A DNA stretch of 42,536 nt from Rhodovastum atsumiense (lineage in GTDB: Bacteria > Pseudomonadota > Alphaproteobacteria > Acetobacterales > Acetobacteraceae). This document shows, in pieces, positions 1-42,536 of the stretch. The stretch spans positions 1 through 42,536 of the forward strand of contig JAMFSE010000019.1 in NCBI GenBank assembly GCA_026225115.1, written 5' to 3'. The notes under the pieces were generated by a model that saw nothing but the letters and a program-made list of their open reading frames with translations, did no database searches and was not told the DNA's origin. The position numbers and the translations under genes were made by a program. Each line of letters opens with the position of its first letter. The stretch's first letter is position 1.

Positions 1-55
1 GCTCCATTCGATACTCGGAGCCCGACCGGCGGTAGCAAAATAAAGGAGACTATAC

Positions 56-655
56 ATGAGCTACGCAATCATCGGCTTCGGCAATATCGGCAAGGCCTTG
101 GCCAAGGCGTTTGCCCGCAAGGGAATCGAAGTAGCCGTCGCAACCACGCGCGACCCGGAAAGCTTTGCGTCTGTTGCGGCCGCGATCGGGCCCAAGGTCA
201 TTGCCAAAACACTGGCGGACGCGGTCAAGGCGGACATCATCTTTTTGGCCGTCCGTTTCGAGGCGCACCCGGATGTCGCGAAGGCGCTGCCCACCTGGGA
301 GGGGAAGACGATCGTCGATGTGACCAATGCCTACGGCGTGCCCCCTGCGGAGCTGGGCGGACAGCCTTCTTCCAAGTTCGTCGCCCAGGCCTTCACTGGT
401 GCAAGATTGGTCAAGGGCTTCAACCATTTGGGCGCTGCCGTGCTTGACCAAGATCCGGCCGTGCATGGCGGCAGGAGAGTGGTGTTCCTGGCGAGCGACG
501 ATGACGCTGCCGCAGAGGAGATTAGTGAGCTCGCGGAAAATCTCGGTTTCTCGCCGATCAAACTTGGCGGCCTTTCGGAAGGTGGACTGCTTGTGCAGGC
601 GCGCGGAAAGAGCTGGGGCCAGCTGATCTTCAAGGACCTGGTGAAGTTCGGTTGA
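56..655 (+). CDS. NADPH-dependent F420 reductase-family NAD(P)-binding protein
   Basis: This 199-residue protein opens with a Rossmann dinucleotide-binding fold (AIIGFGNIGKALA, a GxGxxG pattern at residues 4-16). It has the short length of the bacterial 'NADP oxidoreductase, coenzyme F420-dependent' family. Later stretches include IVDVTNAYG and a KGFNHLGA segment near residue 120, in the usual place of the family's KAFN motif. A good ribosome binding site (GGAG at 45-48) lies 7 bases before the ATG. It is followed on the same strand by a SnoaL-like gene. The true electron donor and substrate cannot be read from sequence; most alphaproteobacteria lack F420, so NADP(H) is the likelier cofactor. 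Family call firm, substrate unknown. Confidence 0.8.
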   Translation: MSYAIIGFGNIGKALAKAFARKGIEVAVATTRDPESFASVAAAIGPKVIAKTLADAVKADIIFLAVRFEAHPDVAKALPTWEGKTIVDVTNAYGVPPAELGGQPSSKFVAQAFTGARLVKGFNHLGAAVLDQDPAVHGGRRVVFLASDDDAAAEEISELAENLGFSPIKLGGLSEGGLLVQARGKSWGQLIFKDLVKFG

Positions 656-754
656 CGAATCGTGATCGCAAATTTCGATACGATTCTGCCTCGTGAACCA
701 CAACATGTCCCATGAGATCGGACACAATCCTACTTAAAGAAAATGGAGAGATTG

Positions 755-1150
755 ATGAGCATCGAAGCGAATATTCAGATTGTGAAGGATTTCATTGCAG
801 CAATGGGCAGCTACGATAAGCAAAATCTGCTGGCGTTAGTTGCTGAAGACGTTGAATGGATCGTTCCGGGTGAGGATTGGCCGCTGGCCGGCACGCATCG
901 CGGGCACGTGGGATTGGCGGCTGTGCTTCAGAAGGCGTCCGAAGAAGTAGAGATGACATACCCAAAGCCGCCCGAATTCGTGGCGGCGCGAGACCGGGTT
1001 CTGGTCGTCGGCGTCGCTACCGGGAAAATCAAAGCCACGAATAAACCGTTCAAGGACGACTGGGTCTTCGACATCACTGTCCGAGACGGCAAGGTCACGA
1101 GGATCCGGGAGTATATCGATACGCAAGCTTTGGCGCGGGCCTCTCGTTAG
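755..1150 (+). CDS. SnoaL-like / nuclear transport factor 2 family protein
   Basis: A 131-residue protein with the cone-shaped alpha+beta barrel pattern of SnoaL-like proteins: an N-terminal helix (IVKDFIAAMGSYD), a VEWIVPG strand, a central segment with GHVGLAAV, and a C-terminal DGKVTRIREYIDT strand pair. Members are small ketosteroid-isomerase-like enzymes, hydrolases or binding proteins, so no reaction is assigned. I chose the ATG at 755 rather than the in-frame ATG at 743 because GGAGAG at 745-750 is well spaced for 755. The gene converges with guaA, leaving only 16 bases between the two stops. Confidence 0.75.
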   Translation: MSIEANIQIVKDFIAAMGSYDKQNLLALVAEDVEWIVPGEDWPLAGTHRGHVGLAAVLQKASEEVEMTYPKPPEFVAARDRVLVVGVATGKIKATNKPFKDDWVFDITVRDGKVTRIREYIDTQALARASR

Positions 1151-1166
1151 TCCAGAATACTGCCCA

Positions 1167-2717
1167 TCACTCCCACTCAATCGTACCCGGCGGCTTGCTG
1201 GTAATATCGTAAGTCACCCGATTAATGCCGCGGACTTCGTTGACGATGCGGTTGGAGACGCGCGACAAAAAGCTCATGTCAAAGGGGTAGACATCGGCGG
1301 TCATGCCGTCGGTGCTGGTGACGGCGCGGAGCGCGCAGACCTGGTCATAGGTGCGGCCGTCGCCCATCACGCCGACGGATTTTACCGGCAGCAGAACGGC
1401 GAAGGCCTGCCAGATGGCGTCGTAAAGCCCGGCGTTGCGGATTTCTTCCAAGTAGATTGCATCCGCCTTCTGCAGAATCTCGACCGCCTCGCGCGTGACC
1501 GGGCCGAGGATGCGGATAGCGAGCCCGGGGCCTGGGAACGGATGGCGGCCGACGATGGCCTCCGGCAGGCCGAGTTCACGGCCAAGCTCGCGCACCTCGT
1601 CCTTAAAAAGTTCGCGCAGCGGCTCGACCAGTTTCATTTTCATATGGGCCGGCAGGCCGCCGACATTATGATGTGATTTGATGGTGACACTCGGGCCGCC
1701 CAACGCGCTGACGGATTCGATGACATCCGGATACAGCGTGCCCTGCGCCAGGAATTCGGCGCCGCCGATTTTCGCGGCTTCCTCGTCAAACACATCAATG
1801 AACAACCCGCCGATGATTTTGCGTTTCCGTTCGGGGTCCGAAATGCCGTCGAGTTTCGAGAGAAACAGATCCGAAGCGTCGCGATGGATCAGCTTGATGT
1901 TGAAACGGTTGCGGAAGACATCGACCACCTGCTCGGCCTCGCCGGCGCGCAGCACGCCGTGATCGACGAAAATGCAGGTCAGCTGATCGCCGATCGCCTC
2001 ATGGATCAGCGCCGCGGCAACTGAGCTATCCACACCGCCGGAGAGGCCGCAGACGACGCGCCCCTTCCCCACCTGGGCGCGGATTTTGGCCTTTTGCTCC
2101 TCGCGGAAACCGGCCATCGTCCAGTCGCCGCTGCAGCCGCAGACCTTGTGGGTGAAGTTACGCAGTAACTGGGCACCATGCGGGGTGTGCGCCACTTCCG
2201 GGTGGAACATCAGGCCGTAGAAATGCCTGGTATCGTCGGCGATCACCGCAAAAGGTGCGCCTTCGGAAACGGCGATGGTGCGAAAGCCGGGTGGCGGGGC
2301 GGAAATATGGTCGCCATGGCTCATCCAGACCTGCTCGCGGGCACCGACCGCCCAGGTACCTTCCAGCAAGGCGCTATCTTCGGTGATATCGACATAGGCA
2401 CGGCCGAATTCGCGGATGTCGGCGCCGCGCACATCGCCGCCAAGCTGGGCGCAAAGCACCATCTGGCCGTAGCAGATCCCAAGGATCGGGAGGCCGGCGG
2501 TGAATATCTGCTCGGGCGCCCGCGGCGAGCCTTCGTCCCCAACGCTGGCAGGGCCACCGGAAAGAATAATCCCCTTGGGCGCAAAGGCAGCAATTTTGGC
2601 AGGATCAACGTTAAACGGCCAGATCTCGCAATAAACACCGGATTCTCGCACCCGCCGGGCGATCAGCTGGGTCACCTGACTGCCGAAATCCAGAATCAGA
2701 ATTTTTTCACTATGCAT
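1167..2717 (-). CDS. guaA: GMP synthase (glutamine-hydrolysing)
   Basis: Converts XMP to GMP using ATP and glutamine, the last step of guanine nucleotide synthesis. The 516 residues are full length. An N-terminal class I amidotransferase domain has the nucleophile in GICYGQ (Cys82) and partners His172 and Glu174 (FHPEVAH). The ATP-pyrophosphatase loop follows (SGGVDSS, residues 226-232), then the C-terminal dimerisation domain ending in PPGTIEWE. It is the last of the minus-strand series guaB, rsmB, GNAT, guaA. A degenerate palindromic repeat (2843-2942) lies between the GNAT stop and the guaA start, so guaA may be transcribed partly from its own promoter within 2718-2842. Confidence 0.98.
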
Positions 2718-2842
2718 CCGTGGCTTGCAGCATAGGGAGCCGTCTAGAACAAGCGGTAAAAGCGAGCAGCCGCTTTTTGAAAATATAATGCGCGGCCCGA
2801 TTCAGACCTCGCGGCTTGCCGCTCAGTCATCGGGACGCGAGG

Positions 2843-2942
2843 CGCAAAAACTTTTGTTATTCTGGAGCCGGGAGTTTCGAAGGCCAGTGGCGAACGATAA
2901 AAGTTTTTTTTGCTTCTTTTTCTTCAGAAAAAGAAGTGCTTA
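2843..2942. repeat. Palindromic intergenic element, copy A (right arm intact, left degenerate)
   Basis: The right arm holds a T8 tract (2904-2911) and then a perfect 10-bp hairpin at 2913-2936 with loop TTCA, ending in GCTTA at 2938-2942, next to the GNAT stop codon. The closing base pair of the stem is C-G here but G-C in the copy at 11938-11961, a compensated change. The left part (from 2843) only loosely resembles a left arm: it has an A-tract plus CTTTTG and ATTCTGG, and no terminal hairpin. It fills the gap between the GNAT gene and guaA; 2718-2842 shows nothing else recognisable. Confidence 0.6.
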
Positions 2943-2943
2943 G

Positions 2944-3483
2944 CTAAACAGTCTCGTTGATGAGCCGATCGATCGGGTCCCAAGCGTACGCCGTCTGCGC
3001 CAGATCCGAGCCGCCCACGCGCGTGATACTGGTCGCAACACGTTTGCCACCCAGGCGTTCGTAGAAGAAGGTGGAGGGGTTATCGCGCAGTACCCAGGCA
3101 AAGGCCGATTTGCAGCCCATGGCCGCCAAATGCTGGCCGGAGGCACGCAGCAATTGGCGGCCGAGGCCGTATTCCTTCCAATCGTCCAGCACGTATAATG
3201 TTTCAACCTCGCCTTCTGCCACTGCAGCGCCGCGAATGCGCCGAGCGGTTGAGAAGCCGATGACGCGCGAGCCGGCCGACGATTCGGGATCCGCATACAC
3301 CGCCACATGAACACCAAGACCGATGCGGATCGAACGGTCGTAATAGGAGGTCTGGCGGGCGACCGAGAGATTGGCGAGGTAGTCGTCCGGCAAAACACCC
3401 GCATAGGCGCTCCGCCAGGTCGACACATGCACAGCGCCGATGCCGGCTGCGTCGGCAGGCCGGGCGCGGCGCACCGAAATCAA
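2944..3483 (-). CDS. GNAT family N-acetyltransferase
   Basis: A 179-residue GCN5-related acetyltransferase. The acetyl-CoA-binding segment is VLDDWKEYGLGRQLLRAS near residues 98-115, a variant of the usual R/Q-x-x-G-x-G/A loop. The FFYERLGGKRV segment is typical of the end of the fold. The start is TTG at 3483-3481 (protein begins MISVRRARPADA), overlapping the upstream methyltransferase stop as TTGA, so translation is probably coupled. The acceptor substrate cannot be inferred. Its position between rsmB and guaA suggests co-transcription with translation and purine genes, not a shared function. Confidence 0.85.
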   Translation of the reverse strand: MISVRRARPADAAGIGAVHVSTWRSAYAGVLPDDYLANLSVARQTSYYDRSIRIGLGVHVAVYADPESSAGSRVIGFSTARRIRGAAVAEGEVETLYVLDDWKEYGLGRQLLRASGQHLAAMGCKSAFAWVLRDNPSTFFYERLGGKRVATSITRVGGSDLAQTAYAWDPIDRLINETV

Positions 3484-4760
3484 GGGATTTTTTCCAGGAT
3501 GGCGCCGTAGAACCCGTCGGTACCGTGGGTGCGCGGAGTCAAGCGTAGCGCGTGCCCGTGCAAGGCGGCGGGCAGCGGGTCGCTCAGCTCAATGCGTCTG
3601 AAGTTCCGGTAGCGAGCCAAAAATGCCTCCATTTGTGCCTCATTCTCCTCATCCAACAACGAACATGTGGCATAAATAAGCCGTCCGCCGGGCTTCACCA
3701 GACGCTGCGCCTGATCGAGAATCATCGCCTGTTTCGGCATGATCTCGCGCAAATCGTTTTCCTTCAAGCGCAATCTTGCATCCGGGTTGCGGCGCCAGGT
3801 GCCGGTGCCGGTACAGGGCGCATCCACCAGCACGCGATCGAATTTTTTCTCCTGCCGCTTGGTCCATTTATCGCCGGCTTCCAGCAGATGCCGCTCCGCG
3901 TTGTGCACCCCGGCGCGGCGCAATCTTTTGATGGCGCCTTCAAGGCGGGGGGCGGAAACGTCGCAGGCGACGATGTGGCCCTTGTTTTCCATCGTCATTG
4001 CAATGGCCAAGGTTTTGCCCCCTGCCCCCGCGCAGTAATCGGCAACACGCATACCAGGTTTGGCATCGACCAGAAGGGCGATCAGCTGGCTGCCCTCATC
4101 CTGAATTTCGATTGCGCCGGACAGGAAGATTTTGCTTCCCGTCACGGATTGCCGAGAGGCCAGGCGCAGCCCCCAGGGGCTGAACTGGGTCGGCCGTGAT
4201 TCCAGGTTCTCGGCACGCAATCCAACCATCGCGTCTTCGCGGGTGGATTTCAGGGCATTAACCCGCAGGTCGAGCGGCGCCGTTTCCGCAAGCGCCGCCA
4301 TTTCCGCAGGCAGTGCGTCGCCAAACTGCGCGGCCAGGCGCGGCATGATCCAATCCGGCACCTCATATTTGACGGCATCCGGCATGTTCGGATGTTCCAG
4401 CGTGTGGCCGGCAAATTTTTCGAGGATGATGGTCTCGGCATCGGTGAGTGCCGGCGGTCCGTAGCGGCCGGAGGTGAAGGCCATGGCAATTTTATGCGGA
4501 GTCATGCCGGAGAAAATGGCCTGAGCCGCGAGCAGCAGCCGCGGCGTGGGTTCGGCGCCGAATTTTTCTAGCCACCAGCCAAGGTGACGGCGCGCGCGTA
4601 GGACTCCCCATACAAGGGTGCTGACTTCGCGCCGATCGCCCGCGCCGATAAAGCGACGGTTGCGGAAGAATGAGTTGGCAACCGCATCCCCCGGCCGCGC
4701 GTCGGCTTCGATTTCAGCAAGAAGATCAATCGCTGCCGCAAGCTGCCCAGCCGGCGTCAT
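3480..4760 (-). CDS. rsmB: RsmB/NOP-family RNA (cytosine-5) methyltransferase
   Basis: A SAM-dependent methyltransferase for a cytosine in RNA; 16S rRNA C967 is the classical RsmB target. From the ATG at 4760 it has about 426 residues: an N-terminal NusB-like helical region, then a Rossmann methyltransferase domain. Visible motifs are ADYCAGAGGKTLAIA (SAM binding), DRVLVDAPCTGTGTWRRNPD (motif IV with the DAPC cysteine) and ATCSLLDEENE (motif VI, catalytic TC-type cysteine). In-frame TTG (4796) and ATG (4784) codons lie upstream, but they fall inside a palindromic repeat, so MTPAGQLAAA at 4760 is preferred. guaB lies upstream and the GNAT gene overlaps the stop. Subfamily specificity is less certain than the fold. 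Confidence 0.9.
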   Translation of the reverse strand: MTPAGQLAAAIDLLAEIEADARPGDAVANSFFRNRRFIGAGDRREVSTLVWGVLRARRHLGWWLEKFGAEPTPRLLLAAQAIFSGMTPHKIAMAFTSGRYGPPALTDAETIILEKFAGHTLEHPNMPDAVKYEVPDWIMPRLAAQFGDALPAEMAALAETAPLDLRVNALKSTREDAMVGLRAENLESRPTQFSPWGLRLASRQSVTGSKIFLSGAIEIQDEGSQLIALLVDAKPGMRVADYCAGAGGKTLAIAMTMENKGHIVACDVSAPRLEGAIKRLRRAGVHNAERHLLEAGDKWTKRQEKKFDRVLVDAPCTGTGTWRRNPDARLRLKENDLREIMPKQAMILDQAQRLVKPGGRLIYATCSLLDEENEAQMEAFLARYRNFRRIELSDPLPAALHGHALRLTPRTHGTDGFYGAILEKIP

Positions 4761-4776
4761 AGCCCGGTTGCCGCCA

Positions 4777-4839
4777 GCGCCCATGCCCCAGAACAAAAAA
4801 GTTTTTTTGCTTCTTTTTGTTCACCAAAAGAAGTGCTTA
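4777..4839. repeat. Palindromic intergenic element, copy B (right half only)
   Basis: Contains half of the GC-rich centre (GCGCCCATGCCCC, from 4777), an A6-G-T7 run (4795-4808), and a hairpin at 4810-4833 whose loop is TTCA (one mismatch in the 10-bp stem), ending in GCTTA at 4835-4839. It lies between the guaB stop and the rsmB start. The left half is absent; its place is taken by the beginning of rsmB, so the first in-frame upstream codons of rsmB are repeat-derived. Confidence 0.65.
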
Positions 4840-4857
4840 GCCGGTTCTTTTTCATGC

Positions 4858-8059
<3,202 letters not shown>

Positions 8060-8063
<4 letters not shown>

Positions 8064-8620
8064 TGCCGCCATGCCAGCGCAATGGACAGCGGCAATACCA
8101 GCAGCATGGTCAATGGCAGAGAGAAATGCGCCAGGATCACCAGGCCAAAGGCCAAACCCGCAACAACCATCTGGCGGCGGCCGCGGAAAATCGGCGCTGC
8201 AATCTTCATTGCCGTGCCCATGACCAGGCCGCAAGCCGCCGCGGCCAGGCCGCCCAGCCCGTGTTGGACGACGTGGATGGCACCGAAGCGGTGATAAAGG
8301 CTGGAAATACAGAGTACGATGACGAGCGGCGCGGTCAGCAGCCCGGCAATTGCCGCCGCCGCCCCGGCCAGCCCACGGTTGCGGGCGCCGAAGGCAAAAG
8401 CGAAATTGACGATATTGGCGCCGGGAAGAAATTGGCAAAGGCTGAACAGGTCGTTGAAACCCTCGGCGGTCATCCATTGCCGCTGATCGACGATAATCCG
8501 GCGGGCGACCGGCAAAACGCCGCCGAAACCAAGGATGCCGGCCTGGAAAAACCCGGAAAAAAGCGTGGTTATGGTGAGTTGTTTAGCGATTAGGCCAGGT
8601 TTGTGCGGGCTTTCGTCCAT
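8060..8620 (-). CDS. chrA: Chromate transporter ChrA family, first half
   Basis: A 186-residue inner-membrane protein carrying the first CHR domain: FFQAGILGFGGVLPVARR (conserved FGG) and FSLCQFLPGANIVNFAF (conserved PG-N), then hydrophobic helices. It overlaps chrA2 by four bases (ATGA), so the two halves are translationally coupled. The gene is divergent from pstS, with 237 bp between the starts. That spacer contains the Pho box, which sits closer to pstS. The family includes chromate exporters and proteins of unknown anion specificity. Confidence 0.87.
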
Positions 8621-8722
8621 CGCCCGTTTTTATGAGCGGTTCCGGCGGATGCGGCCAGCGCCCCCAAAACAGGCTTGCCATGCCGTGCCGCCCACCGCTC
8701 GGGGATCACAGGCGGAATTCAA

Positions 8723-8740
8723 ATGTCATTAAACTGCAAT
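8723..8740 (+). promoter_or_regulatory. Candidate Pho box upstream of pstS
   Basis: ATGTCAT-TAAA-CTGCAAT: two 7-base repeats 11 bases apart with an A/T-rich tetranucleotide between, close to the PhoB-binding consensus (CTGTCAT repeats with 4-base spacers). A further half-site, CTGTCGC, lies at 8748-8754, but 14 rather than 11 bases after the second repeat. The site is 118 bases upstream of the pstS start, and pst genes are classical PhoB targets. Called by eye, without a scoring matrix. Confidence 0.5.
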
Positions 8741-8857
8741 CGAAACCCTGTCGCCTTTGAAACATTGTTGAATTAGAGCGGCGTGGATGTGAGGCATTGC
8801 GCGCGCTGGCGCCATTGGTGCTCACCCAACAGGGATTTACGCGAAAAGGATTTAATC

Positions 8858-9934
8858 GTGCACCTTAACAATAAGCTCCGCCGCTCCACGCTGCTGCGCG
8901 CAGGCGTTGCAGCGCTCGCCCTCTCCGGCCTGACCAGCTTTGCCGCCCCCGCCAAGGCGCAAACCATCGTGTCGCTGGTCGAAAGCGGTTCCAGCCTGCT
9001 CTACCCGCTGTTCAACATCTGGGTTGAGGATTTTGCCACCAACAACCCCGGCATCCAGATCACCACGACCTCGACCGGCTCGGGCGCCGGCATCGCGCAG
9101 GCCATTAAGGGCCTGGTCCAGATCGGCGCTTCGGACGCCTATGTCTCCGACGCTATGACCAAGATGCACCCGACGATTTTGAGCATTCCGCTGGCGATTT
9201 CCGCGCAGTCGATCAATTACAACCTGCCGGGCGTCACCGGGCTGAAGCTTTCGGGCCCAATCCTGGCTGGCATCTACAGCGGCACCATCACCCATTGGAA
9301 TGACCCGCAGATCGCCGCCGCCAACCCGGGCGTCGCTTTGCCGGCCAATGCCATCGTGCCGGTCCACCGCCTGGACGGCTCCGGCGACACCTTTATCTTC
9401 AGCCAGTTCCTCTCGGCCTCGACCCCGTCCTGGAAGAGCAGCACCGGCTTCGGCACCACCTTGTCGTGGCCGCCGATCACCGGTGAAATCGGCGCCAAGG
9501 GCAATGCCGGCATGCTCGCCGCCGCCAAGGCCAACCCGTATTCGGTGGCGTATATCGGCGTCAGCTATGCCTCCAAGGTCAAGGCCGCCGGTCTTGGCAC
9601 CGCTGCTCTGCAGAACGCCGCCGGTGCCTATGTACTGCCGACGCCCGACACTATTGGCGCCGCCGCGGATAGCGTTTCCGCCACCACGCCGCCGGATGAG
9701 CGCGTCAGCATGATCTTCACCAGCGGCCCGACCGCCTACCCGATCGTCAACTACGAATATGCGGTGGTCGACAGCAACCAGCCGGCTTCGGCCTATGCCG
9801 ACGCCATCCGTACCTTCCTGACCTGGGCGATCAACGAAGGTAACAGCCCGACCTATCTGAACCAGGTCAACTTCCTGCCGCTGCCGCCGGCCGTAAAAGC
9901 GCTTTCGGCCGCGCAGATCGCTAAAATACAATAG
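8858..9934 (+). CDS. pstS: Phosphate ABC transporter, periplasmic phosphate-binding protein
   Basis: Binds inorganic phosphate in the periplasm and delivers it to PstCA. It is 358 residues. The signal peptide (LRRSTLLRAGVAALALSGL...AKAQ, cleavage near residue 34) precedes the mature start TIVSLVESGSSLLYPLF. Ligand-loop signatures include TGSGAGIAQAIKG, VPVHRLDGSGDTFIFSQFL and KGNAGMLAA. The start is GTG at 8858, chosen because AAAAGGA (8844-8850) is 7 bases upstream and the signal peptide then begins correctly. A candidate Pho box lies upstream and a strong hairpin terminator follows, which would let pstS be expressed above pstC and pstA. Confidence 0.95.
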   Translation: MHLNNKLRRSTLLRAGVAALALSGLTSFAAPAKAQTIVSLVESGSSLLYPLFNIWVEDFATNNPGIQITTTSTGSGAGIAQAIKGLVQIGASDAYVSDAMTKMHPTILSIPLAISAQSINYNLPGVTGLKLSGPILAGIYSGTITHWNDPQIAAANPGVALPANAIVPVHRLDGSGDTFIFSQFLSASTPSWKSSTGFGTTLSWPPITGEIGAKGNAGMLAAAKANPYSVAYIGVSYASKVKAAGLGTAALQNAAGAYVLPTPDTIGAAADSVSATTPPDERVSMIFTSGPTAYPIVNYEYAVVDSNQPASAYADAIRTFLTWAINEGNSPTYLNQVNFLPLPPAVKALSAAQIAKIQ

Positions 9935-9941
9935 CCCTGAA

Positions 9942-9974
9942 ACACCCTCCCGGTTACGGCCGGGAGGGTGTTTT
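9942..9974 (+). terminator. Intercistronic terminator between pstS and pstC
   Basis: A perfect 12-bp G+C-rich stem (9942-9953 with 9960-9971), a 6-base loop and a TTTT run. It sits 8 bases after the pstS stop and 17 bases before pstC. Partial read-through would give the usual excess of binding protein over permease. Confidence 0.85.
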
Positions 9975-9991
9975 CGTACCGGACCTGAAAT

Positions 9992-10963
9992 ATGCAAATT
10001 AAGCCCTTCCGCCTGACCCTGCTGGCGCTGAGCCTGTTGATCCCCGCCGCGCTTTGCGCGGTTATTTTATTTCTCCTGATCTTCTCGGCGCAGGCCATCG
10101 GCTTTAACGGATTTGGGTTCGTTACCCGCATCATCTGGGATCTGGGCGACCTTTACGGCGACCCGGTGACCGTTCGCGGCGTGCTGGTGCCCGCCGGCGC
10201 CAATTACGGCATCCTAGTATTTATTGTTGGCACATTGCTGAGCTCCGCCATCGCCATTCTCATCGCCGTCCCGCTCAGCGTCGGCGCCGCAATCTTCCTG
10301 TCCGAAGCGGTGCCATCGAAAATCCGCCCGGTCCTGTCGATGCTGGTGGAACTGGTGGCGGTGGTGCCGAGCGTGGTCTTCGGACTCTGGGGCATCGCGG
10401 TGCTGGTGCCCTTCATCGGCACGATGCTGGGCCCGGTGATGTCGAAATATCTCGGCTTTATCCCCTTCTTCGCCGGCGGCGACAGCGGCGGCGGCTACGG
10501 CTTGTTGGCAGCCTCGGTGGTGCTGGCGCTGATGATTACGCCGATCATCGCCACCACCTTGCTGGACGCGCTGCTGCAGGTGCCGAAAGAAAACCGCGAA
10601 TCCGCCTTTGCTCTGGGGGCGACGCATTTCGAGGTGGTTTCCAAAGCCATGATGCCGATGGTGCGCACCACGCTGATCGGCGGCATCGTGCTGGCGCTCG
10701 GCCGTGCGCTTGGGGAGACCATGGCGGTGCTGATGGTCTCCGGCGGCGGGTTGAACATCCTGCCGCACTCGATCTTCAGCCCGATCTCGACCATTGCCTC
10801 CTTCATCGTCAGCCCGCTCGACAGCGCCGAGGGCGATCCCACCAACATGGCGGTGCGCTCATTGGCGGAAATCGCGCTGGTGCTGTTCATCATCACCTTG
10901 CTGACCAACGCGGCCGCAAAACTTCTAACCTCCGGGGGCTTACATGTCGGCAAGCGCAAGTAA
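9992..10963 (+). CDS. pstC: Phosphate ABC transporter permease PstC
   Basis: A 323-residue inner-membrane permease with about six hydrophobic segments. The first is near residues 8-33 (LTLLALSLLIPAALCAVILF). The permease coupling motif lies near residues 200-240 (ESAFALGATHFEVVSKAMMP, then GIVLALGRALGETMAVLM). It forms the phosphate channel with PstA, powered by PstB. It follows the pstS terminator and overlaps pstA by 20 bases, so the two permeases are probably made in a coupled manner. Confidence 0.95.
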   Translation: MQIKPFRLTLLALSLLIPAALCAVILFLLIFSAQAIGFNGFGFVTRIIWDLGDLYGDPVTVRGVLVPAGANYGILVFIVGTLLSSAIAILIAVPLSVGAAIFLSEAVPSKIRPVLSMLVELVAVVPSVVFGLWGIAVLVPFIGTMLGPVMSKYLGFIPFFAGGDSGGGYGLLAASVVLALMITPIIATTLLDALLQVPKENRESAFALGATHFEVVSKAMMPMVRTTLIGGIVLALGRALGETMAVLMVSGGGLNILPHSIFSPISTIASFIVSPLDSAEGDPTNMAVRSLAEIALVLFIITLLTNAAAKLLTSGGLHVGKRK

Positions 10964-11840
10964 CGCAGTCGCGCGGCCGGTCAAGCCGGGCCGCACCACG
11001 CAGGAGCTTAGGCGCGTCATCTCCAGCAAGATCGGCTGGATCGCCTGCGGCGTGGCGTTGGTGCTGGTTATCGGCCCACTGCTCGATATCGTCTGGGTGG
11101 TCGCCTATAACGGCGCCGCGGCGTTCTCGCCAAAACTTTTCACCACCTCCACGCCGCCTGCCGGCGTCGGGCTTCTGAACGCCATCGAAGGCACCGCCGT
11201 CATCTCCATCATGGCGATGGCGATTGCCGTGCCGATCGGCGTCGGGGCCGGGATTTATTTGTCCGAATACGGCAACAACAAGCTCGGCAACAGCATCCGC
11301 TTCCTCTCGGACGTGCTGACCGGCACGCCTTCGATCGTGCTGGGCTATTTCTCCTATATCGTGCTGGTCGGCGGCCTGGGCTGGGGCCTGGCAGCCCCTG
11401 CCGGTGCCGTCACCATCGCCATCCTCATCGTGCCCTACCTCGCACGCATCACAGAACTGGCGCTCCGCCAAGTACCGGTGGCAATGCGCGAGGCCGGCTT
11501 TGCCTTGGGCGCCACCGAACCAACGGTGGTGTTCAAAATCATCCTGCCGGGCGCTGCCTCGGGCGTCATGACCGGCGCCTTGCTGGCCCTGGCCATCTCG
11601 GTCGGCGAAACCGCGCCACTGATCTACACCGCCGGCTTCTCCAGCTACCCGCTGGATCTGGCGCATCCGGTCCATAGCATCCTGCACAGCCAGATCGGCT
11701 ACCTGACCTATGTGATCTGGAGCTTTATCGAACAACCCGACGCCGCCTCCCACGCGCTGGCCTTCGCGGCGGCCTTCCTGGTGATGCTGTTCGTATTGGC
11801 CATTAATATCGGGGTAAGACTGGCAGTTAAGCGGAAGTAA
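10944..11840 (+). CDS. pstA: Phosphate ABC transporter permease PstA
   Basis: A 298-residue permease partner of PstC. The hydrophobic segment IGWIACGVALVLVIGPLLDI begins near residue 31, and the coupling loop reads REAGFALGATEPTVVFKIILP followed by GALLALAISVGETAPLIYTA. The start ATG lies inside the end of pstC (20-base overlap). Its TAA stop (11838-11840) is part of the terminal GTAAGC of a palindromic repeat. Unusually, no pstB ATPase, phoU or phoB follows; the next gene on the strand is hslV, so the ATPase must be encoded elsewhere. Confidence 0.95.
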   Translation: MSASASNAVARPVKPGRTTQELRRVISSKIGWIACGVALVLVIGPLLDIVWVVAYNGAAAFSPKLFTTSTPPAGVGLLNAIEGTAVISIMAMAIAVPIGVGAGIYLSEYGNNKLGNSIRFLSDVLTGTPSIVLGYFSYIVLVGGLGWGLAAPAGAVTIAILIVPYLARITELALRQVPVAMREAGFALGATEPTVVFKIILPGAASGVMTGALLALAISVGETAPLIYTAGFSSYPLDLAHPVHSILHSQIGYLTYVIWSFIEQPDAASHALAFAAAFLVMLFVLAINIGVRLAVKRK

Positions 11841-11968
11841 GCGGTTCTTTTTTGAAAAAAGAACCAAAAAACTTCTTTGAATCTGTAACATGGGCGTGGG
11901 CTCCCCAGCGCCCAGGCCAGCAGAAAAAGTTTTTTTGCTTCTTTTTGTTCACAAAAAGAAGTGCTTAC
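11837..11968. repeat. Palindromic intergenic element, copy C (complete, 132 bp)
   Basis: Bounded by GTAAGC (11837-11842) and GCTTAC (11963-11968). The left arm has a hairpin GGTTCTTTTT/AAAAAGAACC (11843-11865), then an A6 tract. The centre is a G+C-rich imperfect palindrome (11891-11914). The right arm has a T7 tract (11930-11936) and a perfect 10-bp hairpin with loop TTCA (11938-11961). The whole element is one long inverted repeat: reversed, the right arm reproduces the left. A-tract, GC stem and T-tract in that order fit a two-way intrinsic terminator. No coding capacity or target duplication is visible. The pstA stop codon is inside the left end. The rest of the gap to hslV (11969-12052) shows nothing recognisable. 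Confidence 0.75.
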
Positions 11969-12052
11969 TTACCTAAACCTAACGTCCCTACCCTTTCGCC
12001 TACCAGCCTTGCGGCACTTGCGAGGCGCTGACGGTGGTGCCATTTCCGCTGC

Positions 12053-12622
12053 ATGACGAATTTGACAAACTCCCCTGACTCTCACGACCCGGTCGGCTGG
12101 CATGGCACGACCATTTTATGCGTACGCCGCGACGGCAAAGTGACGATGGCCGGCGACGGCCAGGTCTCGCTCGGCAATACCGTGGTGAAGGGCAATGCCC
12201 GTAAGGTACGGCGAATCGGCAATGGCGCGGTGATCGTCGGCTTTGCTGGCGCCACCGCGGATGCGTTCACCTTGCTTGAACGTCTTGAGACCAAGCTGGA
12301 GCGGTTCCCAAACCAGCTGGAGCGCGCCTGCGTGGAACTGGCCAAGGATTGGCGGACCGAACGTTATCTGCGCCGGCTGGAGGCGATGCTGATCGTCGCC
12401 GATGTTGAACGCAGTTTTACGCTCACCGGCAATGGGGACGTGCTGGAACCGTCGGACGGAATCGTTGCCATCGGTTCGGGCGGCAATTTCGCGCTCTCGG
12501 CAGCGCGCGCTTTGATGACGGTGCCGGATTTGAGCGCTGAGGAAATCGCCCGCCGCGCAATGAAGATCGCCGCCGATATTTGTATCTACACCAATGAAAA
12601 TCTGATTGTTGAATCCCTGTGA
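12053..12622 (+). CDS. hslV: ATP-dependent protease HslVU, peptidase subunit HslV
   Basis: The proteolytic ring of the bacterial proteasome-like HslVU complex. In 189 residues, an 18-residue propeptide precedes the catalytic threonine (Thr19 in [10 protein letters not shown]), which is exposed by self-processing. [21 protein letters not shown] follows, as in the family. The long propeptide is common in alphaproteobacterial HslV. It ends overlapping hslU as GTGA, and hslU, dsbB and coq7 follow without gaps. I could not identify a clear heat-shock (RpoH) promoter in the 84 bases between the palindromic repeat and the start. Confidence 0.97.
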
Positions 12623-13938
12623 TTGATGTTCCTGTCTACACCCCGCGTGAAATCGTATCCGAGCTGGACCGCTTCATTATCGGCCAGCATGACGCCAAGC
12701 GCGCCGTCGCCATCGCGCTCAGAAACCGCTGGCGCCGCCTGCAACTTCCCGAAGGCATGCGCGAAGAGGTGGTGCCGAAGAATATCCTGATGATCGGGCC
12801 GACCGGCTGCGGCAAAACCGAGATTGCGCGCCGTCTCGCAAAAATGGCGCAGGCGCCGTTCATCAAGGTCGAAGCGACCAAATTCACCGAAGTCGGCTAT
12901 GTCGGCCGCGATGTGGAGAGCATCATCCGCGATCTGGTCGAAGCCTCGATCACCATGCTGCGCGAACAGAATCGCAAAGGCGTCGAGGCGAAAGCCGAGC
13001 TCGCCGCAGAAGAGCGGCTGGTCAACGCGCTGGTGGGTGAAGGGGCAAGCGCGGACACCAAGGTGAAATTCCGCCGCATGCTGCGCGGTGGCGAGCTTGA
13101 GGATAAGGAGATCGAGATCGCCGTCGGCGAAACCGGCGGCCAGGCCATCGGCATGATCGACATTCCTGGCGCGCCGCAGAACGGCGCCATCAACCTCGGC
13201 GATATGATGAAGGGCATGTTCGGCCGCCAGGCGCAGAAACGCAAAATGCTGGTGCCGGAAGCTCGCAAGGCCTTGGAGCGTGAGGAGGCCGACCGGCTGC
13301 TGGACACCGAAGCGCTGACCAAGGACGCCCTGCACCATGCCGAGAATAACGGCATCGTCTTCCTCGACGAGATCGATAAGATCTGCGCCAAGACCGAGAA
13401 CGGTTTCCGTGGCGGGGATGTCTCGCGCGAAGGGGTGCAGCGCGATCTGCTGCCGTTGATCGAAGGCACCACCGTTTCAACCAAATACGGGCCAGTGAAG
13501 ACCGACCATATCCTGTTCATCGCCTCCGGCGCCTTCCATGTCGCCAAGCCGGCCGACCTGCTGCCGGAACTGCAAGGCCGGCTGCCGATCCGGGTCGAAC
13601 TGTCGTCGCTGTCGCGCGAGGATTTCCGCCGCATATTGAGCGAGCCGGAACATTCTTTGCTGAAGCAATACACCGCCTTGCTGAATACCGAAGGCGTGGC
13701 GCTATCCTTCTCGGAAGATGCGGTCGATGCGCTGGCGGGCTTGGCCTACGACATCAACGACCGGGTCGAGAATATCGGCGCGCGCCGGCTGGCAACGGTG
13801 CTGGAGCGGTTGCTGGAGGAGATCAGCTTCTCCGCCACCGACCGCGCCGGCGAGCAGGTGCTGGTGGATGCCGCCTATGTGAATGACAAGGTGGCGCCGT
13901 TGGCGGCGAAGGGCGATTTGAGCCGGTTCATTCTTTGA
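12619..13938 (+). CDS. hslU: ATP-dependent protease HslVU, ATPase subunit HslU
   Basis: AAA+ unfoldase that feeds substrates to HslV. It is 439 residues. Walker A is GPTGCGKT (60-67), Walker B is VFLDEID (247-253), the variable I-domain lies between about residues 105 and 225, and the sensor-2 region ([21 protein letters not shown]) precedes the C-terminus, which ends SRFIL as in HslU proteins that dock onto HslV. The start is GTG at 12619, overlapping the hslV stop (GTGA). The stop overlaps the next gene as TTGA. Stoichiometric coupling with hslV is implied. Confidence 0.98.
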
Positions 13939-14402
13939 ATTTTCGACTGGCCGGATTGGCGACAGCCCTGGCCGCTTTGGCCGCTTTGGGCGTCGCATAT
14001 TACGTGCAGGATTTCATGCGGCTGTTCCCCTGCCCGCTTTGCCTGCTGGAGCGCTGGCCCTATCGGATGGTGATCGTGCTGGGGCTGCTCGCGGCCGCCT
14101 CACCTCGTACAGTGGGCCGAGCGATCCTGTTGCTTGCGGTGTTGGCATTGTTGGGTGATGCCGCGATTGCCTTCGTCCATGCCGGCGTGGAATTTCACTG
14201 GTGGCAAAGCCCGCTGCCCGAATGCAACGGCATCCTGACCCCCGGGGCCGCATTGCCGATGACACCGGCGAAACCGTGCGATCAGCCGACCTTCCTGATC
14301 CCCGGCCTGCCGGTCTCCATGGCGGCTATGAATCTTTTATATGCGGTGGTTTTCGCGCTCGTGCTATTGGCTTACATTGTTCGCAGACCAAGGCGGGTTT
14401 AA
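13935..14402 (+). CDS. dsbB: Disulfide bond formation protein B (DsbB-like)
   Basis: Quinone-linked membrane oxidoreductase that reoxidises DsbA. The 155-residue protein has about four hydrophobic helices. The first periplasmic cysteine pair is CPLC at residues 33-36 ([15 protein letters not shown]), and the second pair is Cys97 (PECNG) and Cys115 (PCDQPTF), the DsbB pattern. The start is TTG at 13935, overlapping the hslU stop. The stop TAA overlaps the coq7 ATG by one base. Neighbouring coq7 makes the ubiquinone that DsbB uses as electron acceptor, a plausible but unproved link. Confidence 0.9.
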
Positions 14403-14911
14403 TGACGGATCAGGTGAAAAAATTCATCCGGGTCGATCATGCCGGCGAGTACGGCGCGGCGCAGATTTATGCCGGGCAACTGGCGGTGCTAGGCCGTGGC
14501 CCGCATGCCGCCGAATTGCGGTACATGCAGGCGCAGGAGCAGGCGCATCTCGACAGCTTTTCCGATTTGATCCATCGCCGCCGGGTGCGCCCAACGGCGC
14601 TGCTGCCGGTATGGCAAGTCGCAGGATTCGCGCTCGGCGCAATTACGGCGGCGCTCGGGCCGCGCTCGGCGATGGCCTGCACCGTCGCGATCGAGGAGAC
14701 GATCAACGACCATTACGCCGCCCAGGAAGCCGCGCTCGGCGATGACGACCCGGAACTGAAGGACGCCATCACGCGTTTCCGCGCCCAGGAACTCGACCAC
14801 CGGGATACGGCGCTGGCGAACGGCGCGGAGAAAGCCCCCGGCTACCGCCTGCTGACCGCGGTCATCAAAATGGGGTGCAAAACCGCCATCCGGATCAGCG
14901 AGAATATCTAA
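14402..14911 (+). CDS. coq7: Demethoxyubiquinone hydroxylase (Coq7/CLK-1 family)
   Basis: Di-iron monooxygenase for the late hydroxylation in ubiquinone synthesis. It is 169 residues of ferritin-like helices. The six expected iron ligands are visible: Glu16 (HAGEYGA), Glu46 and His49 (QEQAH), Glu98 (IEETINDHY), Glu130 and His133 (QELDH). It is the short alphaproteobacterial form. The ATG at 14402 overlaps the dsbB stop (TAATG); an in-frame upstream extension is rejected because it lies wholly within dsbB. It is the last gene of the hslV-hslU-dsbB-coq7 run. Confidence 0.95.
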   Translation: MTDQVKKFIRVDHAGEYGAAQIYAGQLAVLGRGPHAAELRYMQAQEQAHLDSFSDLIHRRRVRPTALLPVWQVAGFALGAITAALGPRSAMACTVAIEETINDHYAAQEAALGDDDPELKDAITRFRAQELDHRDTALANGAEKAPGYRLLTAVIKMGCKTAIRISENI

Positions 14912-15007
14912 GCTGATCATAACCCGGACAACGGATTAATCAGCGTTCAAATTACGCTTGCATTGCTTGTCTGCCTTCGCCTCCCGCCCGAACTGAGCTT
15001 GGTAAAC

Positions 15008-15255
15008 ATGCGAGTGGGGGCTCATGCCGAAATGTTCAGGGTGGAAACTTGCCTCAGGCCTCTTCTCGCGGCGCCGCTGCTGCTTGGCGGCTGTAGCTCG
15101 CTTTTAACCCAATCCGCCGGCGTACAAACATCACCAGCAAAAATCCGGCGGCGCCGCGCCCGGTCTACATCACGACTGCGTGCGAGCAGCTGGATCGAAC
15201 CTGGAAATGGGCGGAGGCGGAACCTGCAGTCCAACGCTGGGGATTTTTACAATAG
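15008..15255 (+). pseudogene. Frameshifted small lipoprotein remnant
   Basis: The reading frame from the ATG at 15008 encodes a lipoprotein-type signal, LRPLLAAPLLLGGCSSLLTQ, with lipobox LGGC. After about 15126 this frame turns into arginine-rich sequence typical of a wrong frame. A different frame from 15127 reads NITSKNPAAPRPVYITTACE..., then DRTWKWAEAEPAVQRWGFLQ and a TAG at 15253-15255, which looks like genuine protein but has no start of its own (a stop lies shortly upstream). A one-base indel joining the two frames would give a lipoprotein of about 80 residues. Either a broken gene or a sequencing error; family not recognised. The rest of the 400-bp gap between coq7 and the multicopper oxidase (14912-15311) shows nothing else. 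Confidence 0.4.
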
Positions 15256-15311
15256 AAAAAAATCTCTACGGGTAACTCCGCTGCGATCTCCCACTCAATC
15301 GGCGCACGAAA

Positions 15312-16790
15312 CTAGCTGTACACGACCTCCGCCATCATGCCCGACGCCATATGATAAAGGTTATGGCAATGGAACAGCCAACGGCCCGGGTTGTTTGCGT
15401 CGAAGGCGATCATCACCGTCGCCATCGGCGGCACCAGCACGGTATCGCGCATGGCGCCCGAAATTTCCGTGCCCTGCATCTCAACAACCTGAAAATGATG
15501 GCCATGCAAATGCATCGGGTGCGCCATCATGGTGTTATTCGTCATAGTGAAATGAACCCGCTCTCCTGATGTCACGGTGAGCGGGTGGTGGTTATTCCAT
15601 TGCAGTCCGTTGATACCCCAGTTGTAGCCCATCATGCCACCGCTAAGACTGAGGCGGTGAATCCGGTCGGGCGCGCGCGCCGGTAAAGGCTGTACCGCAA
15701 CCAGCTGCAACTCCAATTGCGATCCGCAAGCCGCCGCCAGGCTATCGGAAGTATCTTGCAGCCTGGCGATGGCGGCGCCCGGCGTGGCGATGATGATGCC
15801 TGTGCATTGCCGGGCCCCCTCGCGCTGCGCGATAATGGGATAGGCGCCCGAAGCGGGCAGGCGAAGCAGCACGTCTGCCCGCTGGGCGCCGGCCAGGGGA
15901 AAGTGCGAGACAACGACGGGATTCACCGCATTGCCGTCGACGGCGATAATCCGGCCCTGCAGCGCTCCCAGATCGATCCAGAAATTGGTGGCGGCGGCGC
16001 CGTTGATCAACCGCAGCCGGATACGACCTCCGGCACTGGCTGTGACGATTTCGGGATCGGCCAACGTGCGGTCATTGGCGAGATAAGCGTCGAACTCGAT
16101 GTCATTGAGATCCATACCCATGCCGCCGGCGCCCGACATCATGCCCGCCGCATTGCCGTTGGTACCGGTAGGGCTGCCCGCGCCCATCATTCCGCCGCCC
16201 ATCGTTCCGCCTGCGGCAGAGCCGGTGCCGCTCCGCCCGGTGAGGTCGGCGAGAATCTGCAGGGGATCACGAAAGGTGAAGTCGTGCAGGAGAACAACGA
16301 CTTCCTGCGCATCGATCCGTGCATCATTGGCGCCGCGAACGATCAGCGGTGCGGCCATCAGGGATTGCTCCTGCAATCCCTGATGGGAATGCATCCAATG
16401 CGTGCCGGGCCGTGGCGCGAAATCATAGCCACGGACGGCGCCGGCGGCGATCGGGCCGACATAGCCGGTTTCGGTCACGCCATCCTGCGCCGCAGGCGGC
16501 GTCTGGCCATGCCAATGAATGATGGAGGCCGTTTCGCATTGGTTGTCGACCGAATAAGCGAAGCGTTCGCCGGCGGAAAGTTTAAGGCCAGGCTTGCCGT
16601 CGGGCCCCTGGATATGAAAGACCGAAGCCGCCTTGCCGTTGACCTCCAGCGTTCGCCGCGAAACCGTGAGTGCCGGTGCCGATACCGGTGTGGGTGCCGA
16701 TGCCTCGGCGCGGGAACCCGCAAGCGCCGTGGCGAGCATCGCCGAACTGCTGGAAGCCAAGAGGCGGCGGCGGGAAATGCGTGGGTTCAT
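15312..16790 (-). CDS. Tat-exported multicopper oxidase with Met-rich insert
   Basis: A 492-residue periplasmic laccase-type oxidase, related to CueO/CopA-like copper-tolerance enzymes. The N-terminus has a Tat signal (SRRRLLAS at 6-13, hydrophobic stretch, AEA near 30). Copper-binding motifs are all present: HWHG (92-95), HWMHSH (131-136), HPMHLHGHH (424-432) and HCHNLYHMASGM (474-485), giving type-1 ligands Cys475, His480 and Met485. A Gly/Met-rich insert at about 196-226 (TMGGGMMGAGSP, AGMMSGAGGMGM) resembles the methionine-rich Cu(I)-capturing segments of CueO. Likely role: oxidising Cu(I) or other metals; substrate is inferred. Its stop lies 56 bp from the lipoprotein remnant and it is downstream of aroC on the same strand. 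Confidence 0.92.
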   Translation of the reverse strand: MNPRISRRRLLASSSSAMLATALAGSRAEASAPTPVSAPALTVSRRTLEVNGKAASVFHIQGPDGKPGLKLSAGERFAYSVDNQCETASIIHWHGQTPPAAQDGVTETGYVGPIAAGAVRGYDFAPRPGTHWMHSHQGLQEQSLMAAPLIVRGANDARIDAQEVVVLLHDFTFRDPLQILADLTGRSGTGSAAGGTMGGGMMGAGSPTGTNGNAAGMMSGAGGMGMDLNDIEFDAYLANDRTLADPEIVTASAGGRIRLRLINGAAATNFWIDLGALQGRIIAVDGNAVNPVVVSHFPLAGAQRADVLLRLPASGAYPIIAQREGARQCTGIIIATPGAAIARLQDTSDSLAAACGSQLELQLVAVQPLPARAPDRIHRLSLSGGMMGYNWGINGLQWNNHHPLTVTSGERVHFTMTNNTMMAHPMHLHGHHFQVVEMQGTEISGAMRDTVLVPPMATVMIAFDANNPGRWLFHCHNLYHMASGMMAEVVYS

Positions 16791-16881
16791 TGGTCATCCA
16801 GTTGTGCTGTTGACATCTTATTCCAATGAAAAAGCCTAACGATGCATTGATCCCGCGCAAACGCCAACCGAGATTATTTTT

Positions 16882-17985
16882 TTATTGCCTTGGTAGAACA
16901 GCTTTCTGCGGTGTTTCGCCGTTTTGGGCGCGATGCCGCAATAGATGATCTGCCAGGACGCAGGCCAGCATCGCCTCGCCTACCGGGACCGCGCGGATGC
17001 CGACGCAGGGGTCGTGGCGGCCTTTGGTGGTGATATCCACTTCCTTGCCGGTGCGGTCGACGCCGCGCATCGGGGTGAGGATTGAGCTGGTGGGCTTTAC
17101 CGCGAATCGCGCAATGATCGGCTGGCTGGTGGAGATGCCGCCGAGGATGCCGCCGGCGTGATTGGCCAGGAACTGGACCTCGCCCCTTTCCATCCGCATC
17201 TCGTCGCCATCCTCTTCCCCTCGGAGGGCTGCGGCAGCGAAACCATCGCCGATTTCCACGCCTTTTACAGCGTTGATGCTCATCAATGCGGCGGCAATAT
17301 CGGCGTCGAGCTTACCGTAAATCGGCGCCCCTAGGCCGGGTTTGACACCGCTAGCAGTGATTTCAAGCACGGCGCCGAGCGAGGAACCTTCCTTGCGCAC
17401 CAGCTCCAGGATACTCGCCCAGGCATCCGCTGCGACGGGGTCCGGGCAAAAGAACGGATTGTTATCGATCTCAGCCCAATCCCAGCGCGGCCGGCTGATC
17501 CAATGGCTGCCAAGGGCGACCATGGCGCCGCGAATTTGCACCTGCTCGCCAAGGATCTTGCGGGCAACAGCACCGGCGGCAACGCGCATAGCGGTTTCCC
17601 GGGCTGAGGACCGGCCACCGCCGCGCGGGTCGCGGATGCCGTATTTCAGCTCATAAGTGATGTCGGCGTGGCCCGGGCGGAACTGTGCCGCGATATTGCT
17701 GTAATCCTTGGAGCGTTGATCGACATTCTCAATCGTCAAGGCGATCGGCGTGCCTGTGGTGCGTCCTTCATAAACGCCGGAGAGGATTTTTACCTGATCC
17801 GGCTCCTGCCGCTGCGTGGTGTATTTCGATTGACCGGGGCGCCGCTTGTCCAGAAACGGTTGAATATCGGCTTCCGACAGCAAAATGCCCGGTGGTGTCC
17901 CGTCGATTACGCAGCCGGTCGCAGGCCCATGGCTTTCGCCCCAGGTGGTTACGCGAAACAGATGCCCGAAGCTGTTATGCGACAT
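16882..17985 (-). CDS. aroC: Chorismate synthase
   Basis: Makes chorismate from EPSP with reduced FMN, the end of the shikimate pathway. It is 367 residues from the ATG at 17985 ([20 protein letters not shown], the conserved N-terminal signature). Further hallmarks are the [16 protein letters not shown] segment and the [16 protein letters not shown] signature near residues 127-142. An in-frame extension upstream to 18060 is rejected because it lies inside fabI and lacks homology-like sequence. It follows fabI by 8 bases, so the two are likely co-transcribed. Confidence 0.97.
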
Positions 17986-17993
17986 TGGCTCAA

Positions 17994-18836
17994 CTAATCG
18001 GAAGAAACGGCAATATCCGGGGCGGCCGGATTTTTCATCCCAACCGTATGATAACCGCAATCGACATGGTGGACTTCGCCGGTAACGCCCTTGGAGAGAT
18101 CGGAGAGCAGATACAGGCCGGAGCCACCGACTTCTTCGAGCTCTACATTGCGCTCCAACGGCGCGTTATATTTGTTCCACTTCATGATGTAGCTGAAATC
18201 ACCGATGCCGGCGGCCGCCAGGGTCTTGATCGGCCCGGCGCTGATGGCGTTGACGCGCACCTGCTGACTGCCGAGATCGGCCGCCATATAGCGCACGGAG
18301 GATTCAAGCGCTGCCTTGGCGACGCCCATCACATTATAATGCGGCACCACGCGCTCGGCGCCGAGATATGAGAGGGTCAGCAAAGAGCCGCCATTGGGCA
18401 TGAGGGCAGCGGCGCGGCGGCCGGCGGCGGCGAAGGAATAGCAGGAAATATCCATTGCCTGCAGGAACGCCGCCCGTGGTGTATCAAGAAAACGGCCGCG
18501 CAGATAATTTTTATCGGCGAAGCCGATGGCATGCACCAGGAAGTCGATCTTCGGCCAATTGGCGGCGACGGTTGCAAACGCCTCGTCCATCGCCACGTCG
18601 CTGCTGACATCGCAGGGGATGACCATGTCGGAATTGATTGAGGCGGCCAGAGGGCGGACGCGTTTCTCAAGCGCCTCGCCTTGATAAGTGAAGGCCACCT
18701 CGCCGCCCTGGGCCGAAATTGCCTGTGCGATCGCCCAGGCAATGGACCGATTATTGGCAACGCCCATGATAATCCCGCGCTTGCCTTGCATCAGCGTGCC
18801 TTTAGCAATCGTGGTCTGGGCGGCAGTGTCGGGCAT
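17994..18836 (-). CDS. fabI: Enoyl-[acyl-carrier-protein] reductase (NADH), FabI type
   Basis: Last reductive step of fatty-acid elongation. It is 280 residues from the ATG at 18836, chosen because GGAGA lies 9 bases upstream; an in-frame ATG at 18884 would add 16 residues. It is an atypical short-chain dehydrogenase: cofactor loop [17 protein letters not shown], then [20 protein letters not shown] with Tyr157, catalytic Tyr167 and Lys174 in FabI spacing. This is the triclosan-target family; sensitivity is not readable here. Downstream aroC is 8 bases away. Confidence 0.95.
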
Positions 18837-19009
18837 TAATCTGTTCTCCGGGCGGGCATTCGTTAAAATCATGGTTGGTGACATAGAGTACAGGCTGCGA
18901 TCAAGGCCCGCAAACAGGCGAGCATAAAATTCGCCGCTTTGACCCGTATCATGGAAAGCGAGGCCTATTTTGTTTAATAATTTGAAAAACCATCAGCGGA
19001 GGCTCAGCC

Positions 19010-19597
19010 TTGACCGAATTTTTTGACGACCCTTTTGAAACCTTCACCGCCTGGCTGGCGGAGGCGGCAAAAACCGAGCCGAGCGACCCGAATGCCATGA
19101 CGCTCGCGACCTGCGGCAGCGATGGGCGCCCTTCCGCCCGGATTGTGCTGTTGAAGGAATGGGACGTGGACGGGTTTGTTTTCTACACCAACCTCGAATC
19201 CCGCAAATCCAATGAAATCGGCGAAAATCCTAAGGTCGCATTGCTGTTCCACTGGAAATCGCTAGCCCGGCAGATCCGAATCGAAGGGCAGGTTTCCGCT
19301 GTTTCCGACGCCCAGGCCGATGCCTATTTTGCCGGCAGGCCACGGCTTTCGCGCATCGGCGCCTGGGCTTCAGCCCAGTCCCGGCCGCTCGCCGACCGCG
19401 AAACATTCGAGGCGGATTTTGCCGCTGCCGACGCGCGTTTTCCCGGCGACGCGACGCCCCGGCCACCGTTCTGGTCAGGCTGGCGGGTGACCCCCGCCAG
19501 TTTCGAATTCTGGCAGGACCGGGAATTCCGCCTGCATGACCGCATTACCTTCACGCCATCAGCATCGGGCTGGCGCCAAAGCAGGCTGTATCCCTAG
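19010..19597 (+). CDS. pdxH: Pyridoxamine 5'-phosphate oxidase
   Basis: FMN enzyme producing pyridoxal 5'-phosphate. The 195 residues match the family length. Visible segments are DPNAMTLATCGSDGRPSARI, VLLKEWDVDGFVFYTNLESR (FMN and substrate contacts), the PRLSRIGAWASAQS helix, and the C-terminal FEFWQDREFRLHDRI followed by WRQSRLYP, which ends PdxH proteins. The start is TTG at 19010, supported by CGGAGG at 18997-19002 with 7-base spacing. It converges with ppa, with 17 bp between the stops. Confidence 0.96.
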   Translation: MTEFFDDPFETFTAWLAEAAKTEPSDPNAMTLATCGSDGRPSARIVLLKEWDVDGFVFYTNLESRKSNEIGENPKVALLFHWKSLARQIRIEGQVSAVSDAQADAYFAGRPRLSRIGAWASAQSRPLADRETFEADFAAADARFPGDATPRPPFWSGWRVTPASFEFWQDREFRLHDRITFTPSASGWRQSRLYP

Positions 19598-19614
19598 GCA
19601 GGCGAGACTGGTTT

Positions 19615-20148
19615 TTAGACCGGCGAGACCGCAACCTTTTTCTGGCTTGCCAGGATCGCGGCCTCGGCTTCGGCGCGGTCGCCCCAGCCGGTTATTTTAA
19701 CCCATTTGCCCTTCTCGAGATCTTTATAATGCTCGAAGAAATGCTTGATGGTGTCGCGGGTGATGGCCGGCAGCTGCGCCACTTCGGTGATATCCGTGTA
19801 TTGCGGATGCACCTTGTCATGCGGCACGCAGATGATTTTCTCATCCTGCCCGGCCTCGTCTTCCATTTTCAGCAGGCCGATCGGCCGGGCGCGGACAACC
19901 GCACCTGGAACCACTGCGGTCGGAAGCAGCACCAGCGCGTCGGCCGGGTCGCCGTCATCGGCCAGGGTGTTGGGAATGAAGCCATAGGCGGCCGGATAGG
20001 TCATCGCCGTGAAAACCACGCGGTCCACCACCAGGGCGCCACTTTCCTTGTCGACCTCGTATTTGACGCCGGATCCATGCGGGATCTCGATCACCACGTT
20101 GATGTCATGCGGCACATCCCGTCCGGCGGCAATTTTCGACACGTCCAT
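19615..20148 (-). CDS. ppa: Inorganic pyrophosphatase (family I)
   Basis: Hydrolyses pyrophosphate from biosynthetic reactions. It is 177 residues from the ATG at 20148 ([13 protein letters not shown]), which has GGGAGAG 8 bases upstream; a longer in-frame start at 20190 is unlikely. The metal-binding signature [11 protein letters not shown] places Asp65, Asp67 and Asp70 at the classical positions. [19 protein letters not shown] supplies the usual Lys and Glu residues. Cytoplasmic hexamer in the family. Confidence 0.96.
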
Positions 20149-20259
20149 GCAATAACTCTCCCGGTTTAAAAGCCCGCTCGGGGTATACATTTAGCCACCC
20201 GTCTTGCCAACGCATCGGCTGCGGTTATGTTGCGCCGGGCCGGCGATCCGGCGACCGGC

Positions 20260-20335
20260 GCGCCGGTAGCTCAACGGTTAGAGCGGACCGCTCATAACGG
20301 TTTGGTTGTGGGTTCGATTCCTACCCGGCGCACCA
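20260..20335 (+). tRNA. tRNA with CAT anticodon (elongator Met or Ile2)
   Basis: Complete cloverleaf of 76 bases with the CCA encoded. Acceptor GCGCCGG pairs with CCGGCGC. The D arm is GCTC...GAGC; the anticodon stem GACCG/CGGTT encloses CTCATAA (anticodon CAT); the T arm is GTGGG-TTCGATT-CCTAC. The first acceptor pair is G-C, so it is not a bacterial initiator tRNA (which has a C1-A72 mismatch). Choice between elongator methionine and lysidine-modified isoleucine-2 tRNA cannot be settled by eye. No integrated element or repeated tRNA 3' end is seen on either side, and the flanking gaps (20149-20259, 20336-20495) hold nothing else recognisable. Confidence 0.93.
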
Positions 20336-20495
20336 GGTTTCAGACTCAAATCTCCGCGGTCACCGGCGCGGCGCAGTACCGGCTAAATAAAGCGGCGCGA
20401 AGCATCAAAAAAATTTCAAATAAATCAGCCGGTAACGGCAAAAAACATCATTCTGTGTTTGACCTGTCCGCATCGCTGGGGCAGAGTCCGCAATA

Positions 20496-20942
20496 ATGAT
20501 CCGATTTGCATCCGTTCTGTCCGTTCTGGCCCTGGCCGCTTGCGCATCACCGCCGCCATTGACGGCTACCACTCAGGAAAGAAGTGACGCTGGGCAGGTC
20601 TACATGGATCTGCAGACTCGCGACGTCCAGACGCAGATGATGTATTACAACAATGTCCTCACTTACGGAAATGCCGTCGTTTCCTGCGGCCTTAGAACCC
20701 CGCAATGGTTCAAGCTGCTCGAAGGTGTCTATTCGCAGCAATATGCGCTGGTGCTGCAAAAGTTGCCATTGAACGTAACCCAGCAGGCACAAGCCCTTGC
20801 CTATGCCACGGCGCATGTCCAGAACCCCTCGCCGCCGCCGTATATCTGCTACCGCATCCAGCAGGATACGCTACTGCCGACATTGGACCAGGCGGTTGCC
20901 ACGCACGCCTTTGAAGTCGCGGTAGCCAAACAGGCCTCCTGA
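20496..20942 (+). CDS. Hypothetical lipoprotein
   Basis: A 148-residue protein of unknown family. It starts MIRFASVLSVLALAACAS, a short lipoprotein signal with lipobox LAAC (Cys16), so it is probably lipid-anchored in the envelope. The mature part is mostly helical by composition, with two further cysteines (VSCGLRTP and YICYRI) about 65 residues apart that could form a disulfide. It lies after the tRNA and before ettA on the same strand, with a 181-bp gap to ettA (20943-21123) that shows no clear signal. No function is proposed. Confidence 0.75.
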   Translation: MIRFASVLSVLALAACASPPPLTATTQERSDAGQVYMDLQTRDVQTQMMYYNNVLTYGNAVVSCGLRTPQWFKLLEGVYSQQYALVLQKLPLNVTQQAQALAYATAHVQNPSPPPYICYRIQQDTLLPTLDQAVATHAFEVAVAKQAS

Positions 20943-21123
20943 TACCGCGCTGCGTTTACGGCGTCGCGCACAAGGTTTACCAGCACCCCTGTGACTGAAA
21001 CGCCGTTTTATGCGATGAGCAGGCGCATGTGGACCCGATCTTCAAATTTCCGCAGCCTCCGGCTGACTGCTGAGCCCTGGCAGCGCCGCGGGATTCAAGC
21101 GATACATCAAGGATTTCAATTAG

Positions 21124-22803
<1,680 letters not shown>

Positions 22804-22815
22804 TCGCTAGCGCCC

Positions 22816-23334
22816 ATGTTATCCCCGTGGCGTCTGGCGACGGCGCGGTTGATCTTAACGCCTGTCGCCCCGGCTGATCTCGACGATATCAGCAGACTGA
22901 AGGCCGATCCGCGCGCTTTTGCGCAGATGTTGGGCGGCGTGCGTTCGCGCCTGCGCTCGGCTGAGGAAATGGCCGAAGATATACGTTTCTGGGGCGAACA
23001 TGGCTTCGGGATGTGGGCGGTCCGTGCCCGCTCCGGCAACGCCTTCATGGGCATCACCGGTTTGATGCACCGGCCGGATGGGCGCGGCGTCGCATTGCGC
23101 TTCGCCCTCTGGCCGCAGGCGCGCGGCGTCGGGCTGGCGAGCGAAGCCGCCAGCGCGGCTTTGGTATATGAGCATGAGACGGCCGGATTGCAGAAGGTGA
23201 TCGCGGTCGCAAGGGAAGATAATTTCTCCTCCCGCATGGTCATCGGCGCCATCGGCATGACGGAGGTGGACCGCTTCATGCATGAGGGGGTGCAGCGTGT
23301 GCTTTATCAATCGAGCTGGAGGGCCAGCCGCTGA
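22816..23334 (+). CDS. GNAT family N-acetyltransferase (RimJ/RimL-like)
   Basis: A 172-residue acetyltransferase of the RimJ/RimL type. It begins with the common LATARLILTPVAPADLD pattern. Acetyl-CoA-binding segment WPQARGVGLASEAASAAL near residues 98-115 has the R-G-x-G-x-A core, and VIAVAREDNFSSRMVIGAIGM matches the N-x-x-S-x-x-x motif region of the subfamily. It lies only 12 bp behind ettA, so probably in the same transcript. Whether it modifies a ribosomal protein or a small molecule is unknown. Confidence 0.87.
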   Translation: MLSPWRLATARLILTPVAPADLDDISRLKADPRAFAQMLGGVRSRLRSAEEMAEDIRFWGEHGFGMWAVRARSGNAFMGITGLMHRPDGRGVALRFALWPQARGVGLASEAASAALVYEHETAGLQKVIAVAREDNFSSRMVIGAIGMTEVDRFMHEGVQRVLYQSSWRASR

Positions 23335-23475
23335 TCGCCCGAACAACCCAAACCGCGCTCAAAACTCTCCGTAGCTTCAAGCTCGGGTGAATTCCAATCC
23401 ATAACTGCCAGTATTCAGGATGGAAGCTTGCGCGATACGGCAAAACCCACACTATGGAAGTGCTGGGAGGATATC

Positions 23476-23814
23476 GTGACTCGCGACGAACAGAAGAGCA
23501 TTATTGGCTTCATCGAATTGACCGTGAAGCCGGCTCCCATCGCGCAGACGGCGCCGCTCGATATCGAGGCCGATGCCATCATCCGGGCGTTGTTCGTCCG
23601 CAATCCTGAAGCTGCCTATCGCATGACCATGCTGGCAATGGCCCAGGCCGAGGAATTGGAACGGGTAAAAACCGAACTGGATCACGAGCGAAAAAGCTTC
23701 CGAGGCAGCTGGCTGTCGCGGCTGCTGAAAAAAGAGGACACGCTGCGCCGCAGTCCCCGTCGCGACCCCAGGCTGCCCATTTTCGGTCCGAACATTCGCT
23801 CTGGGAACAGCTAG
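23476..23814 (+). CDS. Short DUF2076-like protein
   Basis: 112 residues from GTG at 23476, chosen because GGGAGG (23465-23470) is 5 bases upstream; the in-frame ATG at 23428 lacks such a site. The sequence DEQKSIIGFIELTVK, then LDIEADAIIRALFVRNPEAA and MLAMAQAEELERVKTELDHE resembles the N-terminal helical domain of DUF2076 proteins (acidic 'D-EAD-LI' helix, 'NP-AAY' turn, coiled-coil tail). Full DUF2076 proteins are usually longer with a Gly/Ala-rich tail that is absent here. No signal peptide. Function unknown. Its TAG stop lies in a 14-bp tandem duplication just before hemB. Confidence 0.6.
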   Translation: MTRDEQKSIIGFIELTVKPAPIAQTAPLDIEADAIIRALFVRNPEAAYRMTMLAMAQAEELERVKTELDHERKSFRGSWLSRLLKKEDTLRRSPRRDPRLPIFGPNIRSGNS

Positions 23815-23838
23815 CCGGCCGCGCCTAGCCGGCCGCGC
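23811..23838. repeat. Exact 14-bp tandem duplication at the DUF2076 gene end
   Basis: CTAGCCGGCCGCGC occurs twice head to tail (23811-23824 and 23825-23838). The first copy contains the TAG stop of the preceding gene. It is most simply a slippage duplication in G+C-rich sequence. Confidence 0.8.
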
Positions 23839-23882
23839 ACGGCCGCAAATGACTTTTCTTCCAAAACCGCCTATCAAACCGC

Positions 23883-24875
23883 ATGATCACCCGCCGCTTT
23901 CCGTCGACGCGCATGCGCCGCAATCGCTTTGATGCCGCCACCCGCCGTCTGGTTGCTGAAAACGCCCTATCCGTTAGTGACCTGATCTGGCCTATTTTCA
24001 TTAAGGGCGGCGATGGTCCTCCGGAGCCTATCGCTTCGATGCCGGGCGTATTCCGGAGCAGCGTCAGCGGGCTCGCCCGGCATGTGACGGATGCCGCCGA
24101 GCTTGGCATTCCCGCCATTGCCTTGTTTCCGGCAATCCCGGCCGCATTGAAAGATTCCGAAGCCAGCGAGGCATTGAACCCGGAAAACCTGATTTGCAGC
24201 GCCGCCCGCCTGCTAAAAGCAGAATTCCCGCAAATCGCGTTGATCGGCGATGCGGCGCTCGATCCCTATACCGATCACGGCCATGACGGCCTGATCCGCG
24301 AAGGCTATGTCGCCAATGACGAGACGCTTGCCATGCTGGTCAAGCAGTCCGTTAACCAGGCCGATGCCGGTATCGACATCATCGCCCCTTCCGACATGAT
24401 GGATGGCCGCATTGGCGCCATCCGTGCCGGGCTCGATGCGGCCGGTCACATTCACACCCGTCTCATGAGCTACGCCGCCAAATACGCCTCGGCATTCTAC
24501 GGCCCGTTCCGGGATGCGATCGGCTCCGGCTCCGCCCTGAGGGGCGACAAGAAAACCTATCAGATGGATCCCGCCAATGCCGAGGAAGCGCTACATGAAG
24601 TGGCGCAGGATCTAAGCGAGGGTGCGGATATGATCATGGTCAAGCCTGGCATGCCCTATCTCGACATCATCCGCCGGGTGAAGGAACGCTTCGAGGTGCC
24701 GGTTTTTGCGTATCAGGTGTCCGGCGAGTACGCGATGATCATGGCGGCCGTCCAGAACGGCTGGCTGGACCATGACCGCGCCATGCTGGAGAGTCTGATC
24801 GCCTTCAAACGCGCGGGATGCTCCGGCATCCTCACCTATTTCGCCATCGAAGCTGCCCGGGAGTTATATAAATGA
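23883..24875 (+). CDS. hemB: Delta-aminolevulinic acid dehydratase (porphobilinogen synthase)
   Basis: Condenses two 5-aminolevulinate molecules to porphobilinogen in haem synthesis. It is 330 residues, TIM barrel. The Schiff-base lysine is Lys254 in MIMVKPGMPYLD and the second active-site lysine is Lys200 in SYAAKYASAFYGPFRDA. At the metal site the sequence is GDAALDPYTDHGHDG (122-136), with aspartates instead of the zinc-binding cysteines of E. coli HemB, so this is the magnesium-type enzyme known from Pseudomonas and Bradyrhizobium. The stop overlaps the following SDR gene (ATGA). Confidence 0.97.
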   Translation: MITRRFPSTRMRRNRFDAATRRLVAENALSVSDLIWPIFIKGGDGPPEPIASMPGVFRSSVSGLARHVTDAAELGIPAIALFPAIPAALKDSEASEALNPENLICSAARLLKAEFPQIALIGDAALDPYTDHGHDGLIREGYVANDETLAMLVKQSVNQADAGIDIIAPSDMMDGRIGAIRAGLDAAGHIHTRLMSYAAKYASAFYGPFRDAIGSGSALRGDKKTYQMDPANAEEALHEVAQDLSEGADMIMVKPGMPYLDIIRRVKERFEVPVFAYQVSGEYAMIMAAVQNGWLDHDRAMLESLIAFKRAGCSGILTYFAIEAARELYK

Positions 24876-25789
24876 CCGCATGGACGACCGCAGAAATCCC
24901 CGTCCAGACCGGCAAGACCGCGATCGTCACCGGCGCCAATAGCGGGATCGGTTTTTATACCGCCTTCGAACTGGCCCGGGCCGGCGCCAAAGTGATTATT
25001 GCCGCGCGCAATGAGGCCAAGGGACTGACCGCCGCGGCCGCGATCAACGACAAAATCCCCGGATCGCCCGCCAGCTTCGAATGGCTCGACCTCGCCAGCC
25101 TCGCTTCAGTCGCGAGCTTCGCTGCCCGTGTCAGCGAAACCCTGCCCGCGCTCGATATGCTCATCAACAATGCCGGCGTGATGGCATTGCCCAGCCGGCA
25201 GGTGACGGAAGACGGGTTCGAGATGCAATTCGGCGTTAACTACCTTGGCCATTTTGCCCTGACCGCGCAGCTTCTGCCGCTGCTCCGCACGGCGGCCGCG
25301 CCGCGCACCGTCCAGCTCAGCAGCATCGCCCACCGCACCGGCAAAATCGATTTCGCGGATTTGCAGTCGGCGCGAAAATACGTCCCCTGGACCGCCTATA
25401 ATCAATCGAAGCTGGCGATGCTGATTTTTGCGTTCGAACTGCAGCGCCGCAGTGACGCCAATGGCTGGAACCTGCTCTCGGTTGCCGCCCATCCAGGTGT
25501 TTCGGTGACCGAGCTGATGGCGAACGGGCCAGGCACCACGACCATTGTCGGGCGGCTCGGCGCATTCGCCGTTTCCATTATCGGACAATCCGCCGCCGCC
25601 GGCGCGCTGCCCACGCTGCTTGCGGCAACCGCGCCGGTGACGCCTGGCGGCTATTACGGCCCAACCGGCTTTCAGGAACTCCGCGGCGCGCCCGGCATTG
25701 CCGTTGCAAAACCGCAGGCGAAAGACCTCGGCACGGCAAAGCGGCTTTGGGAAATATCCGAGGAACTCACCAAAACCAGCTTTGCCTAA
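24872..25789 (+). CDS. SDR oxidoreductase (retinol dehydrogenase-like)
   Basis: A 305-residue classical short-chain dehydrogenase. Cofactor motif TGANSGIGFYTAFELARAG (residues about 20-38), the INNAGVMALP motif, the NYLGHFALTAQLLPLL helix, and the catalytic YNQSK (Tyr and Lys four apart). Length and sequence style match the RDH/WWOX-like group of SDRs. The ATG overlaps the hemB stop by four bases, so it is co-translated with hemB, but no role in haem synthesis is known for this family. It converges with the next gene, with a 4-base overlap of the two coding ends. Confidence 0.92.
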   Translation: MTAWTTAEIPVQTGKTAIVTGANSGIGFYTAFELARAGAKVIIAARNEAKGLTAAAAINDKIPGSPASFEWLDLASLASVASFAARVSETLPALDMLINNAGVMALPSRQVTEDGFEMQFGVNYLGHFALTAQLLPLLRTAAAPRTVQLSSIAHRTGKIDFADLQSARKYVPWTAYNQSKLAMLIFAFELQRRSDANGWNLLSVAAHPGVSVTELMANGPGTTTIVGRLGAFAVSIIGQSAAAGALPTLLAATAPVTPGGYYGPTGFQELRGAPGIAVAKPQAKDLGTAKRLWEISEELTKTSFA

Positions 25790-26508
25790 ATTCTCCCGGT
25801 CATGGCCGCTTTCATCACCGCAAGCCGATCGGCAAGCCCCCTCGGACGGTAAGGCTTGCCTAGATCGCGCCTGGCAAACACCGCGGGCAGCACCGCCGGC
25901 AGTATCTTACGCGGCGGCTCTTCGCGCAGCAGCCTGCGTGCGGCCTGGATGATTCCGGCCGTTCCGGTCCCATCTGCCGGCAGCAGGCTTCTGCCGGCAG
26001 CCGCGAGATAAGGTGCAGCCCGCAGAACACCGGATATTCCGTAGGCGGTTCCCAGTGCCTCGGCCGCATCGGAGTCGGCACCCAGTACCTTCCCGGAAAT
26101 GCGCGACAGTAAACCGGCGGTGCCGCGGACATATTTCATGAAAGCGTCTAAATCCGGTATTTCAGGCTCGGTCTCCATCTCCCGGCCGTCGATCAGCCTG
26201 GCCAGATCAACGCGCTCGAATATCCCGGCCGCCAATGCCTCGCTCAATGGCGTGGCGATGTCATGCTTTTTCTCCACCCCTTCCACCACTTCACGCCACC
26301 AAGTGAGACGGATCAGCGCCAGCATCGGCTCCGAAGCGACCTCGCGGGCGCGCGCCAGCTCATTGTTGAAGGCATAAAGGAGCCAAAGGGCTTCGCGCTT
26401 CTCCTGGGGCGCGAACACGCTACAGAAAAACCGGTCCGGGTCCGCCCGCCGTACATGTTCAATTAGCGCGCTTGACGTTGGCATTGGCAGTCCATAGCTA
26501 GTCACCAT
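25786..26508 (-). CDS. Squalene/phytoene synthase family protein
   Basis: A 240-residue all-helical trans-isoprenyl-diphosphate synthase fold. RADPDRFFCSVFAPQEKREALWLLYAF and ELARAREVASEPM match the start of the family, with an aspartate-poor first motif. RLTWWREVVEG and YVRGTAGLLSRI are also typical. The usual DxxxD-rich motifs of true synthases are weak, so it may belong to the NDUFAF6-like (complex I assembly) branch rather than a carotenoid or hopanoid enzyme; no other isoprenoid genes lie nearby. The start could also be the ATG at 26484 (MPTSSALIEHV). It is divergent from sodB, with only 28 bp between starts. Confidence 0.8.
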   Translation of the reverse strand: MVTSYGLPMPTSSALIEHVRRADPDRFFCSVFAPQEKREALWLLYAFNNELARAREVASEPMLALIRLTWWREVVEGVEKKHDIATPLSEALAAGIFERVDLARLIDGREMETEPEIPDLDAFMKYVRGTAGLLSRISGKVLGADSDAAEALGTAYGISGVLRAAPYLAAAGRSLLPADGTGTAGIIQAARRLLREEPPRKILPAVLPAVFARRDLGKPYRPRGLADRLAVMKAAMTGRI

Positions 26509-26536
26509 GGTGAGATAAACCCAACAGGAGATAGAA

Positions 26537-27145
26537 ATGGCTTTTGAACTTCCCTCCCTTCCCTATTCTACCAGCGCCCTAGCCGATGTGGGCATGTGCC
26601 AGGAAACGCTCGAAATCCATCACGGCAAGCACCATCAGGCCTATGTCACCGCGCTGAACGGCTTCGTTGAGAAAGACAGCAACCTGCAGGGCAAGACGCT
26701 CGAGGAAATCATCCATTATTCCTATAACAAGCCGGATATCGCGCCGATCTTCAACAACTCCGGCCAGATACTGAACCATAATATCTTCTGGGAAAGCATG
26801 AGCCCGACCGGCGGCAAAATCCCCACCAAGCTGGAAGCCAAGCTGACCGAGGATTTCGGCGGCGTCGCACAGTTCAAGGAAGCCTTTAAAACCGCCGCCA
26901 CCACCCAGTTTGGCTCCGGCTGGGCCTGGCTGGTGCTGGCCGCCGACGGCAAGTTGAAAGTTGTTAAAACCCCGAACGCCGGCAGCCCGCTTGCCAGCGG
27001 TGAAGGCAAAATCCTGTTCGTGATGGATGTTTGGGAACATGCTTATTATCTGGATTTCCGCAACCGCCGTCCGGATTTCACCACCAACTGGCTCGATAAA
27101 ATTGCCAATTACGAATATGCCGAGGCGAATCTCGCCACTGCCTGA
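26537..27145 (+). CDS. sodB: Superoxide dismutase, Fe/Mn family (probably Fe)
   Basis: Dismutates superoxide in the cytoplasm. It is 202 residues. Metal ligands are His28 (EIHHGKHH), His81 (GQILNHNIFW), Asp164 and His168 (VMDVWEHAYY). A glutamine in the N-terminal domain (NNSGQILNH) and the TQFGSGWAWLV segment favour the iron form. The RBS CAGGAGA lies just upstream. The 28-bp space to the divergent phytoene-synthase-like gene means its promoter must lie within that gene's 5' end. A strong terminator follows. Confidence 0.97.
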   Translation: MAFELPSLPYSTSALADVGMCQETLEIHHGKHHQAYVTALNGFVEKDSNLQGKTLEEIIHYSYNKPDIAPIFNNSGQILNHNIFWESMSPTGGKIPTKLEAKLTEDFGGVAQFKEAFKTAATTQFGSGWAWLVLAADGKLKVVKTPNAGSPLASGEGKILFVMDVWEHAYYLDFRNRRPDFTTNWLDKIANYEYAEANLATA

Positions 27146-27170
27146 ACCCCTGAAAATTAACCATTAACAA

Positions 27171-27203
27171 AACGGAGCAGCCATTCGCTGCTCCGTTTTT
27201 TTT
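27171..27203 (+). terminator. Rho-independent terminator of sodB
   Basis: An 11-bp stem: AACGGAGCAG (27171-27180) pairs with CTGCTCCGTT (27188-27197), plus one C-G pair closing the loop. A T8 run follows (27196-27203). Preceding A's also give it some function for the convergent mbfA transcript. Confidence 0.9.
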
Positions 27204-27210
27204 GACCGGA

Positions 27211-28167
27211 TTATCCGGCGCCGATCAGCACGCCGGTCGCGAATACCAGGCCGCCTCCAAGTGCGACCTGCAGGCTCGCGCGCAGCAGTGACGTATCCAT
27301 ATATTTCCACCGCACCCAGGAAATCACGGCCAGCTCCACCACCACGACGACAAAGGCGACGCTAAGCGCGGTCCATAAATTCGGGATCAAAAACGGCAGT
27401 GTATGCCCAAGCCCCCCCAAGGCCGTCATCACCCCGGTAATCACGCCGCGGTAAATCGGCGAGCCACGGCCGGTCAGACTGCCGTCATCGGAGAGCGCCT
27501 CGGCAAATCCCATCGAAATCCCGGCGCCGATGGCCGCCGCCAACCCGACGACAAACGCCGACCATGGCCGGCCGGTTGAAAACGCCGCCGCGAATATCGG
27601 CGCAAGCGTTGAGACCGAGCCATCCATCAAGCCCACCAGCCCGGGCTGGATATACTGCAGCAAAAACATTCGTTTCGCTGTCGCATCCTCGGACCCGCGG
27701 GCTTTCTGCGTCAGATTTTCTTCCGAAAGACTATCCACCCGCTGCTCATGGCTCTGTTCGACCTCCGCCAGATCGCCCAGCAATTTGCGGATCGACACAT
27801 CGGTCGCCCGCGACGCCGCCAGCCGGTAGAACCGCTGCGTCTCGGTTTCCATGCCCTCCGCCAGCTTCCGCACGTCCTCAATGGAAGGTTTCGGCATCTG
27901 CCAGACCGGCTTGCGGTTCAGGAATCCGCGAATGTCCTGGCGCCGGATCAGGGGAATATGGTCGCCGAATTTCTCCCGGTAGAGGTCTAGCAGCTGGTGC
28001 CGGTGCTCGGTTTCCTCCTCCGCCATGGCGGAGAAAATTTTCGCCGTAGCCGGGTACTCTTCACGCATGCGCTCGACCAGATCGTTATAGATACGGCCAT
28101 CTTCCTCCTCGGCCCCGATTGCCAACGCCAGAACCTCACGCTCCGAAAGCTCTGAAAAATCCCGCAT
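27211..28167 (-). CDS. mbfA: Membrane-bound ferritin / iron exporter MbfA
   Basis: A 318-residue fusion of a cytoplasmic rubrerythrin/ferritin-like domain (residues about 1-150) and a VIT1/CCC1-like membrane domain (about 165-318). Di-iron ligands are visible in the first part: [31 protein letters not shown] and [10 protein letters not shown]. The membrane part has [19 protein letters not shown] and [11 protein letters not shown], the VIT signature region. In rhizobia this family exports iron and protects against peroxide under iron excess. It faces sodB tail to tail, and its start is divergent from the TPR-sulfotransferase. Candidate TGC...GCA inverted repeats in the shared promoter are described separately. 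Confidence 0.93.
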
Positions 28168-28251
28168 GCGAACCCCTGCCTATGCCCGACATGTGGCCGC
28201 ATGCTGCAAAATCGTCAAGCTATTCCTTGCAACTTTCAAAATGCTTGCGAA

Positions 28252-28266
28252 TGCTTATCAAATGCA
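28252..28266. promoter_or_regulatory. Candidate iron-type operator upstream of mbfA
   Basis: TGCTTATCAAATGCA is a 15-bp imperfect inverted repeat (7-1-7) with TGC/GCA ends, the general form of alphaproteobacterial Fur/Mur boxes. It lies 85 bp upstream of the mbfA start. It is flanked by a second ATGCTT at 28241. No scoring was possible; it may be chance in an A+T-rich region. Confidence 0.25.
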
Positions 28267-28324
28267 AAACCAATACACATCTACAGGTTGTATTCGTCCT
28301 CATAACGTTTATACTGAAATAACA

Positions 28325-28336
28325 ATGCAATTGCAT
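28325..28336. promoter_or_regulatory. Perfect 12-bp palindrome at the sulfotransferase start
   Basis: ATGCAATTGCAT is perfectly palindromic and contains TGCAATTGCA. It overlaps the first possible start codon (28335) of the TPR-sulfotransferase gene, which argues for either operator function or use of a later start (28350). It lies in the divergent promoter region shared with mbfA. Confidence 0.3.
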
Positions 28337-30158
28337 GGGAATGAACCCGATGCTGAAGACGGCTTTATGCGGCTGCGGCAGCGGTCTGCGCGAGACGCGC
28401 TGCTGCGATTCCAACGCCGCCGCATGGCCGGAAACGGGCAGCGCCGAGATCCTTGATCCGATGGCGGCTGAAGCCAGCAAGCTGTTTTCCGAGCAAAAAA
28501 CCCGCGAGGCCGAAACGCTGCTGCTCAAGCTGCTGGACCTCGCCCCCAATCACCGGCTGGCGCTGCGGCTGCTGCTGGAATTGCGGAAAGCCGCAAATAT
28601 AAACCCCGCCACGGAAGTGCTCGGCCGCAGGTTGGCCGCACTTCCCGGCACCGCAGTGCAGGCGACCGCCGCCAATCTGGCGCTGGCGCAATGGCTGATC
28701 GGCCAGAACCGTCATGCCGAAGCCGAGCCCGCTGCGCGAGAAGCGTTAAAGAATAGCCCTCGCGATCCAACTGCCCACCATGTAATGGGCGCGGTTTTCT
28801 CCGAAGCCGGACAGTTGCGCCAGGGCGAGCACCATTACCGCAGGGCGCTGGCGCTGCAGGCGCGCGAGGACGGCACGTTGCTCGGCAATCTAGCCTGGAA
28901 TTTGAAGCTGCAGGGCAAGTTGGAAGAATCTGCCGCGAATTACCAACGCGCCTTGGCGATTCGGCCGGATAATCGCCGCGCCATCGGCGGCTTTGCCCAG
29001 CTGGAGGCCGCACGCGGCAATTATGATCATGCCGGGAAACTGCTGGATGCGGCCCTGGAGGAAACGCCGGCGGATCGCAGCTTGCGGCTATTGAGGGTTT
29101 TGCTGGATTTGATTCTGAAACGGCCGGAAGCGGTACTCGAGCGGCTGGATGACACCGTAGAGCTGCTGCCGCCGGAGCTGATCGCACGCGGCCAGGCCTG
29201 CCTCGCTCTGGACCGGACTGCGGACGCTATTGCCGCGTTCGCGATGGCAAAGCAGCTGCAGCGGGAGCGTTTCGGCCGGCAATATGCACCCAACACCTTT
29301 ATTGCGAGAGCCGCGCAATACCGGGCATTTTTCACTGCCAACCGGCTTGCGGCGTTGCCGAAGTTGCCTGCCATGGAACCACCGCAGCCGGTCTTCCTTC
29401 TCGGCTTCCCCGGCTGCGGTACCTCCCTGCTGGAACAGCTGATGGCGAAAATCCCCGGCTTCATCGCCGGCGATGAGTTGATGCCCATCGCCGAATTGCT
29501 CTCCCTCCCGGCGTTTGAAAACTATCCAGACTGCCTTTTGGACTTTTTGATCGGCGACGGTCTGGATCGGCTTGCGGCGCTGCGTACCCAGGTCCTGGAG
29601 ACGCTCGGCACAGCCTGCGACGCTTCGAAAGAACATCAATTTATAACATTGCGCGCCGCAGGCGATGTCTGGCATCTCGGTCTGATCAAAATGCTGTTTC
29701 CGGAGGCGCCGATTATCCATCTGCTGCGGCATCCGTTGGACGTCGCCGTCACCAATTTTTCCCGCGAGAAACAGCTCGAAGCCGATTGCGCCGTTTCTCT
29801 CAAAGCCCTGGCCCAGCATTTTGATCTGACAATGTCGATGATCCGGCATTACCGCGGCCAGCTCACGCTGCGCTATCTGCCGATCCGCTATGAGGCGCTG
29901 GTCGAAGACCCGGCAGCGGCGCTGCGGGAAATATTGGAATTCATCGGCTTCGATGCAGCCATACCCGCTGCGACGGAGCTTCGCGCCAACGGCGCCGCCG
30001 CCGCCGGCCGGGTTCCAAATCATGCCGTCGTCCAGCAACCCATCCACGACCGCGGCATCGGCCGCTTCCGAATTTTTGAAGCCGCCGCACCAAATTTGTT
30101 CAGCGAGATCCGCCCGATCCTGGCGCCCTGGATCGAGGCGCTGGGCTATGCCTCATGA
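28335..30158 (+). CDS. TPR-containing sulfotransferase with N-terminal SEC-C-like motif
   Basis: A 607-residue three-part protein. Residues 12-24 (CGCGSGLRETRCC) match the spacing of the SEC-C zinc motif (CxCGSGxxxxxCC). Residues about 35-330 are tetratricopeptide repeats, e.g. LAWNLKLQGKLEESAANYQR. Residues about 350-607 are a sulfotransferase domain with the PAPS-binding loop FLLGFPGCGTSLLEQ (354-368; most relatives have RSGT, here GCGT) and the 3'-phosphate motif RHPLDVAVTNF (465-475). There is no signal peptide, so it acts in the cytoplasm. Start may be 28335, 28341 or 28350. It overlaps the TPR-glycosyltransferase gene as ATGA. A role in surface glycan or protein modification is inferred. 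Confidence 0.85.
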   Translation: MGMNPMLKTALCGCGSGLRETRCCDSNAAAWPETGSAEILDPMAAEASKLFSEQKTREAETLLLKLLDLAPNHRLALRLLLELRKAANINPATEVLGRRLAALPGTAVQATAANLALAQWLIGQNRHAEAEPAAREALKNSPRDPTAHHVMGAVFSEAGQLRQGEHHYRRALALQAREDGTLLGNLAWNLKLQGKLEESAANYQRALAIRPDNRRAIGGFAQLEAARGNYDHAGKLLDAALEETPADRSLRLLRVLLDLILKRPEAVLERLDDTVELLPPELIARGQACLALDRTADAIAAFAMAKQLQRERFGRQYAPNTFIARAAQYRAFFTANRLAALPKLPAMEPPQPVFLLGFPGCGTSLLEQLMAKIPGFIAGDELMPIAELLSLPAFENYPDCLLDFLIGDGLDRLAALRTQVLETLGTACDASKEHQFITLRAAGDVWHLGLIKMLFPEAPIIHLLRHPLDVAVTNFSREKQLEADCAVSLKALAQHFDLTMSMIRHYRGQLTLRYLPIRYEALVEDPAAALREILEFIGFDAAIPAATELRANGAAAAGRVPNHAVVQQPIHDRGIGRFRIFEAAAPNLFSEIRPILAPWIEALGYAS

Positions 30159-31552
30159 GCGAAAGCAGCGAAAACCTGGCCCCGCTGAAGCCCGGGCAGC
30201 GCCGCGTGACCTTAAGTGACGCGCTGGCCGAGATCACTGCTTTCGAGCAGGAAAACCGGCTGGACGAAGCCGATGACCTCGCCAGCCGCGTTCTCATCGC
30301 AGCGCCCGAGCAGCCGCATGTGCTGCACATGGCCGGCATTATCGCCTACCGCAAAGGCCGCTTCGGCGAGGCCATTGACCGGATGGAAAAATCCATGCGG
30401 CTGGCGCCCGAAGTGGCACTCTACCCGCGCAATATGTGCGAAATCTACCGCGGCGCCGGCCGGCTGGACGAGGCGCTGCAATCCGGCCGCCACGCCGTCG
30501 AGCTCTCACCAGGCGACAGCCGCGCGCATTTCAACCTTGCCTTGATCCATTACGAAAGACTCGAACTCGATGCGGCGATGGCGGTCGCCGAACAAGCTCT
30601 CGCGCTCGACCCGGAATTCGCGGAAGCGCATTTCGAAAAAGCCGAGGCCCTGCTGCTCGGCGGACGGCTCCGCGAAGGGTGGGAAAGCTATGAATGGCGC
30701 TTCAAACTGAAGCAGGCCGAGGGCATGCTGCCGAAAACCGGCAAGCCGCAATGGAACGGAGAGGACCTTGCCCCAGGCCGGCTGCTGATCGTCGCCGACC
30801 AAGGCTTTGGTGACTGCATCCAGTTCGCCCGGCTGATCCCCTGGGCAACCGCCCACGCCCCGGCCGCCACCCTTGCCTGCAGCCATGATCTGGTGCCGAT
30901 CCTGCGGCAAATCCCTGGTATTTCAACCATCATCAACAGCTGGGATGATGCCAAAGATTATGATTGCTACATCCCGCTATCCGGCCTGCCGCGCCTGGCC
31001 AGCATCACTACCGAGAACATCCCGGATAGCGGCGGATATTTGCAGGCCGATCCAGAACAAATCGAAAGCTGGGGCAAAAAACTGAACCGCCTCGCCGCAC
31101 CCAACAAGCGCCGCATCGCGCTGGTCTGGGCCGGCCGCCCCAGCCATAAAAACGACCGCAAACGCACCCTGAAGCTCAGCCAGTTCTCGCCGCTTTTCAC
31201 TATCCCCGGCATCACCCTGATCACGGTGCAAAAGGGCGACCAGATCGCTCAGGCCGGCGGCTATTTCGGCGCCGCCCCGCTGCTCAACCTCGGCCCCGAA
31301 ATCGACGATTTTACCGACACCATGGCGATCCTGAAGAACGTCGAACATCTGGTCACCATCGACACCTCCGTCGCCCATATCGCCGGCGCCATCGGCGTGC
31401 CAACCAGCCTGGTCCTGCCCTACGCCCCCGACTGGCGCTGGCTGCTAAACCGTAACGACACACCCTGGTACCAGTCCATAAGACTCTACCGCCAGAAAAA
31501 ACCCTATGACTGGTCGGGCGTTATTGAAAACGTCGCTAAGGACTTAGGGTAA
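30155..31552 (+). CDS. TPR-glycosyltransferase (GT9/heptosyltransferase-like)
   Basis: A 465-residue protein. The N-terminal ~195 residues are TPRs (GKGRF/GRL-type repeats such as GAGRLDEALQSGRHAVELSP and FNLALIHYERLELDAAMAVA). The remainder resembles the glycosyltransferase family 9 fold: LLIVADQGFGDCIQFARLIP near residue 209, RIALVWAGRPSHKNDRKRTL in the middle, and the donor-binding end VTIDTSVAHIAGAIGVPTSL. Such TPR-GT proteins occur beside flagellin and envelope glycosylation genes; the substrate here is unknown. Coupled to the preceding sulfotransferase by an ATGA overlap. Its TAA stop (31550-31552) lies in the left end of a palindromic repeat. Confidence 0.85.
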   Translation: MSESSENLAPLKPGQRRVTLSDALAEITAFEQENRLDEADDLASRVLIAAPEQPHVLHMAGIIAYRKGRFGEAIDRMEKSMRLAPEVALYPRNMCEIYRGAGRLDEALQSGRHAVELSPGDSRAHFNLALIHYERLELDAAMAVAEQALALDPEFAEAHFEKAEALLLGGRLREGWESYEWRFKLKQAEGMLPKTGKPQWNGEDLAPGRLLIVADQGFGDCIQFARLIPWATAHAPAATLACSHDLVPILRQIPGISTIINSWDDAKDYDCYIPLSGLPRLASITTENIPDSGGYLQADPEQIESWGKKLNRLAAPNKRRIALVWAGRPSHKNDRKRTLKLSQFSPLFTIPGITLITVQKGDQIAQAGGYFGAAPLLNLGPEIDDFTDTMAILKNVEHLVTIDTSVAHIAGAIGVPTSLVLPYAPDWRWLLNRNDTPWYQSIRLYRQKKPYDWSGVIENVAKDLG

Positions 31553-31697
31553 GAAAAAGCAGTTTTTTTTAAAAAAAAGAACCAAAAAATTTTTCTGAAT
31601 CTGAGGCATGGGCGTCGATGCCGATACAGCCCATGCCCCAGAGCAGCAGAAGTTTTTTGCGCCGCTTTTTTTCAAAAAAGCGGCTGCTTTCCTTAAG
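31549..31697. repeat. Palindromic intergenic element, copy D (complete, between convergent genes)
   Basis: Fills the whole space between two convergent genes. The left arm begins GTAAG at 31549, with AGCAG, a T8A8 run and AGAACC plus an A6 tract. The centre is the perfect 9-bp stem GGCATGGGC (31605-31613) with GCCCATGCC (31629-31637). The right arm has a T6 tract (31653-31658) and the hairpin GCCGCTTTTT-TTCA-AAAAAGCGGC (31661-31684), then CTTAAG. Both flanking TAA stops (31550-31552 and, on the minus strand, 31695-31693) lie inside the ends. Compared with copy C the hairpin stem bases differ but pairing and loop are kept. The arrangement suits a two-way terminator. Confidence 0.75.
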
Positions 31698-32412
31698 CGA
31701 AAATTTCTTCGAGAAAATCCACTAGTGAGTTCCAGGAACGGCGGTCGGCTTCAGCGCTGTAGCGTATGGCTTGCGGCATGCCGGCGCTATCCGCGGTTTT
31801 GTTGGTGAAGCTGTGCACCGTGTTGCCATAGAGATGCATTTGCCAATCGACTTTGGCGGCGGTCATCTCATCGGTGAATGTCTGCCTCAGCTCCGGGCCG
31901 ATCATCGGGTCATCGGCGCCTATACACACAAGCACTTTGCCTTTGATGTTTTTGGCATCTTCCGGGCGGGTGGTGCCGAGGCCGCTATGGAAACCGGCGG
32001 CGCCTTTAATGTCGCAGCCGCTGCGCGCCAGTTCCAGGGAGACCGTGCCGCCGAAGCAATAGCCGATTGCGGCGATTTTCGAGCTGTCGACTTCCGGGCG
32101 CGCCAGCAAAGCTTTCAGCCCGGCTTCCGCGTAGAGGCGGGTTTGCAGCGGGTCCTGCATCATGGGGCCGACAAAACCCATCACCTCATCCATGGAGGAG
32201 ACGGTTTTGCCCTCGCCGAACAGATCATTGGCAAGGGTGACGTAACCAAGTTCCGCCAGCCGTTGCGCCTTTTCCTTGGTGTGGTCACTGAGGCCAAAGG
32301 CTTCCGGAAAGACCAGTATCCCGGGCCGCTTTCCGGATTTTGCCGGGTCGAAAAACAGATGGCTCTCCATATGCCGGTGAATGGCGTCATATTTTAGAAT
32401 CTCTGAATGCAT
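31693..32412 (-). CDS. Dienelactone hydrolase family protein
   Basis: A 239-residue alpha/beta-hydrolase from the ATG at 32412 (MHSEILKYDAIHRHM), which has GGGAGA 6 bases upstream; the longer frame to 32508 is rejected. The triad is Cys119 (IGYCFGGT), Asp168 (GADDPM) and His200 (GNTVHSF), with Glu36 (FPEAFG), matching dienelactone hydrolases that use a cysteine nucleophile. No aromatic-degradation genes are nearby, so the natural substrate is unknown. The stop is inside the right end of palindromic copy D. Confidence 0.92.
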   Translation of the reverse strand: MHSEILKYDAIHRHMESHLFFDPAKSGKRPGILVFPEAFGLSDHTKEKAQRLAELGYVTLANDLFGEGKTVSSMDEVMGFVGPMMQDPLQTRLYAEAGLKALLARPEVDSSKIAAIGYCFGGTVSLELARSGCDIKGAAGFHSGLGTTRPEDAKNIKGKVLVCIGADDPMIGPELRQTFTDEMTAAKVDWQMHLYGNTVHSFTNKTADSAGMPQAIRYSAEADRRSWNSLVDFLEEIFA

Positions 32413-32525
32413 TTGTTTTCTCCCATTTCCGGCGGCCATTTCAACCCATTGCCGGCTGCCCCGCAAGGCCCGGATTTGAGCTCGGGTAACTTGTGACGCA
32501 GGTGTCATGCGGTTATGTCTTGGCC

Positions 32526-33020
32526 ATGAAAATCATCCTTGCCGCGCTGCTGTTTGTCGCCCCTTCTGCCGCCGCTTTTGCAGCTACGACAAATTCCGGC
32601 CCGCAGCCGCTTGGCGTCTTTGGGGATTGGACCGCGGCATCTTACGGCGCCGGCAGTGCGAAAGCCTGCTACGCCTTCACCACGGCGAAAACCTCCGATC
32701 CGGCGCTGGCCGGGCGCGGTGCCGTGCAGCTTACCGTGACCCAGCGCAAATCCGCGGCCGATGAAGTGACGATTGCTGCAGGCTATACCTATCCCAAAAC
32801 GCCAACGGTCACGCTTACCGTCGGCACCACGGCGCTTGATTTTTACACCCAGGATCAGACGGCGTTTACCGCGAGTGGTGCCGCGGCCATCTCCGCCTTC
32901 CAGGCCGGCGCCACCGCGGTTGCCAAATCCTCAGCCCCGCATGGGAAGACGGTCACCGATACCTTCAGCCTTACTGGCTTTTCCGGTGCCTACGGCGCAT
33001 TAAAGAAGGCATGCCCGTAA
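32526..33020 (+). CDS. Periplasmic IalB-like protein
   Basis: A 164-residue exported protein resembling the invasion-associated locus B family. The signal peptide [20 protein letters not shown] is cleaved near residue 20-21. The mature part has [20 protein letters not shown], the 'GDW' start seen in IalB proteins, and a second cysteine at the extreme C-terminus (KKACP) that could pair with the first. The start ATG at 32526 is preferred over an in-frame ATG at 32493, which would precede the signal peptide with polar residues. Its last 10 bases overlap the rlmN start. The function of this family outside Bartonella is not established. Confidence 0.7.
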
Positions 33021-34192
33021 ATTACGCCTCTAATGCCGAGCTGACCGCCGCCGACCGCGACCGCATCCTCGCCAAAGCCGCCGCTTTCGCGCCGCCGGAC
33101 AATGTGCTGGCCGATGGCAGGCGGGATCTGGTGGGATTGTCGCGCGAGCAGCTGGCGGAAGAGGTTGCCGCCATCGGTGAAAAACCGTTTCGCGCCAAGC
33201 AGCTCTGGCATTGGATGTATCATCAAGGCGTCACCGATTTTGCGGCCATGAGCAGCATTGCGCGGCCGCTGCAGGAAAAGCTTGCCGAGCATTTCGTCGT
33301 CAGCCGGCCGGAAGTTTCGGTCGATCAGCGCTCAAAGGACCAGACCCGGAAATTCCTGTTCAAATTCCGTGATAATGAAGCGGTAGAGACCGTTTATATT
33401 CCGGACCCGGTGGAAGACCGCGGCGCCGTCTGCATCTCCAGCCAGGTGGGCTGCACGCTCTCCTGCCGCTTCTGCCACACCGGTACGCAGCGCCTGGCCC
33501 GTAATCTGTCCTCGGCCGAGATCGTCGGCCAGTTCATGGCTGCGCGCGACGCCTATGGCGAATGGCCAAGCCCGAAGGGCGAGACGCCGCGGCTGCTCTC
33601 CACCATCGTGCTGATGGGCATGGGCGAGCCGTTGTATAATTACGAAAATGTCGCCCAGGCCATGAAGATCGTCATGGATGGCGAGGGAATCGGGCTATCG
33701 CGCCGCCGCATCACGCTCTCCACCTCAGGCGTGGTGCCGATGATGGACCGCGCCGGCGAGGAGCTTGGCGTCAATCTGGCGGTGTCCCTGCATGCGGTGC
33801 GCGATGATTTGCGCGATGAGCTGGTCCCGCTGAACCGCAAATACCCGATCAAGGAGCTAATCGCCGCCTGCCGCCGCTATCCGGCGGCTTCCAACGCGCG
33901 GCGCATCACATTTGAATATGTCATGCTGGACGGCATCAACGATTCCGAAACCGACGCCCGTGCCCTGGTATACCTGATCGCCGGCCTGCCCGCGAAGGTG
34001 AACCTGATCCCGTTCAACCCCTGGCCCGGCAGCACGTATAAAACTTCTTCTCCAGCCGCGATCAAGAAATTCGCAGAGATTGTCATGGCCGCCGGGTATT
34101 CCTCGCCGATCCGCACCCCCAGGGGCCAGGATATTCTCGCGGCCTGCGGGCAGCTTAAGTCCAACGAGGAACCGCGCCGCCGGGCGGGCTAG
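33011..34192 (+). CDS. rlmN: Dual-specificity 23S rRNA/tRNA adenine-C2 methyltransferase RlmN
   Basis: Radical-SAM enzyme making 2-methyladenosine at A2503 of 23S rRNA and A37 of tRNAs. It is 393 residues. The iron-sulfur motif is CTLSCRFC (Cys148, Cys152, Cys155). The two mechanistic cysteines are Cys141 (VCISSQVGC) and Cys379 (AACGQL). An N-terminal accessory domain includes [17 protein letters not shown]. The ATG at 33011 overlaps the end of the IalB-like gene by 10 bases, so translation may be coupled. It is nearly adjacent to the convergent DUF3775 gene. Confidence 0.97.
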
Positions 34193-34195
34193 GCG

Positions 34196-34654
34196 CTAAG
34201 CTTCTGGTCCGTAATCCTCGGGGACATAGCCCAGGGTCACCAGCCCCTCTTCCAGGAAATCGCCTAGATTGGGTTCGCCCAGCAGGTAATCCGCAACCGG
34301 CTGGCCGGTCCGTTCAGCCGCCAGGCTCCGCGCCTCATCTAATTCCTCCCGACCGTAATCGCCGCGGCCGATCCAGAACATCGCCACCAGATCAATCGCC
34401 GCCAAATCCGAAAGCCCCTCGATCGCATCCCGCAATTCCGTTTCGGTCTGGTCCGACGGATGGTCTTCCAGCACCGCCCGCTCGCCGTCATCTGCTGCGT
34501 TGGACCCCGGATCGGGCTCGACCGGCGCCACTTTCACATCGAAAGCCCGGGCTTTCAGGATCATGAATTCGACCAGCGCCGGATCGATCTCCAGGGGTAG
34601 CGCGCTATCGTCCTCGACGTCGATCACATGCCGCCTTACCGTTCGCTTTGTCAT
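34196..34654 (-). CDS. DUF3775 domain-containing protein
   Basis: A 152-residue acidic protein of unknown function found mainly in alphaproteobacteria. Visible are LEIDPALVEFMILKARAFDV, ALRDAIEGL-like sequence (ELRDAIEGLSDLAAIDLVA), FWIGRGDYGREELDEAR and the end YLLGEPNLGDFLEEGLVTLG, which together match DUF3775. GGAG lies 7 bases before the ATG. No signal peptide or membrane segment. It converges with rlmN, with 3 bp between the stops. Confidence 0.82.
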   Translation of the reverse strand: MTKRTVRRHVIDVEDDSALPLEIDPALVEFMILKARAFDVKVAPVEPDPGSNAADDGERAVLEDHPSDQTETELRDAIEGLSDLAAIDLVAMFWIGRGDYGREELDEARSLAAERTGQPVADYLLGEPNLGDFLEEGLVTLGYVPEDYGPEA

Positions 34655-34757
34655 GTTCGTCTCCGCTTTTACCTATCCGAGGTAAGAAGGCGGTCCGGCC
34701 CCTGCAAGATGCGAGGTGCCACCCCATTTCCCATTCATCAGAAACGGACGGGACAAC

Positions 34758-35275
34758 ATGACAACACCAACCATCTTGATCACCGGCGGCGCCAGCGGAA
34801 TCGGCGCCGGCTTCATGATCCGCAAGCCGATTGCCGCGCTCACCCTGGCGGAATGGAACCAAGTACTGGCCACCAATCTCACCAGCACTTTCCTGCTCGC
34901 CCGCACCGGCGCCGAACTGCTGCGCACCGGCAAAGGCAGCATCGTCACCATCGCCTCCACCCGCGCGCATATGTCGGAGCCGGATACCGAATCCTACAGC
35001 GCGTCTAAAGGTGGCTGCTCGCCTTGACCCACGCGCTCGCCATCAGCCTTGGCCCGGCTATCCGGGTGAATTGCATCTCCCCGGGCTGGATCAACGTCGG
35101 CCACGAGCAATTATCCGCGGCGCACCATGCGCAGCATCCGGCCAGCCGCGTCGGCACGGTCGAGGACATCGCCTCCCTCGCGGCTTATCTCCTAAGCGCC
35201 GATGCCGGCTTCATTACCGGCTCGGAATTCGTGGTGGACGGCGGCATGACCCGCAAGATGATTTATTCGGCGTAG
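34758..35275 (+). pseudogene. Broken short-chain dehydrogenase (internal deletion plus frameshift)
   Basis: Remnant of an SDR with two lesions. First, the cofactor motif LITGGASGIGAG runs straight into FMIRKPIAALTLAEWNQVL, which normally lies about 70 residues further on after the NNAG motif, so much of the Rossmann half is missing. Second, the catalytic region SYSASKGG (YxxxK) goes out of frame at about 35012 by loss of one base and stops at 35025-35027. The C-terminal half ([20 protein letters not shown], then [14 protein letters not shown]) continues in another frame from 35024 to 35275. A GCCGGC at the deletion junction could mark recombination between short repeats. It cannot make a working enzyme. 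Confidence 0.88.
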
Positions 35276-35362
35276 TCCGCGCGAATTGACAGCCCACAGT
35301 CAGGTTGACAGTCAGCAGCCAATCGTACTCCATGGCTGAAACAAAAAATGGAGGAACAAATC

Positions 35363-36136
35363 ATGCAGGATCTGGCGGACAAGCGCATCATCATCGGCGG
35401 CGGCGCTACCGGCATGGGGGCGGCGCTCGCCGTCCGCCTGGTGAAACTCGGCGCCAAGGTGATCGTCGGCGATCGCAATGCGGAAGGGCTGCAGAAATTG
35501 CAGCCCGAGTTGGAAGGCCAGGCCGGCAAGGCCATCCCCTTCGTCTTCGACCTTTCGGACGATGCATCGATCGAAGCGATTGTGCGGCGTTGCGTTGACG
35601 AATTCGGGGGCATCGATGGGCTCGCAATTCCGGCCGCCGACACCTCGCCCGCGACGATGGCGGCGGACGACACCGTATTGAAAATGGACCCGGCGATCTG
35701 GGAGCGGATTTTCCGCATCAACGTCATTGGCCCCGGCATGCTGATGAAGGCCGCGATTCCGCATATGGTCAAGGCCGGCGGCGGCAACATCGCGGTGGTT
35801 TCCTCCGGCGCCGCTTATCTCGGCATGCATTACGTGCCGGGCTACGCATCATCCAAGGCGGCATTGAACGCGCTGGTGCGGCACACCGCCCGGCTCTGCG
35901 GCCCGGACAAAATCCGCGTCAACGGCATCTACCCGGGCCGCGTCGTCAATGACCGCAAACCGAATGTTCCGGAAGCGCGGCCGGAAATCGTCAACATGCC
36001 GGCAACGAACGCGCTGCGGCGCCACGCCGTGCCGGACGAGGCGGCGCGCATTTTGTGCTTCCTGCTCTCCGATGAGAGCGGCTGGATGACCGGCCAGATC
36101 ATCGCCGCCAACGGCGGCAGCGAAATGCGCGATTAG
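35363..36136 (+). CDS. SDR family oxidoreductase
   Basis: A 257-residue classical short-chain dehydrogenase. Cofactor motif IGGGATGMGAALAVRLVKLG (a GGxTGxG variant), VIVGDRNAEG with an acidic residue at the end of beta-2, catalytic YASSK (Tyr/Lys) and the C-terminal GQIIAANGGSEM. The start at 35363 is set by GGAGG (35350-35354); an earlier in-frame ATG overlaps that ribosome binding site. It is intact, unlike the SDR remnant immediately upstream, and belongs to a different subgroup. Substrate unknown. It converges with trpF. Confidence 0.9.
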   Translation: MQDLADKRIIIGGGATGMGAALAVRLVKLGAKVIVGDRNAEGLQKLQPELEGQAGKAIPFVFDLSDDASIEAIVRRCVDEFGGIDGLAIPAADTSPATMAADDTVLKMDPAIWERIFRINVIGPGMLMKAAIPHMVKAGGGNIAVVSSGAAYLGMHYVPGYASSKAALNALVRHTARLCGPDKIRVNGIYPGRVVNDRKPNVPEARPEIVNMPATNALRRHAVPDEAARILCFLLSDESGWMTGQIIAANGGSEMRD

Positions 36137-36173
36137 ATGCCGTATGTGGCACATGCTTCCTTAAAATCGCGCT

Positions 36174-36812
36174 CTATTCGGCGCTTCTGACCCTGGCGAT
36201 GAAATCGCGGATAAGCGCCGGGGATTTTTCGCCCGGCGCGGTCTCCACGCCTGAGGACACGTCCACCGCCGGCGCATGGCTTTGCAGCATCGCCTGCACC
36301 ACATTCTCCGGCGTCAGCCCGCCGCCCAGCAGCCAGAATTTTGGCGCTCGCCAATCGGCCAGCAGACCCCACTCCATAGCCACCGCATTGCCCCCCGGCC
36401 GGGTGGCGCCGGCCGGGGGTTTCGCCTCGATGACAAACCCGTCCAGACCCTGGCCGTCCGCGGGCAGCTCGCTCTTTGCGGATACGCCAACGGCTCGCCA
36501 TACCGGCAACCCGAAATGGACGCGCAGTGCCGCGCACATGTCGGGGCTGCCGTATAGCTGCAGGAAGTCCAACTGCACTTCGTCCAACACGCGCTGAATG
36601 GTCTCGGCACGGGGTTCTACAAACAAACCAACTCGCTTGGGCCCGCCTTCATGCCGCGCTGAAAGCAGGGACGCCTTCGCGGGCGTGACAAAGCGCGGCG
36701 AGCGTTCGAAGAAAACGAAACCAAGGTAATCGGCCGCAGACTCCACCACCGCATCGAATGCGGCGGCGCTGTTGACGCCGCAAATTTTAGCCTGAGTCTT
36801 GCCCAAAATCAT
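36174..36812 (-). CDS. trpF: Phosphoribosylanthranilate isomerase
   Basis: Third step of tryptophan synthesis. It is a 212-residue TIM barrel. General base Cys11 is in AKICGVN and general acid Asp is in VDVSSGVE; FVFFERSPRFVTP and LDFLQLYGSP are typical. The ATG overlaps the pyrF stop (ATGA), so it is the last gene of the ihfB-lapA-pyrF-trpF run. In many relatives trpB and trpA follow trpF; here the next gene is a convergent SDR, so the tryptophan genes are separated. Confidence 0.96.
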   Translation of the reverse strand: MILGKTQAKICGVNSAAAFDAVVESAADYLGFVFFERSPRFVTPAKASLLSARHEGGPKRVGLFVEPRAETIQRVLDEVQLDFLQLYGSPDMCAALRVHFGLPVWRAVGVSAKSELPADGQGLDGFVIEAKPPAGATRPGGNAVAMEWGLLADWRAPKFWLLGGGLTPENVVQAMLQSHAPAVDVSSGVETAPGEKSPALIRDFIARVRSAE

Positions 36813-37504
36813 GCGATCGCGGCGGCTATCCCGGCCGCGGCAAAGCCAGGGTCGCCGGCGCCGGTAATGGGGCGGCCAACGACAATATAATCCGCCCCTG
36901 CCTGCACCGCCGCCTGTGGGGTCATCACCCTCGCCTGATCGCCTACAGCGCTACCCTCAGGCCGAATACCGGGCACGACTAGGATCGGCCTGCCGCCAAA
37001 AGCGTCGCGCAGGGCGGCAATCTCATGCGCGGAACACACCAGCCCATCGGCGCCGGCATCCAGCGCCAGGCGCCCGAGCCGCAACACCTGCGCGCTGACC
37101 GCGCCGTCCACGCCTGTCGATTGCAGCGCCGCCGCATCGAGGCTGGTCAGCACCGTGACCGCCAGGACCAGAGGGCGCGTCGCGCCGGCGGGCTCAGCAG
37201 CCTCGCGCGCCGCTGCCACCATCGCCGCGCCGCCGCCGGCATGCACCGTCAGCATCCGCACCCCAAGCGGCAGCAACGCCCGAACGGCGCCGGCCACCGT
37301 ATTCGGAATATCGTGCAGTTTCAGGTCGAGAAACACCGGCGCGCGGCCAGCCACGGTCAGACCCTGCGGACCGTTGCGCAGAAAGAATTCCAGCCCAAGC
37401 TTGATCAGGCCGGAATGCGGCGTCACCGCTGCCGCCAATTCGCGCGCGCTGGAAAAATCGGCGGTATCGATCGCCGTGATCAAACGTTTTTGAATGCCGC
37501 TCAC
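36809..37504 (-). CDS. pyrF: Orotidine 5'-phosphate decarboxylase
   Basis: Final step of UMP synthesis. It is a 231-residue TIM barrel. Catalytic motif DLKLHDIPNTV supplies Asp60, Lys62 and Asp65. IVPGIRPEG and the VVGRPITGAGDP phosphate-binding end are also present. The start is GTG at 37504 ([13 protein letters not shown]), overlapping the lapA stop as GTGA. Trailing gene trpF overlaps too, so pyrimidine and tryptophan steps are co-transcribed here. Confidence 0.97.
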   Translation of the reverse strand: MSGIQKRLITAIDTADFSSARELAAAVTPHSGLIKLGLEFFLRNGPQGLTVAGRAPVFLDLKLHDIPNTVAGAVRALLPLGVRMLTVHAGGGAAMVAAAREAAEPAGATRPLVLAVTVLTSLDAAALQSTGVDGAVSAQVLRLGRLALDAGADGLVCSAHEIAALRDAFGGRPILVVPGIRPEGSAVGDQARVMTPQAAVQAGADYIVVGRPITGAGDPGFAAAGIAAAIA

Positions 37505-37821
37505 GGCGCTATTGTGGGACGCCGGTCCTCAGCTTGCAATCTTTGGCTCGCTGTTGCCGCTGCAAGCCTGGTTTCCAGCTCGCCGGCCCGTTTCTCCGCC
37601 TTGTTCATCCGCCGGCGGGCGGCGAATCGCTTTGGCAGATGCGCGGCCAACCCGCCCAGAAATCCGATGACTAATGCCGCGATCACCACAGCTCCCAGCG
37701 GCAGCGTGACGAGAAAACCGAACGGCCAGAACCCCAGCATCGCCGGACCCCGGTTGGAGAGCAGGAAAACCACCAGTATCAGCAACAGCAGTAACCCGAT
37801 CAGCGCCCGGAGAAATTTCAG
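37501..37821 (-). CDS. lapA: LapA-domain inner-membrane protein (probable CTG start)
   Basis: About 106 residues with two hydrophobic helices. Reading from CTG at 37821 gives (M)[19 protein letters not shown] followed by [15 protein letters not shown] and a second helix, then a basic [20 protein letters not shown] coiled tail: the LapA (DUF1049) layout, which begins 'M-K/R-FLR' and ends the first helix with 'NR'. No ATG, GTG or TTG gives this whole first helix. GGAG lies exactly 7 bases before the CTG, and CTGA overlaps the ihfB stop. A later TTG (37785) would cut the helix. LapA partners in controlling LPS synthesis in E. coli; here that role is inferred. Confidence 0.8.
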
Positions 37822-38141
37822 CTTTTCGCTCCGCCGTTCTTTTTAACGGCTGCAACCGGAACCGGTTTGTTAATCCGCTCCCGCAGTTCCTTGCCGGCTT
37901 TAAAAAATGGCACGGATTTTTGTTCGACTTCCACGGTCTCACCGGTCCTTGGATTGCGGCCGGCGCGGGCATTGCGGTGTTTCACGGTAAAGGCGCCAAA
38001 GCCGCGGAGTTCCACGCGCTCATTGCGCGCCAGCGCGTTCGTCATCTCATCGAACAAAGCCGCCACGATCCGCTCGACATCGCCGATCGTGAGATGCGGA
38101 TTATCTTCCGCCAACCCTGCAATCAATTCAGAACGCGTCAT
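37818..38141 (-). CDS. ihfB: Integration host factor beta subunit
   Basis: DNA-bending nucleoid protein working with IHF-alpha. It is 107 residues, about 10 longer than E. coli IhfB because of a lysine/alanine-rich tail ([12 protein letters not shown]). [20 protein letters not shown] and [12 protein letters not shown] match the dimerisation helices, and [20 protein letters not shown] contains the DNA-binding arm with the intercalating proline region. A clear RBS (GGGAGAG) precedes the ATG. It follows rpsA (225 bp), as usual in proteobacteria, and overlaps lapA. Confidence 0.94.
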
Positions 38142-38184
38142 TCACTCTCTCCCAGCCGACGATGCCAGGACGTTCCGACTTGGT

Positions 38185-38197
38185 CAATAACTTATTG
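38185..38197. promoter_or_regulatory. 13-bp palindrome in the ihfB upstream region
   Basis: CAATAA-C-TTATTG is a perfect 6-1-6 inverted repeat 43 bp before the ihfB start, at the edge of a strikingly A+T-rich stretch (about 38190-38275). Its position suits an operator or an IHF autoregulatory region, but it does not match the IHF consensus well. Confidence 0.3.
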
Positions 38198-38313
38198 TGA
38201 TAGCAGTGTTTTTTATTTTTTGCGTTTATCTTTGTTTTTTGAGCAAAACAGTCTCAACTTTAGCGCAACTGCTACTCTAGGGCGCGATAGGTGTAACGCG
38301 GCGTTAAAACGCA

Positions 38314-38344
38314 TTGCGGGGAGGCGCCCTGCGCCTCCCCGCAA
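38314..38344 (-). terminator. Hairpin after rpsA
   Basis: A perfect 14-bp stem (38314-38327 with 38331-38344) and 3-base loop begins 22 bases after the rpsA stop. The stem is very G+C-rich. The following T-run is short and not immediate (ATGCGTTTTAACG), so termination may be partial or the hairpin may protect the rpsA mRNA 3' end. Confidence 0.65.
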
Positions 38345-38366
38345 GCAGCTTAGATAAGCGTATTGC

Positions 38367-40097
38367 TTATTCGTCGGTCTGCGAGTTCCGGCGGCGAATT
38401 GCGGCCCCGAGAATATCGCCCAGCGAAGCGCCCGAATCCGAGGATCCGAATTCGCTAACTGCTTGTTTGTCCTCGTCGATCTCCTTGCCCTTGATCGTCA
38501 GCTGCAGCTTGCGCGCAGCCCGATCAACCGAGGTGATCTTGGCATCGACGGATTCACCAACGGCAAACCGCTCGGAGCGTTGCTCGGCCTTGTCGCGGGC
38601 AAGTTCGGCCCGGCGGATAAAGCCGGTCAGGACTTCGTCCACCTTCACTTCGATGCCGTTCGCCTGCACCGCGGTCACCACGCAGGTCACGATCTGACCT
38701 TTATGGATCTTGTCGAGCACGCCGGCGGCCGGATCGGCTTCCAGCTGCTTGATGCCGAGGCTGATGCGCTCTTTCTCGACATCGATATCGAGCACCTTTG
38801 CCTTGACGTTATCGCCCTTGTTGTATTTGGCGATCGCGAGCTCGCCGGAATCATCCCAGGACAGGTCCGACATATGGATCATGCCGTCGATTTCAGCGCC
38901 GATGGCAATGAACAGGCCGAATTCGGTGATGTTGCGAATCTCGCCTTCCAGCACGGAACCGATCGGGTGCTCATCCTGGAATTCTTCCCAGGGATTACGC
39001 ATGACCTGTTTCAGCCCAAGCGAGATGCGGCGCTTGGAAGCATCCACATCCAGAACGATGACATCGACTTCCTGGCTGGTGGAAACAATCTTGCCGGGAT
39101 GCGCGTTCTTCTTGGTCCAGGACATTTCGGAGACATGCACCAGGCCCTCGACGCCCGGTTCCAGTTCCACGAACGCACCGTAATCGGTGATATTCGTGAC
39201 GCGTCCCGAGGCTTTGACGCCAGGCGGGTATTTCGCGTCGACCCCTTCCCAGGGATCGGCTTCCAGCTGCTTCATGCCAAGCGAGATCCGCTGGGTATCG
39301 GCATTGAAGCGGATAACCTGCACCTTGACCGGCTGGCCGATGACCAAAGCCTCGGCCGGGTGATTGATGCGCTTCCAGGCGATGTCGGTCACGTGCAGCA
39401 GACCATCGACGCCGCCGAGGTCCACGAACGCGCCGTAATCGGTGATGTTCTTGACCACGCCGTCCAGGATCTGACCCTCTTTAAGGCCGAGGATCAATTC
39501 GGAGCGCTGCTCGGCGCGGGTTTCTTCCAGCACGGCGCGGCGCGAGACGACGATATTGCCGCGTGCCCGGTCCATCTTCAAAATCTGGAACGGCTGGGAG
39601 ATGCCCATCAACGGGGCGACGTCGCGTACGGGACGGATATCCACCTGACTGCCCGGCAGGAACGCGGTGGCGCCGCCGAGATCGACGGTAAAGCCGCCTT
39701 TGACACGGCCATGGATGACGCCGTTGACGCGGGTCTGCGCTTCGAACGATTTTTCCAGCAAGGTCCAGCTTTCTTCGCGGCGGGCTTTCTCGCGCGACAG
39801 GACCATTGAGCCGTCTTTGTCTTCGTAGCGCTCGATGAACAGGTCGAACACGTCGCCGATCTTGACTTCGGGCTTGGCGCCGACGGGGGCGAATTCGCGA
39901 AGCGGCACGCGGCCTTCGCTCTTCAAGCCGACATCGACGATCACGAAATCATCGTCGATCCGGAGCACGGTGCCGGTAACGACGGAACCTTCAAACCCGG
40001 AATTGATTCCGAGCGAGGTTTCTAAAAGGGAAGCGAAATCTTCACCGCCGGAATATGCGGGGGTCTCTGGGCGTAATGCAGTTGTTGAGGAAGCCAT
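38367..40097 (-). CDS. rpsA: 30S ribosomal protein S1
   Basis: RNA-binding protein of the small subunit, needed for initiation on structured mRNAs. It is 576 residues from the ATG at 40097 (MASSTTALRPETPAYSGGED), with six S1 (OB-fold) repeats: GSVVTGTVLRIDDDFVIVDVG, VNGVIHGRVKGGFTVDLGG, then KNITDYGAFVDLGGVDGLLH, TNITDYGAFVELEPGVEGLV, RNITEFGLFIAIGAEIDGMI and a final divergent repeat. An in-frame ATG at 40160 would add 21 residues that cover a tandem inverted repeat, so 40097 is preferred. Next downstream is ihfB, the common proteobacterial order. Confidence 0.96.
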   Translation of the reverse strand: MASSTTALRPETPAYSGGEDFASLLETSLGINSGFEGSVVTGTVLRIDDDFVIVDVGLKSEGRVPLREFAPVGAKPEVKIGDVFDLFIERYEDKDGSMVLSREKARREESWTLLEKSFEAQTRVNGVIHGRVKGGFTVDLGGATAFLPGSQVDIRPVRDVAPLMGISQPFQILKMDRARGNIVVSRRAVLEETRAEQRSELILGLKEGQILDGVVKNITDYGAFVDLGGVDGLLHVTDIAWKRINHPAEALVIGQPVKVQVIRFNADTQRISLGMKQLEADPWEGVDAKYPPGVKASGRVTNITDYGAFVELEPGVEGLVHVSEMSWTKKNAHPGKIVSTSQEVDVIVLDVDASKRRISLGLKQVMRNPWEEFQDEHPIGSVLEGEIRNITEFGLFIAIGAEIDGMIHMSDLSWDDSGELAIAKYNKGDNVKAKVLDIDVEKERISLGIKQLEADPAAGVLDKIHKGQIVTCVVTAVQANGIEVKVDEVLTGFIRRAELARDKAEQRSERFAVGESVDAKITSVDRAARKLQLTIKGKEIDEDKQAVSEFGSSDSGASLGDILGAAIRRRNSQTDE

Positions 40098-40111
40098 GTG
40101 GCTGAATATGT

Positions 40112-40137
40112 CCTTTTGAAAAGCGCTTTTGAAAGCA
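40112..40137. promoter_or_regulatory. Two tandem short inverted repeats in the rpsA leader
   Basis: CTTTTGAAAAG (40113-40123, a perfect 5-1-5 inverted repeat) is followed at once by GCTTTTGAAAGC (40125-40136, a second near-identical inverted repeat). They lie 15-40 bases upstream of the preferred rpsA start. In the mRNA they could form alternating small hairpins; S1 is known to autoregulate its own translation in E. coli, so a leader element is plausible. Confidence 0.3.
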
Positions 40138-40271
40138 GGCTTTTCGTTTGTATGCGCCATCCGGCAGACCGGATCACGGCTTGGCTATTGCCCGTGTGAA
40201 GTTTGAAACAGAGAAATTTAGAACTTAAACGAGCGAAAACCGCCCTTTTTAGAGCAATCCTCGACGGGGGC

Positions 40272-40300
40272 CGGTTAAGCGCCAAAAAGCGGCAAGTCAA
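40272..40300 (-). promoter_or_regulatory. Candidate sigma-70-type promoter of rpsA
   Basis: On the minus strand TTGACT (40300-40295) and TAACCG (40277-40272) are separated by 17 bases, giving a near-consensus -35 and a weak -10. It lies about 175 bp upstream of the rpsA start. The remainder of the 350-bp gap between rpsA and bamD (40098-40447) shows no other recognisable feature. Confidence 0.33.
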
Positions 40301-40447
40301 GAGGCCTTTGGTTAAGTTATGCTAAGCTCAGCCATGCCGGAACGCCAAGCCCGGACCGGCGCCCGCAATCGCCAGCGAAGCTTTGTTGACAAAGACCGCC
40401 GTTCCCCCGCTTCGCGTTCTCGATCTGCATGCTATAAGCCGCCACCA

Positions 40448-41323
40448 ATGACCCAGATTCGCCCCGCCACCTGTTCTTCCCCCGCACGCCTGGTCCGGTT
40501 CGGCGCGCTCGTTTTTATTGCTCTGCCCTTGTTGCTGAGCGGCTGTTCCAAGTTTTTTGGGAGCGCACCTTCACCCGGCGCGCAAACGGCTGCCGATCAG
40601 GCAAATACTGAGTCCGCCCAGGACCTGTACGCCGAGGGCCTGGCCCTAATGAAACAGGAAAATTACGACCGGGCAGTAACCAAGTTCAACCTGATCGACC
40701 AGAACTATCCTTACTCCACCTGGTCCACCCACGCGGAATTGCTGGCTGGCTACGCGCAGTATAAGAGCCAGGATTATACCAGCGCGCTGAGCTCACTCAG
40801 CCGCTATATCGCACTGCATCCCACCGACGACGAAGCGGCCTACGCCTATTATCTGAAGGCGCTGTGCTATTATGAGCAGATCGACGATGTGGAGCGCGAC
40901 CAGACCGCGACCTATGAAGCGATCCAGACCTTGGGCGACGTTATCACCCGCTATCCGGACAGCGCTTATGCCCGCGACTCCCGTATCAAGCTGCGCCTCG
41001 CCTATAACCGGCTCGCCGGGCATGAAATGGTGATCGGCCGGTATTACCAGAAACAGCATCTGTATGCCGCCGCCATCGGCCGCTACCAGGATATCATCCA
41101 GACCTATCAGTCGACGACCTTCACGGCCGAGGCCTTGGAGCGCACCACCGAGTGTTATCTCGACCTCGGCCTGACGGGGGCTGCCCAGCGCACCGCCTCG
41201 GTCCTGGCCTATAATTATCCGGGCAGCAGCTGGTACCAGGCCGCTTACGACAAGCTGCAGGCGCATAATCTGGTTGCCGATGCCCAAACCGTGCCGCCGC
41301 CGAAAAAGCACGGCTGGTTCTGA
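40448..41323 (+). CDS. bamD: Outer membrane protein assembly factor BamD
   Basis: Lipoprotein of the beta-barrel assembly machine. It is 291 residues from the ATG at 40448; the longer frame from 40319 is rejected because the signal peptide must be near the N-terminus. Signal LVFIALPLLLSGC has lipobox LLSGC. Five TPR-like repeats follow: LYAEGLALMKQENYDRAVTK, LLAGYAQYKSQDYTSALSSL, YYLKALCYYEQI and others, plus SAYARDSRIKLRLAYNRLAG and ATECYLDLGL-like ERTTECYLDLGLTGAAQRTA. recN follows after 18 bp, the usual alphaproteobacterial bamD-recN order. Confidence 0.95.
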   Translation: MTQIRPATCSSPARLVRFGALVFIALPLLLSGCSKFFGSAPSPGAQTAADQANTESAQDLYAEGLALMKQENYDRAVTKFNLIDQNYPYSTWSTHAELLAGYAQYKSQDYTSALSSLSRYIALHPTDDEAAYAYYLKALCYYEQIDDVERDQTATYEAIQTLGDVITRYPDSAYARDSRIKLRLAYNRLAGHEMVIGRYYQKQHLYAAAIGRYQDIIQTYQSTTFTAEALERTTECYLDLGLTGAAQRTASVLAYNYPGSSWYQAAYDKLQAHNLVADAQTVPPPKKHGWF

Positions 41324-41341
41324 TTGCTCTGACCTGACGCC

Positions 41342-42536
41342 ATGCTGAACAGCCTCTCGATCCGCGACGTGGTGCTGATCGAGCGGCTGGATTTGCATTT
41401 CGGACCTGGGCTGACGACGCTGACCGGCGAAACCGGCGCCGGCAAATCGATCCTGCTCGACAGCCTGGGGCTGGCTCTGGGCGCCAGGGCCGATGGCGGG
41501 CTGATCCGCAACGGCGCCGACCAGGCGGTGGTTTCGGCCGTCTTCTCGGTGCCGCGCGACCATCCGGCGGCGGCGCTGCTGGATGAGCAGGGACTCGACG
41601 GCGGCCACCGCGGCGAGAGTGACGAGATTGTGCTGCGGCGCATCATCAATCGGGACGGCCGCTCGCGCGCATTGGTGAATGATCAACCGGTCGGCGTCGT
41701 ATTATTAAAAAAACTGAGCGCCTTGCTGATCGAGGTTCAGGGGCAGCATGAACAGGTGGGGCTGGCCGATCCGGCCAATCATCTGACCTTGCTGGATGCG
41801 TTCAACGTCCCGCAAGCCGCCCGCGAAACGGTGGCCGCATGTTTCCGCGCCTGGAAGGATGCAGCAACGCGGCTGCGGGCGGCGGAGCGCGAAATTGCCG
41901 AGACGGCGCGCGATGAGGATTTGCTGCGGCACGCGGTCGATGAGCTGAACACCCTCAACCCGCAGACCGGTGAGGAGGAAGAACTGGCCGCCGAGCGGCT
42001 GCGGCTGCAATCGGGCGAGCGGCGGGCGGAGGCAATTGCGGCGGCGCTGGCGGAGCTGACGCCGAAAGATCGCCGCGCCTTGGGCCCGGCCGCGCATTTG
42101 CGCGGCGCCGCGCGGGCCTTGAGCCGGCTCGCCTCACCGGATGGCGAGCACCCGGCTGCTTCGGCCCTCGGCGCCATTGAACGCGCCGAAGAAGCTCTGG
42201 CCGAGGCCGAGACCTTGCTCAACCGCCTGGCCTATGAGGCGCAGGCCGACCCGCGGGCCTTGGAGGCGACCGAGGAGCGGCTGTTCTCGCTCCGTGCAGC
42301 CGCCCGCAAGCACGGCGTCAATGTGGTGGTGCTGCCGCAATTCCTGCAGGAATTGCGGGCCAAACTGGCGGCGCTGGAAAGCAGCGCCGCCGATATCGTG
42401 GAACTCACCCGGGAGGCCGCCGCGCGCCGCGCCGCCTATGTCGATGCCGCCGCCGCGCTGACGCAATTGCGCCAAGCCGCCGCGGAGAAGCTTACCCTGG
42501 CGCTGGGCGCGGAATTACCGCCGCTGAAACTGGACC
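41342..42536 (+). CDS. recN: DNA repair protein RecN (5' part, runs off the window)
   Basis: SMC-like ATPase for double-strand break repair. The first 398 codons are present and open to the window end. It starts MLNSLSIRDVVLIERLDLHF, with Walker A GETGAGKS (29-36) and the GLALGARADGGLIRNGADQA segment. IEVQGQHEQVGLADPANHLT is the RecN Q-loop signature. From about residue 155 a coiled-coil arm rich in Ala, Glu and Arg begins. The C-terminal Walker B half is beyond the edge. It follows bamD by 18 bp. Confidence 0.95.
   Translation, partial: MLNSLSIRDVVLIERLDLHFGPGLTTLTGETGAGKSILLDSLGLALGARADGGLIRNGADQAVVSAVFSVPRDHPAAALLDEQGLDGGHRGESDEIVLRRIINRDGRSRALVNDQPVGVVLLKKLSALLIEVQGQHEQVGLADPANHLTLLDAFNVPQAARETVAACFRAWKDAATRLRAAEREIAETARDEDLLRHAVDELNTLNPQTGEEEELAAERLRLQSGERRAEAIAAALAELTPKDRRALGPAAHLRGAARALSRLASPDGEHPAASALGAIERAEEALAEAETLLNRLAYEAQADPRALEATEERLFSLRAAARKHGVNVVVLPQFLQELRAKLAALESSAADIVELTREAAARRAAYVDAAAALTQLRQAAAEKLTLALGAELPPLKLD

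Follow-up and report, generated by a model that had tools for sequence, protein, structure and literature searches.

What a palindrome with hairpin-bearing arms does at the end of a gene is the question raised by this locus of Rhodovastum atsumiense. We analysed a stretch of 42,536 nucleotides from contig JAMFSE010000019.1, and this whole stretch is called the window. The initial annotation had claimed four intergenic copies of a palindromic element whose structure is under selection, and had read it as a two-way terminator or mRNA 3'-end element that spreads as a non-autonomous repeat.

For copy C, the claimed 132-bp extent and the GTAAGC...GCTTAC termini are borne out by the sequence, together with two A+T-rich hairpins, an A6 and a T7 tract and an inner G+C-rich palindrome (Table 1). 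The RNA fold of this copy reaches -52.4 kcal/mol, against -29.1±3.5 for shuffles (z -6.7). All four copies were located, but only C and D are complete. Copy A lacks a clear left arm and is, like B, mostly a right arm, to which B adds half of the inner palindrome. Copy D lies between genes at 30155-31552 (+) and 31693-32412 (-), and its left hairpin is degenerate. The TTCA loop is kept in the right-arm hairpins of A, B, C and D (4 of 4), and the reported paired stem changes are there as well, since the G-C pair of C is C-G in A and the lower stem of D is GCCGC/GCGGC. The four copies stand between predicted genes, although copy C begins with four bases that still belong to the 3' end of the upstream gene, whose TAA stop falls within GTAAGC.

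Table 1. Coordinates of the copies and of the parts of copy C in the window
Feature	Position	Strand	Remarks
Copy A, right arm	2904..2936	+	T8 tract, C-G type hairpin; no C in tract
Copy B, right arm	4802..4833	+	T7 tract, hairpin with one mismatch; left arm absent
Copy C, complete paired element	11837..11968	.	between pstA and hslV
Copy C, left-arm hairpin	11843..11865	-	GGTTC/GAACC lower stem, T5/A5 upper stem, TCA loop
Copy C, left tract A6 (T6 on - strand)	11866..11871	-	predicted third strand of left hairpin
Copy C, central G+C-rich palindrome	11872..11929	.	common to the aligned copies of the same genome
Copy C, right T7 tract	11930..11936	+	
Copy C, right-arm hairpin	11938..11961	+	CTTCTTTTTG-TTCA-CAAAAAGAAG, G-C type
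Copy D, both arms	31557..31690	.	between convergent genes
Copy D, right arm	31653..31684	+	T6 tract, GCCGC lower stem, T5 upper stem

The genes flanking copy C, which we take from their sequences to be pstA (10944-11840, +) and hslV (12053-12622, +), are both matched in 11 genomes of the same genus and were not found together there (on separate draft contigs in 10, about 75 kb apart in one). Their adjacency at copy C therefore looks recent, and copy C may sit at a rearrangement junction between them.

The repeat unit and its spread

A BLAST search with copy C in its own genome gave 323 first-look candidates, of which 40 were scored and all 40 match. Chance is excluded because every scored place matches and the backward-read control is zero among the results listed. 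The genome holds 219 exact arms, against 0 for the backward-read control pattern, so the further copies that the initial annotation proposed to look for are present genome-wide.

Across Acetobacteraceae, exact arms are present in 113 of 397 genomes, which represent 35 of 102 genera. Their number per genome runs from 1 to 1061, highest in G207, with sharp differences within genera. Among 289 genomes sampled across the class (three others from the same family), our genome is the sole match. It has 219 arms, against 0-1 in 13 other genomes counted in the same genus; G004, G013, G015, G020 and G024 of this genus also have many matches. The sequences suggest a strong expansion or loss of arms inside one genus. 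A scan of named contigs returned at least 115 stretches, and the carriers among the 80 listed include Acidiphilium rubrum, Acidocella, Asaia, Gluconacetobacter, Roseomonas, Rhodovarius and Neokomagataea. Two copies on Pseudoroseomonas cervicalis plasmids cover 94% and 89% of the query, one of which fills the gap between two convergent genes. A 43-nt consensus arm has no match in Escherichia coli. The scans across genomes support a dispersed repeat in Acetobacteraceae that has no gene of its own.

Brought to one orientation, 29 copies (L018 excluded) align well, and AAGC...GCTT are the only termini common to most of them. What recurs throughout the family is a single arm, some 45-50 nt long. 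By eye, it reads (GG)ATAAAAG, T-tract, usually G, hairpin, and then a pyrimidine-rich flank such as CTTnCTT, in which the hairpin has a free lower stem, a T4-6/A4-6 upper stem and a closing TNCA loop. The reported palindrome is an inverted pair of arms around a variable core, which is a different sequence in other genera. By a simple test on 258 arms, 171 are paired and 87 stand alone, and lone arms that adjoin unrelated sequence were seen. Variant arms occur in L056 and L099, with a GAAGC lower stem, a longer linker (TTTTTGGTGAAGCTTTT) and a T4 stem with a T5 tract.

A longer repeat was seen in G024. It is about 204 bp long with TATACCA...TGGTAT ends, variable flanks and the palindrome inside, and eight copies, one cut by a contig end and mostly 92-98% identical, were found (L031 4876-5079, two in L032, and L034, L035, L037, L038 and L039). 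From its sequence, it looks like a separate, recently active, TA-targeting MITE holding the palindrome. A transposon with the arms as its ends was also considered and set aside, since this 204-bp repeat leaves the other copies unexplained.

Covariation of the tract with its hairpin

The T-tract of each arm mirrors the T-strand of the hairpin in length and sequence, so that a loop-proximal C-G pair goes with a C in the tract and a T-A or G-C pair with a T. For scoring, we predicted the tract by reversing the T-strand together with the first T of the loop and by setting T against any G-C pair. We collected hairpins that have a TNCA loop on a T-rich stem of 8 pairs or more, whether or not a tract was present, from stretches around copy-C matches or at contig starts. 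This first set gave 310 hairpins in 54 sources, and in 296 of them a run of 5 or more pyrimidines lies no further than 12 nt 5' of the hairpin. Seven of the 310 were dropped as palindromic TGCA loops on the wrong strand, leaving 303 arms. The mirror rule is exact in 274 of these 303, while shuffling tracts within genomes gives 148±7, with a maximum of 177 in 10000.

By class, the rule holds in the first set for T4 with T5 (9 of 9), T5 with T6 (122 of 133), T6 with T7 (13 of 13), T5G with T7 (59 of 66), T5C with TCT5 (49 of 57), T4C with TCT4 (7 of 8), T3GTT with T7 (3 of 4) and T3CT with TTCTTT (9 of 9, from 4 genomes). The rare classes T6C, T6G and T4CC follow it with 1 of 1 each, and TTTCC fails (0 of 1) in a single, chance-like hairpin of G082. 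The informative classes are TTTCT with TTCTTT, TTTTC with TCTTTT and the rare TTTTCC, TTTTTTC and TTTTTTG. The tract is unchanged under the lower stems GCCGC, CTGC, GTTAC and GTCC.

A second set came from the named contigs, after 9 of the 80 loci, whose titles name neither Acetobacteraceae nor Proteobacteria, had been set apart. Here 127 of 142 arms are exact (shuffles 45.5±4.6), or 125 of 140 without the two arms shared with the first set. The pattern used for fetching requires four T at the end of the tract and a T5 stem, and 20 of the 29 arms that it would not itself match are exact. We also counted the two commonest types with 7-nt tracts over 78 whole genomes (73 of the 113 carriers plus 5 genus members; the 40 omitted carriers have 1-8 arms each), and 5157 of 5186 arms are concordant (2965 C/C and 2192 T/G), with 21 and 8 discordant. 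Both types occur together in 21 genomes, where 1528 and 1331 arms are concordant against 12 and 7 discordant; in our genome the numbers are 88 and 47 against 0 and 1.

Exceptions to the exact rule amount to 29 of 303 and 15 of 142 arms and include copy A. In the window, the right arms of C and D obey the rule, D despite its unrelated lower stem, and A breaks it. The arm of copy B was left unscored for its hairpin mismatch, and the left hairpin of copy C lies outside the scored set, since its loop on the - strand has 3 nt and scoring requires 4 nt. Lone arms follow the rule in 75 of 87 cases. Selection on structure, as claimed earlier, is therefore supported by the covariation, although the earlier claim concerned the hairpins and missed the A/T tract that covaries with them.

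Common descent is one alternative; the copies are related in this way, so the arm counts are not independent events. The element would then be an ordinary two-way intrinsic terminator, and the coupling would reflect the descent of two or three subfamilies. The A and T tracts do flank the central stem, a few hairpin types dominate, and several relatives have a terminator at the place of copy C after pstA. Ten same-genus relatives were read past pstA, and in the nine that remain after one proved too short we saw, by eye, a T-tract terminator in 4, a hairpin without T-tract in 3 and neither in 2. Against this, eleven hairpin classes follow one mirror rule, length included, discordant intermediates are just 29 of 5186, and lone arms without the central stem obey the rule. 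The base between tract and pair is moreover nearly independent of both. The normalised mutual information is 0.89 between pair and tract and 0.79 between the two lengths, but 0.08-0.09 between the lower-stem base and either pair or tract and 0.18-0.20 between that base and the two lengths, small values that still exceed their shuffles (z 7-15). Because the lower-stem base is almost independent of tract and pair, ancestry alone is unlikely, and on the sequence comparison we regard this explanation as already disfavoured and improbable.

Arms taken as orthologous by their flanks are almost always identical where both flanks match (matches on one side only, mostly caused by the second arm, were ignored). 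At one site G155 and G317 carry the G-C and the C-G type and the tract has also changed; the hairpin of G317 is mismatched, however, and another copy may have replaced the original one.

Could the tract instead pair by Watson-Crick rules, either across to the opposite arm's tract or, shifted by the lower stem, with the purine strand of the hairpin beside it? The A6 and T7 tracts are largely complementary and are paired in the MFE fold, so that the left tract of copy C may also pair with the right one. Pairing between arms fails because the left and right tracts mismatch at the variable base (e.g. in L002 and L014). Shifted pairing fails because a GAAG or GAAC lower stem would require C regardless of the pair next to the loop, while the tracts of the T-A and G-C types have T; nor does it explain why T5 and T5G arms differ in length, or why T4CC goes with TCCT4. 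We consider Watson-Crick pairing of the tract very improbable.

The mirror relation itself places the tract parallel to the purine strand, the geometry of a pyrimidine-motif triplex (T.A-T, C+.G-C). In this motif T is the best tolerated natural base opposite a C-G inversion. The coupling of tract and hairpin thus very probably reflects a triple helix. When the pyrimidine-rich strand is single-stranded, as nascent RNA or unpaired DNA, the T-tract would fold back upon the upper stem, occupy its major groove in parallel orientation to the purine strand, and form about 5-8 triples, mainly T.A-T, with one C+.G-C (C-G type) or T.C-G (G-C type) triple near the loop. That this happens in the cell is what we infer from the sequence.

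Arms were also seen under labels from outside the family. Those with the order AAAG, tract, G and hairpin occur in a few contigs labelled as gut Bacteroidota or Clostridia (L217, L160, L205 (Rikenella / Rikenellaceae), L163, L169, L189, L221). In the nine loci set apart, 9 of 10 scored arms obey the mirror rule, the miss being L152, with none scored in L221, and the arm of L217 does so with an unrelated lower stem. These arms may reflect horizontal spread, misbinning or a wider structural motif. An Rfam search of five gut-bacterium loci found two tRNAs only, away from the arms. In a 98-kb Bacteroides plasmid (L263, about 2503-2535), a hairpin of similar plan, with a T5 tract, a T4 stem and, by eye, a TTGA loop, follows a hypothetical gene, and similar hits were found in 22 Bacteroides and Parabacteroides plasmids.

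Gene ends, spread and the possible place of action

To place the arms relative to genes, we used a home-made gene caller; 17 elements at locus edges were dropped and 12 inside predicted genes were counted apart. The gene-end position implied by the initial annotation is supported, with copies at a median of 12-13 bp after stop codons. Measured on the hairpin side, the median distance of paired arms is 13 bp to a stop codon that faces them, with 71 of 98 at 30 bp or less, and 65 bp to a start codon that does so; the medians for lone arms are 27 bp and 69 bp. The 84 paired elements divide into 22 in convergent, 47 in tandem and 12 in divergent contexts, with 3 within genes. Of the 189 elements, paired and lone, 19 fall in divergent gaps, although these gaps account for 24% of the intergenic length. 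Where tandem pairs have room (n=31), 23 sit in the stop-side quarter, or 12 of 21 when 30 nt are reserved for the start.

Two sites in the genus g50 differ between species. At the first, G155 and G371 carry the element and 7 species lack it; at the second, G155, G371 and G317 carry it and 6 species lack it. The matched flanks of the empty sites are 54-66 and 74-91 bp apart. The empty gaps show no obvious terminator by eye. A clear target duplication, which a MITE would have beside its terminal inverted repeats, was not seen at the two sites, whose flanks are too diverged for a firm reading; the arms themselves are inverted. The transposase domain Y1_Tnp (PF01797, RAYT) is absent from our genome, and single hits, at E 1e-8 to 6e-6 and over Pfam's cut-off, came from 4 of the 26 copy-bearing genomes searched. 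The sequence data establish that tract and hairpin covary in a three-way fashion, how many copies there are, that these lie at gene ends and that their presence varies between species.

As for where the triple helix would act, our best overall explanation is that it works mainly in RNA, as a two-way block at the 3' end, a reading towards which we lean somewhat and which we hold with lower confidence than the triple helix itself. A transcript from either flanking gene would meet a hairpin and then the central stem, and the last arm reached would have the U-tract/hairpin form capable of a U.A-U triple helix. The element would spread as a non-autonomous repeat and survive where promoters stay unbroken.

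Several counts bear on this placement. Against RNA, 12 of 81 paired intergenic elements lie between divergent genes, and lone arms in tandem context number 19 in the orientation that puts a U-tract into the mRNA versus 29 in the opposite one. Mismatched hairpins (n=35) have T.G in 15 versus C.A in 8, too few to show an RNA strand. A simple terminator scan found none at copy C, whose G+C-rich stem ends about 8 nt before T7, where an intrinsic terminator would have its T-run immediately after the stem, and one hit at copy D, on the arm hairpin, where 0.9 were expected in shuffles.

The competing account is that the triple helix matters in single-stranded DNA, the arms being recognised in folded form by a repeat-copying enzyme, and that gene ends are merely where insertions harm least. 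HUH transposases, which recognise REP hairpins, provide the model. Copy numbers from 0 to 1061 in one family, strongly uneven inside genera, sites filled or empty between species, arms in both orientations and also in Pseudoroseomonas plasmids, and the existence of copies between divergent genes all speak for it. It is weakened by the lack of Y1_Tnp in our genome, with single hits in 4 of 26 carriers searched, and no target duplication was seen at the polymorphic sites; DNA pyrimidine triplexes with C+.G-C, besides, are favoured by low pH. As a full explanation we rate it possible but less probable. Asked simply about the role of the arms, we place RNA slightly short of an even chance, which is favoured because of the gene-end position and an RNA-compatible motif, and DNA somewhat lower, as a tentative role in spread favoured because lone arms have no orientation bias and because of the presence/absence pattern.

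Relation to known elements and meaning

In the RNA triple helices of the PAN/MALAT1 ENE, which lie at 3' ends, and in the telomerase pseudoknot, as predicted for the arms, a U-tract lies in the major groove of a U-A stem, with C+.G-C among the U.A-U triples. Compared with these, the arms are bacterial, form a genome-wide repeat and have the tract directly 5' of their own hairpin. Bidirectional intrinsic terminators consist of A-tract, stem and T-tract at gene ends; the arms add triplex-coupled hairpins on both sides, and lone arms come without the terminator part.

The closest comparison is with potential intrastrand triplexes (PITs), as described by Holder et al. 2015 (PMC4666352). There, the program ITxF searched for stems of 6-15 nt and loops of 1-6 nt and predicted 988,588 PITs in 5246 genomes and plasmids. 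That paper defines them by a pyrimidine-purine stem whose third strand lies on the same strand. With our arms judged by the mirror rule rather than by ITxF, 274 of 303 and 125 of 140 have the predicted third strand, mostly of 6-8 nt; 9 of 303 arms have only 5 triads, and some variants have a linker above 6 nt. The arms are also more frequent in our genome than the backward-read control pattern (219 against 0). Like BoxC / TM_ECO of Escherichia coli, the arms carry hairpin and third strand on one strand, are dispersed, occur also as inverted pairs and differ widely in copy number between relatives (PMC4666352). Their pyrimidine strand has the order Hoogsteen-pyrimidine-purine, class IV of PMC4666352, and the other strand the order of class II. 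Whereas TM_ECO is G/C-rich, the arms are A/T-rich, with 5-8 triples and a separate lower stem, are found mainly in Acetobacteraceae, and reach 1061 per genome against 143 for the highest TM_ECO count (PMC4666352). According to the same source, TM_ECO forms a stable triplex in vitro, in vivo footprinting gave no support, its authors tie it to genomic instability, and earlier work cited there found neither promoter nor terminator activity. It also states that pyrimidine-type intrastrand triplexes are possible in RNA and purine-type ones impossible. The arms are backed by covariation, a word absent from the main text of PMC4666352.

REP/BIME elements, as presented in PMC3733652, resemble the arms in being short palindromes close to genes that occur in many copies, alone or as inverted pairs, and the arms add a covarying third strand to what the GTAG and CGTC superfamilies have. 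By eye, no GTAG or CGTC tag is common to the 29 aligned copies, which have AAGC/GCTT flanks instead, and CGTC repeats are stated to be missing in Acetobacteraceae (PMC3733652). A REP/BIME with RAYT was thus rejected on the absent tag and the transposase absent from our genome. Rfam gave sub-threshold hits only for 2600-12100 of the window. The literature searched, with subscription papers mostly outside it, held no account of such arms in Acetobacteraceae and none of covariation within intrastrand triplexes, and the consulted part of a Gluconobacter RNA-seq paper (PMC5756330) mentions no repeats, hairpins or palindromes.

We therefore file the arms, with their class IV order, as an A/T-rich PIT variant that has evolutionary evidence for its third strand. 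Judged from sequence, the family is best called a new A/T-rich PIT element across many Acetobacteraceae. Hairpin pairs and third-strand bases that change together in thousands of copies are rare evolutionary evidence that bacteria keep a triplex, and the natural matched and mismatched arms are ready-made material for triplex tests. A bolder proposal, which we consider unlikely as a whole, is that Acetobacteraceae end hundreds of transcripts with a selfish repeat forming a bidirectional RNA triple helix, a bacterial counterpart of the viral and human ENE on which selection can be read, base by base, as three-way covariation; if this were true, the C+.G-C triple of some arms could confer sensitivity to the low pH that these bacteria meet. 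For the genomes of Acetobacteraceae, the finding would provide a repeat that can be annotated and a candidate natural 3'-end part.
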